The translations under genes were made by a program, and so were the position numbers. From Candidatus Galligastranaerophilus intestinavium (lineage in GTDB: Bacteria; Cyanobacteriota; Vampirovibrionia; Gastranaerophilales; Gastranaerophilaceae), in assembly GCA_018716625.1 (NCBI GenBank), contig DVJQ01000073.1, positions 1 to 48,238 on the forward strand: a DNA stretch of 48,238 bases. The letters are read 5' to 3'. Below are positions 1 to 48,238 of the stretch, piece by piece. The notes beneath the pieces are model-generated. The model saw nothing but the letters and a program-made list of their open reading frames with translations, ran no database searches and was not told the origin of the DNA. Numbering within the stretch: position 1 is the first letter of the stretch; every line of letters begins with the position of its first letter.

Positions 1-332
1 ATTTCTTTTGTATCTTTTACTTTTGTGTCTGAAAAGACGTGCGGATGGCGATGTATAAGCTTTTCATTGATTGTTCTTGCAACGTCGTCAAAGTTGAAAA
101 AGCCCTCATCATCTGCAATTTGAGAGTGCAATACGACTTGTAAAAGAACATCTCCAAGCTCCTCTTTTAAATGTTTCATATCATTTGCATTAATAGCGTC
201 AATTGCCTCATAGGCTTCTTCAAGCATATTTTCTCGAATACTTTTATGTGTTTGCTCTCTATCCCACTTGCAGCCATTTTCACCCCTTAAAATGCGCATT
301 GTTTCAAGGAGCTTTTCAATATTACTTTGCAT
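1..332 (-). CDS. mazG: MazG-type nucleoside triphosphate pyrophosphohydrolase, 3' end cut by window
   Basis: Translating from the ATG at 332-330 gives about 110 residues of a MazG domain: an LRGENGCKWDREQTH segment, the metal-binding EEAYEA and EELGDVLLQVV helices, and the HRHPHVF motif near the window edge. MazG hydrolyses non-canonical or surplus NTPs to NMP and pyrophosphate in the cytoplasm. The start codon overlaps the hisG stop (TAATG), so the two genes are probably co-transcribed and translationally coupled. The C-terminus lies outside the window, so one-domain and two-domain forms cannot be distinguished. Confidence 0.9.
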   Translation of the reverse strand, partial: MQSNIEKLLETMRILRGENGCKWDREQTHKSIRENMLEEAYEAIDAINANDMKHLKEELGDVLLQVVLHSQIADDEGFFNFDDVARTINEKLIHRHPHVFSDTKVKDTKE

Positions 333-1201
333 TATCTCACCATTTGATCAACTGTTAAAATTAAAATACCCTTGCCGCCAATGGCTTTCAGGTGGTCAAT
401 GCTGTCATAGACTTTATCTTTATCCACAACAACATGGATTACAACATTGTCGTTATCGCCCCAAAGTTGCGTAACAGTCGGGGATGAAAGTCCCGGCATA
501 AAACTTTTAACCTCATCAATTTTATTTTTTGGCACATGTACCATTAAATATTTTTTATCTTGTGCGTCAATAACCGAGTTTAGTGCCCTCATTAAAGAAT
601 TTAATTTTTTTTGCTTATCGTCCTCAAGATTTTTTCTTGCGACCACAACCGCGCTGGATTTTAAAATTTTATCTATTATTCTTAGTCTGTTTGATTTTAG
701 AGTCGAGCCGGTTGATGTTATATCAATTACTACATCTGACAACCCAAGGGAGGGCGTAATTTCAACAGCACCGGAAACTTCTATTATATGAGCTTTTTTA
801 CCCAACTTTTCAAAATATTTTTTTGCAATGTTCGGGAAAGATGTCGCAATATTAATTTCGTCGGGCAAATCTTCCACCTTTTTATAAGGGTCATCATCTT
901 TTACTGCCACAACCATCTCGCAAGCGCCAAAGTCAAACTCTTTTACTTTATCAAGCTCAACTTGAGATTCAACAACAACATCCCAGCCCGTAAAACCTAC
1001 ATCTGCAACATTTGCTTCTAAAAACCTCGGTATGTCTTGAGTTCTAACAAAAATCAAAGAATATTTACCGTCGCGAGTCGCAATTTTAAGACATCTCTCA
1101 TCTTTTGTCCCAAAACTAAGCCCTGCGGAGTTTAAAAGTTCATAAATTTTTGTAGAGAGCCTTCCTTTGTTTGGTATGGCTATTTTTAATGCATTATTCA
1201 T
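332..1201 (-). CDS. hisG: ATP phosphoribosyltransferase, long form (HisG-L)
   Basis: First enzyme of histidine synthesis, joining ATP and PRPP to form phosphoribosyl-ATP. The 289 residues match the long, self-regulated form: catalytic domains to about residue 210, then a C-terminal ACT-like domain at about 214-289 that normally binds histidine for feedback inhibition. The PRPP-binding signature (DVVIDITSTGSTLKS, 156-170) is intact. Because this is the long form, no HisZ partner is expected. No Shine-Dalgarno sequence is evident before the ATG. The downstream mazG start overlaps its stop. No other his genes are in the window. Confidence 0.95.
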   Translation of the reverse strand: MNNALKIAIPNKGRLSTKIYELLNSAGLSFGTKDERCLKIATRDGKYSLIFVRTQDIPRFLEANVADVGFTGWDVVVESQVELDKVKEFDFGACEMVVAVKDDDPYKKVEDLPDEINIATSFPNIAKKYFEKLGKKAHIIEVSGAVEITPSLGLSDVVIDITSTGSTLKSNRLRIIDKILKSSAVVVARKNLEDDKQKKLNSLMRALNSVIDAQDKKYLMVHVPKNKIDEVKSFMPGLSSPTVTQLWGDNDNVVIHVVVDKDKVYDSIDHLKAIGGKGILILTVDQMVR

Positions 1202-1238
1202 AGCAAAAAATTACCATATAAAGCTAAAAATGCAACAA

Positions 1239-1266
1239 AAACTCCCTTTAAAATTAAAGGGAGTTT
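1239..1266 (-). terminator. Intrinsic terminator after the TPR gene
   Basis: AAACTCCCTTTAA and TTAAAGGGAGTTT form a 13-bp stem with a two-base loop between the TPR gene and hisG. On the minus strand a T-rich tract follows, so it probably ends TPR transcription before hisG. Confidence 0.8.
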
Positions 1267-1282
1267 CAGGGTTAATTTTAAA

Positions 1283-2341
1283 CTACTTATTCATTTTTAA
1301 TTGAGTTGCTTTTGCTAAAAATTCAAAGCCAACTTCTCTTTCGGCAGGATTATCGCTTAGAGTCATAATTTCGCCCAAAGCCTGCCAATATTGGTAACGC
1401 TTGGGTGCAAGGTCTATTGCTCTTTTTAAATCATCGACGGCAGCTTTTGTATTTAATTTTTTATTAAGCTGCGCCCTTCTAAAATAAGTATTTGCGGAAT
1501 TTGGAACATATTCAAGAGCTTTTGTATAATTTTGTACTGCTTCTTCTGCTTCATTAGAAAAAGGACTTTTACTTAAAAGTTGATAACATCTTGCTTTTTT
1601 GTGATAAGCTTCGCCGATTTTTTCCCTTAGTTTTGCATTTGAAGGCTCTTGTTCAAGCTGACTTGAGTATATTTCAATGGCATTATTATAATCATCAATT
1701 GCAGATTCAAAAGACTTTTCACCCATTAGAATTTCAGCTTTTCTCTCAAGGGCATTTGCTATCTTTAAAGGAGTATCAAAAGAGGCATTTGCCTGCACAG
1801 CGCTTATATATTTTGCATAATCACCGACAGCACTTAATCTCACAGATTTTGCAGCAAGCTCGTCTGATGTTTCAAGTTCTTTTGCATATTTTTCTTTTGT
1901 AAGAGCAAGAAGTCTTAGTGAATTTGCGCTATCAGGTCTTAGTTGGATTGCTTTTGTATAATTTTCAATAGCTTGGGCAAAAAGTCCCAATTCTTTCTCT
2001 GCGCTTGCTTTTGTATGATATCCCCTTGCGTTATTGGGATTTAGTTCAAGGGATTTATCAAGAGCGCTAATACATGCTTGGTAATTTCCTGCTTCAAAAG
2101 CGCTGTAGCCTGCTTTAGCTAAATTTTCAGCCAAAACTTCCTTTTCTTTTTCATCCAAGCTGCCGATTTTACTTTTTGCGCTTAATGCCGAGCTTGATGA
2201 CACAAAAGTATCTTTGCTTGGGCCTTCAAGTTCAATATTACACCCCTTAAAAGAAACAGGGTTATTTTTAACTATAGGGTTGCTTTGAGTACTTTTAAAG
2301 ACCCTGACATTGTTGTTAACAGGCGATGTTATTCCTAACAT
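1283..2341 (-). CDS. Tetratricopeptide repeat protein with N-terminal VSFKG tag
   Basis: This 352-residue protein has at least five TPR units between about residues 70 and 345. Examples are GNYQACISALDKSLELNP, then AIENYTKAIQLRPDS, AIDDYNNAIEIY, AVQNYTKALEYVPNS and AVDDLKRAIDLAPK. TPRs are protein-interaction scaffolds. There is no classical signal peptide. The first 35 residues look disordered and end in NPVSFKG. AAAGGA lies about seven bases before the ATG, supporting the start. The gene is monocistronic, divergent from ileS and followed by a terminator. The specific function is not recognisable. Confidence 0.8.
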   Translation of the reverse strand: MLGITSPVNNNVRVFKSTQSNPIVKNNPVSFKGCNIELEGPSKDTFVSSSSALSAKSKIGSLDEKEKEVLAENLAKAGYSAFEAGNYQACISALDKSLELNPNNARGYHTKASAEKELGLFAQAIENYTKAIQLRPDSANSLRLLALTKEKYAKELETSDELAAKSVRLSAVGDYAKYISAVQANASFDTPLKIANALERKAEILMGEKSFESAIDDYNNAIEIYSSQLEQEPSNAKLREKIGEAYHKKARCYQLLSKSPFSNEAEEAVQNYTKALEYVPNSANTYFRRAQLNKKLNTKAAVDDLKRAIDLAPKRYQYWQALGEIMTLSDNPAEREVGFEFLAKATQLKMNK

Positions 2342-2421
2342 AGCTATTCCTTTCCCAATATTATGCGAATGTGTTTTTTATAATGCCTGTAAAAGGAAAT
2401 CATTGCCAATTATTTAAAATT

Positions 2422-2439
2422 TTTACAATTCTTTACACA
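2422..2439 (+). promoter_or_regulatory. HLR1-like direct repeat upstream of ileS
   Basis: TTTACA-ATTC-TTTACA has a 10-bp period and fits the cyanobacterial RpaB/HLR1 consensus (G/T)TTACA(T/A)(T/A)-N2-(G/T)TTACA(T/A)(T/A), apart from the C at position 7 of the second half. It ends 25 bp before a candidate -35 of the ileS promoter. RpaB binding is inferred only. Confidence 0.45.
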
Positions 2440-2464
2440 TTTATTTTGTAAAAGGGGCTAAATT

Positions 2465-2492
2465 TTGAAAATTAATATTTTTATCATAAAAT
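2465..2492 (+). promoter_or_regulatory. Sigma70-type promoter for ileS
   Basis: TTGAAA (2465-2470), a 16-bp spacer and TAAAAT (2487-2492) give a transcription start near 2499, about 24 bases before the ileS ATG. No T-box leader (specifier hairpin or GGTGG box) is present. Confidence 0.55.
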
Positions 2493-2522
2493 GTTTTTAT
2501 AACAGAGAGGATTTTTAGGAAT

Positions 2523-5336
2523 ATGACAGAGGAAAAGAAAGAATTTAAAAATACGCTTAATTTACCGCAAACAACACTTGCAATGCGTGCAAACGCTCCT
2601 GTAAGAGAGGTAGAAATCCAAAAATTTTGGGAAGAAAACAAAATTTATGAAAAGTGTGTCCAAAATCGCGATAAAGCAAATAAATTCATTCTTCACGACG
2701 GTCCTCCATACTTGAGTTCAGATAAAATCCACATCGGAACGGCACTTAATAAAATTTTAAAAGATATTGTAATTAAATATAAAACTCAAAAGGGCTGCTA
2801 TGCTCCTTACGTCCCCGGTTATGACGCCCATGGGCTGCCTATTGAAAACGCTGTTGTAAAAAACATAAAAGGCGGCAGGGAAGCAATTACACCTTATGAA
2901 CTAAGGCAAAAATGCAGAGAATTTGCACTTAAAAACTTAAAAGGACAAGAGGCAAACTTTAGACGTCTTGGGGTTTTGGGCAATTGGGAAAACCCTTATT
3001 TATCCATTGCACCTGAGTTTGAAGCACAACAAATCAGAATATTTTACGAAATGTATAAAAAAGGCTACATCCAAAAAGGTTTAAAGCCTGTTTATTGGTG
3101 CGCAAGCTGCGAAACAGCCCTTGCTGAGGCTGAGGTTGAATACGCCGATCATACATCAGAGTCAATTTATGTAAAATTCAAATTTATTGATGATGATTGC
3201 AAAAAAATATACAAAATGGCAAACGTTGAGTCAAATTTAGGGCTATACAGCATAATTTGGACGACAACCCCTTGGACAATTCCTTCAAATATGGCAATAA
3301 GCTTGCATCCTGACTTTGAATATCAAATTTTTGAATACGAAGGCGCAAATTATATTGTTGCAAAAGAACTTTTGGAAAGCTTTACAAAAGATGTTGAATG
3401 GGAAGGCGTAAAACTCCTTGGCTCAACTGTTTTAGGCTCGCAACTTGAAAATCTTAAAACCAAACACCCGATGTACGACAGATTTTCACCGATTTTAGTC
3501 GGAGAGCACGTAACACTTGAGGCAGGTACAGGCGCTGTTCATACTGCCCCTGGACATGGTCTTGAGGACTGGGAAGTTTGCCAAAAATATGGTATAGAAA
3601 CATTCTCTCCTTTTGACTCTAAGGGTCGTTGGACTTCTCAAGTAAGCGAGCTTGAGGGTGTTCCTTATTACAAAGGTAATTCTATTGTTATAGACAAATT
3701 AAAAGAGTTGGGCGCACTAATTAAAGAATCACCCATAACACACAGCTACCCGCATTGTTGGAGATGTAAAAACCCTGTTATGTACAGGGCAACTCCGCAG
3801 TGGTTTGTGCGTGTCGGCGAATACAAAAATCAAACTCTTGAAGCAATTAAAAATGTACAGTGGATACCTTCAGCAGGCGAAAAAAGAATTTCAAACATGG
3901 TTGAAAACCGCTCTGACTGGTGTATTTCGCGCCAAAGAGCTTGGGGTGTGCCTATACCTGTTCTCTACTGTAAAAAATGCGGCAAAGCTATTGTTACCGA
4001 TGAAACAATTAATATAATAGCGGAAAAATTTGAAAAAGAATCTTCTGACGCTTGGGTTAAGTATGAAGCGAAAGATTTTGTCCCGCAAGGGTTTAAGTGT
4101 GAATGCGGTTGTAGTGAATTTGAAAAAGAAACCGATATTATGGATGTTTGGTTTGATTCAGGTTCATCTTGGTCAGCAGTTGTTGAAAAACGCTCTGACG
4201 AACTTGGTACAATCCCTGTTGAAATGTATTTGGAAGGCTCGGATCAGCACCGCGGTTGGTTCCAATCTTCTCTTTTAACTTGCGTTGCAACACGTGGAAC
4301 TGCGCCATACAAGACCGTTTTAACCCATGGATTTGTACTTGACGGCGAAGGTCGCAAAATGTCAAAATCTTTAGGTAACGTTGTTTTACCCCAAGAAGTC
4401 ACAAAAGTCTACGGTGCTGACGTACTAAGACTTTGGGCTGCAAGCGTTGACTACAGAAATGACATTAAAATCGGCGAAAATATAATCAAACAACTTGTTG
4501 AAATTTTCAAAAAAACAAGAAACACTGCAAGATTTTTGCTGGGAAATTTGTTTGATTTTAACCCTAAAGATGATTATGTCGATTATCAAAACCTTAAAAG
4601 CATTGATAAATTTGCTCTTTCAAGGTTAAATGCACTTGTTAAAAATGTAAATGAGGCTTTTGAAAATTACGAGTTTTACAAATATTTCCAATACCTGCAA
4701 AACTTTGCAGCAGTTGATCTAAGCTCGTTTTACCTTGATATTGTAAAAGACAGACTCTATACGTCGGGCAAAAAATCTCTGTCCCGTCGTGCTTGTCAAA
4801 CGGTTATGTATGAAATATTGCAGACGCTCTGCCGCATTTTGGTTCCTGTTATGCCTCATCAGGCTGAGGACATTTGGCAAAATATGCCCGAGTGTCAAAG
4901 AGCAGGTCTAGAGAGCATTTTGCTTTCAGACTGGGTTGAAGTTAAACCGCAGTGGGATAATACAGAACTTGAAAAAGAATTTGGCGAGCTTTTAAAAACG
5001 CGCGATATCGTTTCTCATGCGATTGAACCCTTGCGCTCGGGAGATGAAAAAATAGTTGGCAGCTCTTTAGAAGTTGATATTTTAATTCACAGTGACAATG
5101 CGCAAAATCAAGAATTGCTTGAAAAGTATAAAAACGAATTGGGTGATTTATACATTGTGTCACACGTTTTTGTTGATGATGACGCAAAATTTGAAGCTAT
5201 AGGCGAATTTGAGCAGGACGGATACAGGGTAAAAGTCCAAAAAGCCCAAGGCAAAAAGTGCGAACGTTGCTGGAAATATCGTGAACTCAACAGTGACGGC
5301 ATTTGCGAGGACTGCGCTCAAGCAATAAATTGTTAA
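2523..5336 (+). CDS. ileS: Isoleucyl-tRNA synthetase
   Basis: This class Ia synthetase charges tRNA-Ile and edits Val-tRNA-Ile. Its 937 residues match full-length bacterial IleRS. The N-terminal catalytic segment HDGPPYLSSDKIHIGT lies at about 58-73. The CP1 editing insertion covers about 190-400 and includes TTTPWTIPSN. KMSKS is at 612-616. An anticodon-binding domain and a C-terminal zinc finger (CERC and CEDC, about 913-932) follow. AGGA lies close upstream of the ATG. The signature normally read as HIGH is HIGT here, confirmed in the DNA (cacatcggaacg). The gene appears monocistronic. Confidence 0.97.
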   Translation: MTEEKKEFKNTLNLPQTTLAMRANAPVREVEIQKFWEENKIYEKCVQNRDKANKFILHDGPPYLSSDKIHIGTALNKILKDIVIKYKTQKGCYAPYVPGYDAHGLPIENAVVKNIKGGREAITPYELRQKCREFALKNLKGQEANFRRLGVLGNWENPYLSIAPEFEAQQIRIFYEMYKKGYIQKGLKPVYWCASCETALAEAEVEYADHTSESIYVKFKFIDDDCKKIYKMANVESNLGLYSIIWTTTPWTIPSNMAISLHPDFEYQIFEYEGANYIVAKELLESFTKDVEWEGVKLLGSTVLGSQLENLKTKHPMYDRFSPILVGEHVTLEAGTGAVHTAPGHGLEDWEVCQKYGIETFSPFDSKGRWTSQVSELEGVPYYKGNSIVIDKLKELGALIKESPITHSYPHCWRCKNPVMYRATPQWFVRVGEYKNQTLEAIKNVQWIPSAGEKRISNMVENRSDWCISRQRAWGVPIPVLYCKKCGKAIVTDETINIIAEKFEKESSDAWVKYEAKDFVPQGFKCECGCSEFEKETDIMDVWFDSGSSWSAVVEKRSDELGTIPVEMYLEGSDQHRGWFQSSLLTCVATRGTAPYKTVLTHGFVLDGEGRKMSKSLGNVVLPQEVTKVYGADVLRLWAASVDYRNDIKIGENIIKQLVEIFKKTRNTARFLLGNLFDFNPKDDYVDYQNLKSIDKFALSRLNALVKNVNEAFENYEFYKYFQYLQNFAAVDLSSFYLDIVKDRLYTSGKKSLSRRACQTVMYEILQTLCRILVPVMPHQAEDIWQNMPECQRAGLESILLSDWVEVKPQWDNTELEKEFGELLKTRDIVSHAIEPLRSGDEKIVGSSLEVDILIHSDNAQNQELLEKYKNELGDLYIVSHVFVDDDAKFEAIGEFEQDGYRVKVQKAQGKKCERCWKYRELNSDGICEDCAQAINC

Positions 5337-5368
5337 ATCATGTTACAATTTGACACTTTTAAGTAATT

Positions 5369-5411
5369 AGCCGCAAGAATTTTTGTTAATTTATATAGCA
5401 GCAAGAATTTT
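5369..5411 (+). repeat. Pair of 15-bp direct repeats upstream of the FliG/MgtE-like gene
   Basis: AGCCGCAAGAATTTT at 5369-5383 and AGCAGCAAGAATTTT at 5397-5411 differ at one base and are 28 bp apart. They sit just before the GTG start at 5425, with a TATATA stretch between them. They may be a regulator site or a leader duplication. Confidence 0.5.
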
Positions 5412-5424
5412 ACGGGGTTAAAAA

Positions 5425-6321
5425 GTGATTCAACTCAATTTAGATTTGAATTATTTAACTCAATACTTTGAAATTACTACTCAAAGGTTAAATGAGTACA
5501 GTGCAAAAAGTATTGACGAAGTAATGGAGCTTGAGGAGCAAGAAGGCAATCAAGCTGCCTCACTTATTGCTTCTGCAATGCAAAATCCTGATAAACTTGC
5601 AAAATTATTGCAACTCATCGACCCTAAAAACAGATATTTAATCATAAGAAATTTATCTGAAAATGACCTTTCAAAACTCTTGCCATATTTAGAGCAAGAG
5701 GACTTACTTTGGGGTTTAAAATATTTTAGGGTAGATAAAATTATTGAAATGCTCAACAAACTCCCGACAGAGGAGCTTATGAGCGTTGTGCTGCAACGCT
5801 TTACACTAAAAGACATTTTCCTTTTAATGCCTCAGGAAGATATAAATAAATTTTTTGAAAATCAAGAGGTAGAGCGCCAAGACGTTATGAAATACTTTGA
5901 AACTCTTAACCCTTCGGAGTTAGAGCGAATTTTAATGCACCAGTTCGGAAATTCTATGAAAGATAAAACCCAGCAAGAGCATTTGATGTTCATAAATTCT
6001 CTGCGCGACGAAGACTTTACAAAAATGCTTCAAAATATGGAAAAGCCTGACCAAGTGGGTCTTATGGTAGGTCTTGTAAAAGAAAAGCCCGAGCTTATGG
6101 AGCAAATTAACCCCGAGAATATAACGCGCCCTATGAGGACTATGGAAAAACATGACATACTAAAATGTATGGATGTTTTGGATCCTGAGTTTTTGATACC
6201 TATGGTAGAGGAGTTGCCGCCTGATTTGCTGCAAGTTGTTGCAACTCAAATTGACCCCAGAATTTTTGCGCAGGTTTTAATTGACGAATTTCCCGATGTA
6301 CTTTCAAAAATAGCACTCTAG
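5425..6321 (+). CDS. Helical-repeat protein resembling FliG/MgtE N-terminal domains
   Basis: An acidic, Leu/Met-rich, all-helical 298-residue protein with no signal peptide, membrane segment or catalytic motif. Repeated units such as DKLAKLLQLIDPKNRYLIIRN and EEDLLWGLKYF-type helices, each with a turn containing LPxE or LDPxx, resemble the superhelical repeats of FliG and the MgtE N-domain. The GTG start follows GGGG; an in-frame ATG lies at 5524. Its TAG stop overlaps the convergent lptF/G stop within CTAG. A flagellar or motor role is only suggested, by the orphan fliN 4 kb away. Confidence 0.5.
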   Translation: MIQLNLDLNYLTQYFEITTQRLNEYSAKSIDEVMELEEQEGNQAASLIASAMQNPDKLAKLLQLIDPKNRYLIIRNLSENDLSKLLPYLEQEDLLWGLKYFRVDKIIEMLNKLPTEELMSVVLQRFTLKDIFLLMPQEDINKFFENQEVERQDVMKYFETLNPSELERILMHQFGNSMKDKTQQEHLMFINSLRDEDFTKMLQNMEKPDQVGLMVGLVKEKPELMEQINPENITRPMRTMEKHDILKCMDVLDPEFLIPMVEELPPDLLQVVATQIDPRIFAQVLIDEFPDVLSKIAL

Positions 6322-7493
6322 GTTATAGTGTAAGCTTTTTTGTAGTACAAAAACGAGCCTATTAAAAATATTGCAATTACCGGAAGCCAAGCTGCCATAA
6401 AGGGGCTTATTGCCTTTGTTTCGCCTAAATTTAGAGAAAAAGCCCTAATCAGATAATAAACAAATATTATAATAACGCTAAACAAGAATCCCCTGTTATA
6501 CCTGACGCGAGGAGGCGTTATTGCAAGCGGAATGCCCACGATTGTAAGAGCTATTGTTGTTACGGGCAGCGCTAATTTGTCGTATAAATCTACCTGATAT
6601 TTTATTTTTAATTTTTCTACAAATTCCTTATTGAGCTTGTTTTTATTTATATATTTTAAAAGTTTAAAGAAATTGTACTGGCTTGCCGTTTCTTTTACAA
6701 GTCCGTCAGCGTTTTCAATGCCAAAACTTACCGTTGAATCGTCAAAAAGGCTTGTGTTAAAGATTTTACCGCTTTTTGAAATTGTATATATTACTCCGCC
6801 GTTAAAAATCCAGCCCAATTCTCCCGTTCTTCCCGCTTTTGCCTGTACAATCTGGATTGCGTCTTTGTCTGACAAGTCAACCAAAGTAACATTGTTTAAG
6901 GTTTTATTTTTGCACTCCTCAATATAGATAAGCCTTTTTAAAACGTTATTTTTGTCGGCATCTTTTATTGTAAAATTCATTCTGCCTTCAGGCACGTGTT
7001 TATTTTGCAGAGAATAAATCGCGAGGTGTTTTGATGTCATACTTGTTGCAGGTACAATCAGTTCGCTTATAAAAAAGCTTACAAAAGTCATAACTATCGC
7101 AAAAACAAATATGGGTCGTGCAATCCTTGAAATGCTTATCCCGCAAGCTTTTAAAACCGTAACTTCAGAATTCAGACTCAATCTGTTAACGGTCATAACC
7201 GTTGCAAAAAGCGTTGAAATTGGTATTGTCATAACAAAAACTTGCGGCAAATTCAAAATAATCATCATAAAAGCAATGTTAAAAGGTATGCCATACAGTG
7301 TTATTTGTTTAATCAGCTGAGTAAAAGTTTCAGAGGCAAAAATGATTGACGTAAAAATAATTACACCCATCAAAAACACCTCTAAAAGCTGCTTTAGAAT
7401 ATATTTATCCAAAATAGGCATTTGAGCGTATTTTTTATAGATGTAATTTTTTATATTGCTAAAGATTAAACTTGTTTTTGCCTTTTTTGTCAT
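6318..7493 (-). CDS. LptF/LptG family lipopolysaccharide export permease
   Basis: YjgP/YjgQ-family inner-membrane protein of the LptB2FG transporter, which extracts lipopolysaccharide for transport to the outer membrane. Three N-terminal hydrophobic segments (about 35-60, 75-100 and 125-150) precede a periplasmic jelly-roll at about 155-290. Three C-terminal segments follow (about 305-325, 335-355 and 365-385). The LALPVTTIALTIVGIPLAI segment is family-like. The annotated start overlaps tyrA by 35 bases. A Met at 7421 (MPILDKYILKQ) may be the true start, and neither has a clear ribosome-binding site. F and G cannot be told apart here, and one copy may serve as both. Confidence 0.85.
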   Translation of the reverse strand: MTKKAKTSLIFSNIKNYIYKKYAQMPILDKYILKQLLEVFLMGVIIFTSIIFASETFTQLIKQITLYGIPFNIAFMMIILNLPQVFVMTIPISTLFATVMTVNRLSLNSEVTVLKACGISISRIARPIFVFAIVMTFVSFFISELIVPATSMTSKHLAIYSLQNKHVPEGRMNFTIKDADKNNVLKRLIYIEECKNKTLNNVTLVDLSDKDAIQIVQAKAGRTGELGWIFNGGVIYTISKSGKIFNTSLFDDSTVSFGIENADGLVKETASQYNFFKLLKYINKNKLNKEFVEKLKIKYQVDLYDKLALPVTTIALTIVGIPLAITPPRVRYNRGFLFSVIIIFVYYLIRAFSLNLGETKAISPFMAAWLPVIAIFLIGSFLYYKKAYTIT

Positions 7494-8253
7494 ACATTTG
7501 TGCTCTTTTTTGGCTTATGTTTTTAAGCACTTTTATTCTCTCATCATCCTTTAGGTTTTTCAAGTAATTAAGCTCTTTGATGAACAAATCTAAACTTTTA
7601 TCAATATTTTTTTTGTTTAACTTTAACATATCTCCGGCTAAGACTTCATTTGTCAAAGCAAGCCTTGTAGTATCGCGAAAACCGCTTGCGGCAATAGTTT
7701 TTGCCTCGTCAGATTCAACTGAATTAAAAAGTGCAAAAGATAAAAGCATTGGCAGATGAGAAATTTGCGCCGCAGCAAAGTCATGGGTTTTTGCATCCAT
7801 TAAAACAGGTGTTGCACCCATAAATTTTATAATTTCCTCAAGTATGGCGTTGTGCTTTGTTATAACCCACTTTGCACCCAAAAACAAATCATCTTTTGAC
7901 GCGTCAAAACCTGATTCTTCAGTGCCTGCCATAGGATGGGTTCCGATGTAGTTAAACTTATATCCCCCCTCCAAAAAACCTTTGAGCGAGCAAACATCAC
8001 AGACAATACACTTTGGAGAAACAATATTTTCAAGCCTCTTTAAAGTGTTTTTTGCCTCATTCATCGGTGTACACACAAAAACAACATCTGCCCCTCTGAC
8101 ATCTTCAATCATATCCGAAGCATAAGGAGTATAGCTTTTTGCTTTGTTGTAACTTGACTTTGAAACTGCGGCAATCTCCCAATCACTCTCACCGAGCGAT
8201 TTTAAAATCGAACCGCCAATCAACCCTAAACCAATAATTGCGATTTTTAACAT
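7459..8253 (-). CDS. tyrA: Prephenate/arogenate dehydrogenase
   Basis: Oxidative decarboxylation of prephenate (or arogenate) in tyrosine synthesis. The 264 residues have an N-terminal Rossmann motif, GLGLIGGS (8-15), and the TyrA signature GTHPMAGTEESGF at about 104-116. A helical C-terminal dimerisation region contains AAAQISHLPMLLSFAL. There is no ACT or chorismate-mutase domain, so this is the short, monofunctional type. It precedes the lptF/G gene and overlaps its longest reading. Substrate preference cannot be told from sequence alone. Confidence 0.92.
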   Translation of the reverse strand: MLKIAIIGLGLIGGSILKSLGESDWEIAAVSKSSYNKAKSYTPYASDMIEDVRGADVVFVCTPMNEAKNTLKRLENIVSPKCIVCDVCSLKGFLEGGYKFNYIGTHPMAGTEESGFDASKDDLFLGAKWVITKHNAILEEIIKFMGATPVLMDAKTHDFAAAQISHLPMLLSFALFNSVESDEAKTIAASGFRDTTRLALTNEVLAGDMLKLNKKNIDKSLDLFIKELNYLKNLKDDERIKVLKNISQKRAQMYDKKGKNKFNL

Positions 8254-8328
8254 GTTATATATTATATAATAAATTTTGATTTTTGTATTATAATGGTTAA
8301 GAAAATTAAAGTATTTTTGGAGGTGAAA

Positions 8329-8835
8329 ATGGAATTAATAAAAAAAGGGCGTGCTTTTAAGTTTGGCGATAATATTTCAACAGACCACATTGCGCCGGGC
8401 AGACTTTTTCACCTGAGAAGCAATCTTGAAGAATTTTCTAAACATGTGCTCGAGGATGCCGATCCTGAATTTGCCTCTAAAATGCAAAAGGGCGACTTTG
8501 TTGTTGCGGGAAATAACTTTGGACTCGGTTCATCTCGTGAACATGCTCCGCAAATTATAAAAATAGCAGGTGTAGGTGCTGTTATTGCAAAAAGTTTTGC
8601 AAGAATTTTTTACAGAAATGCAATTAACATCGGTCTTTTAGCTATTGAATGCAATACCGACAATATTGAAGCAGGTGACGAGCTTGAACTTGATATAAAA
8701 AACGGAGTTCTAAAAAATCTTACAAAAGGCGAAACACTTGAAATAACACCTCTACCCGATGTTATGATTAAACTTTTAAACGACGGCGGACTGATTGAAC
8801 ACTTAAAAAAACATGGAGATTTTGACCTTGTATAA
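8329..8835 (+). CDS. LeuD-family aconitase/isopropylmalate isomerase small subunit
   Basis: Swivel-domain subunit of the split aconitase superfamily; a LeuC-like large subunit is needed but is not in the window. It has GDNISTDHIAPGR near the N-terminus, the substrate loop NNFGLGSSREHAP and the AKSFARIFYRNAIN segment. Start choice: the ATG at 8293 overlaps a TATAAT -10 box (8289-8294) and lacks a ribosome-binding site. The ATG at 8329 follows GGAGGTG at ideal spacing, giving 168 residues. It overlaps the next gene, an isocitrate-dehydrogenase-type enzyme. The pair may therefore act on citrate or homocitrate rather than isopropylmalate. Confidence 0.8.
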   Translation: MELIKKGRAFKFGDNISTDHIAPGRLFHLRSNLEEFSKHVLEDADPEFASKMQKGDFVVAGNNFGLGSSREHAPQIIKIAGVGAVIAKSFARIFYRNAINIGLLAIECNTDNIEAGDELELDIKNGVLKNLTKGETLEITPLPDVMIKLLNDGGLIEHLKKHGDFDLV

Positions 8836-9826
8836 TGTAACTTTAATAAACGGGGATGGTATTGGACCTGAAATAACAGACGCTGTTGTAAAAATTTTAG
8901 AAGCCTCGGGAATTGAAATTAACTGGGATCTGCAGACAGCAGGTGCTGATGTTGTGGCTCTTGGCGATGTTCCTTTGCCAAACAGGGTTATTGAATCAAT
9001 CAAAAAAAACAAAGTTGCCCTTAAAGCTCCTGTCACAACTCCCATAGGCAAGGGGTTTCGCTCGGTAAACGTACAGTTAAGGCGCGAACTTGATTTGTTT
9101 GCAAACCTTCGACCTTCAAAAAATCTGCCAAACATTAAAACACCCTTTAAAAATGTGGATTTGGTTGTAGTGAGGGAAAATACGGAAGATTTATACGCGG
9201 GTATCGAGCACAAAATAAACAACGACAGGGTTGAGGGAATAAAATTAATCACCCGTCAAGGTTCTACAAGAATTTGCAAATGGGCGTTTGATTATGCCGT
9301 AAAACACAACAGGAGCGAAGTTTGCGCGGTCACAAAAGCCAACATTTGCAAGCTTGCTGACGGTTTATTTTTGGAATGTTTCAGAGAAGTTGCAAAAGAA
9401 TACCCAAATATTACTCCAAGAGAAATTCTTGTGGATAATCTTTGTATGCAACTTGTTTTAAACCCTTCTCAATTTGATGTTTTAGTTTTGCCAAATTTGT
9501 ACGGGGACATCGTATCAGACCTTTGCGCGGGATTAATCGGCGGCTTGGGTGTTGCGCAAGGAGCCAACATCGGGCTTGATTGCGCAGTGTTTGAGCCGGT
9601 GCATGGCAGTGCACCCGACATTAAAGGTAAAAATATCGCAAACCCTACGGCACTTTTAATGAGCGCTATTGAGATGGTTAGATATTTGGGCGAATTTAAT
9701 ATTGCACAAAAACTTCAAAATGCACTTTTTAAAACCCTTCAAGAAGGTAAGGTTTTAACTTTTGACCTTGGAGGCAGTGCCAAAACTACCGAGTTTAGGG
9801 ATGAAATTATTAAAAATTTAGAGTAA
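8813..9826 (+). CDS. NAD-type isocitrate/homoisocitrate dehydrogenase family enzyme
   Basis: Beta-decarboxylating dehydrogenase of 337 residues. The N-terminal loop INGDGIGPEI is present. The substrate helix reads GKGFRSVNVQLRR, with the Ser-x-Asn typical of isocitrate dehydrogenase rather than the LRxxxxLR pattern of LeuB. VRENTEDLYAGIEH also resembles isocitrate or homoisocitrate enzymes. The cofactor motif HGSAPDIKGKNIANP has Asp-Ile, indicating NAD rather than NADP. The start overlaps the LeuD-like gene by 23 bases, indicating one operon. Likely role: 2-oxoglutarate (or 2-oxoadipate) formation. LeuB is the alternative. Confidence 0.75.
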   Translation: MEILTLYNVTLINGDGIGPEITDAVVKILEASGIEINWDLQTAGADVVALGDVPLPNRVIESIKKNKVALKAPVTTPIGKGFRSVNVQLRRELDLFANLRPSKNLPNIKTPFKNVDLVVVRENTEDLYAGIEHKINNDRVEGIKLITRQGSTRICKWAFDYAVKHNRSEVCAVTKANICKLADGLFLECFREVAKEYPNITPREILVDNLCMQLVLNPSQFDVLVLPNLYGDIVSDLCAGLIGGLGVAQGANIGLDCAVFEPVHGSAPDIKGKNIANPTALLMSAIEMVRYLGEFNIAQKLQNALFKTLQEGKVLTFDLGGSAKTTEFRDEIIKNLE

Positions 9827-9835
9827 AAATATTTT

Positions 9836-10207
9836 ATGAAACTTGAAAATATCGGACTTGGTATAGATGTTGAAAACGTTGAGCGTTTTAAAAAATATAC
9901 CCAAAAAGACAATCCTTTTGTAAACAGGATTTTTACAAAAAAAGAAATTGAATATTCTTATAAAACAAAAAACTTTGCTCAACACCTTTGTGCAAGATAT
10001 TGCGCCAAAGAAGCATGTGTAAAAGCGCTCTATTCCTTGGGAGTAGACGGGTATTTTTGTCGCGATTTTGAGGTGGAAAATCTGCCCTCGGGAGTACCCA
10101 AAATCAACCTTATAGGTCCAAAAAGAGGGGATAATTTAAACTTTAAGCTCTCTTTGTCGCACACTGATACTTTTGCTGCTGCCACAGTTATAGTTGTTAT
10201 TAACTAA
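9836..10207 (+). CDS. acpS: Holo-[acyl-carrier-protein] synthase
   Basis: Transfers phosphopantetheine from CoA to apo-ACP for fatty-acid synthesis. The 123 residues match AcpS length. They contain the magnesium-binding GLGIDVENVERF near residue 7, the helix YCAKEACVKAL around 55-65, and a C-terminal LSLSHTDTFAAATVIV strand. It starts ten bases after the dehydrogenase stop without an obvious Shine-Dalgarno, so it is probably the third gene of that operon. Confidence 0.93.
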   Translation: MKLENIGLGIDVENVERFKKYTQKDNPFVNRIFTKKEIEYSYKTKNFAQHLCARYCAKEACVKALYSLGVDGYFCRDFEVENLPSGVPKINLIGPKRGDNLNFKLSLSHTDTFAAATVIVVIN

Positions 10208-10299
10208 ATATATACTTTTGTAATTTTTTATAAAGTTGTGTAAAAATTTCGCCAAAACATGATGAGATTGCCATAAAAAAGCGTTAAACTCAGCATGTT

Positions 10300-10509
10300 A
10301 TGAATATTGTAAAAGTACTCGATGATTATTCTAAAACAGATGATCAAAGAGAGCTGGTTGAGTATTTAAAAGGCGTTTTGCCTTCTACAGTTTGTTATGA
10401 ACCCATTAAAAACAAGGATTTTATAAGAAAGTACATGACCCCTCTCAATGATTTTGTTATTTACACGACAGCAATGCCTTGCACTGATACAAGACGGGTG
10501 TTGATGTAG
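10300..10509 (+). CDS. Small hypothetical protein (69 aa)
   Basis: No family recognised. The frame is bounded by an ATG at 10300 with no good ribosome-binding site and is followed 26 bases later by a strong hairpin terminator, which supports an independent unit. The protein is mixed-charge, has two cysteines, no signal peptide and no membrane helix. It may be real but coding status is uncertain. Confidence 0.4.
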   Translation: MNIVKVLDDYSKTDDQRELVEYLKGVLPSTVCYEPIKNKDFIRKYMTPLNDFVIYTTAMPCTDTRRVLM

Positions 10510-10535
10510 TTTTTATGTTAAAAAATATTAATAAC

Positions 10536-10561
10536 TGACCCTCTTTAGACAAAGAGGGTCA
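10536..10561 (+). terminator. Strong hairpin before fliN
   Basis: TGACCCTCTTT-AGAC-AAAGAGGGTCA is an 11-bp perfect stem with a four-base loop. The following tract (TGTTGTTGT) is only moderately T-rich. It separates the 69-residue ORF from fliN. Confidence 0.7.
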
Positions 10562-10581
10562 TGTTGTTGTAAAATAATATT

Positions 10582-10872
10582 ATGAGCGAGAATTTAAAAG
10601 AACTGAAAAACTCATATCCTGACTTTAACTTTGCAAATCTTGCAAAAATTGCAAATGTTGAGGTTAAACTTACTGCCCAACTTGGTAAAACAAAAGTGCC
10701 TCTGAAAGACATTTTGAGATTTGAAACAGGAAGCCTTGTTTCGCTTGATAACAGGGAGGATGAGCCTGTTGATATTTTTGTCGATAATGTCCTTGTGGCA
10801 CGCGGAATGGTTGTTGCTCTTGATAATTACTATGGCGTAAAAATAACAGAAATAATCAAAGACAACAAATAA
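10582..10872 (+). CDS. fliN: FliN/SpoA-domain protein (flagellar switch or type III C-ring type)
   Basis: The last 70 residues match the FliN/SpoA (SPOA) beta-domain. NVEVKLTAQLGKTKVPLKDI is followed by the FETGSLVSLD segment, then EPVDIFVDNVLVARG and GVKITEI. FliN forms the lower C-ring of the flagellar switch; the related SpaO/YscQ builds type III sorting platforms. At 96 residues it is a single-domain form. No other flagellar or secretion gene adjoins it. A TAAAAT-like -10 box lies about ten bases before the ATG and no Shine-Dalgarno is seen, so it may be leaderless. Confidence 0.85.
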   Translation: MSENLKELKNSYPDFNFANLAKIANVEVKLTAQLGKTKVPLKDILRFETGSLVSLDNREDEPVDIFVDNVLVARGMVVALDNYYGVKITEIIKDNK

Positions 10873-10909
10873 AATTTTATCACTACTAAAATGTATATTT
10901 GGAGAAATT

Positions 10910-11317
10910 ATGAAAAAATTTTTAATTGCAATGTTATTTTTAGCTTTTATAAACTGTGCAAATGCTCAAAATTTAAGCGTTTCTGACAATATTGTAAAAG
11001 AGGAAGAACAGCAAGTACAAACTATTGAGAGCTACAATAATCTCTGCGAACAAAAAGTTCAGGAAAATTGGCAAAAATCAAACATAAAACACGATGATGT
11101 AACGATTAAAATAACTTTTAAAACACTGCAAGACGGCACAGTTGAGGACATAGAAGTACAAACGCCCTCAAAATACGAACAAAACAATCAAGCTGCAATA
11201 AAAGCAATACAAGACGCTGCACCGTTTTATTCTATACCCCAAGAATTAAATGCCCAATATGCAGAGCACACAATGTTTTTCCCTTGCAGAAGATATGCAC
11301 AAATGAAAACATTCTAA
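10910..11317 (+). CDS. Exported TonB C-terminal-like protein
   Basis: A signal peptide (residues 1-19, ending NCANA) is followed by a short linker. A TonB/TolA C-terminal-like fold follows, with the pattern VTIKITFKTLQDGTVEDIEV and then AAIKAIQDAAPFYSIP. It lacks the N-terminal membrane anchor and proline-rich span of a true energy transducer, so it is probably a soluble periplasmic relative. GGAGAAATTATG supports the start. It lies downstream of fliN and converges with the next gene. Confidence 0.6.
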   Translation: MKKFLIAMLFLAFINCANAQNLSVSDNIVKEEEQQVQTIESYNNLCEQKVQENWQKSNIKHDDVTIKITFKTLQDGTVEDIEVQTPSKYEQNNQAAIKAIQDAAPFYSIPQELNAQYAEHTMFFPCRRYAQMKTF

Positions 11318-11329
11318 CAAGTTTTTAAA

Positions 11330-11623
11330 TTAATCAAAAACAATCTGAATATTTTTCTTTTGTACATCGGCACTTGGTGCGAGTTTTTTATACATATAAA
11401 GCGGCACAGGCTTGTTAGGCGTTTTTCTTTGAGAAATTTTATTGTCAAAATCTTTTTTTTCGTCAACATATAGCTGCTTTACAAAAGTTTCGCTACTTTG
11501 TACTTCAGAGGGCATTTCATCAAACTGTGCACTAATTACCAATTTTTCTTTTGCAATGGCACTGTATGCACCAAAATAAACACTGAAAAACATCATAAGC
11601 GCAACTGCACAAATTCTTCTCAT
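11330..11623 (-). CDS. Small exported protein of unknown function (97 aa)
   Basis: Residues 1-24 form a signal peptide (RR start, hydrophobic core, YSAIA before the likely cleavage site). The mature part is about 73 residues, lysine-rich and without recognisable domains. It is convergent with the TonB-like gene. A terminator for the next minus-strand gene lies just upstream, so it is probably a separate unit. Confidence 0.55.
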   Translation of the reverse strand: MRRICAVALMMFFSVYFGAYSAIAKEKLVISAQFDEMPSEVQSSETFVKQLYVDEKKDFDNKISQRKTPNKPVPLYMYKKLAPSADVQKKNIQIVFD

Positions 11624-11660
11624 AACAAAATCTTTCTTCTTTCACTACCTTCTAATAATA

Positions 11661-11696
11661 TAAATCCCCGTAATTAAAAATAATCACAGGGATTTA
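11661..11696 (-). terminator. Terminator of the coiled-coil exported protein
   Basis: TAAATCCC and GGGATTTA form the stem base, which extends inward through TGTGATTA/TAATTACG pairs with G-U wobbles. The structure is nearly symmetric and may act in both directions, but it lies directly downstream of the minus-strand gene at 11724. Confidence 0.65.
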
Positions 11697-11723
11697 TAAA
11701 ATTGTTTACTAAAGTTAATATTT

Positions 11724-12143
11724 CTAGTAGCCAAGAGCCTTTAATTTTGCATCATAAATCTTGTTTATGTTTGTTTTTCTGGTATTTAGTGATTGCAGTT
11801 GTCTTTCATATGCTCTTAATTTAATTGTCTTTTGTGTTTGCAACATAGTTTTGTCATTGTTTACATCTTTAATGTTTTTCTCAACTGCCTTAATATCAGC
11901 CTCTACAGGAGCTAAAGCTTCTTTTCTTTCTTTTTCGATTTCATTTTTCTTTGCTTTGTTTTGCTCTTGTTTTTGCTTTTGAGCTGCAGCCTTTTGTGCT
12001 TGAATATCCTGTTTTGCAGCATCTTTAACCGCATTTATATCACTTTTAACAGCATTTTTAAAAGCACTGCCAAAACTGCTTGCTGCAAAAACCGAACTAA
12101 CACTTAGACATAGCGCAAGTGCCAATCCCAAACATCTCTTCAT
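11724..12143 (-). CDS. Exported Lys/Gln/Ala-rich coiled-coil protein
   Basis: A signal peptide (MKRCLGLALALCLSVSSVFA) is followed by about 115 residues dominated by K, Q, A, E and N with heptad periodicity, for example KAAAQKQKQEQNKAKKNEIE. This predicts a long periplasmic coiled coil. No enzymatic motif is present. It could be a periplasmic spacer, but function is unknown. The promoter must lie in 12144-12447, which it shares divergently with pyrF. Confidence 0.6.
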   Translation of the reverse strand: MKRCLGLALALCLSVSSVFAASSFGSAFKNAVKSDINAVKDAAKQDIQAQKAAAQKQKQEQNKAKKNEIEKERKEALAPVEADIKAVEKNIKDVNNDKTMLQTQKTIKLRAYERQLQSLNTRKTNINKIYDAKLKALGY

Positions 12144-12212
12144 AAAAACAACACTCCTTTTTTAACTACCCTATAATGATAACATTAAAAATAAGCATTG
12201 TAAACCAAATAA

Positions 12213-12305
12213 GGCGGCAATATTTATTTGCCGCCCATTTAGGATTGTTCTTTTATCCCCCGTTATGTCCAAATAGAGCAACACTCTATTAGCAAAAACT
12301 CAGGT
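12213..12305 (-). ncRNA. Candidate small RNA between the coiled-coil gene and pyrF
   Basis: This roughly 300-bp gap has no credible ORF but two hairpins. AATAGAG-CAACA-CTCTATT is around 12273-12291. GGCGGCAA-TATTTAT-TTGCCGCC (12213-12235) resembles a terminator although no gene ends there. Read on the minus strand, TTCGAA, a 17-base spacer and TATAAC just upstream would start an RNA of about 95 nt ending at the GC-rich hairpin. The T-tract after it is weak. Transcription is inferred. Confidence 0.3.
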
Positions 12306-12357
12306 TATATATTAATTAAAAATTTTTTCGAACATCAATTTCAAAATTTTTATTTTT

Positions 12358-12375
12358 TTTACAATTCTTTACAGA
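12358..12375 (+). promoter_or_regulatory. HLR1-like direct repeat upstream of pyrF
   Basis: TTTACA-ATTC-TTTACA repeats the motif found before ileS, identical over 16 bases. It ends 11 bp before the candidate pyrF -35, a typical activator position. Binding by an RpaB-like regulator is inferred. Confidence 0.45.
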
Positions 12376-12385
12376 AAAAGCAGAG

Positions 12386-12414
12386 TTGCATTTGTACCTC
12401 TAAGGTGTTAAAAT
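12386..12414 (+). promoter_or_regulatory. Sigma70-type promoter of the pyrF-ald-proBA operon
   Basis: TTGCAT (12386-12391), a 17-bp spacer and TAAAAT (12409-12414) place the start near 12421, about 27 bases before the pyrF ATG. Confidence 0.6.
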
Positions 12415-12447
12415 TCTTGTGCTATATATCTTTTTAAGGTTTGTTTA

Positions 12448-13209
12448 ATGGTAGTAAAAAGACCCCAAAATGCAACTGAAAGGCTAATACTCGCGCTTGA
12501 TGTAGATACGCTTGAGGAGGCAAAAAGTCTTGTATCTCAATTGAAAGACTATGTCGGATATTTTAAAGTGGGTCTGCAATTGTACACCGCATGCGGTTAC
12601 GATTCTGTTAAAATGATTCATGATATGGGCGCAAAAGTGTTTTTTGACGCTAAATTTCACGACATACCAAACACTGTAGCTCGTGCCAGTGCAAATCTTG
12701 TAAAAAATGATGTCGATTTTTTTGATTTACACATAAAAGGCGGCTCAAAAATGCTCTCGACAACCTGTCGACTATGTCGGGAAGTTGCCAAAAAATACAA
12801 TAAACCAACACCTACAATCTTGGGTGTTACTCTTTTATCAAGTTTTGGACAAAAAACGCTGAATCAGGAATTAAATGTAAATATGAACATTGACGAGTAT
12901 GTATCTCGTCTTGCAAAAGTGGCACTTGAAGCAAAGCTTGACGGGGTTGTGGCCTCTGCCTCGGAAGTCGGTGCAATAAGGCGCGTATGCGGAGATGAAT
13001 TTATCATAGTTTGCCCCGCAATTCGCCCTACATGGTCTGTTGTGGACGATCAGGTAAGAGTTGTTACACCAACAGATGCAATTGAAGCAGGTGTTGACTA
13101 TATGGTGGTGGGACGTCCCGTAATTTCGGCTAAAGATAAAATTGAAGCCATAACACTAATTATAGATGAAATTGAAGAAGCAAAAGAAACAATAGGGGAA
13201 AGACTTTAG
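12448..13209 (+). CDS. pyrF: Orotidine 5'-phosphate decarboxylase
   Basis: Converts OMP to UMP, the last step of de novo pyrimidine synthesis. The 253 residues form a TIM barrel: LILALDVD (13-20), the catalytic FFDAKFHDIPNTV with D67, K69 and D72, GVTLLSS, and the phosphate-binding VGRPVISAKD near the C-terminus. First gene of a tight run with ald, proB and proA (gap of five bases to ald). Confidence 0.96.
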   Translation: MVVKRPQNATERLILALDVDTLEEAKSLVSQLKDYVGYFKVGLQLYTACGYDSVKMIHDMGAKVFFDAKFHDIPNTVARASANLVKNDVDFFDLHIKGGSKMLSTTCRLCREVAKKYNKPTPTILGVTLLSSFGQKTLNQELNVNMNIDEYVSRLAKVALEAKLDGVVASASEVGAIRRVCGDEFIIVCPAIRPTWSVVDDQVRVVTPTDAIEAGVDYMVVGRPVISAKDKIEAITLIIDEIEEAKETIGERL

Positions 13210-13214
13210 AATAT

Positions 13215-14351
13215 ATGAAAACAAATTTTGGCATATTAAAAGAATTAAAAGAAGGTGAAACACGAGTTGCTCTTACTCCGGATTCTGTAGGAATGTTGAC
13301 TCAAGAGGGTTTATCCGTTGCAATAGAATCAGGTGCAGGAAGCCTAAGCGGTTTTGATGACATACAATATGAAAAAGCCGGCGCAAAAGTTGTTCAAAGT
13401 GCTCAGGAAATCTGGGAAAAATCAAGCGTCATCGTAAAAGTTAAAGAGCCTCAAAAGTCTGAATTTAAGTATTTTAGAGAAGACTTGGTCATATTTTCAT
13501 ACCTTCATTTGGCTGTTGAAGAAGAACTTGCAAAAGAACTGTTAAAGAAAAAAGTTTGTGCAATTGCAGCAGAAGCCGTTGAAACTCAATGGGGCGAGTT
13601 GCCGCTTTTAAGACCTATGAGTGAAGTAGCAGGCAGAATGAGTATACAGCTTGGCGCAAGATTTTTAGAAAAACAAAACGGTGGCAGAGGGCTGCTCTTG
13701 GGCGGAGTCCCCGGTGTTGCGCCCGCAAAAGTAGTAATTTTAGGCGGAGGTGTTGCAGGTTCAAATGCTGCCCAAGCTGCTCTTGGGATGGGAGCTGACG
13801 TTTCAGTTTTAGATGTAAATTCAAAAAGACTTTCAAATCTTGATATGTTTTTTGGCGGACAGATAAAAACCTATTATTCAAACTATTCAACTATTGCAAG
13901 TCACGTTCAAGAGGCAGATTTGCTCATAACTGCAGTACTTATACCCTCTGCTCGCGCCCCAAAACTTGTAAGCGCGCAGATGGTAAAAAGCATGAAAAAA
14001 GGCTCTGCCATAATAGATATAGCAATTGATCAGGGCGGAAACGTCGAAACAATTGACAGAGTTACAACTCTGGATAACCCCATTTTTGAAAAATACGGAG
14101 TCTTGCATTGTGCTGTTCCGAATATACCGTCTTATGTGCCCAAAACTTCCTCATACGCGTACTCTTACGCTATTTTGCCGTTCTTAAAAGAATTGGGAGA
14201 AAAAGGTACATTTGTTGCACTGAAAGAAAACGAAGCACTTTGCGCAGGCGTGTCAACCTTTAGAGGTGCCGTAACAAATGAGGCTCTGGCGCAATCTGTC
14301 GGCTGTGAACATACGGAAATTTCACTCTTAATAGGTTTTAAGGTCAAATAA
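13215..14351 (+). CDS. ald: Alanine dehydrogenase
   Basis: NAD-dependent interconversion of alanine with pyruvate and ammonia. The 378 residues carry the AlaDH/transhydrogenase N-domain with ETRVALTP (R17), VKVKEP (K75) and YLHLA (H98), matching the usual substrate-binding Arg, Lys and catalytic His. The Rossmann motif VILGGGVAGSNAA lies near 178. The C-terminal HCAVPNIPSYVPKTSS is also typical. Its stop overlaps the proB ATG (TAATG). Placement with pyrF and proBA suggests a nitrogen/amino-acid operon. Confidence 0.94.
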   Translation: MKTNFGILKELKEGETRVALTPDSVGMLTQEGLSVAIESGAGSLSGFDDIQYEKAGAKVVQSAQEIWEKSSVIVKVKEPQKSEFKYFREDLVIFSYLHLAVEEELAKELLKKKVCAIAAEAVETQWGELPLLRPMSEVAGRMSIQLGARFLEKQNGGRGLLLGGVPGVAPAKVVILGGGVAGSNAAQAALGMGADVSVLDVNSKRLSNLDMFFGGQIKTYYSNYSTIASHVQEADLLITAVLIPSARAPKLVSAQMVKSMKKGSAIIDIAIDQGGNVETIDRVTTLDNPIFEKYGVLHCAVPNIPSYVPKTSSYAYSYAILPFLKELGEKGTFVALKENEALCAGVSTFRGAVTNEALAQSVGCEHTEISLLIGFKVK

Positions 14352-15466
14352 TGAATAAAATCGGCGACGCAAAAAGAATTGTTTTTAAATTCGGTACAAA
14401 TATTTTAAGAAACGAGGACGGAGAAATCTCTCTTACCCGCCTCTATTCTTTTATTGAAGATATTTCAACTTTAAAAAAGAGGGGCAAAGAGGTCTTAATA
14501 GTTACCTCAGGCGCAGTCGGTCTGGGTGCCAAAAAATTAAATGTCGACACAAGCGCAAGCACTGTTTTGAAGCAAGCTGCAGCCTCTGTGGGTCAGCAGA
14601 TTTTAATGTCCATATGGCAAGACGGATTTGAAAAATATGGCTTGAGCGTGGCTCAGATTTTACTTACCGAAGAAGATTTTTCTAACAGAAAAAAATATTT
14701 AAGCCTGAGAAATACTCTCTCAAAGCTTTTAGAGCTTGGAATTGTCCCTATAATAAACCAAAATGACGCCGTTTCACCCTCCGAACTTGAACATGCCTGT
14801 TTTTCGGACAATGACAAATTATCCGCAATTGTAGCCTCAAAGCTCGATGCAGACTTGCTTGTAATGGTATCGGACATCGACGGACTTTTTGACAAAAACC
14901 CTAAAGAATATTCTGATGCCAAAAAAATAGACGTTGTTGAAAAAGTAACATCTAAAATTGAAAAACTTGCCTCAGGTGCTTCTTTGGGCGGCAGAGGCGG
15001 TATGATAACAAAACTTTTGGCTGCAAAAGTTGTAACTTCCTCAGGTTTGTACGCTATGATTGTTAACGGCAAAAAACCGCAGATTATAAAGAAAATTTTT
15101 GAAGAAGAAAACACAGGTACAATATTTTTGCCTACAAAAAACCTCTCGCACAAAAAACGCTGGATTGCTTACGCTACAAACATTATGGGCGAATTAACCG
15201 TAAATGCCGGCGCAAAATCTGCACTTGTTGATAAGCAAAAAAGCTTACTTGCAGTTGGCATAGTAAAAGTTGAGGGTGATTTTAAAGCAGGCGAAATTGT
15301 AAGCATTTTTGACGAGCAGGGAGTAGAATTTGCCCGCGCTATGGTAAATTACAACTCTGATGACTGCAAAAAAATCATTGGCGCCCACAGTGATGAAATA
15401 GAGGGCATTTTAGGCTATAAAACAGACGATGATGTAATAACAAAAGACAATCTGGTATTATTATAA
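14351..15466 (+). CDS. proB: Glutamate 5-kinase with C-terminal PUA domain
   Basis: Phosphorylates glutamate to gamma-glutamyl phosphate, committing it to proline. The 371 residues comprise an amino-acid kinase domain (KFGTNILR near the start, VTSGAVGLGAK, INQNDAVSPSEL, GRGGMITKLLAAK) to about 255. A PUA domain at about 285-360 has the typical ALVDKQKSLLAVGIVKVEG segment. The start overlaps the ald stop and proA follows ten bases later. Confidence 0.96.
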   Translation: MNKIGDAKRIVFKFGTNILRNEDGEISLTRLYSFIEDISTLKKRGKEVLIVTSGAVGLGAKKLNVDTSASTVLKQAAASVGQQILMSIWQDGFEKYGLSVAQILLTEEDFSNRKKYLSLRNTLSKLLELGIVPIINQNDAVSPSELEHACFSDNDKLSAIVASKLDADLLVMVSDIDGLFDKNPKEYSDAKKIDVVEKVTSKIEKLASGASLGGRGGMITKLLAAKVVTSSGLYAMIVNGKKPQIIKKIFEEENTGTIFLPTKNLSHKKRWIAYATNIMGELTVNAGAKSALVDKQKSLLAVGIVKVEGDFKAGEIVSIFDEQGVEFARAMVNYNSDDCKKIIGAHSDEIEGILGYKTDDDVITKDNLVLL

Positions 15467-15476
15467 AAGGGAAAAA

Positions 15477-16724
15477 ATGGACATAAAAGACATCGCAAAA
15501 TCTGCAAAAGAGGCTTCTTTAGAGCTTCTTGGCGCACCAAGTGAGCTAAAAAATGCTGCACTTAAAAATGTAAAAGAAAATATTGAACGCCACAAAAACG
15601 AAATTTTTGCGGCAAACAAAAAAGACTTACAGGAAGCTCAAACACTTGTAGATAAAGGCGAAATAAGCCAATCAACTTATGCGCGCTTAAAACTTGATGA
15701 AAATAAAATGCGCGACATGTTAAAAGGTATTGAAGATGTCATTTCCTTAGATGACCCTGTAAATAAAGTTTTTTGGACAAAAGAGCTTGATGAAGGCCTG
15801 ATTTTAAAAAAGATTTCATGCCCCATTGGTGTTATAGGGGTAATTTTTGAGGCACGCCCTGATGTAATTTCTCAAATAGCCTCTCTTGCCATAAAATCCG
15901 GTAATGCCGTTATTTTAAAAGGCGGTAGAGAATCCAACCATACAAACGCCGCAATTTTTAGCGCAATTAACGAGGCGCTTGAAAATACCTTGAATTTTCC
16001 AAAAAATGCAGTGAATTTAGTCTTTTCGCGCGATGATATAAAAGGGCTCTTAGAACTTGACGAGTATGTGGATTTAATAATTCCGCGCGGTTCAAATAAA
16101 CTTGTAAAATACATCCAAGAAAACACGAAAATACCCGTTTTAGGGCATGCCTCGGGCATTTGTCATATTTTTGTCGATGAAAGTGCAAAAAAAGACTTGG
16201 CAATAAAAATTTGTGTTGACGCAAAAGTCCAGTACCCAAGCGCCTGCAACGCAGTTGAAACAATACTTGTGCACAAAAATTTTCCCGCAATTGAAGAACT
16301 TAAAAAAGCACTTTGCAGCGCAGGGGTAAAAATTGTTGAAAATCCCGCAGATTTTTCCGTTGAATACGGAGATAAGATTGTTTCGCTAAAAATTGTTGAA
16401 AACACCGAGGAAGCAATAAATCACATAAACAAATACGGCTCGGGACATACAGATTCAATCTTGAGCGAAAATAAAGACAGTGTTGACAAATTTATGAACT
16501 ATGTAGACTCATCAGGGGTCTATCACAACGCTTCAACCCGTTTTTCCGACGGTTTCAGATACGGTTTCGGCGCAGAAGTCGGCATTTCAACAAATAAAAC
16601 CCATGCCAGAGGCCCTGTTGGTCTGGACGGTCTTACAATATACAAATACAAGCTTTTTGGCTCTTATCAGACAGTTGACCCTTACGCAAAAGGTGAAAAA
16701 ACTTTTACACATAAGTTTATTTAA
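15477..16724 (+). CDS. proA: Gamma-glutamyl phosphate reductase
   Basis: Reduces gamma-glutamyl phosphate to glutamate semialdehyde with NADPH, partner of ProB. The 415 residues are normal length. An aldehyde dehydrogenase-type fold is shown by GVIFEARPDVISQIA and LKGGRESNHTN. The catalytic cysteine is C257 in YPSACNAVET. GFGAEVGISTNKTHARGPVGL lies near the C-terminus. AAGGGA before the ATG is a good ribosome-binding site. Last gene of the pyrF-ald-proB-proA run; proC is not in the window. Confidence 0.97.
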   Translation: MDIKDIAKSAKEASLELLGAPSELKNAALKNVKENIERHKNEIFAANKKDLQEAQTLVDKGEISQSTYARLKLDENKMRDMLKGIEDVISLDDPVNKVFWTKELDEGLILKKISCPIGVIGVIFEARPDVISQIASLAIKSGNAVILKGGRESNHTNAAIFSAINEALENTLNFPKNAVNLVFSRDDIKGLLELDEYVDLIIPRGSNKLVKYIQENTKIPVLGHASGICHIFVDESAKKDLAIKICVDAKVQYPSACNAVETILVHKNFPAIEELKKALCSAGVKIVENPADFSVEYGDKIVSLKIVENTEEAINHINKYGSGHTDSILSENKDSVDKFMNYVDSSGVYHNASTRFSDGFRYGFGAEVGISTNKTHARGPVGLDGLTIYKYKLFGSYQTVDPYAKGEKTFTHKFI

Positions 16725-16779
16725 TTTTTTTCTGTTATAATAAAATAATCTAAACAAAAAACAAAAGACATTTTTCAAA

Positions 16780-17688
16780 ATGCAAGATATTATAGAAAAA
16801 ATTAATAAACTAAAAAAAGAAAAAAAGGCAATAATTCTGGCACACTGCTATCAGAATGTTGAAATTGACAATGTGGCAGATTACGTTGGAGATTCTTTAG
16901 GTCTTTCAAAAATTGCCGCTAAAACCGACGCTAAAATAATTGTCTTTGCCGGCGTTTACTTTATGGCGGAAACTGCAAAAATTTTATCTCCCAATAAAAA
17001 AGTGCTTTTGCCAAATATGAACTCAGGCTGCCAAATGGCAAATATGATTGATTTGGAGCGCATGAAACAATTTAAGGCACAACATAGCAATGTACCTGTT
17101 GTTTGTTATGTAAATTCAACAGCAGAAGTTAAAGCACAGGCGGACATTTGCTGTACAAGTTCAAATGCGGTTGATATTGTTCGTTCCCTTGGGGTCAAAA
17201 AAGTTCTTTTTGCGCCCGATTGTTACCTTGGTTCTTGGGTTGCAAAAAAACTGCCCGATGTTGAGATAATATCTTACAACGGTTTTTGTCCGACACATTT
17301 AAGGCTTATGCCTGATGAGATTAAAAAAATGCGAATTTTATACCCTGACGCTGCCGTTTTATTGCACCCCGAGTGCCATCAGGAAGCCGTAAAACTTGCG
17401 GATTTTGTGGGCTCGACTACTCAGATTATGCAATATTGCGAAAGAAGCAAGAAAAAAACCTTCCTTATCGGCACTGAAAAAGGTGTTGTAGACAGGCTAT
17501 CTCGCGATTTTCCCGAAAAAGATTTTATACTTATTTCTGACAGGTTAATATGCCATAATATGAAATACAACACCCTTGAGGACATTTTACATGTTCTTGA
17601 AACGGGCGAAAACGAAGTTTTTGTAGAGGAAAATCTCAGAAAACTTGCATACAGAGCAATTGAGCGCATGGTTGAGTGTAAAGTATAA
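16780..17688 (+). CDS. nadA: Quinolinate synthase A
   Basis: Condenses iminoaspartate with dihydroxyacetone phosphate to quinolinate for NAD synthesis, using an oxygen-sensitive 4Fe-4S cluster. The 302 residues contain LAHCYQNVEIDNVADYVGDS near 20. The three probable cluster cysteines lie in MNSGCQMA, NGFCPTHLR and ICHNMKYNTLE. HPECHQEAVKLAD is also conserved. A TATAAT-like box (ttataataaaat) lies about 40 bases upstream, so it probably has its own promoter. A strong terminator follows. nadB and nadC are absent here. Confidence 0.95.
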   Translation: MQDIIEKINKLKKEKKAIILAHCYQNVEIDNVADYVGDSLGLSKIAAKTDAKIIVFAGVYFMAETAKILSPNKKVLLPNMNSGCQMANMIDLERMKQFKAQHSNVPVVCYVNSTAEVKAQADICCTSSNAVDIVRSLGVKKVLFAPDCYLGSWVAKKLPDVEIISYNGFCPTHLRLMPDEIKKMRILYPDAAVLLHPECHQEAVKLADFVGSTTQIMQYCERSKKKTFLIGTEKGVVDRLSRDFPEKDFILISDRLICHNMKYNTLEDILHVLETGENEVFVEENLRKLAYRAIERMVECKV

Positions 17689-17690
17689 AA

Positions 17691-17717
17691 AAATTCCCGC
17701 GTTTTGCGGGATTTTTT
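17691..17717 (+). terminator. nadA terminator
   Basis: TCCCGC-GTTTT-GCGGGA stem followed directly by TTTTTT, eight bases after the nadA stop region. Confidence 0.9.
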
Positions 17718-17770
17718 AGGTTGTTGTTATTGCTTATTATGTATTTGAATGAGGAAGTTTAATTTTTTAT

Positions 17771-18520
17771 TTAGTCAAATGCAAGCTTACCTGCTGCAAA
17801 AAGACCGCCTATAACTGCACCGCCTATTGCGCCTACAGTTGAGGTAAGAGGAGCCAAAGGACCTCCGCAAAGCCCCAGTGCAGCACCTGCCGCAGCGCCT
17901 GAGCCTATTCCCGAAGCCATTGTGCCAACAGCTTTAAGAGCACTTGAACCTGTTGATTTGTTAACCCCTGTAACTTCTGAAATCATATCTTCTTTGGAAT
18001 TACCTTGTGCAAGGAATGTGCCGATTACGGGAACTCCTGCTTTTAAGCCTTGTACAAAAGAACCCGATACATTTGTATCAATATCATCTACCAAACTTGT
18101 ACCTATTGTTTGAGCATAGAGCTTTTGTGCCAATGCCTTTATTTGGCTTTCGCTGTAGCCTTGATACTGCTGAGCTTCAGACATTGATTTTACAAGTTTG
18201 TCATACTCGTCAATCGCATCATCCGTTCTTCCCTGTGACAAAAGGGTTGAAATGTTTGCGCATAACTGCGACCAGTCGAGAGTTTGAACACTTTGTTTAT
18301 TTGAATAAGACTGTTGGAGTGTTGATAAATCATAATTATTTTGCAAATACTCTTCGGCAACGGTAGGATCCATACCGTAATAATAGCCATAAAAACCGTT
18401 GTAAGAGTTAAACAGCGGTACGGAATAATTTGTACCTAATCCGCCGTAAGAACCTGCGATACCGTTTAGCGCAGAATAATCGGTATACGCAGTTGTACCT
18501 GTCATACTAACTGAACTCAT
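17771..18520 (-). CDS. Tyr/Gly-rich protein with C-terminal glycine zipper
   Basis: A 249-residue protein of unrecognised family. The N-terminal 60 residues are rich in Tyr, Gly, Ser and Asn without a signal peptide. A central helical part (about 70-150) is soluble. The C-terminal 45 residues form an Ala/Gly zipper (GAAAGAALGLCGG, then GAIGGAVIGGLFAAGKLAF) like membrane-inserting or oligomerising hairpins. It could be an exported membrane-active protein, but nothing in the context proves this. It is monocistronic and divergent from pilT. Confidence 0.6.
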   Translation of the reverse strand: MSSVSMTGTTAYTDYSALNGIAGSYGGLGTNYSVPLFNSYNGFYGYYYGMDPTVAEEYLQNNYDLSTLQQSYSNKQSVQTLDWSQLCANISTLLSQGRTDDAIDEYDKLVKSMSEAQQYQGYSESQIKALAQKLYAQTIGTSLVDDIDTNVSGSFVQGLKAGVPVIGTFLAQGNSKEDMISEVTGVNKSTGSSALKAVGTMASGIGSGAAAGAALGLCGGPLAPLTSTVGAIGGAVIGGLFAAGKLAFD

Positions 18521-18741
18521 CTTGTAAACTTCCTTCCAATAAATTATTTAAACTAACCTACACTTTAATAAAAAAATTTTATTTGCTAAAATTGCTTAAA
18601 ATTAAAACATTGTGTAATATTTCTTAATATAATCCTTAGAAATTTGTCAAAGCACATACCTCAAGGGCATTTTTTGATATATAATTGTATTATTGGTAAA
18701 AAGCGTATAGAATATAGTAAGTATTGCTTTATGGAGGTATT

Positions 18742-19845
18742 TTGATTTCGGAATTTAACTTTGAGGACTTTTTACTAAAAGCACACAAGGCAAATGTTTC
18801 AGATATACATTTTAGAGAAGGCAAACCTCCTTCACTAAGGGTTGACGGGAAAATCCTAAGAACGGCAATTGCACCTTTAAGTGAACAGGATTTTGAAAAT
18901 ATATTGGTCAAAATAACAAAAAAAGACATCTTAGAAAACATAAGAATGTCCAACAATATTGATTTTACTTATGAAATTCCCAATCTTTCAAGATATCGCG
19001 TAAACTACTGTAAAGACCTTGGTATGCCTAAATTAACTCTTAGAGTCATACCTTATAACATACCAACACTTGAAGAACTTTACCTTCCACCGTTTTTGGG
19101 AGAACTTACAAAATACAACAACGGCATTATTCTTGTAACGGGCCCTACAGGTTCGGGCAAATCTACAACTCTTGCCTCTATGGTAGATTTAATCAATAAA
19201 GAACAACAAAAACACATCATAACAATAGAAGATCCTGTTGAATTTTTATATACGGACAAAAACTCACTAATAACACAAAGGGGTTTGGGCACAGATACGG
19301 AAACTTTTGCTTCAGGTATAAAATATGCGCTCAGGCAAGACCCTGATGTTATTCTTGTAGGTGAGATAAGAGACAGAGAAACTCTTGAAGCGGCAATTGA
19401 AGCATCTGAAACAGGTCATCTTGTTTTATCTACCATGCACACAAACTCTTGTATACAAACACTAAACCGTATTTTAGGATTTTTTGAGGACAAATCATCC
19501 TCCCTTATTGTTCAAAGGGTAATAAATACCCTGCGTGCAACGATTTCTCAAAAACTTTTACCAAAAAGCGAGGGCGGTCTTGCAGCAGCGGTAGAAATTT
19601 TAAGCGTAACACCCGCTATTTCAGATTATCTGTTAAAAGGTAATTTTGAAGATGTTTATCTTTTAATGCAAAAAAGCAAATCACATGGTCTTATAACAAT
19701 GAATTCATCAATTTACAATTTACTAAAACATGGGAAAATAAGCAGAGAAACAGCCCTTGAATACAGTGACAACAAAACAGAGCTGGAGCAAATGATAAGA
19801 GGAATTTATCATGGGGCTAAGAATATGACAAATGACTTGATTTAA
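18742..19845 (+). CDS. pilT: PilT/VirB11-family twitching-motility type ATPase
   Basis: Hexameric secretion ATPase that powers type IV pilus retraction. About 368 residues: an N-terminal PAS-like domain (DIHFREGKPPSLRVDGKI), Walker A GPTGSGKST near 134, the Asp and His boxes (ITIEDPVEF, LSTMHTNS) and Walker B (PDVILVGEIRD). The start is taken as TTG at 18742, four bases after GGAGG. A TTG at 18724 lies upstream of that site and is unlikely. First of a run with the zinc protein and recO; no other pilus gene is nearby. Confidence 0.9.
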   Translation: MISEFNFEDFLLKAHKANVSDIHFREGKPPSLRVDGKILRTAIAPLSEQDFENILVKITKKDILENIRMSNNIDFTYEIPNLSRYRVNYCKDLGMPKLTLRVIPYNIPTLEELYLPPFLGELTKYNNGIILVTGPTGSGKSTTLASMVDLINKEQQKHIITIEDPVEFLYTDKNSLITQRGLGTDTETFASGIKYALRQDPDVILVGEIRDRETLEAAIEASETGHLVLSTMHTNSCIQTLNRILGFFEDKSSSLIVQRVINTLRATISQKLLPKSEGGLAAAVEILSVTPAISDYLLKGNFEDVYLLMQKSKSHGLITMNSSIYNLLKHGKISRETALEYSDNKTELEQMIRGIYHGAKNMTNDLI

Positions 19846-19860
19846 TTTTGAGGAGAAAAA

Positions 19861-21120
19861 ATGGCGCCATTTCCAGAATCAGAATCCATGACAATAAAAC
19901 GTCTTGAAGTTGCCCTAAGAAAAAAGGATATGCACCTTCTAAAAGACGGGGCGTACAAACTGCATGAAAAATTTCATACGGGGCATAGGTTCGAGTTTAC
20001 TCAGGAGCTTGAACAAATATTAAATTATGTACGAAACAATGACGTTCCGGAGGAAATAAAAGAAATTCTCTGCCCTACAATTGAAGAAATTTTGTCCCAA
20101 AACAACTATACAATAACTCACAACGAAAACATTCAAACAGTACAAGAGCTCAACCTTGACCAAGGTAAAACCGAGCAAATCAAAACAAAAGAGGAAGATA
20201 TTAAGCTTCAAGGTCAAGCTTATGATAATTATACGACCTCTGAAAATCAAAAAAACAAGGAACAAAATGAACTGTCTCAAGAAAAAAATAAAATTCAAAT
20301 ACAAAATAGCTCATGTGACGATGTTTTAATTTTTTATGATGATGGTTCTCAAGATATTAATTACAGCGAAATAAAAAACTATAGAAACAAGCTAAACAAC
20401 CTGTTTTCAATGGAAAAACATGAAGGCGACTATAATCTCTTAAAGGATATTGCAACACTAAACAACATAGTAGACGCTAAAATTTTCGATATTGATAAAG
20501 TAATTGCCATGCTAAAAACTGCAAAATGCAATGTATCTTTTGTTACAACTTCACAAAGCCAAGAACTGACAAAAACTTTATGTGAAAAAGGAATAGATTT
20601 TAATATTCCATACGTGAAAAAAACCGCGGATGAAAATACTGAATTTGACTTTATTCCAATGCTTGGTTTATCAAATATTTACGTTTGCTCACACTGCAAT
20701 TCAAGAAGCCTAAAGACGGATTTTTCAACAAAAACACTGTCTGTTCAATGTCCCAACTGTGACAGTGCAGCTTTTCCCGACCTTTATGCAATAAACTCGT
20801 ATAATCCGGATTGTAACCCGATTTTTTGGCACAGAGCAATGAAAGCCTTTATAAAGTCAAAAATTTGGATTATCGTTAATCCGCCTTTAGATGAAAATAA
20901 AGAAATTATTTTTGATTTTATAAAAACCGCAAGCGAATGCAGTACTCCTGAAAAAATCTATATCTATACAAAAGAAAATGATAAAAAAGAATTCTATACC
21001 AACCTTTTTGCAAAAACACTACCAAATACACAATTATATAAAGATTTTTTCAACATTGAAGAACTATGTGCTAACTACATAAGAGAGCAAATAACAGATA
21101 AAATTAATGAAAAGTATTAA
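19861..21120 (+). CDS. Zinc-cysteine protein, distantly sirtuin-like C-terminal half
   Basis: 419 residues. The N-terminal 90 are helical, then a Gln/Glu/Lys/Asn-rich linker (about 95-150) and a mixed alpha/beta C-terminal half. The latter has CSHC and CPNC (about 278-302), followed by FPDLYAINSYNPDCNPIFW and KSKIWIIVNPPLDE. This recalls the SIR2 zinc module and its following Rossmann strand, but the NAD-binding GAGIS motif is not seen. GAGGAG lies seven bases before the ATG. It sits between pilT and recO (14-base overlap), so it is co-expressed. Function unknown. Confidence 0.55.
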   Translation: MAPFPESESMTIKRLEVALRKKDMHLLKDGAYKLHEKFHTGHRFEFTQELEQILNYVRNNDVPEEIKEILCPTIEEILSQNNYTITHNENIQTVQELNLDQGKTEQIKTKEEDIKLQGQAYDNYTTSENQKNKEQNELSQEKNKIQIQNSSCDDVLIFYDDGSQDINYSEIKNYRNKLNNLFSMEKHEGDYNLLKDIATLNNIVDAKIFDIDKVIAMLKTAKCNVSFVTTSQSQELTKTLCEKGIDFNIPYVKKTADENTEFDFIPMLGLSNIYVCSHCNSRSLKTDFSTKTLSVQCPNCDSAAFPDLYAINSYNPDCNPIFWHRAMKAFIKSKIWIIVNPPLDENKEIIFDFIKTASECSTPEKIYIYTKENDKKEFYTNLFAKTLPNTQLYKDFFNIEELCANYIREQITDKINEKY

Positions 21121-21886
21121 AGAGAGTTTTACAACAGAGGCAATAAATATAAAAACATACCCTCTTAGCGACTATGACAACATAGTCGTTATGTTCTCAC
21201 GCCAATACGGACTTATAAAAGGCATTGCAAAAGGGGTAAAGCGTCCCAAATCCAAACTTGGAGCAAGAATGCAAATGCTTGTCGCAAATAAAATCATGCT
21301 AAAAAACGGGAGGAATTTTGACACAATTTGCGAAGCTCAAGCACTCAACACTTTTAACAAATTACGCTCAAATCTTGATAAACTTACATATTCAATGTAT
21401 TTAACGGAAGTAATCAGTTCAATTTGTACGGATTGTGATGAAGATAAAGAAAACAACGAAAAAATTTACGAACTTTTTTACTGTGCGCTCGACGGAATTT
21501 CAAACTCGGACAATATAGTCGAAATACTGCTCCATGTAATCAGATTTCAACTAAAATTTATGGCGCAGACGGGTTATGGCATAGAGCTTAAAAAATGTCT
21601 GAAATGCGGCTGCGAAATAAGTGAAAATGCTTATTTTTCAATAGCCTCGGGCGGAGTTGTCTGTAAAGATTGCAGATATGGCTCGGATGTTTACATTGGA
21701 ATACACAAGAAAATAAGAGAGTTTTTAATTGCACAACAAAATTGCAAAAACAACGAAAAAACAAGTTATGACGACCTTGTTGACGAAAATTTTTGTATGA
21801 AATGTTTTTTATTTTTAAAAAAATATACCGATACTCATTCGCAAAGGCCTTCAAGGTCTATAAAAATACTGGAAAAAATAACTTAA
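21107..21886 (+). CDS. recO: DNA repair protein RecO
   Basis: RecFOR mediator that anneals ssDNA and loads RecA. The 259 residues have an N-terminal OB fold (KTYPLSDYDNIVVMFSRQYGLIKGIAKGVKR), a helical core and a zinc site formed by CLKCGCEI and CKDC. AYFSIASGGVVC between the cysteine pairs is typical of RecO. It overlaps the preceding zinc protein by 14 bases. Confidence 0.92.
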   Translation: MKSIKESFTTEAINIKTYPLSDYDNIVVMFSRQYGLIKGIAKGVKRPKSKLGARMQMLVANKIMLKNGRNFDTICEAQALNTFNKLRSNLDKLTYSMYLTEVISSICTDCDEDKENNEKIYELFYCALDGISNSDNIVEILLHVIRFQLKFMAQTGYGIELKKCLKCGCEISENAYFSIASGGVVCKDCRYGSDVYIGIHKKIREFLIAQQNCKNNEKTSYDDLVDENFCMKCFLFLKKYTDTHSQRPSRSIKILEKIT

Positions 21887-21909
21887 AAACAATACAGCAA
21901 GACATCTAC

Positions 21910-21938
21910 TTGAAAAATCCGAACTATAAATGTATAAT
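21910..21938 (+). promoter_or_regulatory. Consensus promoter for the CorC/HlyC-type gene
   Basis: TTGAAA (21910-21915), a 17-bp spacer and a perfect TATAAT (21933-21938) lie about 26 bases before the start codon. Confidence 0.75.
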
Positions 21939-21964
21939 ATACACTGTCACTTTAGGGAGATAAA

Positions 21965-23299
21965 ATGGATATAGACCAGAGTTTGATATTTAATTTGCTA
22001 GTAGTGGCATTTTTATTGTTTTCAAACGGATTTTTTGTAGCAAGCGAGTTTGCCTTTGTAAGTATCAGAAAAACCAGAATTTCACAGCTTACAAACGAAG
22101 GCAACACTGACGCTAAGATTGCACTTGGCGGGATTGAGCACCTTGACAAAACAATTGCCGCAGTGCAGTTGGGTATTACAATTTCAAGTATCGGACTCGG
22201 TTGGGTCGGCGAATCTACTCTTGTAAGGCTGATAGAGCCTATATTTACTTTCTTACCTCAAGCTTGGCGCGGATTTGCAACACATTCTCTTGCAGTAACT
22301 CTTGCTTTTTCGCTTATCACTTTTATGCATGTTGTAATAGGCGAGCTTATGCCAAAGTCAATTGCACTGCAATTTCCCGAGCGAACAACGCTTTTTGTGG
22401 CACGTCCTATGTATGCCATAACAAAAATTTTCACACCTTTTATATTTCTTTTAAACGGTCTTGGCAACTGGCTTTTGTCGCTCATTAAAATCCCGCCCGC
22501 ACACAGTGCACACATTGTTCACTCTGTCGAAGAACTTGATATGATTATCAATGAATCGCACAAAGAGGGCGTTTTAAACGACACCGAAAAAGAAATTTTG
22601 CAAAACGTCTTTAAATTTTCAGACACCCTTGCAAAACAGGTCATGGTGCCGCGTCCTGATGTGGTAAGTGTCCCCATTGATATTTCAACGGATGATTTAA
22701 ACAAACTTATTATAGAAAACCAGTATACGCGCTATCCCGTTTACAATGACGATTTAGACCATATTATGGGCATTTTGCATGTAAAAGATATTTACCCGCT
22801 TATGGTTGAAGGACGTGAAATAAACCTGAAAGAGATAATCCGCGAGCCTATTTTAGTACCTGAAACAATGACTATGGATAACATGGTGCTTGAATTTAAA
22901 GAGAAAAAATCTCAAATGGCCATTGTAATAGATGAATTTGGCGGCGTTTCAGGCTTAATAACTCTTGAAGATGTCTTAGAGGAGATATTTGGCGAAGTTC
23001 AAGACGAATTTGACGAAGAAGAAGCCGATATAAGACAGATTTACGATAATGAATATGTCGCAAATGCAATGATGAGGCTGGATGAGTTCAGCGAATATTT
23101 TGATATAAAATTTGATGATGAAGATGTGGACACTATCGGCGGACTTGTTGTTAAGTATCTCGGACACATTGCAAAAGAAAACGACATAACAACAATCGGC
23201 GATTTTACTTTTAAAGTTCTTGAAACAGACGGCGCAAGAATTGTGAAATTAAAAATTAAAAGACAGGAGCCTGCACTAAATACACAAGAAAATGAATAG
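21965..23299 (+). CDS. CNNM/CorC/HlyC-family membrane protein (DUF21-CBS-CorC_HlyC)
   Basis: Putative magnesium/cobalt efflux or ion-homeostasis protein of 444 residues. The DUF21 membrane domain (about 1-190) has NGFFVASEFAFVSIRKTRI and the QLGITISSIGLGWVGE segment. Paired CBS domains follow (about 205-330; VMVPRPDVVSVP, YTRYPVYNDDLDHIMGILHVKD, MAIVIDEFGGVSGLITLEDV). A CorC_HlyC domain is at about 345-430. GGGAGATAAAATG supports the start. The name hemolysin is historical. It is followed by a small membrane gene in the same operon. Confidence 0.93.
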   Translation: MDIDQSLIFNLLVVAFLLFSNGFFVASEFAFVSIRKTRISQLTNEGNTDAKIALGGIEHLDKTIAAVQLGITISSIGLGWVGESTLVRLIEPIFTFLPQAWRGFATHSLAVTLAFSLITFMHVVIGELMPKSIALQFPERTTLFVARPMYAITKIFTPFIFLLNGLGNWLLSLIKIPPAHSAHIVHSVEELDMIINESHKEGVLNDTEKEILQNVFKFSDTLAKQVMVPRPDVVSVPIDISTDDLNKLIIENQYTRYPVYNDDLDHIMGILHVKDIYPLMVEGREINLKEIIREPILVPETMTMDNMVLEFKEKKSQMAIVIDEFGGVSGLITLEDVLEEIFGEVQDEFDEEEADIRQIYDNEYVANAMMRLDEFSEYFDIKFDDEDVDTIGGLVVKYLGHIAKENDITTIGDFTFKVLETDGARIVKLKIKRQEPALNTQENE

Positions 23300-23308
23300 G
23301 ATATAAAA

Positions 23309-23554
23309 ATGGTTGAATCACTTTTTGTATTAATGTTTTATTTTATGCTTTTTTGGATTATTATGGGCGTTTTTGTTGCTCTGGCGCTGTATTTTCTGCC
23401 GCTTATAATTGCCGCGGCAAGAAAACATAATCAAATTTTGCCCATAACCTTAATTACCATATTTTTAGGCTGGACTTTTTTGGGCTGGCTTGTTGCGATA
23501 ATCTGGTCGTTCAGCCCCGATGTACAAAACAGCTCTGATAATCAGGAAAGCTAA
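23309..23554 (+). CDS. Superinfection-immunity-like small membrane protein
   Basis: 81 residues with two hydrophobic helices. The pattern ALYFLPLIIAAARKH-NQILPITLITIFLGW-TFLGWLVAIIWSF matches the T4 Imm-type superinfection-immunity family, which is common as small chromosomal membrane genes. AGGATATAAAAATG is a good start. It lies ten bases after the CorC-type gene. Its stop overlaps the convergent nagZ stop by four bases. An actual phage-exclusion role is not shown. Confidence 0.75.
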   Translation: MVESLFVLMFYFMLFWIIMGVFVALALYFLPLIIAAARKHNQILPITLITIFLGWTFLGWLVAIIWSFSPDVQNSSDNQES

Positions 23555-24669
23555 AGCCTGCTTTTTACTTTCATGATTTTTTCATACGCCTCATCAATTC
23601 TTTTGGGGTCGATTTTACCTGCAACAACGGCGTCAAAAACTACATCGTTAAACTTTTGCGCACTTTCTTTGCCGTCGTATACCAAATTGTTTCCTAAAAT
23701 TATAATGTCACATCCTGCGTTAATCGAGGCTGTTATTGCCTCCTCAAAGCCGTAATTATCAGCTATTGCGCGCATTTGCATATCATCAGTAATAACAAGC
23801 CCGCCAAAGCCCAATTTACCCTTTAGCAAACCTGTAACAGTTTTATAAGAAAGCGAGGCAGGATACTTATCATCAATATTTTTATTGAAAATATGGGACA
23901 CCATAACATTTTGCGCAGCACCGTTTGAAATTAACGCCTGATAAGGGTCCAGTTCACTTTTTGACCAAGTATTTGTGGCATCTGAAAAACCCTTGTGAGT
24001 ATCGGCACTCAGCGAGCCATGCCCCGGAAAATGCTTTAATACTGTTAAAATTCCGTATTGATTATGCGCCAGAATATAAGCATTAGCATGTTTTATAACC
24101 TTCAGGGGATCATCCGAAAAAGCCCTTTGCGCCTTAAAAATCACGCTTGAATTGGGATTAAGCGCCAAATCAACACAGGGGGCAAAATTCATGTTAAAAC
24201 CCAAGTCTTTAAGAGTTGAGGCAATTTTTTTTGCCTCAAGATATGTTGTCATCTCATCATTTTTATTGCCCAATTCCATATGCGAGAGTGTTTTTACCTT
24301 AAAGCCCCTGCTTGAGGGCAAACGGGTAATTTTTCCGCCCTCCTCATCAATTGTAATAAAGAGTTTTGTTTTAGAAGCCTTGTTAATGTCGCAAATAAGC
24401 TTTTTTAGCTGCTTTGGGTCTTGAACATTTTTAAATTTTGACCCGTTTGCAGCACCTTGCGAGAATATTATTACCCCTGAAATTCTATCATTTATTAAAT
24501 CATCATACAACGGACTTTGCTCATCCAGTTTTGTACCGTCAAAACCCACTATCAACATTTGAGCTATTTTATGGCGCAAATTAGTATTGTTATAATCCAC
24601 ACTCGCGTCTGCCCCTAAAATAACCGACAACAAAAGCAAAAGCAGACAAACTGTTTTTTTCATTCTCAC
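23551..24669 (-). CDS. nagZ: Beta-N-acetylhexosaminidase, glycoside hydrolase family 3
   Basis: Cleaves terminal GlcNAc from muropeptides in peptidoglycan recycling. The 372 residues start with a signal peptide (MRMKKTVCLLLLLLSVILGA). The GH3 features are all present: DEEGGKITRLP, the KHFPGHG-SLSADTHKGF catalytic loop and VITDDMQM with the nucleophile Asp. The signal peptide implies periplasmic action, unlike cytoplasmic E. coli NagZ. It starts three bases after the beta-barrel gene stop on the same strand, so they form an operon. Confidence 0.93.
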   Translation of the reverse strand: MRMKKTVCLLLLLLSVILGADASVDYNNTNLRHKIAQMLIVGFDGTKLDEQSPLYDDLINDRISGVIIFSQGAANGSKFKNVQDPKQLKKLICDINKASKTKLFITIDEEGGKITRLPSSRGFKVKTLSHMELGNKNDEMTTYLEAKKIASTLKDLGFNMNFAPCVDLALNPNSSVIFKAQRAFSDDPLKVIKHANAYILAHNQYGILTVLKHFPGHGSLSADTHKGFSDATNTWSKSELDPYQALISNGAAQNVMVSHIFNKNIDDKYPASLSYKTVTGLLKGKLGFGGLVITDDMQMRAIADNYGFEEAITASINAGCDIIILGNNLVYDGKESAQKFNDVVFDAVVAGKIDPKRIDEAYEKIMKVKSRL

Positions 24670-24672
24670 CCC

Positions 24673-25395
24673 TTAAAATACGTAAAAATTTGTTCTTAAA
24701 TTAAGCGACTGCGACTGCATATTATTATCCAAAATCGTAGCCCCCGCACCCATCCACACACTACTGTTTTTTATATATTTAGGTTTATAATCGATACCTA
24801 CCATAGGTTCGTATTTATTTAGTTTTTGACCGCTGATTTTATTTTTAAAAGAAATTGAAGCCCTCTCACCAAGCTTAATGCTCGGAGTGATAAAAGCCCC
24901 ACGTGAGGCTGATGTAATATTTGTAGTGTCATAAGTCGTTTCAAGTCCGCCCGTTAGGCTCAAATACTTGCCTCTAACAGTTGCACCGAGCTCCTGACGA
25001 AGGTTTTTGTTTAATGTATTTGAATCGTTATATTGTGTAGATTTAGAAGCAACCGAGAACTTTGAATTACCAAGCTTAACGTCTTCAGCCTGCGGCAACT
25101 CCAGTGTTTTTGAATAAGTTGAAACTTTCTTTATCTGATTAACTCTGTATGTTGGGCTAAAATCTGTCTGCAAAAGTATATCATCATCGGCATTTTCGTC
25201 TTTAATCTCTATAAAATCGCTCAAAAAAGGCTTTTGTTCCACAACCTCAACGCTGCCCTCAAGCGCCTCATCCGCCTCATCAATTGCAAACACAAAACGC
25301 TGCGGCTCGCTGTCTTGTTGTTCTTGTGCCTGCACTATTATCGGAGCTGCAAAAAAAAATAATATAAAAAATATGAAAAATTTTTTAAGATTCAT
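24673..25395 (-). CDS. Exported protein, probable outer-membrane beta-barrel
   Basis: A 240-residue protein with a signal peptide (hydrophobic FFIFFILFFFAAPIIVQA) and an acidic linker (about 25-90). The C-terminal half is made of alternating polar/hydrophobic strands (KYLSLTGGLETTYD, GERASISFKNKISG, SSVWMGAGATILD). It ends in NFYVF, the terminal aromatic expected of a Bam-assembled barrel. The strand count is too low for a large porin. It is immediately upstream of nagZ. No family is recognised. Confidence 0.6.
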   Translation of the reverse strand: MNLKKFFIFFILFFFAAPIIVQAQEQQDSEPQRFVFAIDEADEALEGSVEVVEQKPFLSDFIEIKDENADDDILLQTDFSPTYRVNQIKKVSTYSKTLELPQAEDVKLGNSKFSVASKSTQYNDSNTLNKNLRQELGATVRGKYLSLTGGLETTYDTTNITSASRGAFITPSIKLGERASISFKNKISGQKLNKYEPMVGIDYKPKYIKNSSVWMGAGATILDNNMQSQSLNLRTNFYVF

Positions 25396-25480
25396 ATCTT
25401 CTATATTATTACCCTTTCGGGCTATTTTTTCAAGTTTTTTGGAACAAAAGGGGGATAAGAATGTCTAAATGCATAAATAA

Positions 25481-25636
25481 CTATCGTCCAAAGGAATTAA
25501 GATGGTTTTTGGACAAATGTTCAAAATATGAATTAGCAAATTCTTCAGAACCAAAGTATTCAACAACAGCAGGTATAACAACCAAAAATAAATATACTAT
25601 CGCTGCAAAAAATACTAAACCGAATGCTTCAAACAT
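25481..25636 (-). CDS. 51-residue single-pass membrane protein
   Basis: Reading the minus strand from the ATG at 25636 gives 51 codons before TAG: a hydrophobic helix (FGLVFFAAIVYLFLVVIPAVV, split here as residues 5-25) and an amphipathic acidic/basic tail. AGGC/GCGAGG lies about six bases before the ATG. A 64-codon frame on the opposite strand also exists with a good ribosome-binding sequence but has low-complexity composition. The membrane helix favours the minus frame. Function unknown; it precedes the beta-barrel/nagZ unit. Confidence 0.55.
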   Translation of the reverse strand: MFEAFGLVFFAAIVYLFLVVIPAVVEYFGSEEFANSYFEHLSKNHLNSFGR

Positions 25637-25755
25637 TATTTGCCTCGCTTTCTAAACAACCTTTTTCTTATATTCCTTTAATCGACAGAAAAACATCGCA
25701 ACTTTATGATTTTGAAAGATATTGTAATAAAAATTAATAATGGGGATTTTTGAAT

Positions 25756-26073
25756 ATGTCTGAAATTAGCACTATAAAAAGACTTTTAATTAACATGCAC
25801 TGTTGCCGCTGCAAGAGTGAATTTGACGAAAACTCAATAAAAATAATGCGAAGCGAAAAAGGACTTCTTGTTTTTCAAGTAAAATGCGAACATTGCAAAA
25901 AATGCTTTGGTATGGCAACTTTGGGAATAGGCGCACAAGAGCTTGAAAATTCGCTTGAAATAAATGAAAAAGCAGCAGATGAAGGGCTTGAGCCGATAAA
26001 TTACGATGATGTGCTTGATGCGCACAATTTTTTTCAAAATTTGGATGAAAATTGGTCAAAATATATAAAATAA
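25756..26073 (+). CDS. Small zinc-ribbon protein
   Basis: About 105 residues from the ATG at 25756, nine bases after GGGGA (a TTG at 25750 is the alternative). Two cysteine pairs, CCRC near residue 14 and CEHC near 43, form a zinc ribbon. An acidic helical tail with NYDDVLDAHNFF follows. No DNA-binding or catalytic motif is seen. It ends three bases before the 3' end of the convergent RNase P RNA gene. Confidence 0.6.
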   Translation: MSEISTIKRLLINMHCCRCKSEFDENSIKIMRSEKGLLVFQVKCEHCKKCFGMATLGIGAQELENSLEINEKAADEGLEPINYDDVLDAHNFFQNLDENWSKYIK

Positions 26074-26075
26074 AA

Positions 26076-26545
26076 AGCGAAAAGCCTGCAATAAGCCGGA
26101 TTCCGTTTTTCAGACAATCATCTGTCTAATGCGTTTTTTTATGTAACTTTCACAAGGAAACGGGAAAAGGCACCCTTTTTACAAATTCAAACTTGCATCC
26201 GATTGGGGTTTACCATGCCTAAAATCTCACGATTTTAGCGGTGGGCTCTTACTCCGCCGTTGCACAATCGCTTAGTGTCAAGATTGCTGCTGCGGGTATT
26301 TCGGCAGTACTCACTTGCAATGGCAAGTTCGCTGCCTCAATTATCCTGAGTCGCTCATCTAAAGTTACACCTTGTGCACTTGCTAAAGCAAGCATACAAG
26401 GGCTTCACCAAGCATTCTACTTTTCTGTGGCACTGTCCTCACGCTCACGCGCACTTGAATTTCTCAAGCAACCTGCCTTTTTGGATGTCCGGACTTTCCT
26501 CACAAAGTTAAAAACTTTGCGCGATTGTCCGCCTGCTTTTCGCTT
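26076..26545 (-). ncRNA. rnpB: RNase P RNA (bacterial type A)
   Basis: On the minus strand the 5' end reads AAGCGAAAAGCAGGCGG and the 3' end GCAGGCTTTTCGCTT, closing the terminal P1 helix. The universally conserved GAGGAAAGTCCGGAC element and the GGACAGTGCCACAGAAA block are both present. About 470 nt. A TATAAT about ten bases upstream of the 5' end (GGTATAATATTTTTAAGCG) is the promoter -10. It processes tRNA 5' leaders. Divergent from tatD. Confidence 0.95.
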
Positions 26546-26590
26546 AAAAATATTATACCTTAAATGTTGGTTTTTTGGTATTATATAGCT

Positions 26591-27367
26591 ATGATAATAG
26601 ACACGCACGCACATCTTGACATGCTAAACGACCCAAAGCTTGCAATAGAGGAAGCTTTGAGCGTTGGTGTTAAAAAAATAATCATCCCCGGGGTTGAGCC
26701 TGATACATTCGAAAAAGTTTTAGATTTAGCGCACAAATACGAAAATGTTTATGCGCAATTAGGTGTTCATCCCAGCGAAGCGCAAAAGTTTAACGATGAC
26801 ATCGCAAAAAAAATAATTGAACTTGCGCAGGACAAAAAAGTCGTTGCAATAGGAGAAATAGGGCTTGATTACTACTGGGACAAAACTTTTGTAGATATAC
26901 AAAAAAGAGTTTTTAAAACACAAATTGAAATTGCAAACATGCTTAATTTGCCCATAGTTGTGCACGATAGAGAGGCTCACAAAGATACGTTTGATATTTT
27001 GGAGCAAATGGGAGCTAAAAAAGTCCTTATGCATTGTTTTTCAGGCTCTTTAGAGTTTGCTCTCGAGTGTATTAAAAAAGGTTGGTTTATTGCGCTTGGC
27101 GGCGTTGTAACTTTTAAAAACGCAAAAAAAGTCCGCGAAGTCGCGCTTAAAATACCTTTAGAAAATATAATGCTTGAAACAGATACCCCTTATCTAACCC
27201 CACACCCGCACAGAGGGGAGGAAAATGCGCCAAAATACATTATCTTCACCGCAAAGGAAATTGCAAACTTAAAAGACACAGCCCTAAGTGAAGTTGAGAA
27301 CATTACAAGCAAAAATGCAATAAAATTTTTCAGTTTAGAGGAGAGTCAAAGTGAGTCAACAGTATAA
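26591..27367 (+). CDS. tatD: TatD-family metal-dependent DNase
   Basis: The true start is the ATG at 26591 (MIIDTHAHLDM); an upstream TTG/ATG extension adds unconserved residues. The 258 residues show the TatD metal ligands: HAH near the N-terminus, GEIGLDYYWD, VVHDREAH, MHCFSGS and LETDTPYLTP. The family acts as 3'-5' exonuclease in DNA repair. The next gene starts inside its 3' end. TATTAT lies about 12 bases before the ATG, so the mRNA leader is very short. Confidence 0.94.
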   Translation: MIIDTHAHLDMLNDPKLAIEEALSVGVKKIIIPGVEPDTFEKVLDLAHKYENVYAQLGVHPSEAQKFNDDIAKKIIELAQDKKVVAIGEIGLDYYWDKTFVDIQKRVFKTQIEIANMLNLPIVVHDREAHKDTFDILEQMGAKKVLMHCFSGSLEFALECIKKGWFIALGGVVTFKNAKKVREVALKIPLENIMLETDTPYLTPHPHRGEENAPKYIIFTAKEIANLKDTALSEVENITSKNAIKFFSLEESQSESTV

Positions 27368-27599
27368 TTCAAATATAAAAGTTAAAACAGCAGTACTTGT
27401 GTTTTTAAAAAACCTTGCAGCACCGCTTGTTTTATATTTTGATAATCCGCATGAAATATATGAGGAGATAAAAGAAGTTATAAATACGCCATCAAACAAA
27501 GTTTTTGAATTTTTACCAAACGGACCGATTAAAAAAGTTTGCGTAAGCGCCTCTCAAATTTCATCCGTTGCAATTCAGGAAGAACAGTATTTTGCATAA
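27351..27599 (+). CDS. Conserved-looking small protein of unknown function (82 aa)
   Basis: The GTG start at 27351 follows GAGGAGAG at good spacing and overlaps tatD by 17 bases; the stop overlaps the tlyA ATG (TAATG). This tight coupling on both sides supports expression. The protein appears mostly beta (TAVLVFLKNLAAPLVLYF, then KVFEFLPNGPIKKVCVSA) with no signal or membrane segment. Family not recognised. Confidence 0.65.
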   Translation: MSQQYNSNIKVKTAVLVFLKNLAAPLVLYFDNPHEIYEEIKEVINTPSNKVFEFLPNGPIKKVCVSASQISSVAIQEEQYFA

Positions 27600-28378
27600 T
27601 GAAAAAGCGTCTTGATTTAATACTTTTTGAAAAAGGATTTTTTGAAACCAAAAACGCTGCAAGCAGTGCAATTTTAGCGGGAAACGTTAAAATTGACGAC
27701 ACGCCCGTTACAAAGGCAGGGCAGCTTTTTGACGAAGAAAAACTTTTTAATAAAGAAAAACCGCATAAAATTGAAATTAAAACCCTGCCCTATGTTTCTC
27801 GAGGCGGCTTAAAGCTAAAGGGGGCAATTGATTATTTTAAAATAAATTTAAAAGATAAAGTTTGCATTGATATGGGCTCATCAACAGGCGGATTTTGTGA
27901 TTGTATGCTGCAAGAGGGGGCAAAAAAGGTCTTTGCCGTTGATTGCGGAACAAATCAACTCGCATGGAAACTAAGATGTGACAAAAGAATTGTTTCAAAA
28001 GAAAATGTAAACATAAAGACCTGTAAGTTTGAGGATATTTTTGGCGAAAACTACAGCGGGGAGCTGCCGGAGTTTTTGAGCATGGATTTGTCATTTATTT
28101 CAATTAAAAAAGTGCTTGAAAACTGCAAAAATTTTATTTGCGAAAATGCGCAACTTGTCATACTTATAAAGCCGCAATTTGAGGCGCAAAGAGAGGAAAT
28201 TGCAAAAGGCGGAATAGTAAAAGATAAAAAAGTGCACGAAAAAATTATTAACGACATAAAAGAATTTTGCAGCAATTTAAACCTTGAAACGCAAGGAGTA
28301 ATCGAAAGCCCTATAAAAGGTGCAAAACAGGGGAATACGGAGTATTTAATTTACCTTAAAAGAAAGGAAAACCAATGA
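27599..28378 (+). CDS. tlyA: TlyA-type rRNA 2'-O-methyltransferase
   Basis: S4 RNA-binding domain ([14 protein letters not shown] to about 60) fused to an FtsJ/RrmJ-like methyltransferase. Motif I is [15 protein letters not shown], followed by the [13 protein letters not shown] segment, then [11 protein letters not shown] and [11 protein letters not shown]. TlyA methylates ribose of 16S and/or 23S rRNA and is often annotated as haemolysin. The start at 27599 overlaps the preceding stop; a longer frame from 27539 is rejected. ATGA overlap with the following gene. Confidence 0.92.
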
Positions 28379-29640
28379 GTTTAAGCATTGTTGACAAATT
28401 AAACGCATTATCGGTCGAAATGGAATCACTTTTGGACTTTATAGCCTCCAACAGCAAGCTGGGAGAAGATTTTGAGGCATATGTAGAGGAAAACAAACTA
28501 AATATTGAAAAACAATCTCAGCTGAACATTGCGCTCATTGAATATCTGCTTGACGGTAAAATGCAAGATAACACAAGGGTTTTAGATTACTATGCGCAAA
28601 GCGGCGCGCAAAAAAACGCCAATGTAACAAAAGCCTTTAAAGAGAGCATTACATCCGTTTTTGAGATAAAAAAAGTCTTAAAAAACGCGTATGAAACATA
28701 CTCACTTACTTGCGAAAAAGATTTTTGCCTTATACCGCTTGTTAAAATGGTTAATTTAAGGGGCATATCGCGCGGTGACTATATTCGCGCAAGAGTGATA
28801 GAGTTTGAAGGAGAATTTTATCTGCTTGAGATTTACGATGTCATCTCCTCGCTTAACCTCTACAGAGCAGCCTCAGAAGCCATAAAGTGCCTCATTTCAA
28901 ATTCTAAATGTGCGACATTTAAAAATGAAGAAAAAAATCAAAAAATAAAAAAATCTCTTGAGGATTTTAAAAACAATTGGGAAAAAACTTTTAAAGAGTC
29001 TAAAATGGGCGTTATTACAACAAATAAACTTGCGGATAATCTGATAAATGCCCTAAATGAGGGAGAATTCAAGCAAGACTACATCCAAACTCCGCAAGAG
29101 TACAAGTTTTTCGACATTAAAGAATTTGGCGAAAGTGAGGACTTTATTCAAAATGCAATAGGCGGTTTTTCAAATCACAAATGCTTATACGATGTCGGTT
29201 TGTATTTTGACGAACTTGAAGGACTTTATGTAATACCGTTTTTGGGCACTTTTTATAAAATATTTGAAACATTTGAAAATTCAAATTTTAAAATCGAAGG
29301 TGCAAAAGAATGTATAAGAGAGTTTTTAAAAAGCGATAAAGTTTCTTTTGGTGCAATAGCAACTGCGGCAAAAAAATATGAGAATTTTTTGGATGTAATA
29401 AATTTTGCCCTTGAAACAGATTTCAAATCTACATCTGAAGTGCTTGAAAAATTCAAAGGCAAACAAGGCGAAAAATACAGTCCCACACAAGTTTTGTACA
29501 ATTCAAAAATATTTTCGGAAATTTTAGGCATAAAAGAGGAGGAAAACTCCCAACAAAAATATGAAAATGTCGGAAGAAACGACCCATGTCCCTGTGGCAG
29601 CGGGAAAAAATACAAAAAATGCTGCGGCGCAAATTCTTAA
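28375..29640 (+). CDS. SEC-C motif protein of unknown function
   Basis: 421 residues, mostly helical and acidic. The only recognisable domain is a C-terminal SEC-C zinc finger ([18 protein letters not shown], about 400-418), as in SecA and many uncharacterised proteins, where it binds zinc and phospholipid or partner proteins. The start overlaps the tlyA stop (ATGA), placing it last in the tatD operon. The body shows no enzymatic signature. Confidence 0.8.
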
Positions 29641-29703
29641 AATATTTGCCTATTGTAAAATTTATATAGTAGAATAAAATTGTAAAAAACGGAGAAAAAT
29701 ATC

Positions 29704-30225
29704 ATGAGCGAAGAAAATAAAGAGAAAAAATGCCATAAAAAAATGCTTATAGCAGGGGTTATTGTTTCATTAATACTCTCAATTGCGGCAATGGGACTTT
29801 CTCTTGTTACATTTTTAGGTGCAAACGGTTATATACCATCACTTTCAATGGGTTCGGATTTACCTATTTCAAAAAAATACGACAGAGGTCGCTCTTTGGA
29901 TAAGGCAATGAAAAAAGATAAACCTGTTATAATCTGGTTTTATGTTGACTGGTGCGGTTATTGTCAAAAGTTTGCCCCTATATTTGACGAGCTTATAAAA
30001 AGCAAAGACGTAAAGAAAAAATACGCCGTTGCTTTTGTTAACTGTGACAATAAGGACAATCAAAAACTTATTCAGGAATACAATGTAACAGGCTTTCCTA
30101 CTGTTTTCTTGCTAAACCCTAAAACAGGTGAGAAAAAACAACTTGATAATTACAAATTCTTTATTCCCGCCGCAAAAGAAGAACTCGTGCGCGACTTAAA
30201 AGACTTTGTAAGACCAAAGGAATAA
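29704..30225 (+). CDS. Membrane-anchored thioredoxin-like protein
   Basis: A 173-residue protein: a cytoplasmic Lys-rich start, one membrane helix (about 15-40), then a periplasmic thioredoxin fold. The redox motif WCGYC is at 83-87 (IIWFYVDWCGYCQKF) and the cis-Pro is in TGFPTVFLL. It is probably a thiol-disulfide reductase or oxidase for envelope proteins. GGAGAAAAATATC precedes the ATG. It converges with the radical SAM gene, the two stops being one base apart. Confidence 0.85.
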   Translation: MSEENKEKKCHKKMLIAGVIVSLILSIAAMGLSLVTFLGANGYIPSLSMGSDLPISKKYDRGRSLDKAMKKDKPVIIWFYVDWCGYCQKFAPIFDELIKSKDVKKKYAVAFVNCDNKDNQKLIQEYNVTGFPTVFLLNPKTGEKKQLDNYKFFIPAAKEELVRDLKDFVRPKE

Positions 30226-30226
30226 A

Positions 30227-31117
30227 TTACATCCAGTCATTTACCTGATTTTTACTGAAATGTTTTATACATTTTGCACAGATGTTTGTGTCCAAAAATG
30301 TCCTTTTAGAATAATTTGACATATCAGAGCCTGACCTTGCGCGAAAATCATTTGATAGCGCAGGGCAGGAATATACGCCGTTTGCACTTAAAATGCGCGA
30401 GTTGTAACAGTCCAGTTTTTCAACATCAAAATCAAAACTCTCTATTGGCTCGCAGTTTGTATTTTTTTCAAAATAGGGCATAATTTTTAGGTTAATATTT
30501 TCAATTTCAAAATTATACTTTTTAAAAAGAGCATAAAAGCCTTCAAATAAGTCTTTTTGAGATTCCTGATAATAGTTGCAAACAGAAATAATCGGGTTAA
30601 ATTCATATTTTGCAAGATTTAAAATCGCACTCATAGCCTTTCTAAAACTGCCCCTGCCTCTTATCTCATCGTTTTTAAGCTCGTCAAAGTGATCTATACT
30701 TATCCTGTAAATTGTTTCAAAATTATTTTCATCGTCAATTTTTCTCAAAAAACGTGCCTTTTTATCATTTATCAAATACCCGTTTGACATAACGGTAACG
30801 TTTGAAAATTTTAAACACATTCTCAAAATGGTATTAAAATCAGGGTGCATAAGAGGCTCGCCCCCTGTTAAGTAGATGGAGCTTAATTTTTCACTCTTTG
30901 TTTGCAAAAGTGCCGCTTTTATTTTTTCAACAGGAATAAAGTCTTTTTCCTGTTTATAAGGATTTTTCTCGATGTAGCAGTGTTTACACTTTAAATTGCA
31001 TGCTTTATAACACAGCTCAAAAAACAAATTGTTCAACTCTTTCATCTCAACTTTTGGCGCAGCCATAAACATTTTTGCAAACATTTCACTTTGCACTTGA
31101 CCCTCAATATTTTGCAC
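30227..31117 (-). CDS. Radical SAM protein with C-terminal cysteine cluster
   Basis: 296 residues. The cluster motif CNLKCKHC (C40, C44, C47) is followed by YLTGGEPLMHP and the MSNGYLI strand, with a radical SAM barrel to about 230. The C-terminus carries further cysteines (YSCPAL, NICAKCIKH) reminiscent of a SPASM/twitch auxiliary cluster, so peptide or protein modification is possible. The GTG start at 31117 follows AGGAGA. No obvious substrate peptide adjoins; upstream is a 340-bp non-coding region with a candidate RNA. Confidence 0.8.
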   Translation of the reverse strand: MQNIEGQVQSEMFAKMFMAAPKVEMKELNNLFFELCYKACNLKCKHCYIEKNPYKQEKDFIPVEKIKAALLQTKSEKLSSIYLTGGEPLMHPDFNTILRMCLKFSNVTVMSNGYLINDKKARFLRKIDDENNFETIYRISIDHFDELKNDEIRGRGSFRKAMSAILNLAKYEFNPIISVCNYYQESQKDLFEGFYALFKKYNFEIENINLKIMPYFEKNTNCEPIESFDFDVEKLDCYNSRILSANGVYSCPALSNDFRARSGSDMSNYSKRTFLDTNICAKCIKHFSKNQVNDWM

Positions 31118-31213
31118 GTTTTTCTCCTTTTTAACTCAATCCTTTGCAATCGTTAATTTAATATTAGTTTTTAAATCAAAAATGAAAATTACCCGACTGA
31201 GCATGATTTAACA

Positions 31214-31245
31214 CAAAATAAAAACCCTTCCTTTTTTAGGAAGGG
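31214..31245 (-). terminator. Strong intrinsic terminator of the candidate repetitive RNA
   Basis: On the minus strand CCCTTCC-TAAAAAA-GGAAGGG is followed by TTTTTATTTT. It lies upstream of the radical SAM gene and does not directly follow an ORF, implying a separate non-coding transcript or a long 3' untranslated region of the exonuclease gene. Confidence 0.8.
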
Positions 31246-31405
31246 CAAACTTGGTTTTTTAATCCTCAAGTTCTTGTGTGGTGTGTTCTCTCTTATCTCT
31301 TCTCGTGTGTGTGGTAGTAGAAATGTGTTCTCTCGTTTGTGTGGTGGTTTTTATTTTCTCTCTTTATCTCTCGTACTTATATAAAAAAATACATGCAAAA
31401 AATAT
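31225..31405 (-). ncRNA. Candidate repetitive small RNA (GAGAGA/CCACACA modules)
   Basis: The minus strand of this gap has no ORF but clear repeated blocks: ACGAGAGATAAAGAGAGAA, ACCACCACACAAACGAGAG and ACCACACACACGAGAAGAG. It also has further GAGAGAACACACC and a final CCACACAAGAACTTG. Thus three ACGAGA starts alternate with three CCACACA tracts. An AACTTG/CAAGTT hairpin and the terminator at 31214-31245 follow. Upstream, TTGTAA, a 16-base spacer and TAGTAT could serve as promoter. No known RNA family is recognised. Confidence 0.5.
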
Positions 31406-31437
31406 TGCCTTTTTATATACTAAATAGACAATATTTA

Positions 31438-31455
31438 TTTACAATTCTTAACATT
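31438..31455. promoter_or_regulatory. HLR1-like direct repeat at the exonuclease 3' end
   Basis: TTTACA-ATTC-TTAACA (plus strand) differs by one base from the motifs upstream of ileS and pyrF. It overlaps the candidate -35 of the repetitive RNA on the minus strand, a position where such sites repress in cyanobacteria. Confidence 0.35.
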
Positions 31456-31460
31456 AAAAG

Positions 31461-32384
31461 CTAAGATGCACTGTTATCAGGCTTTTTCACCGACAAAGTT
31501 TTATTCTCGCTTATTGCAATTCTTGCAGATTTAATCTTATCCTTTGTTTCTTCATCCAAGGCATTACCCATAACAAGCCTGTCCACAAAGGCATTATTAA
31601 GCCTTACTGCCTTTGGCAGCGCACCTATTTCATCTAAAATATCTTTAATTTGTAAAAAATCATAAGAGAAAGTTTTTTTGGAATTGTAAGAGAGAGTCTC
31701 GCCAGAATTTGCGACAATGTCCTTGCCGCCTTTTTCAAAATATATTCTAAAAATTGACCTTAAATCCTGAATTTCAGACTGCATGACGCTTATTGCATTT
31801 TGGAGTCTTAAATATCTCTCAAAAAGATAATCGGCATTTTGAATTTGTGAGAGCTGCCAGTCATATTTTTGGAAATACATTTCTTTTAATTTCGGGTAAC
31901 ACTGTGCAAGCCCCATAGCATCAGCCATAGCGCGATGTCTTGTAGAAAAATCAACTCTAAATGTGTTCATAAGGCTCTCTAAACCGCATGACTCCATTTG
32001 CGGATAGACTTCTTTAAACATCATTTGAGTATCAACATAGCGATTTTCAAGCGGTTTATCATACAGCCTTTTTGATGTGCGATTTAAGAAACTAAAATCA
32101 AAAATAGCATTGTGTGCAACAATTACCCCATCCCCGATGAATTCAAAAATCTTGGGGAAAATTTCTTCCTCCTCAGGTGCGTCAATGAGCGTTTCTTCAC
32201 TTATACCATGTATTGCCTGAGATGATTTTCTAATGTGCTGATGGGGATTAACAAGAGTTTCAAAACTCTCTGTTATAACGCCGTCAACAAGCTTAACACC
32301 CGCAAACTCTATTATTTTCTCTCTTGTATAATCAAGACCCGTTGTTTCAACATCAACTACTATTTCAACCAGATTTTCAGCCAT
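31461..32384 (-). CDS. DEDDh 3'-5' exonuclease (DNA polymerase III epsilon-like)
   Basis: The N-terminal 170 residues form an exonuclease domain: Exo I VDVETTG (D11, E13), HGISEETL, Exo II VAHNAIFDFSFL and Exo III HRAMADAMG. The C-terminal 130 residues are helical and of unknown role, unlike compact DnaQ (about 240 aa); they may bind a partner. It could be the proofreading subunit or a repair exonuclease. It lies downstream of the mlaD-like gene. Confidence 0.85.
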   Translation of the reverse strand: MAENLVEIVVDVETTGLDYTREKIIEFAGVKLVDGVITESFETLVNPHQHIRKSSQAIHGISEETLIDAPEEEEIFPKIFEFIGDGVIVAHNAIFDFSFLNRTSKRLYDKPLENRYVDTQMMFKEVYPQMESCGLESLMNTFRVDFSTRHRAMADAMGLAQCYPKLKEMYFQKYDWQLSQIQNADYLFERYLRLQNAISVMQSEIQDLRSIFRIYFEKGGKDIVANSGETLSYNSKKTFSYDFLQIKDILDEIGALPKAVRLNNAFVDRLVMGNALDEETKDKIKSARIAISENKTLSVKKPDNSAS

Positions 32385-32428
32385 TAGTTTTTTTAAATCT
32401 CCATTTGCAAAGAATATATCACAAAAAA

Positions 32429-33133
32429 TTATTTTTTTAAATAAGAGCCTATTTTTTTAGTATTACTGTTAATTTTATCAAGGGTTTTCTCAAGTTTTTT
32501 TTCACTTTCAATGACATTTTCGACTTTTTTGTTAAACTCGTCATGTCTTGAATTTCCTTCATTTATTGTCTTATCTGCATTTTTAAGAACAGGAGAGGCA
32601 TCATCTATTGCGCTGAAAACCTTTAAAATTGTGTCTTGATTAATTGCGTCAACAAAATCTTTAAGCGAGGCAAAAGCTTTTCCTATATATGCATATTCAT
32701 CCATTACATCTGTCAGTCTGAGAGTGTCTTTTGTAATAATACCGATGTCCGAAAGATTGCTCTTTGGCGGCATAATCTCTATCGATTTTGAACCTGCAAT
32801 TCCGCTAAACTCAACTGAGGCAACAGAACCCGAGGGAATTTTTACACCTTTTTTTGTTATAATAATTTGCACCTCAATTGAATCCTTGTGATACTTTAGC
32901 TCTCTTACATGCCCGCAAACAAGCCCCATAAACCTGATGGGAGAGCCTTTTATAAGACCGTCAGTATCCCTGAATGTGATTGTATACAAATTTGGTTTTA
33001 TAAATTTGTAATAAAAAAATGTATATGTAGCACCAAAAAACAAACTAAGCACAATAATCCATATAACTATTTCGATAAAAACCGCATTATTCAGCTTTTT
33101 TTTGAGCTGCTGCCACTTTTCTTTCTTTTTCAA
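32429..33133 (-). CDS. MlaD/MCE-domain lipid transport protein
   Basis: One N-terminal membrane helix (VFIEIVIWIIVLSLFFGATY) is followed by an MCE domain (TITFRDTDGLIKGSPIRFMGL, then VKIPSGSVASVEFSGIAGSKSIEI). A C-terminal helical coil follows. Such periplasmic lipid-binding subunits work with MlaE/MlaF, which are not in the window. The start is uncertain. A TTG at 33133 follows GGAG and overlaps the cobO stop (TTGA), giving 234 residues. An ATG at 33172 would add 13 residues and overlap cobO by 43 bases. Confidence 0.85.
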   Translation of the reverse strand: MKKKEKWQQLKKKLNNAVFIEIVIWIIVLSLFFGATYTFFYYKFIKPNLYTITFRDTDGLIKGSPIRFMGLVCGHVRELKYHKDSIEVQIIITKKGVKIPSGSVASVEFSGIAGSKSIEIMPPKSNLSDIGIITKDTLRLTDVMDEYAYIGKAFASLKDFVDAINQDTILKVFSAIDDASPVLKNADKTINEGNSRHDEFNKKVENVIESEKKLEKTLDKINSNTKKIGSYLKK

Positions 33134-33708
33134 TACTCCATACCTTCTCTTGCGCTCACCCCTATATCCCAATAGTGCTTGACAGGGACAATTTCAGACA
33201 CAAGATGAGCAATGTCAATAATTTCCTGCTTGGCATTCCTGCCCGTTAAAACAATTTCCATATCCTCAGGTTTGTTTTTCAATACCTCAAGAACTTCGTT
33301 TAAATCAATTAATTCTAAATCAATTGCAATATTTATTTCATCCAATATAACAAGCTGGTATTTATTGTTCTTAATGGCATCTAGCGCTATATCCCAGCCT
33401 TTTTTTATTTCCTGCCTGTCAATATCCTCTATATTATCTCTCCAGACAATTCTGTCTGCGCCGGCGTTTACAATTTTAAAAGATTTTTTAATTTCATCGG
33501 ATAAATTTGCAAAAGAATACAACTCGCCATAGTCGCTTCCGCCTTTTGTAAACATTATAATAAGCACACGCCAATTACGCCCGAGCGCCCTTAGCGCAAG
33601 CCCTAAAGATGCGGTTGTTTTGCCCTTGCCATTACCTGTGTAAACCTGTATATAACCGTGTTTATTAAATCTTGGATTGTGTAAATCATTTTGCATTATA
33701 AAATTCAT
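33130..33708 (-). CDS. cobO: Corrinoid adenosyltransferase, CobA/CobO type
   Basis: Transfers the adenosyl group of ATP to cob(I)alamin. 192 residues with the P-loop YTGNGKGKTTASLGLALRA near 22, LIIMFTKGG, VILDEINIAIDLELI and LTGRNA, all typical of the CobA/BtuR family. No B12 riboswitch is visible upstream. It precedes the MCE gene. It implies use of adenosylcobalamin, by synthesis or salvage. Confidence 0.92.
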   Translation of the reverse strand: MNFIMQNDLHNPRFNKHGYIQVYTGNGKGKTTASLGLALRALGRNWRVLIIMFTKGGSDYGELYSFANLSDEIKKSFKIVNAGADRIVWRDNIEDIDRQEIKKGWDIALDAIKNNKYQLVILDEINIAIDLELIDLNEVLEVLKNKPEDMEIVLTGRNAKQEIIDIAHLVSEIVPVKHYWDIGVSAREGMEY

Positions 33709-33711
33709 TAT

Positions 33712-33741
33712 ACACTATATAAAAAAATCATAAAATAGTGT
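33712..33741. promoter_or_regulatory. Inverted repeat in the cobO divergent promoter
   Basis: ACACTAT (33712-33718) and ATAGTGT (33735-33741) form a perfect 7-bp inverted repeat with 16 bases between, in the 86-bp gap separating cobO from the next plus-strand gene. GTGTT-ATTTA-AACAC overlaps its right arm. Possible operator. Confidence 0.35.
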
Positions 33742-33794
33742 TATTTAAACACAATATCGGGGAATAAAAAAAGTATAAGGCAAGGACTAGAACT

Positions 33795-34310
33795 ATGGCT
33801 ATTTCTCCTATAAGTGCATTTTCAAATTATTCATATCTTTTTAATATAACCTCGCAAGATGAAAAAGCTGAACAAAAAGACAAGCTTAATCTTCTTATGA
33901 GCCAATATAACCTTGTTTCAACAGATGATTATGACAAAGATATCGAAAGATTAAGAGCCGCCATAATTCAGGAACAAATCGAAAGAGCAAGTCAAGAACA
34001 GGAAAAAAGCCAAGAAACAGAAGGCTATGAAGAACGTCCATGGTATGAAATTATGTGGAAGTTGGGACTTACACAAAACGACTCTATAAGAGAAGATTAT
34101 GACGATATTATGGATGAGCTTGACTATCGCATAATGAACGCACAGGATGAGGACGAGTATAACGAATATAATAATATGAGAATTCGTGCCGAAGAATACT
34201 TTAACGAATACAGCGAATATACAACCTCAAGAATTGACACAAGTTCGTCAAATCTTATAGGACTTTCCATGCTTGCAACCATGAATATGATGGATTTGAA
34301 TTTAATTTAG
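33795..34310 (+). CDS. Acidic helical protein of unknown function (171 aa)
   Basis: No signal peptide and no recognisable family. The N-terminus is Ser/Tyr/Phe-rich (MAISPISAFSNYSYLF), like the glycine-zipper protein at 17771. The body is strongly acidic and helical, rich in Glu, Asp, Tyr and Asn, and the last 20 residues are Met/Leu-rich. AAGGA lies nine bases before the ATG. Its stop overlaps that of the convergent gene by four bases. Confidence 0.55.
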   Translation: MAISPISAFSNYSYLFNITSQDEKAEQKDKLNLLMSQYNLVSTDDYDKDIERLRAAIIQEQIERASQEQEKSQETEGYEERPWYEIMWKLGLTQNDSIREDYDDIMDELDYRIMNAQDEDEYNEYNNMRIRAEEYFNEYSEYTTSRIDTSSSNLIGLSMLATMNMMDLNLI

Positions 34311-34801
34311 TAAAATTCTTCCTCATCTTCATATTCTTCGTCTTCACTTATTGCAGGCTCGGGTTCTTTTATAACCACGCCCATTTCAGTGAGCACTTCG
34401 CGTGCTTTGGGGCCATATGCCGTATCGGAGAAATTTTCTATAACCGTTTTTAAACAATCAATACACTCCGCCCTCATACCTCTTAATTTATAAAGCGTCC
34501 CCAATTTATAATAAAGAGGCGCATAAACAGGCTCCGGAGTCGTGTTCATAATCTCATCCAACTGCAATTTTAAATTAATTAAATTGTCGCTGTCCTCAGG
34601 AGAATATAGCTCACGTGTATAATATTTTCTTGTCAAAAGGTCGATTTTTTGAGTCATGTCTTTTAGTTGCTCTTCATCAACCTTGGGAGCTTCCTGTTTT
34701 TCTTTTGTGCTTTTTCTTGCAGCATCCGCGGGCATTGCGTAGTTAATTATACACAACATGCCAAACATAACAAGACAAATCAGCGTTATTATTTTTCTCA
34801 A
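34307..34801 (-). CDS. Exported TPR-like protein with acidic tail
   Basis: The longest open frame reaches 35128 but its first 109 codons lie opposite another gene and look non-coding. The TTG at 34801, seven bases after GAGGAG, gives 164 residues beginning with a signal peptide (RKIITLICLVMFGMLCII, cut near ADAA). A TPR-like helical pair follows (APLYYKLGTLYKLRGMRAECIDCL) and a tail of Glu/Asp/Tyr. A periplasmic assembly or binding role is possible; not a known family. Confidence 0.65.
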   Translation of the reverse strand: MRKIITLICLVMFGMLCIINYAMPADAARKSTKEKQEAPKVDEEQLKDMTQKIDLLTRKYYTRELYSPEDSDNLINLKLQLDEIMNTTPEPVYAPLYYKLGTLYKLRGMRAECIDCLKTVIENFSDTAYGPKAREVLTEMGVVIKEPEPAISEDEEYEDEEEFY

Positions 34802-34895
34802 AACTAAAACTCCTCTCTTATATAGTACAATAACCGATAAAATCTGCCTCAATCCAAAGTATGATATTTGTAAAAAAATTATTATATTTTGATAT

Positions 34896-35387
34896 ATGAG
34901 AAAAATTTTTATTGCACTGGTTTTATTATTTACACTTAACTGCGCACAGGCAGAAGTTTTGCGCGCAACAGTTTCTAAAGATGAGATACCAAAGGGCTTT
35001 TTTGGCACTTGGCATGTCACATCAAAATTAAGTGAAACAAACAATCCGGAACTTTTTAATACAATAAGCGTCGATATATGGACATTAGGAGGGTATGGTA
35101 ACACTTTAATTTTAGAAAACGTGCACACAGGTGCAAGTTCTTCTATTCAGGTCGAATCGCAAAAAAACTTGGACGGCAAGACCTTGAAATTCCAAAGGGT
35201 AAAATCAAATACCCGCGGGAATATGAAAATAGTCCAAAAAGAAAGCCCTGAGTTTAGGCTGGACGGCAATATTTTTACGGGTTATGATACCTATATTATT
35301 GAAAGATATGTAAATAACAAACTAATTCAAAAAGATGTAGTAAAATATAAAGTAGTAGGACAAAAAATATCGGGAGATTTGGGATAA
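34896..35387 (+). CDS. Exported beta-rich protein of unknown function
   Basis: 163 residues with a signal peptide (MRKIFIALVLLFTLNCAQA) and a beta-strand-rich mature part beginning GFFGTWHVTSKL. GxWxV with following alternating strands recalls a lipocalin-like or small barrel fold, but no family is recognised. The ATG follows a TATATT/TATAT stretch by only a few bases with no Shine-Dalgarno. trxB starts directly at the base after its stop codon. Confidence 0.65.
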   Translation: MRKIFIALVLLFTLNCAQAEVLRATVSKDEIPKGFFGTWHVTSKLSETNNPELFNTISVDIWTLGGYGNTLILENVHTGASSSIQVESQKNLDGKTLKFQRVKSNTRGNMKIVQKESPEFRLDGNIFTGYDTYIIERYVNNKLIQKDVVKYKVVGQKISGDLG

Positions 35388-36329
35388 ATGGAGAAGATTT
35401 TTGACACAATAATACTGGGCGGAGGCCCTGCAGGGATGAGCGCCGGTGTATATTGCGCAAGAGGAAACATAAATTGCGCCATAATTGACACGTCACTTTT
35501 GGGCGGACAACCGACAAACTACCTTGAGATTGAAAATTATTTAGGTTTTCCCTCGATTGAAGGTTGGGAGTTAAGCGAAAAATTTGAACAACACCTTGAT
35601 AAATTTAATGTAGAAAAATTCACCATGGAAGAAATTCAAAATGTGGATTTGATTTCAAACCCTAAAGTTATAACAACTCTAAAAGGAGTATATAAGGCAC
35701 ACAGCGTAATTATTGCAACAGGCGCAAAGTCAACAAAATTGGGTGTTAGGGGCGAAAACGAATTTGTAGGCAAGGGTGTCAGCTACTGTGCAGTGTGCGA
35801 CGGAGCCTTTTACAAAGACAAAACCGTTGTAGTAGTAGGCGGAGGCAATGCCGCAGTTGAAGAAGGCTGCTATTTAACAAAATTTGCAAAAAAAGTTTAT
35901 ATAGTTCATCGCAGAGATTCCCTGCGTGCAGACAAAATTGTCCAACAAAGAGCTTTTAATAATGATAAAGTTGAATTTATCTGGGACAGTGTCGTTGAAG
36001 AAATTAATGGTGAAAATAAAGTAGAAAAAGTTGTAATTAAAAATGTTAAAACAAACAAAACTCAAGAACTTGAGACAGACGGCGTTTTCCCCTACATCGG
36101 CTTTAGTCCCAACTGCGAAAGCTTTAACGGACAACTAAAACAAGATAACAGAGGCTTTATTGTGGTTGATGAAAATATGCAAAGTTCCATCCCCGGGGTA
36201 TTTGCAATAGGCGACGTTCGTGTAACGCCTCTAAGGCAGGTAATTACAGCAGTTGCAGACGGCGCTGTCGCAGGTGTAAGCGCAATAAAATATGTAGAAG
36301 AAGTTTCAAAGCAAAAAGTGGAAGCATAA
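35388..36329 (+). CDS. trxB: Thioredoxin reductase
   Basis: NADPH- or ferredoxin-linked flavoprotein of 313 residues that reduces thioredoxin. FAD motif GGGPAGMSAG (11-20), redox pair CAVC at 134-137, NAD(P) motif VVGGGNAAVEEG, and the C-terminal FAD segment GVFAIGDVR. HRRDSLRAD after the second Rossmann motif is the usual NADPH-binding sequence. It is directly abutted by the upstream exported-protein gene and followed 26 bases later by an alcohol dehydrogenase. Confidence 0.95.
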   Translation: MEKIFDTIILGGGPAGMSAGVYCARGNINCAIIDTSLLGGQPTNYLEIENYLGFPSIEGWELSEKFEQHLDKFNVEKFTMEEIQNVDLISNPKVITTLKGVYKAHSVIIATGAKSTKLGVRGENEFVGKGVSYCAVCDGAFYKDKTVVVVGGGNAAVEEGCYLTKFAKKVYIVHRRDSLRADKIVQQRAFNNDKVEFIWDSVVEEINGENKVEKVVIKNVKTNKTQELETDGVFPYIGFSPNCESFNGQLKQDNRGFIVVDENMQSSIPGVFAIGDVRVTPLRQVITAVADGAVAGVSAIKYVEEVSKQKVEA

Positions 36330-36355
36330 AAGAGATTTGGAGGATTTTTTAGCAA

Positions 36356-37324
36356 ATGAAGGCAGTAGTATTTGATGAAAACTTAAAACTTGTTGATAAC
36401 TATGAAACACCAATGCCAAAAAAAGGCGAAGTGCTTATTAAAACTCGCATGTCAGGTATTTGTAATACCGACCTTGAAATTACAAAAGGGTACATGGGCT
36501 ACAAGGGTGTTTTAGGACATGAGTTTGTAGGTGATGTGGTAAAAGTCGGCGATGAGTGTGATTTTAAATGGATGGGCAAAAGAGTTGTAGGTGAAATTAA
36601 CTGCGGCTGCAACAATGACCCTTGGTGCGCACAAAACCTGCAAAGACACTGCCCCAACCGTCAAACTCTGGGCATTTGGCAAAAAGACGGCTGTTTTAGC
36701 GAATATTTTACCTTGCCTGTTGAAAATTTACTTGAAGTACCCCAAAGTTTAAGCGACGAGGAGGCAACATTTGTTGAGCCTGTGGCTGCTGCTATGGAGA
36801 TAACCGAACAGTTGCACATAAAACCTGCCGACAAAGTTGCACTTTTGGGCGATGGTAAGCTGGGGCTTTGTATAGCGCTTGTGCTAAATGCCCTAAATGT
36901 TGATTTGCTGCACATAGGAAAGCACCAAAACAAGCTTGAAATATCACGCAAAGCTGGCGTTAAGACTAAAATGCTGCAAGATTTAAGACCCGAGGATAAC
37001 AAGTCTTTTGATATTGTAATTGAGGCAACAGGCTCAACGGGCGGATTTGAAACCTCTTTGGCATTGACAAAGCCAAGAGGAGTGCTTGTGCTAAAAAGTA
37101 CAATAGCTGCAAAAGAAGGCTTGAACCTTGCACCTGTGGTTATTGATGAAATAACGGTCTTGGGCTCTCGCTGCGGACAATTTGCCCCTGCTCTAAGGCT
37201 TATGGGTGCAAAAAAACTGGATATAAAACCGCTTATAAGCGAAATTTATCCTATTGATAAAGCCCTTGAAGCTTTTGAAAAGAATAAGGAAAAAGATGTA
37301 TTGAAAGTTCTTTTGAAGTTTTAA
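36356..37324 (+). CDS. Zinc-dependent alcohol dehydrogenase-like (MDR) protein
   Basis: Medium-chain dehydrogenase of 322 residues. Catalytic zinc ligands C36 (GICNTDLE) and H55-E56 (LGHEFVG) are present. The structural zinc cluster (GCNNDPWCAQNLQRHC) is retained. The Rossmann motif is LLGDGKLGL (atypical, with Asp), followed by VIEATGSTGGFE. The substrate cannot be inferred; threonine- or polyol-dehydrogenase-like chemistry is possible. GGAGGA lies about 11 bases before the ATG. Probably the last gene of the trxB unit. Confidence 0.85.
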   Translation: MKAVVFDENLKLVDNYETPMPKKGEVLIKTRMSGICNTDLEITKGYMGYKGVLGHEFVGDVVKVGDECDFKWMGKRVVGEINCGCNNDPWCAQNLQRHCPNRQTLGIWQKDGCFSEYFTLPVENLLEVPQSLSDEEATFVEPVAAAMEITEQLHIKPADKVALLGDGKLGLCIALVLNALNVDLLHIGKHQNKLEISRKAGVKTKMLQDLRPEDNKSFDIVIEATGSTGGFETSLALTKPRGVLVLKSTIAAKEGLNLAPVVIDEITVLGSRCGQFAPALRLMGAKKLDIKPLISEIYPIDKALEAFEKNKEKDVLKVLLKF

Positions 37325-37350
37325 ATGTTTAATAAGTACTGTTGTTTATG

Positions 37351-37382
37351 CTATATTGAAGCATAGATATGCCTCAATATAG
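37351..37382. promoter_or_regulatory. 32-bp near-perfect palindrome before the first XRE gene
   Basis: CTATATTGA-A-GCATA-GA-TATGC-C-TCAATATAG: fourteen paired positions with one mismatch. It lies 30 bases before the XRE start and 27 bases after the alcohol dehydrogenase stop. With no T-tract it is more likely an operator than a terminator, possibly for autoregulation. Confidence 0.55.
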
Positions 37383-37411
37383 GGTTATAAATATGCTGTG
37401 AAAATTCCATA

Positions 37412-37741
37412 ATGTTGTCTATGACAGAATTTCAAAAGCAATTTGCAAACAAGCTAAAAGAAATAAGAATTGCATCAGGCTTATCACAAGAAAAACTTGC
37501 GGAAAAACTCGGAGTTGCAACAAAAACAGTAAGTTACTGGGAAAACGGACACAACGCAGTTACATTTAACAAAATTCCGCTGATAGCAAAGGCTCTTAAC
37601 GTTCCTGTGTATAAATTATTTGTATTTGGAGATATACTTAGCGGCGATGATGATGAAATTTCAGAGCTTATAAACTCCCTAACCGAAAGAGAACGTCTTT
37701 GTATTTCAAAAGTCATTAAAGCAATATTAGCTCTTAAATAA
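37412..37741 (+). CDS. XRE-family helix-turn-helix regulator
   Basis: 109 residues. The N-terminal HTH_3 domain (about 10-65) has the typical IRIASGLSQEKLAEKLGVAT and VSYWENGHNAV recognition region. The C-terminal acidic helix may dimerise. It starts with ATG at 37412 or 37421, without a clear ribosome-binding site. A palindrome upstream and a terminator downstream mark a single-gene unit. Confidence 0.88.
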   Translation: MLSMTEFQKQFANKLKEIRIASGLSQEKLAEKLGVATKTVSYWENGHNAVTFNKIPLIAKALNVPVYKLFVFGDILSGDDDEISELINSLTERERLCISKVIKAILALK

Positions 37742-37749
37742 TAAAATCA

Positions 37750-37780
37750 TTTGCCCGATAAAAACTATCGGGCAAACTTT
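37750..37780 (+). terminator. Terminator after the first XRE gene
   Basis: TTTGCCCGATA-AAAAC-TATCGGGCAAA, an 11-bp stem, followed by CTTTTG. Confidence 0.85.
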
Positions 37781-37848
37781 TGTCTGGAATATTAATTCAA
37801 ATATTTTTTATAATTTGTTTCTAAATTTGAATATTTTACAATGTTTAC

Positions 37849-37863
37849 ATAGTAATTTACTAT
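37849..37863. promoter_or_regulatory. 15-bp perfect palindrome before the second XRE gene
   Basis: ATAGTAA-T-TTACTAT is a perfect dyad overlapping the end of a TTTACA-ATG-TTTACA pair (37835-37849). It lies about 77 bases before the XRE start. Size and symmetry fit a dimeric XRE operator. Confidence 0.5.
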
Positions 37864-37939
37864 AATTTTTTAGTATTTGCAACAAATTTACTTATTGTGC
37901 GTCGTTCTTTAATGTTCTTGAATAACATAATATATTTTT

Positions 37940-38266
37940 ATGAAAAAAGTCAGCAAAATAAAAAAATTATTAGGATTGAGAATAAAAGAACTTAGAGGGA
38001 AAAAAGGCTACTCCCAACAAAAATTGGCAGAGCTTGTAAACATTGACCAAAGAAACATAAGCAACATAGAATGCGGGAACACTTTCCCGTCAAAGTGTTT
38101 TATGGAGCTTGCCTTAGCGCTTGATGTAGAGCTTAAAGACATGTTTGATTTTTCGCATTTGGAATTGGATATAAAGCAAATGCGTCAAACTATTAAAAAC
38201 GAGCTTAAAAACCTTACTGATGACAATATAAAAATAATCTATCGGTTAATAAAATCAATGAAATAA
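37940..38266 (+). CDS. XRE-family helix-turn-helix regulator
   Basis: 108 residues with an HTH_3 domain (LGLRIKELRGKKGYSQQKLA, then NIDQRNISNIECGNTFPS) at about 10-65. A short helical C-terminus ending IIYRLIKSMK follows. Different enough from the preceding regulator not to be a recent duplicate. No toxin or phage gene adjoins. A bidirectional terminator follows. Confidence 0.88.
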   Translation: MKKVSKIKKLLGLRIKELRGKKGYSQQKLAELVNIDQRNISNIECGNTFPSKCFMELALALDVELKDMFDFSHLELDIKQMRQTIKNELKNLTDDNIKIIYRLIKSMK

Positions 38267-38267
38267 C

Positions 38268-38300
38268 AAAAAACCCGCCATTTAGGCGGGTTTAATTTTT
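38268..38300. terminator. Bidirectional terminator
   Basis: AAACCCGCC-ATTTA-GGCGGGTTT with T-rich tracts on both strands (TTTAATTTTTT forward, TTTTTTGTT reverse) serves the XRE gene and the convergent transglycosylase. Confidence 0.9.
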
Positions 38301-38800
38301 TAAAGAGTATCTGAAACTACGCTTTTAATTTCAGGATCAGCTTTTAGAGCATTATATTCCTGTTTAATTCTTGAAATAAAAGCTTTTGTTTCTTTAAAAG
38401 GAGGTACGCCTTTATACCTTGCAACATTGCCGGGGCCTGCATTGTAGGCTGCAAGAGCCAAGTCCATAGAACCGTATTTTTTGTACATCATTTGATAGTA
38501 CATAATGCCGCCTTTAATGTTTTCATGTTGCACATGCGGGTTAACGCCCAGCCTGCGTGCGGTATCGGGCATAAGTTGAAATAAACCCACAGCACCTGAG
38601 GGGTTTTTCTTATTCGGGTTAAAATTAGATTCAAGTTTTGCAATACTTAGCGCAACAAACGGGTCTACGCCCATTTTAAGCGCTGTTTGGGCTATTGCTT
38701 TTTGAACTTCTTGTGGCGATTGGGCTGCCTGTGCTTTGTCTAATGAACCTAAAAATAGGCAAAAACTCATCAGCAAAGCTGCCATTAGCTTTTTCGTCAT
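38300..38800 (-). CDS. Lytic transglycosylase, SLT/LT-type
   Basis: Cleaves peptidoglycan glycan strands in the periplasm. A signal peptide (residues 1-25, ending DKAQA) is followed by the Slt70-type catalytic domain. Catalytic E57 is in IAKLESNFNP; GAVGLFQLMPDTA and ALAAYNAGPGNVARY are also present. 166 residues, a minimal single-domain enzyme with no LysM. GAGGATGAAACC precedes the ATG. Confidence 0.93.
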   Translation of the reverse strand: MTKKLMAALLMSFCLFLGSLDKAQAAQSPQEVQKAIAQTALKMGVDPFVALSIAKLESNFNPNKKNPSGAVGLFQLMPDTARRLGVNPHVQHENIKGGIMYYQMMYKKYGSMDLALAAYNAGPGNVARYKGVPPFKETKAFISRIKQEYNALKADPEIKSVVSDTL

Positions 38801-38907
38801 GGTTTCATCCTCATTATTCTCTTTTTTTTAAACAGGGTAAAAATCGAGTTTTGCTTACTTACTACACATACTATTCGCGAAACCGACATAACCCTAGTTT
38901 CAAATCT

Positions 38908-38935
38908 ACTATACTATAAAAATAAAATTTTGCAA
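38908..38935 (-). promoter_or_regulatory. Promoter of the lytic transglycosylase gene
   Basis: On the minus strand TTGCAA (38935-38930), a 16-bp spacer and TATAGT (38913-38908) lie about 100 bases before the ATG. The rest of 38801-39107 contains an AATATA-GT-TATATT dyad near 39005-39020 and the tRNA promoter, and no convincing gene. Confidence 0.5.
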
Positions 38936-39054
38936 CCCCTAATTTTTTTTGCATATGCCCATTTACCTTGTGGCACTTAGGATACAGCTATTGCTACAAA
39001 TATAGAATATAGTTATATTTTGACATAAATTTTACAAAATTCAGTCATTTTGTC

Positions 39055-39083
39055 TTGATTGTTTTAAGTATTTTTGATAGGAT
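39055..39083 (+). promoter_or_regulatory. Promoter of tRNA-Ser
   Basis: TTGATT, a 17-bp spacer and TAGGAT put transcription start near 39090, about 18 bases before the mature tRNA. Confidence 0.55.
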
Positions 39084-39107
39084 TTTATTATTGAAAATTT
39101 TATATTT

Positions 39108-39196
39108 GGAGAAATGGCCGAGTGGCTGAAGGCGGCACCCTGCTAAGGTGTTATGTGGAGTAATCTGCATCGAGGGTTCGAATCCCTCTTTCTCCG
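39108..39196 (+). tRNA. tRNA-Ser(GCU)
   Basis: 89 nt. The acceptor GGAGAAA pairs with TTTCTCC, discriminator G. D-arm GCCGAGTGGCTGAAGGC; anticodon loop CTGCTAA (anticodon GCT) on a GCACC/GGTGT stem; a long variable arm typical of class II; T-arm GAGGGTTCGAATCCCTC. CCA is not encoded. It decodes AGC/AGU. Confidence 0.96.
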
Positions 39197-39227
39197 ATTT
39201 TTGTTTGATTAATTAAAATTTAAACAT

Positions 39228-39263
39228 AAAAAAATACTCCCTAAATTCAGAGAGTATTTTTTT
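39228..39263 (+). terminator. Terminator after tRNA-Ser
   Basis: AAATACTC and GAGTATTT form an 8-bp stem followed by TTTTTTT. It may also be read from the opposite strand to end the repeat-protein transcript. Confidence 0.8.
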
Positions 39264-39298
39264 GCAAATTAAATTAAAATACATGCAGCAGTTTTAAA

Positions 39299-40453
39299 TT
39301 ACTGGCCGCCGTCTTCATAGGCGATAAATGTTGTAGCATTAATGCTGCCAAAATCATTGTCATCAGGCAATGTTAATTCAGGGAAATCATCCTGAGGTTT
39401 GTCAACTTCCGGCTGTTCGTCACAACCGCCATCGTTATTGTTGTCATCATCTACGCTTGGCGTATCTTCGTTATTGTTATCGTCATCTACGCTTGGTACA
39501 TCAACATTATCATCGCCGCAGCTTGGAGGTGTAACGTCCTGACCGCCGTCTTCGCATCTTGTAGCGGTAATATTTCCATCATCACCTGCCGAGCCGCCGC
39601 ACTCAAGCATTGCAAGAGTTACAGCACCGCCGCCCCAGTGGTGGTGTCCCCAGTGGTGGTGTCCCCAAAATGGCTTATCGCCCCAGCTTGGTTTATCGCA
39701 ATCGGGTTTATCGCCCCAGCTTGGTCTGTCAGAATCGCTGCCGCCTTCTTCGTACATTGCTTTTGTGCTTATTTGTCCGTCTAATGACGAACCGCCCTCT
39801 TCAAGCATTGCAAGCGTCATTATTCCGTCGTTTAAGTTAGTTTCACCTGATGTATCATCGCCTGTGCTGCCGCCTATAGAATCGCTGCCGCCTTCTTCGT
39901 ACATTGCTTTTGTGCTTATTTGTCCGTCTAATGACGAACCGCCCTCTTCAAGCATTGCAAGCGTCATTATTCCATCGTTAGGATCAGAATCGCCGCCGCT
40001 TTCACCAAGTGTCTTTGTAACATTTGTACTGTCATCTGAAGAAGAGCTTCCGCCTTCTTCTTTAACGGCTGTTGTCGCAGAATTACTGTCATCTCCCCAA
40101 CTTGGCTTATCACAAACGCTTCCGCCTTCTTCATAAGTTGCATATGTTGTAGCCGAGTTGTGCCAACCAAAAATGCCGTTAAAAATACCATTAAAAATAT
40201 TTGAACCAAAATCACAATCAGACCACAAAGTAGATACTGAACACCTTGCACCATCGTTATAATTCACAAAAGTATCATAACTGTCACTTTCGCTTGTATT
40301 TTTCTCAAAACATTTATTTGTATTTGAGCTTACGGATTTATTTGTTTGGCTTGTCGAATTTGTATAGTCTTCACTTGCGGCAGAACTTCCTGTTGTGCCA
40401 TTTACATTTTTCTTAAAAAAACTGTCACCAAAACATCCGTTTAGCCAAAACAT
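39299..40453 (-). CDS. Putative multi-core graspetide precursor (T-x4-E-E-G-G repeat protein)
   Basis: 384 residues with no known family. Ten modules fit T-x4-E-[E/D/S/C]-G-G-[S/Q/D], with the Thr at residues 103, 127, 146, 164, 181, 213, 230, 279, 296 and 375. Examples are TYATYEEGGS, TLAMLEEGGS, TKAMYEEGGS and TFIAYEDGGQ, the last ending the protein. A degenerate copy, TFVNYNDGA, begins at 61. Linkers are Ser/Asp/Asn-rich, with PSWGD repeats and a HHHWGHHHW segment at 265-273. The leader-like first 100 residues lack a signal peptide. GGAGCAAAAGGCG precedes the ATG. The ATP-grasp gene is divergent. The alternative is an acidic surface protein. Confidence 0.6.
   Translation of the reverse strand: MFWLNGCFGDSFFKKNVNGTTGSSAASEDYTNSTSQTNKSVSSNTNKCFEKNTSESDSYDTFVNYNDGARCSVSTLWSDCDFGSNIFNGIFNGIFGWHNSATTYATYEEGGSVCDKPSWGDDSNSATTAVKEEGGSSSSDDSTNVTKTLGESGGDSDPNDGIMTLAMLEEGGSSLDGQISTKAMYEEGGSDSIGGSTGDDTSGETNLNDGIMTLAMLEEGGSSLDGQISTKAMYEEGGSDSDRPSWGDKPDCDKPSWGDKPFWGHHHWGHHHWGGGAVTLAMLECGGSAGDDGNITATRCEDGGQDVTPPSCGDDNVDVPSVDDDNNNEDTPSVDDDNNNDGGCDEQPEVDKPQDDFPELTLPDDNDFGSINATTFIAYEDGGQ
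39731..39973. repeat. Exact 96-bp direct repeat inside the repeat-protein gene
   Basis: Bases 39731-39826 and 39878-39973 are identical over 96 bp, 147 bp (49 codons) apart, and keep the reading frame. Each copy encodes the adjacent TLAMLEEGG and TKAMYEEGGSDS modules. This is a recent in-frame duplication or a product of recombination. Confidence 0.9.
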
Positions 40454-40538
40454 CGCCTTTTGCTCCTTTTTTCAATCTATGTCATCATGCTAACAATCGG
40501 AAATTTTTATCATTCCTTTAGAAAAAATTATATAATTG

Positions 40539-40560
40539 TTACAATTTGAAATAATTGTAA
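40539..40560. promoter_or_regulatory. Perfect inverted repeat between precursor and ATP-grasp genes
   Basis: TTACAATT-TGAAAT-AATTGTAA: 8-bp perfect arms covering the -35 of the ATP-grasp promoter. The left arm extended as GTTACAAT also matches an HLR1 half-site. It could coordinate both divergent genes. Confidence 0.5.
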
Positions 40561-40574
40561 AAATATTTTAATAT
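40546..40574 (+). promoter_or_regulatory. Promoter of the ATP-grasp gene
   Basis: TTGAAA (40546-40551), a 17-bp spacer and TAATAT (40569-40574), about 17 bases before the ATG. On the opposite strand a TATAAT at about 40530-40535 may serve the precursor gene. Confidence 0.55.
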
Positions 40575-40590
40575 TAAACAGAGGTGCAAA

Positions 40591-41466
40591 ATGATTATTA
40601 TTATTGGAAGCAACGAAGAATATCACGCAAAATATATATTTGAAAAATTACAACAGGAAAATACACCGGCAAAATATTTTGACAGTCGCAAATACCCCAT
40701 ATTCAGTTGGTCACCTGATGGTGTCGGAGATTATATAATTCTTGAAAATGAAAAAATATATTTAAAAGATATAAGCGGAATTTACTGGAGATGGTACTAT
40801 GGCGTGACTTTTAGTACATCAGAGATAGTATACAGAGAAAAAGTTTCGGCACTTGAGAGTATGTTGTGCGCCCTGGAACCCGTAAGCTGGAACTCCCTTC
40901 AAGCGGTAGAGCTGCACAGAAAAAAAGGACTGCAAAGCAAAATTATGCAAAACAACGGCATAAGAATCCCAAAAACAACCGTAACGGATGACAAAGATAT
41001 GCTCGAGAAATTTTATCTTGAAAATGACAAAAATGTTATTTTCAAACCTGTAAGGGGCGGAGCATATACAAAGAAACTGACGGAACAAGATCTTGAAAGA
41101 AAAGAGTCCTTGAAAAATTGCCCTTGCCAGCTGCAAGAGTGTATAGAGGGGCTTGACATAAGAGTATATGCTTTTGAAACAGGTGAAATATACGCAGGAG
41201 AAATACACGCACAAAGTTTAGACTTTAGAGCAGACACAAATGCTAAAATAAACAAACATCAACTGCCTGAAAGCGTTCAAAAAGATTGCTTAAAAATTTT
41301 AAAAATTTTAAATTTAAAATACTCGGGAATAGACATAAGGCTGAAAGAAAACGGGGAATATGTTTTTATCGAGGCAAACCCTGCTCCTATGTTCGTTTAT
41401 TTTGAAAATATGACAGGTTATGAAATAACAAATACTTTAATAAGGAATTTAAAAAACAATCATTAA
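40591..41466 (+). CDS. RimK/MvdD-like ATP-grasp ligase
   Basis: 291 residues. The N-terminal domain (IIIIGSNEEYHAKYI, SGIYWRWYYG) resembles the pre-ATP-grasp domain of graspetide synthetases. The ATP-grasp core follows: VIFKPVRGGAYTK (about 149-161), CQLQECIEGLDIRVY, YSGIDIRLKE and FIEANPAPMFVYFENMTGY. The last segment closely parallels the NPxGxxxWxE-TG ending of microviridin-type ligases. These enzymes activate side-chain carboxylates to form esters or amides. GAGG precedes the ATG. Divergent from the repeat protein, its likely substrate. Glutamate-ligase activity is an alternative. Confidence 0.75.
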   Translation: MIIIIGSNEEYHAKYIFEKLQQENTPAKYFDSRKYPIFSWSPDGVGDYIILENEKIYLKDISGIYWRWYYGVTFSTSEIVYREKVSALESMLCALEPVSWNSLQAVELHRKKGLQSKIMQNNGIRIPKTTVTDDKDMLEKFYLENDKNVIFKPVRGGAYTKKLTEQDLERKESLKNCPCQLQECIEGLDIRVYAFETGEIYAGEIHAQSLDFRADTNAKINKHQLPESVQKDCLKILKILNLKYSGIDIRLKENGEYVFIEANPAPMFVYFENMTGYEITNTLIRNLKNNH

Positions 41467-41474
41467 TCATCAAT

Positions 41475-42635
41475 ATGTATTTTAACTACAGTGAAAAAGA
41501 AAAAGAGTATTTAAAAAACAAAGACAAAAGGCTTTGCGCGATTATAGAAAAAACAGGGCACATAAAAAGAGAGATTGACCCTGATTTATTTAGTGCAATT
41601 GTACACCAAATTGTTGCACAACAAATTTCAACAAAAGCTCAGGCAACAATATGGCAAAGGCTGAACGATACACTTGGAAAAATCAATTCGCAAACAATTT
41701 TAAAAACATCTGATGAAACACTAAAATCTCTTGGTGTATCAAAAAGAAAAATTGAATATATAAAAGAGCTTGCAAAAAAAGTAAATGACAAGGAGCTTGA
41801 TATTCAAGCACTTTGGCAAAAAACAGACGAGCAGGTAATATCAGAGCTTATAAAACTAAGGGGCATAGGGGTGTGGACGGCTCAAATGCTTTTAATATTT
41901 TGCATGCAGCGCAAAAATGTCTTTAGTTATGATGATTTGGGAATTCAAAAAGGCATAAAAATTCTCTACAATCACAAAAAAATTACAAAAGAACTCTTTG
42001 AAAAATACAAAAAACGCTTTAGCCCCTATTGTTCCGTTGCAAGCCTCTATTTTTGGGCTGTTTCGGAGGCTCAAACAGATAAAACCAAAAACACCTCAGC
42101 GCAAAAAAATAAACAAAAATACTATAAAACTCAATATTTATCACCCCTTGGGGAATACACCCTCGTATCTGACGGCAAAAATCTCCTCGGAGTATGGCTT
42201 TTGGGTCAAAAGTACTATCTTGAAGGAATTTTAGGGGAAATAGTCGAAAATAATGAACTTGAAATTTTTAACAAAACAAAAAAATGGCTGGATGAATATT
42301 TTAACAACAAAAATCCTAAAATTTCAGAATTGAAATTAAACCCAAAAGGAAGCGACTTCAGACAGGAAGTATGGAAAATTCTTCGCAAAATCCCCTATGG
42401 CACAACAATCAGCTATGGTGAAATTGCAAAAAAAATTGCAAATAAAAAAGGGGTTAAAACCTTTTGTGCACAAGCAATAGGAAATGCAGTAGGACACAAC
42501 CCTATATCAATTATTATACCCTGTCATAGGGTAGTTGGCGCAAAAGGCTCTCTTTGCGGATATTCCTGCGGGATAGAAAACAAAATTAAACTTTTAAAAT
42601 TTGAAGGAGTCAATATTTCAAATTTTCATATCTGA
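41475..42635 (+). CDS. Fused DNA-3-methyladenine glycosylase and O6-methylguanine-DNA methyltransferase
   Basis: 386 residues combining two alkylation-repair activities. Residues about 1-195 are an HhH-GPD glycosylase (AlkA type): hairpin LIKLRGIGVWTAQMLLIF and catalytic Asp in FSYDDLGIQKG. After a Lys/Gln/Asn linker (about 200-215), a methyltransferase follows with FRQEVWKILRKIPYGTTISYGEIAK and the acceptor cysteine in IIPCHRVVG. Both active sites look intact. It starts nine bases after the ATP-grasp gene with no clear ribosome-binding site, so it could share that transcript. Confidence 0.9.
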   Translation: MYFNYSEKEKEYLKNKDKRLCAIIEKTGHIKREIDPDLFSAIVHQIVAQQISTKAQATIWQRLNDTLGKINSQTILKTSDETLKSLGVSKRKIEYIKELAKKVNDKELDIQALWQKTDEQVISELIKLRGIGVWTAQMLLIFCMQRKNVFSYDDLGIQKGIKILYNHKKITKELFEKYKKRFSPYCSVASLYFWAVSEAQTDKTKNTSAQKNKQKYYKTQYLSPLGEYTLVSDGKNLLGVWLLGQKYYLEGILGEIVENNELEIFNKTKKWLDEYFNNKNPKISELKLNPKGSDFRQEVWKILRKIPYGTTISYGEIAKKIANKKGVKTFCAQAIGNAVGHNPISIIIPCHRVVGAKGSLCGYSCGIENKIKLLKFEGVNISNFHI

Positions 42636-42659
42636 AAAAACAATGATATAATAAAAAAT

Positions 42660-42923
42660 ATGAATAAAGCACAAATTTACACAATGGCTTCTTGTCCCTA
42701 TTGCCAAAAGGCAAAAAGGCTGCTAAAGACTTTAAATATTGACTTTATAGAAATTGATGTTACAAATTCTTTTGATGAAATGCAAAAAGAACTTTTGGGG
42801 AAATTTTCGCTCAACAACATCACAACTGTTCCGCAAATCATCCTAAATAACAAGTATGTAGGCGGCTATGACAATTTGGAGTCTGCTTACAGAAAAAATA
42901 ATTTAGCCGAGTATATACAATAA
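42660..42923 (+). CDS. Glutaredoxin
   Basis: 87 residues with a thioredoxin fold: CPYC redox motif at 12-15, TTVPQIILNNKYVGGYDNL with the cis-Pro and GG-D glutathione-binding signature. A dithiol, GrxC-type enzyme. It is close after the repair fusion, with a short AT-rich gap that contains a possible -10 (tgatataataaa). Confidence 0.93.
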   Translation: MNKAQIYTMASCPYCQKAKRLLKTLNIDFIEIDVTNSFDEMQKELLGKFSLNNITTVPQIILNNKYVGGYDNLESAYRKNNLAEYIQ

Positions 42924-42964
42924 AAGGTAATTTAAAAAACTTAATTTTAGTGCATACTCAATGC

Positions 42965-43327
42965 ATGAAAAAATTATTGTTAATACTTTTATTGCTTAAT
43001 CTGCAAGCCTTTGCACTTGAACCCATAAAAGTCATTGATCCAAAAGACGGTACAAAAGTTGAAATTACGCTTAACTCACCTGCAAAAGAATTCAGGGGGA
43101 ATATTGAAGTTGTAAAAGGGATGAGCAATTTTGACCTTGTTTTGTGCAATGAAAGCGGACTTGAACTTAAACGTACAAAAATTGACAACTTTGGAGAGTA
43201 TAATTTTGGAGCACTTGAAAAAGGCAGATATTTTTTAAAATTTGAAAACGTTATAAAGCCAAAAGTGCAAAAAGAGGACAAAGCAGCACCTTATATTATG
43301 GATATACCCTACCAGAGGAAAAAATAA
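42965..43327 (+). CDS. Small exported protein of unknown function (120 aa)
   Basis: The start is taken at the ATG 42965 because it begins a clean signal peptide (MKKLLLILLLLNLQAFA). A GTG at 42950 would add five residues. The mature region is beta-rich (GTKVEITLNSPAKEFRGNIEVVKG), like a small carboxypeptidase-regulatory or Ig-like fold with GEYNFGALEKGRYFLKFE. No family assigned. Confidence 0.6.
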   Translation: MKKLLLILLLLNLQAFALEPIKVIDPKDGTKVEITLNSPAKEFRGNIEVVKGMSNFDLVLCNESGLELKRTKIDNFGEYNFGALEKGRYFLKFENVIKPKVQKEDKAAPYIMDIPYQRKK

Positions 43328-43355
43328 TCACAAGGGCAAAATGTAGAACTGGCAT

Positions 43356-43757
43356 CTACTCGTACTTTGCAAACTCTTTGGATTCTTCTTCCCATTCGTT
43401 ACGCTCAAGTTTAAAGGCATGGTTCCAAAACTTTTCAAGCGCGTAAGTTTCTCTTTGCTCGCTATGCATTATATGCACCACAACATCACCGTAGTCAAGC
43501 AAATTCCAGCGGTTTTTTACATCATTTTCATCGCCTGCGGGAATTCTGCCAAAATGTTCTTTAATTTTTTCGCGAACAGTCGAGGTCAAACCCTTTACCT
43601 GAGTAGAGCTTTGCGCAGAAGCTATTACAAAATAATCAGACAAAACACAGACATTTGCCACATTTAAAATAACAATATCCTGCGCCTTTGAATCATCTAA
43701 AATTCGAGCTATTACGCTTGAGAGTTTTTTTGAAGAAATTTCTTTTGTTTCAATCAT
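43356..43757 (-). CDS. rsfS: Ribosome silencing factor RsfS (Iojap)
   Basis: Binds ribosomal protein uL14 and blocks subunit joining in poor growth. 133 residues with the signatures IVILNVANVCVLSDYFVIASAQS and the following WNLLDYGDVVVHIMHSEQRETYALEKFW. The ATG overlaps the stop of the RicT-like gene (TAATG), so the two are coupled. Confidence 0.95.
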   Translation of the reverse strand: MIETKEISSKKLSSVIARILDDSKAQDIVILNVANVCVLSDYFVIASAQSSTQVKGLTSTVREKIKEHFGRIPAGDENDVKNRWNLLDYGDVVVHIMHSEQRETYALEKFWNHAFKLERNEWEEESKEFAKYE

Positions 43758-44677
43758 TATATGTTTCCTGTCGAACTGTTTTTGTCATTATCTAAAGATT
43801 TTAAATCCAAGGTTTCGCCCTCGTCATGGTAGTCAAGAGCGTTTTGAGCTGTATTTATTTCAATATCCACTTCACCGTCGAGCATTTCAATGTCGTCTTT
43901 TGAATATTCTTTAATCTTACCGTCCTCAAGCTTAACTGACACTGACTTTTTCAAGAAATTAAGCGAGAAAACTTTTGCAACGCCGTCAGGGGTCATAACA
44001 CCCGAACCTATCGGAGGCAGAGTTTTTGCCGCTTCAAGATAATTTTGATATTCATAATTTAAACAGCACAAAAGCCTGCCGCATGCTCCCGTTATTTTCC
44101 CCGGAGTCATCGGTATTCCCTGATCTCGCGCAAGTTTTGTGTTGACCGATTCAAATTTCTTTAGAAATCTGCAGCAGCAATAGTCTTGCCCGCAGACACC
44201 CTGCCCGCCCAAAATAGAGGTTTCATCTCTCACCCCAATATGTCTTAAATCTATTCTCACTCTTTTAAATTCCTGTGTCAGGTCTTTTAAAAGTTCGCGA
44301 AAGTCAACACGCTCCGGCGCTGTATAGTAAAAAGTAATTTTTTTTCTGTCAAAAGTATAGCGAGTTTGTACTAAATTCATAACAAGCCCGCGTTTTTCAA
44401 CCAAAGCCTTACATTTAAAAAACGCTTGCGCTTCAAGTTGTTTTTGTTCTTCTAAAATGGGCTTGTCGTTTTCATTAATCGTTCTAATTAAAGGCAGAGG
44501 CTCGGGTTTAAACTTTTGCCACTGTTTTAAAACCTGAGAATTTACAATAAAAACGCTAAAAACCTCCTCGCCCTTTTCAGTTCTGACAAGGACTTTTTGA
44601 CCATGGTGCAAGTTCGCTCCGTCAGGCACATTTAAGGGATGAAAAGTATTTTTAATAATCCTTACTGCAAATTTCAT
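43757..44677 (-). CDS. ricT: RicT/YaaT-like PSP1 C-terminal domain protein
   Basis: 306 residues from the ATG at 44677; a TTG at 44695 lies within the -10 region. The PSP1 core is present, with the cysteine-rich segments GGQGVCGQDYCCCRFLKKF and GKITGACGRLLCCLNYEYQ. In Bacillus RicT (YaaT) these bind iron-sulfur clusters and, with RicA and RicF, stimulate RNase Y-dependent mRNA processing. TATAAT lies seven bases before the ATG, so the mRNA is probably leaderless. Divergent from the helicase. Confidence 0.88.
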   Translation of the reverse strand: MKFAVRIIKNTFHPLNVPDGANLHHGQKVLVRTEKGEEVFSVFIVNSQVLKQWQKFKPEPLPLIRTINENDKPILEEQKQLEAQAFFKCKALVEKRGLVMNLVQTRYTFDRKKITFYYTAPERVDFRELLKDLTQEFKRVRIDLRHIGVRDETSILGGQGVCGQDYCCCRFLKKFESVNTKLARDQGIPMTPGKITGACGRLLCCLNYEYQNYLEAAKTLPPIGSGVMTPDGVAKVFSLNFLKKSVSVKLEDGKIKEYSKDDIEMLDGEVDIEINTAQNALDYHDEGETLDLKSLDNDKNSSTGNI

Positions 44678-44721
44678 AAAAAAATTATACAACAAATTTT
44701 TTTTATATTAAAATATATAAG

Positions 44722-47622
44722 ATGATAGTTGCGGACACTCTTAGTTTTAAAAAAAATGACATTGAAAAACTTCTTTTGAATTTGGATCAAAACCCCTATA
44801 CTCAAAAGAACAAAGACTTTCGCTATACTCTTTCTTTAATTTATGAATTAATTGAAGAAGAATTTTGCGATACTTATGACAATAAAAGTCAAATTTTACG
44901 CGCAACAGACATTATTTTAAAAGCAAAAGACAACCATGCCGAGATTTTTGTTACACCGCCTTATAATTTTGAATACTATCTAAAGTCAAAAGGCTCTCTG
45001 TACAAACTTAAAGCAGGTTATAAGAACATTGATAACGAAAATAAATACGGATATGACATCAGCCTTGATATGCTTTTTGAATATTTTACGGGAGTCGATG
45101 AAAGCCAAGAGCTGCCTGAAGATGTTACAGAAAATTATCGTTTTTATTTTAACCTTTTCCAATTTGTCAAAAAAACAGTTGAAAAGCTAAACTTTATACC
45201 TTCTATAAAGTTTAAAAAAGAAACATTTTCAGTAATTTGGGAGCCTTACTTTAAAAATAAAGACTATTTAAAATGCTACCAAAGCATGCTTGAAAATGAC
45301 TTTTTAGACAGGGAAACAACCACAAAAATAATTGAGGGATATTTAAACTATTTAATTTTTAACTTTTTAAATGTTAAACATTATAAATTTAAAGACTTAA
45401 AGGCAGCAATTTACTTTACTAAAAATATCTCACACAAAAGAGCTTTCAAAGGCGAGGATTTAGGACTTGATATACAAAGCTGGCTTGATGAAATGTCACT
45501 TGGCACTTATGATATAATCCCCGTATTTAACATTGAAAAGCTTAATGACGAAAAATTCCTGATGAGAATTTTAGCTAAAGATAAGCTGAAAAATGAAATA
45601 ATAGACCTTGATAGTCTTGATGAAATGCAAAAAACGCTCATTGAAAAGCAAATCAACTGGGCTACAAAATACATTGAGGACTTGGACGATGTTACTCTCG
45701 AACTTGATTTATCGGGAGTTTACAAGTTAATTACGCAAATTACATACTACCTTGCACAGGCAGGCATGGAGGTAAACTTGCCTGAGGGCATGGATAATGT
45801 TATTATCCCGCGTGCTTCGATTAATGCAAAAATTAAACAAAAAAGGCTTGATGATGTAAGGGAGCTTCTGCAAGGCGGCACAGGTTCTACCCTCAGTCTT
45901 GATGAGATTATGGACTTTTCAATCGAGGTTGCACTGGGTGAAAACGAAAAAATAAGTGCCGAAGAATTTCAAAAACTGGCAAAAGACACGAACGGGCTGA
46001 TTAAATATAAAGATAAATATATTTTAATTGACAGGGATGAAACACAAAAACTCCTTGAAAGACTAAAGAAAAAGCCTGATTTTGTAATGAACAAAATGCA
46101 GCTTTTGCACCATGCTCTCTCAGGCAAAATTGATGAATATGACTTTGACTATGATGAGGCTTTTGCGCGCATTATATCTGACTTTACGCGCGTCGAGGAT
46201 ATAAGCTTGCCCAAAAATTTGACAGGCACATTGCGCCCTTATCAGGAAATAGGTTTCAGATGGCTATACACTAACGTTACCAAGGGTTTTGGCTGTGCAA
46301 TAGCCGATGATATGGGTCTTGGTAAAACAATTCAGGTAATAAGTTTAATTTTAAAATTAAAAGAAGAAAATAAACTTAAAAAACCCGTCCTTGTTGTTTG
46401 CCCCACAACGCTTATGGGCAATTGGGAGCGCGAGCTTGAAACTTTTGCACCGTCTTTAAAAACTTTCATCTACCATGGGTTTGACAGAGCCTTTAACATT
46501 GACTGTGACGTAATTTTAACCACTTATGCAATACTTAGAATTGACCTTGAAGAATTTAAAAAATACAATTGGGATTTATTTGTAATTGATGAAGCCCAAA
46601 ACATCAAAAACCCCTCTACAAGCCAAACTCAGGCAGTAAAAACACTAAAAGCGCAGATGAAAATTGCAATGACCGGTACTCCTGTTGAAAACCGTTTAAG
46701 CGAACTGTGGAGCATATTTGACTTTATTAACAAAGGTTATTTGGGCTCAATCAGCGACTTTAGCAAAAATTATTCCGTACCAATCGAAAGATTTAAAGAA
46801 ACAACACGTGCACAAAAACTCAAAAAAGCAATTTCGCCTTTTATGTTAAGGCGCTTAAAAACAGACAAGTCAATTATTTCTGACCTGCCTGATAAAGTTG
46901 TCTTGGATGAATTTTGTTATTTAACAAAAGCTCAGGCTGCTCTTTATGAAAGAGTTTTAAACCAGTCCATGAACGACATTGCAAATTCAGGCGGCGGAAT
47001 AAACAGGCGAGGGGCTATTTTCAAGCTTATAACATCCCTAAAACAAGTGTGTAATCATCCTTATCACTATTTAAAACATGGCGATATGAGTCAGGGAGCA
47101 TCAGGAAAAACTCAAAAACTTGTTTCTATTTTACACAATATAATTTCAAACGATGAAAAAGCGCTTGTATTCACGCAATACAAGGAGATGGGCTCAATTC
47201 TTGAAAAAATCCTTGCGGATGAATTTAACTGTGACCCCTTGTTTTTCCATGGTTCACTGAATGTAAAACAAAGAGAGCAGATGATTAAAGAATTTAGCGA
47301 CGATTTAAGCAAAAAAATAATGATACTGTCGCTAAAAGCGGGCGGTTTAGGGCTAAACTTAACATCAGCGTCAAATGTTATTCACTATGACTTATGGTGG
47401 AACCCTGCGGTTGAAGACCAAGCTACAGACAGAACTTACCGTATCGGACAGGACAAAAACGTTATGGTGCACAGGTTTATAACGCTTTCAACTTTTGAAG
47501 AAAAAATTGACAAAATTATAAAAGATAAACGTGAACTCGCCGACGCTGCAGTTTTTGCCGGAGAAAAGATAATTACGGAATTGAGCGACGATGAAATTTA
47601 TGAAATATTCTCACTCGCATAA
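44722..47622 (+). CDS. SNF2-family helicase-like ATPase
   Basis: 966 residues. The first 480 are a family-specific helical region without known motifs. The Swi2/Snf2 ATPase core follows: LRPYQEIGFRWL, Walker A DDMGLGKTIQ, VVCPTTLMGNW, DEAQ box VIDEAQNIKN, MTGTPVENRLSELWS. The helicase-C lobe has ALVFTQYKEMG, LSLKAGGLGLNLTSA and DQATDRTYRIGQ. This matches bacterial RapA/HepA-like or SWI2/SNF2 remodellers thought to displace proteins from DNA or act in repair. A TATATA stretch lies just before the ATG. The acyltransferase gene overlaps its stop region. Confidence 0.92.
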   Translation: MIVADTLSFKKNDIEKLLLNLDQNPYTQKNKDFRYTLSLIYELIEEEFCDTYDNKSQILRATDIILKAKDNHAEIFVTPPYNFEYYLKSKGSLYKLKAGYKNIDNENKYGYDISLDMLFEYFTGVDESQELPEDVTENYRFYFNLFQFVKKTVEKLNFIPSIKFKKETFSVIWEPYFKNKDYLKCYQSMLENDFLDRETTTKIIEGYLNYLIFNFLNVKHYKFKDLKAAIYFTKNISHKRAFKGEDLGLDIQSWLDEMSLGTYDIIPVFNIEKLNDEKFLMRILAKDKLKNEIIDLDSLDEMQKTLIEKQINWATKYIEDLDDVTLELDLSGVYKLITQITYYLAQAGMEVNLPEGMDNVIIPRASINAKIKQKRLDDVRELLQGGTGSTLSLDEIMDFSIEVALGENEKISAEEFQKLAKDTNGLIKYKDKYILIDRDETQKLLERLKKKPDFVMNKMQLLHHALSGKIDEYDFDYDEAFARIISDFTRVEDISLPKNLTGTLRPYQEIGFRWLYTNVTKGFGCAIADDMGLGKTIQVISLILKLKEENKLKKPVLVVCPTTLMGNWERELETFAPSLKTFIYHGFDRAFNIDCDVILTTYAILRIDLEEFKKYNWDLFVIDEAQNIKNPSTSQTQAVKTLKAQMKIAMTGTPVENRLSELWSIFDFINKGYLGSISDFSKNYSVPIERFKETTRAQKLKKAISPFMLRRLKTDKSIISDLPDKVVLDEFCYLTKAQAALYERVLNQSMNDIANSGGGINRRGAIFKLITSLKQVCNHPYHYLKHGDMSQGASGKTQKLVSILHNIISNDEKALVFTQYKEMGSILEKILADEFNCDPLFFHGSLNVKQREQMIKEFSDDLSKKIMILSLKAGGLGLNLTSASNVIHYDLWWNPAVEDQATDRTYRIGQDKNVMVHRFITLSTFEEKIDKIIKDKRELADAAVFAGEKIITELSDDEIYEIFSLA

Positions 47623-47630
47623 GGAGGAAT

Positions 47631-48238
47631 ATGCTTTTTAACTCAAGTGAATTTTTATTCTGCTTCTTACCAATTGTTACAATTGTATATTTTTTACTAA
47701 ATAAATATAGGCTTTTAGACGGCGCGAAAATTTGGCTTATAGCAGCTTCGCTTTTTTCTATGCAAATCCAAAAATAATTACCTCACAATTTAACTCATAC
47801 ATCATTTTACTATGCAGCTCTGTTGGTTTTAACTATGCACTGGGAAGTGCGATTTCAAATACAAAATATAAAACAAAAATTACAAAACGTACGCTTTTAA
47901 TTTTTGGTATAACGGCAAACCTGTTAAGTATAGGTTATTTTAAATATTACAACTTTTTTATAGATAACCTGAACGCAATTTTTAATACCGAGATAAGTAC
48001 TTTAAATATAATCCTCCCTCTTGGTATAAGTTTTTTCACGTTCCAACAAATTGCTTACCTTATAGACAGTTACCACGGGAAAACAAAAGACTATGATTTT
48101 TTAAATTACGCCCTTTTTGTTGTATTTTTTCCACAACTTATAGCAGGTCCTATTGTAAGACACCAAGAAATAATTCCACAATTTCACAAACTAAGAACTA
48201 AGTTTTTTAATTGGAAAAATTTTACAGAAGGGCTTTAT
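47631..48238 (+). pseudogene. MBOAT-family O-acyltransferase (AlgI-like), apparent frameshift, cut by window
   Basis: AAGGAGGAAT before the ATG at 47631 is a strong ribosome-binding site. The first frame (MLFNSSEFLFCFLPIVTIVY, then GAKIWLIAASLF) is the typical N-terminus of AlgI-type MBOAT proteins, but ends at TAA 47775. Inserting one T in the six-T run 47752-47757 restores a frame open to the window edge. It reads FYANPKIITSQF, GFNYALGSAI, LPLGISFFTFQQIAYLID and FFPQLIAGPIVRH, all family-typical. Sequencing error, phase variation, recoding or real decay are all possible. MBOATs acetylate exported polysaccharides. Confidence 0.75.

Follow-up and report, generated by a model that had tools for sequence, protein, structure and literature searches.

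A predicted two-gene graspetide system with a ten-module precursor in a Gastranaerophilales genome

Two divergent genes in the 48,238-nucleotide stretch of DNA analysed here (hereafter, the window) very probably constitute a graspetide precursor system, composed of a 384-aa protein built from repeated core modules and an adjacent ATP-grasp enzyme. Genomic evidence supports the graspetide reading well; the cross-links are predicted from the sequences. The pair would represent a minimal graspetide system with a multi-core precursor. The enzyme would be recruited via a single leader-like motif (TFVNY, aa 61–65) and, working through the modules one after another, would use ATP to activate the side chains of Glu/Asp for linkage to those of Thr/Ser. 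The host genome belongs, judging by its named relatives, to the Candidatus Gastranaerophilales group, a non-photosynthetic lineage of cyanobacteria from the gut.

The precursor gene and its modules

The preliminary description had placed an open reading frame of 384 codons at positions 39299–40453 without stating its strand. This frame lies on the minus strand, starts with ATG and is preceded by a Shine-Dalgarno-like sequence (AAAGGAG), while stops abound on the plus strand. The predicted protein (calculated mass 40.5 kDa, pI 4.05) is rich in Asp, Gly and Ser and has no match in Pfam or NCBIfam, in which no family is named for such precursors. The TxKYPSD core is absent from its translation. 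The features of the two genes are as follows:

39299–40453, minus strand: predicted multi-core precursor, 384 aa (open reading frame and modules)
40247–40312, minus strand: leader-like block CFEKNTSESDSYDTFVNYNDGA, aa 48–69, its core shared with the nearest precursors, such as that of L068 (YIEKNPDDNTFVDYKDGA)
40259–40273, minus strand: TFVNY, aa 61–65, proposed ATP-grasp recognition site ([TSP]-F-[VI]-x-[FY] motif)
40121–40150, minus strand: module 1 by motif, TTYATYEEGG, possible two-ring
40049–40078, minus strand: module 2 by motif, ATTAVKEEGG, pairing ambiguous
39992–40021, minus strand: module 3 by motif, VTKTLGESGG, only the inner ring expected
39938–39967, minus strand: module 4 by motif, MTLAMLEEGG, without outer donor
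39887–39916, minus strand: module 5 by motif, STKAMYEEGG, possible two-ring
39791–39820, minus strand: module 6 by motif, MTLAMLEEGG, without outer donor
39740–39769, minus strand: module 7 by motif, STKAMYEEGG, possible two-ring
39593–39622, minus strand: module 8 by motif, VTLAMLECGG, only the inner ring expected
39542–39571, minus strand: module 9 by motif, ITATRCEDGG, without outer donor
39305–39334, minus strand: module 10 by motif, TTFIAYEDGG, possible two-ring, with a single Gln between it and the stop
40454–40590, no strand: intergenic region of 137 bp between the divergent genes, with a Shine-Dalgarno-like sequence for each gene and sigma-70-like boxes (matches to consensus only)
40591–41466, plus strand: predicted ATP-grasp macrocyclase, 291 aa, PsnB-like (TIGR04184, 2.6e-29; PsnB 7drm, 3e-26; structural model)

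As first described, the protein contains ten T-x4-E-[E/D/S/C]-G-G modules, with exactly four residues between Thr and Glu in all of them (YATY, TAVK, KTLG, LAML, KAMY, LAML, KAMY, LAML, ATRC and FIAY in modules 1–10). When the protein was shuffled 20,000 times, T-x4-E-x-G-G appeared 0.036 times on average, with a maximum of two. Since a search for E-x-G-G that made no use of the Thr also returned Thr at −5 in 10/10 sites, with no other position fixed, the Thr–Glu spacing is real rather than a selection effect; together with the shuffles, this rules out a chance origin of the modules. Module 10 is the C-terminal element, a single residue separating it from the stop (EDGGQ). Two details of the preliminary description required adjustment. 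The first is the GG-[S/Q] tail, which is not constant, Asp following in one module (GGD). The likeness it had drawn to the TTxxxxEE core of plesiocin is apt, the modules being of that kind; the strict form is found only in module 1 and three more read [T/S]-T-x4-E-[E/D], TTxxxxEE being the majority form in the relatives. The second is the residue preceding the Thr, of which no use had been made; it matters because it occupies the donor position of the outer ring. The acid is present without a preceding Thr or Ser in three modules (two M..E, one I..D), and the pairing in one more, A..E, is ambiguous.

Ahead of their first module, 19 of 21 precursors carry a [TSP]-F-[VI]-x-[FY] motif (1.6 expected from shuffles), Pro occurring in some only; in the window it appears after an N-terminal extension. 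It resembles the graspetide leader motif PFFARFL/Phhx(1,2)h (PMC8939145), and we propose that it may serve in recognition by the ATP-grasp. No leader peptidase or exporter linked to the two-gene unit was found, and a search of the host genome returned no C39 peptidase. The module GG was considered as a C39 cleavage site, but this is disfavoured: cyanobacterial precursors with the same core have a separate leader VTGG, their module GG lies within the core, and no C39 enzyme was found.

The ATP-grasp enzyme and its co-occurrence with the modules

The ATP-grasp gene starts 137 bp from the precursor gene, in the opposite direction, behind its own Shine-Dalgarno-like sequence. Its product of 291 codons matches the graspetide-maturase profiles TIGR04184 (2.6e-29), TIGR04185 (1.5e-27) and TIGR04187 (2.2e-25), all under the curated cut-offs; for the first two, the scores of 102 and 96 bits compare with equivalog cut-offs of 475 and 425. 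The nearest sequence in the PDB is PsnB (7drm, 3e-26), the plesiocin macrocyclase, ahead of MdnC, CdnC, MdnB and AMdnB. An AlphaFold model (25 relatives in the alignment; pLDDT 92.4) also had PsnB as its nearest Foldseek match (2e-25), and VIA-align superposed the two with a Z of 29.3 over 279 residues (rmsd 2.4 Å), other graspetide ligases lagging by a few Z units and RimK scoring not much lower. Identity to PsnB is about 26%, and the family-invariant residues K112, K152, D248, E261 and N263 align with PsnB residues. By sequence and predicted structure, the enzyme is a member of the PsnB/MdnC fold family in which the ATP-grasp residues are kept.

The boundaries of graspetide groups derive from a similarity network. 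In a tree, MdnB, MdnC and CdnC group apart from the clade of the window's enzyme; PsnB forms a long branch placed elsewhere with weak support, its position being unsure. The enzymes of photosynthetic cyanobacteria and Gastranaerophilales come together, the support for their exact order being modest (82–92%).

The preliminary description had suggested looking for homologous precursors beside ATP-grasp genes, with T-x4-E-E-G-G conserved; such precursors exist in Gastranaerophilales. A related ATP-grasp is encoded in 25 of 383 genomes of this order and a DNA pattern for TT-x4-EEGG in 20, although one of these (G083) was discarded, its lone match being a chance one in a 40-aa frame. With G083 removed and only the close enzyme clade counted, each set comprised 19 genomes, and arrays and enzyme coincided in 18/19 of each (383 genomes; Fisher 1.1e-28). 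The only genome with repeats and no ATP-grasp, a combination named beforehand as one that would speak against a graspetide, is G353, an 84%-complete genome in which a contig end truncates the array; in the sole genome that has the enzyme but lacks the strict pattern, G010, the modules are degenerate. The two genes are adjacent in most genomes, about 13 kb apart in G041 and on different contigs in G035 and G265. The flanking genes differ between genera while the two-gene arrangement is kept; the precursor–enzyme pair is therefore the unit. A phage origin was rejected, no relative being found in viral contigs, as was a plasmid origin, the plasmid relatives being distant (at most 26% identity among the matches listed).

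The precursors of the family measure about 70–550 aa and carry 1 to 16 modules, mostly of the form TT-[MKQYLE]-A-[LVIM]-G-EE-GG. The linkers between modules are unrelated, consisting of amphipathic-looking helices, Pro-rich runs or, in the genus of the window, His/Trp-rich runs. In the precursor of the nearest relative (L065, 5622–6782, minus strand) most modules have been lost and tandem repeats of CDKPSWGKPD and HHWGHHHWGG gained. A sister ATP-grasp clade from the Gastranaerophilales genus g49 (L090, 7151–7726, plus strand; L074, 6264–6839, plus strand) lies beside a 192-aa precursor with four T-x-A-[YF]-P-S-D-D-A modules, microviridin-like in appearance (TxKYPSD) but without the Lys, and a leader-like YFLDY. 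Outside the order, in Vampirovibrionia, a 228-aa precursor (L107, 366–1049, plus strand) mixes ITRALHEGG and TTLALGEEG, with Arg at the P1-like position.

Further observations concern the neighbourhood. The gene after that of the ATP-grasp (window, 41475–42635, plus strand) encodes a fusion of an AlkA-like glycosylase with an O6-methylguanine methyltransferase; its equivalent is broken by stops in G010 and split into separate frames in G002. On the other side, within 38300–40453, a tRNA-Ser (39107–39197) separates the precursor from a lytic transglycosylase gene; since in G010 some 17 kb lie between this transglycosylase and the ATP-grasp, the stretch beside the tRNA-Ser looks like a variable island. 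A radical SAM protein like peptide maturases is encoded 8 kb away (window, 30227–31117, minus strand), with no link to the two-gene system seen.

Ring pairing and the nature of the product

Plesiocin carries two esters per repeat (PMC9484694, PMC12291112). If its nested pairs apply here, the residue before the Thr and that after the Glu make up the outer ring. Over 144 modules, both outer donor and acceptor are present in 106, neither in 23 and only one in 15, a covariation with a within-family permutation p of 4e-5 and the strongest among the 21 pairs of variable positions (z 6.9). For this test identical modules and near-identical precursors were collapsed and the data stratified by family, although some dependence due to duplication remains. 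Loss of the outer pair is often accompanied by a change of GG to GD. The joint loss of donor and acceptor is natural, if indirect, evidence consistent with outer ester pairing; the window's own modules obey the rule less well. In the proposed scheme, every module would carry an inner ester from Thr to the Glu five residues on, and a nested outer one, as in plesiocin, would form where Thr/Ser precedes the Thr and Glu/Asp follows the Glu. About 10 to 14 esters would be expected (15 if module 2 closes twice), i.e. a loss of 180 to 252 (270) Da.

The position directly after the ring Thr (x1) is the most variable of the module (3.22 bits; among others K, Y, Q, L, M and E), and a single precursor often mixes several x1 types. 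In microviridin, S2 is occupied by Thr4 and S1 by residue 5, which sets specificity (PMC7823629); plesiocin inhibits serine proteases, the more strongly the more of its motifs are cyclised (PMC13097080), and in 2022 the graspetides characterised by then were described as inhibitors of proteases (PMC8939145). We infer that x1 would act as P1. The variability of x1, the S1 residue of microviridin and the potency of plesiocin make a multi-headed serine-protease inhibitor the best inference, and by analogy the product is probably of this type, with a different P1-like residue per module. More tentatively, it might be a protein-sized graspetide, i.e. an ester-locked chain of hairpins presenting Y, T, K, L, K, L, K, L, A and F as P1 residues, which, without being cut, would inhibit gut proteases with multiple specificities and whose mixture of one- and two-ring modules would reflect selection, not decay.

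It is rather unlikely that the product, although a graspetide, is a structural or binding one, namely a long acidic chain to which side-chain esters lend stiffness. The great length of the chain, the varied Pro-rich, helical or His/Trp-rich linkers and the failure to find a peptidase or exporter linked to the unit would agree with such a role, as would the case of corallotide, a large graspetide with five repeats, no antibacterial activity and collagen-like properties (PMC13097080). However, inhibition agrees better with the hypervariability of the residue that follows the ring Thr and with the enzyme's kinship to the macrocyclase of a protease inhibitor, and the short single-module relatives (L070, L077 and L081) make little sense as scaffolds.

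Less probable still is that the system is real in the relatives while the precursor is decaying in the genus of the window, its protein being partly modified or non-functional. The Gly before the Glu is lost in 9/10 modules, the outer pairing is weak in the window, only four modules are recognisable in its closest relative, G010, and the enzyme is present in only 2 of the 15 genomes of the genus. The loosely kept outer pair may indeed indicate that modules in this genus are drifting. Against decay, the 384-codon frame is open, its ten inner T-x4-E pairs and the enzyme are intact, and both genes have good start signals. Finally, an unmodified acidic low-complexity repeat protein lying beside an ATP-grasp by coincidence, to which the Asp/Gly/Ser-rich composition, the pI and the empty Pfam and NCBIfam searches might point, is very improbable given the near-perfect co-occurrence of arrays and enzyme over 383 genomes despite varied neighbours, the common leader motif, the donor–acceptor covariation, and the same core in photosynthetic cyanobacteria with a classic double-Gly leader and the same enzyme type adjoining.

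Relation to known graspetides

The predicted graspetide system has its nearest described counterpart in plesiocin (PsnA2/PsnB, group 2), with which it shares a repeated hairpin core of the TTxxxxEE kind and a single ATP-grasp. Plesiocin has four repeats with two esters each (PMC12291112, PMC9484694), while there are 10 modules in the window and up to 16 in its relatives, many seemingly one-ring; the window also differs in its 384-aa precursor, unrelated linkers and a leader motif that comes after about 60 residues. A sequence search of the PDB did not return the PsnA2 peptide. The same core and GG tail occur in the TTLALGEEGG precursors of photosynthetic cyanobacteria (L097–L106), members of the same phylum, whose PsnB-like ATP-grasps adjoin the precursors, are 36–42% identical to that of the window and fall in the same region of the tree. 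In contrast, these precursors are frames of 76–135 residues with 1–4 modules and an HPFDL...VTGG-type leader, mostly in a same-strand operon; three that were tested had no NCBIfam or Pfam match above cut-off. The core is therefore not new in kind, and the earlier statement that no described graspetide has it was too strong.

Microviridin, AMdnA and chryseoviridin have the graspetide ATP-grasp logic in common with the system described here, from whose precursor the TxKYPSD core is absent; in microviridin P1 comes right after the ring Thr (PMC7823629), as proposed here for x1. CdnC makes both single and bicyclic rings, to go by the title of reference 20 in PMC8939145. Corallotide (group 15) is, like the window precursor, unusually large and made of repeated modules, but these are five KxxxD isopeptide repeats in about 22 kDa, with an oxygenase partner (PMC13097080). 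In the papers covered, the described multi-core cases have three units (AMdnA, with three cores in one precursor, PMC5934393; also thuringinin), four (plesiocin) or five (corallotide). Among open-licence papers, no useful match was found for graspetides of Gastranaerophilales or Melainabacteria or for GEEGG, although supplementary tables of large surveys may list these precursors. As far as searched, what is new is the number of modules (10–16), the mixture of apparent one- and two-ring modules in a chain of this length, the internal position of the leader and the occurrence in gut Gastranaerophilales.

These predictions would add an uncultured gut lineage to the hosts of graspetides, and would go far beyond the three to five modules of the characterised multi-core cases covered. 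With its natural variation among modules, the two-gene system may help to work out the rules of inner and outer ring closure, of leader position and of distributive catalysis over 10–16 cores.
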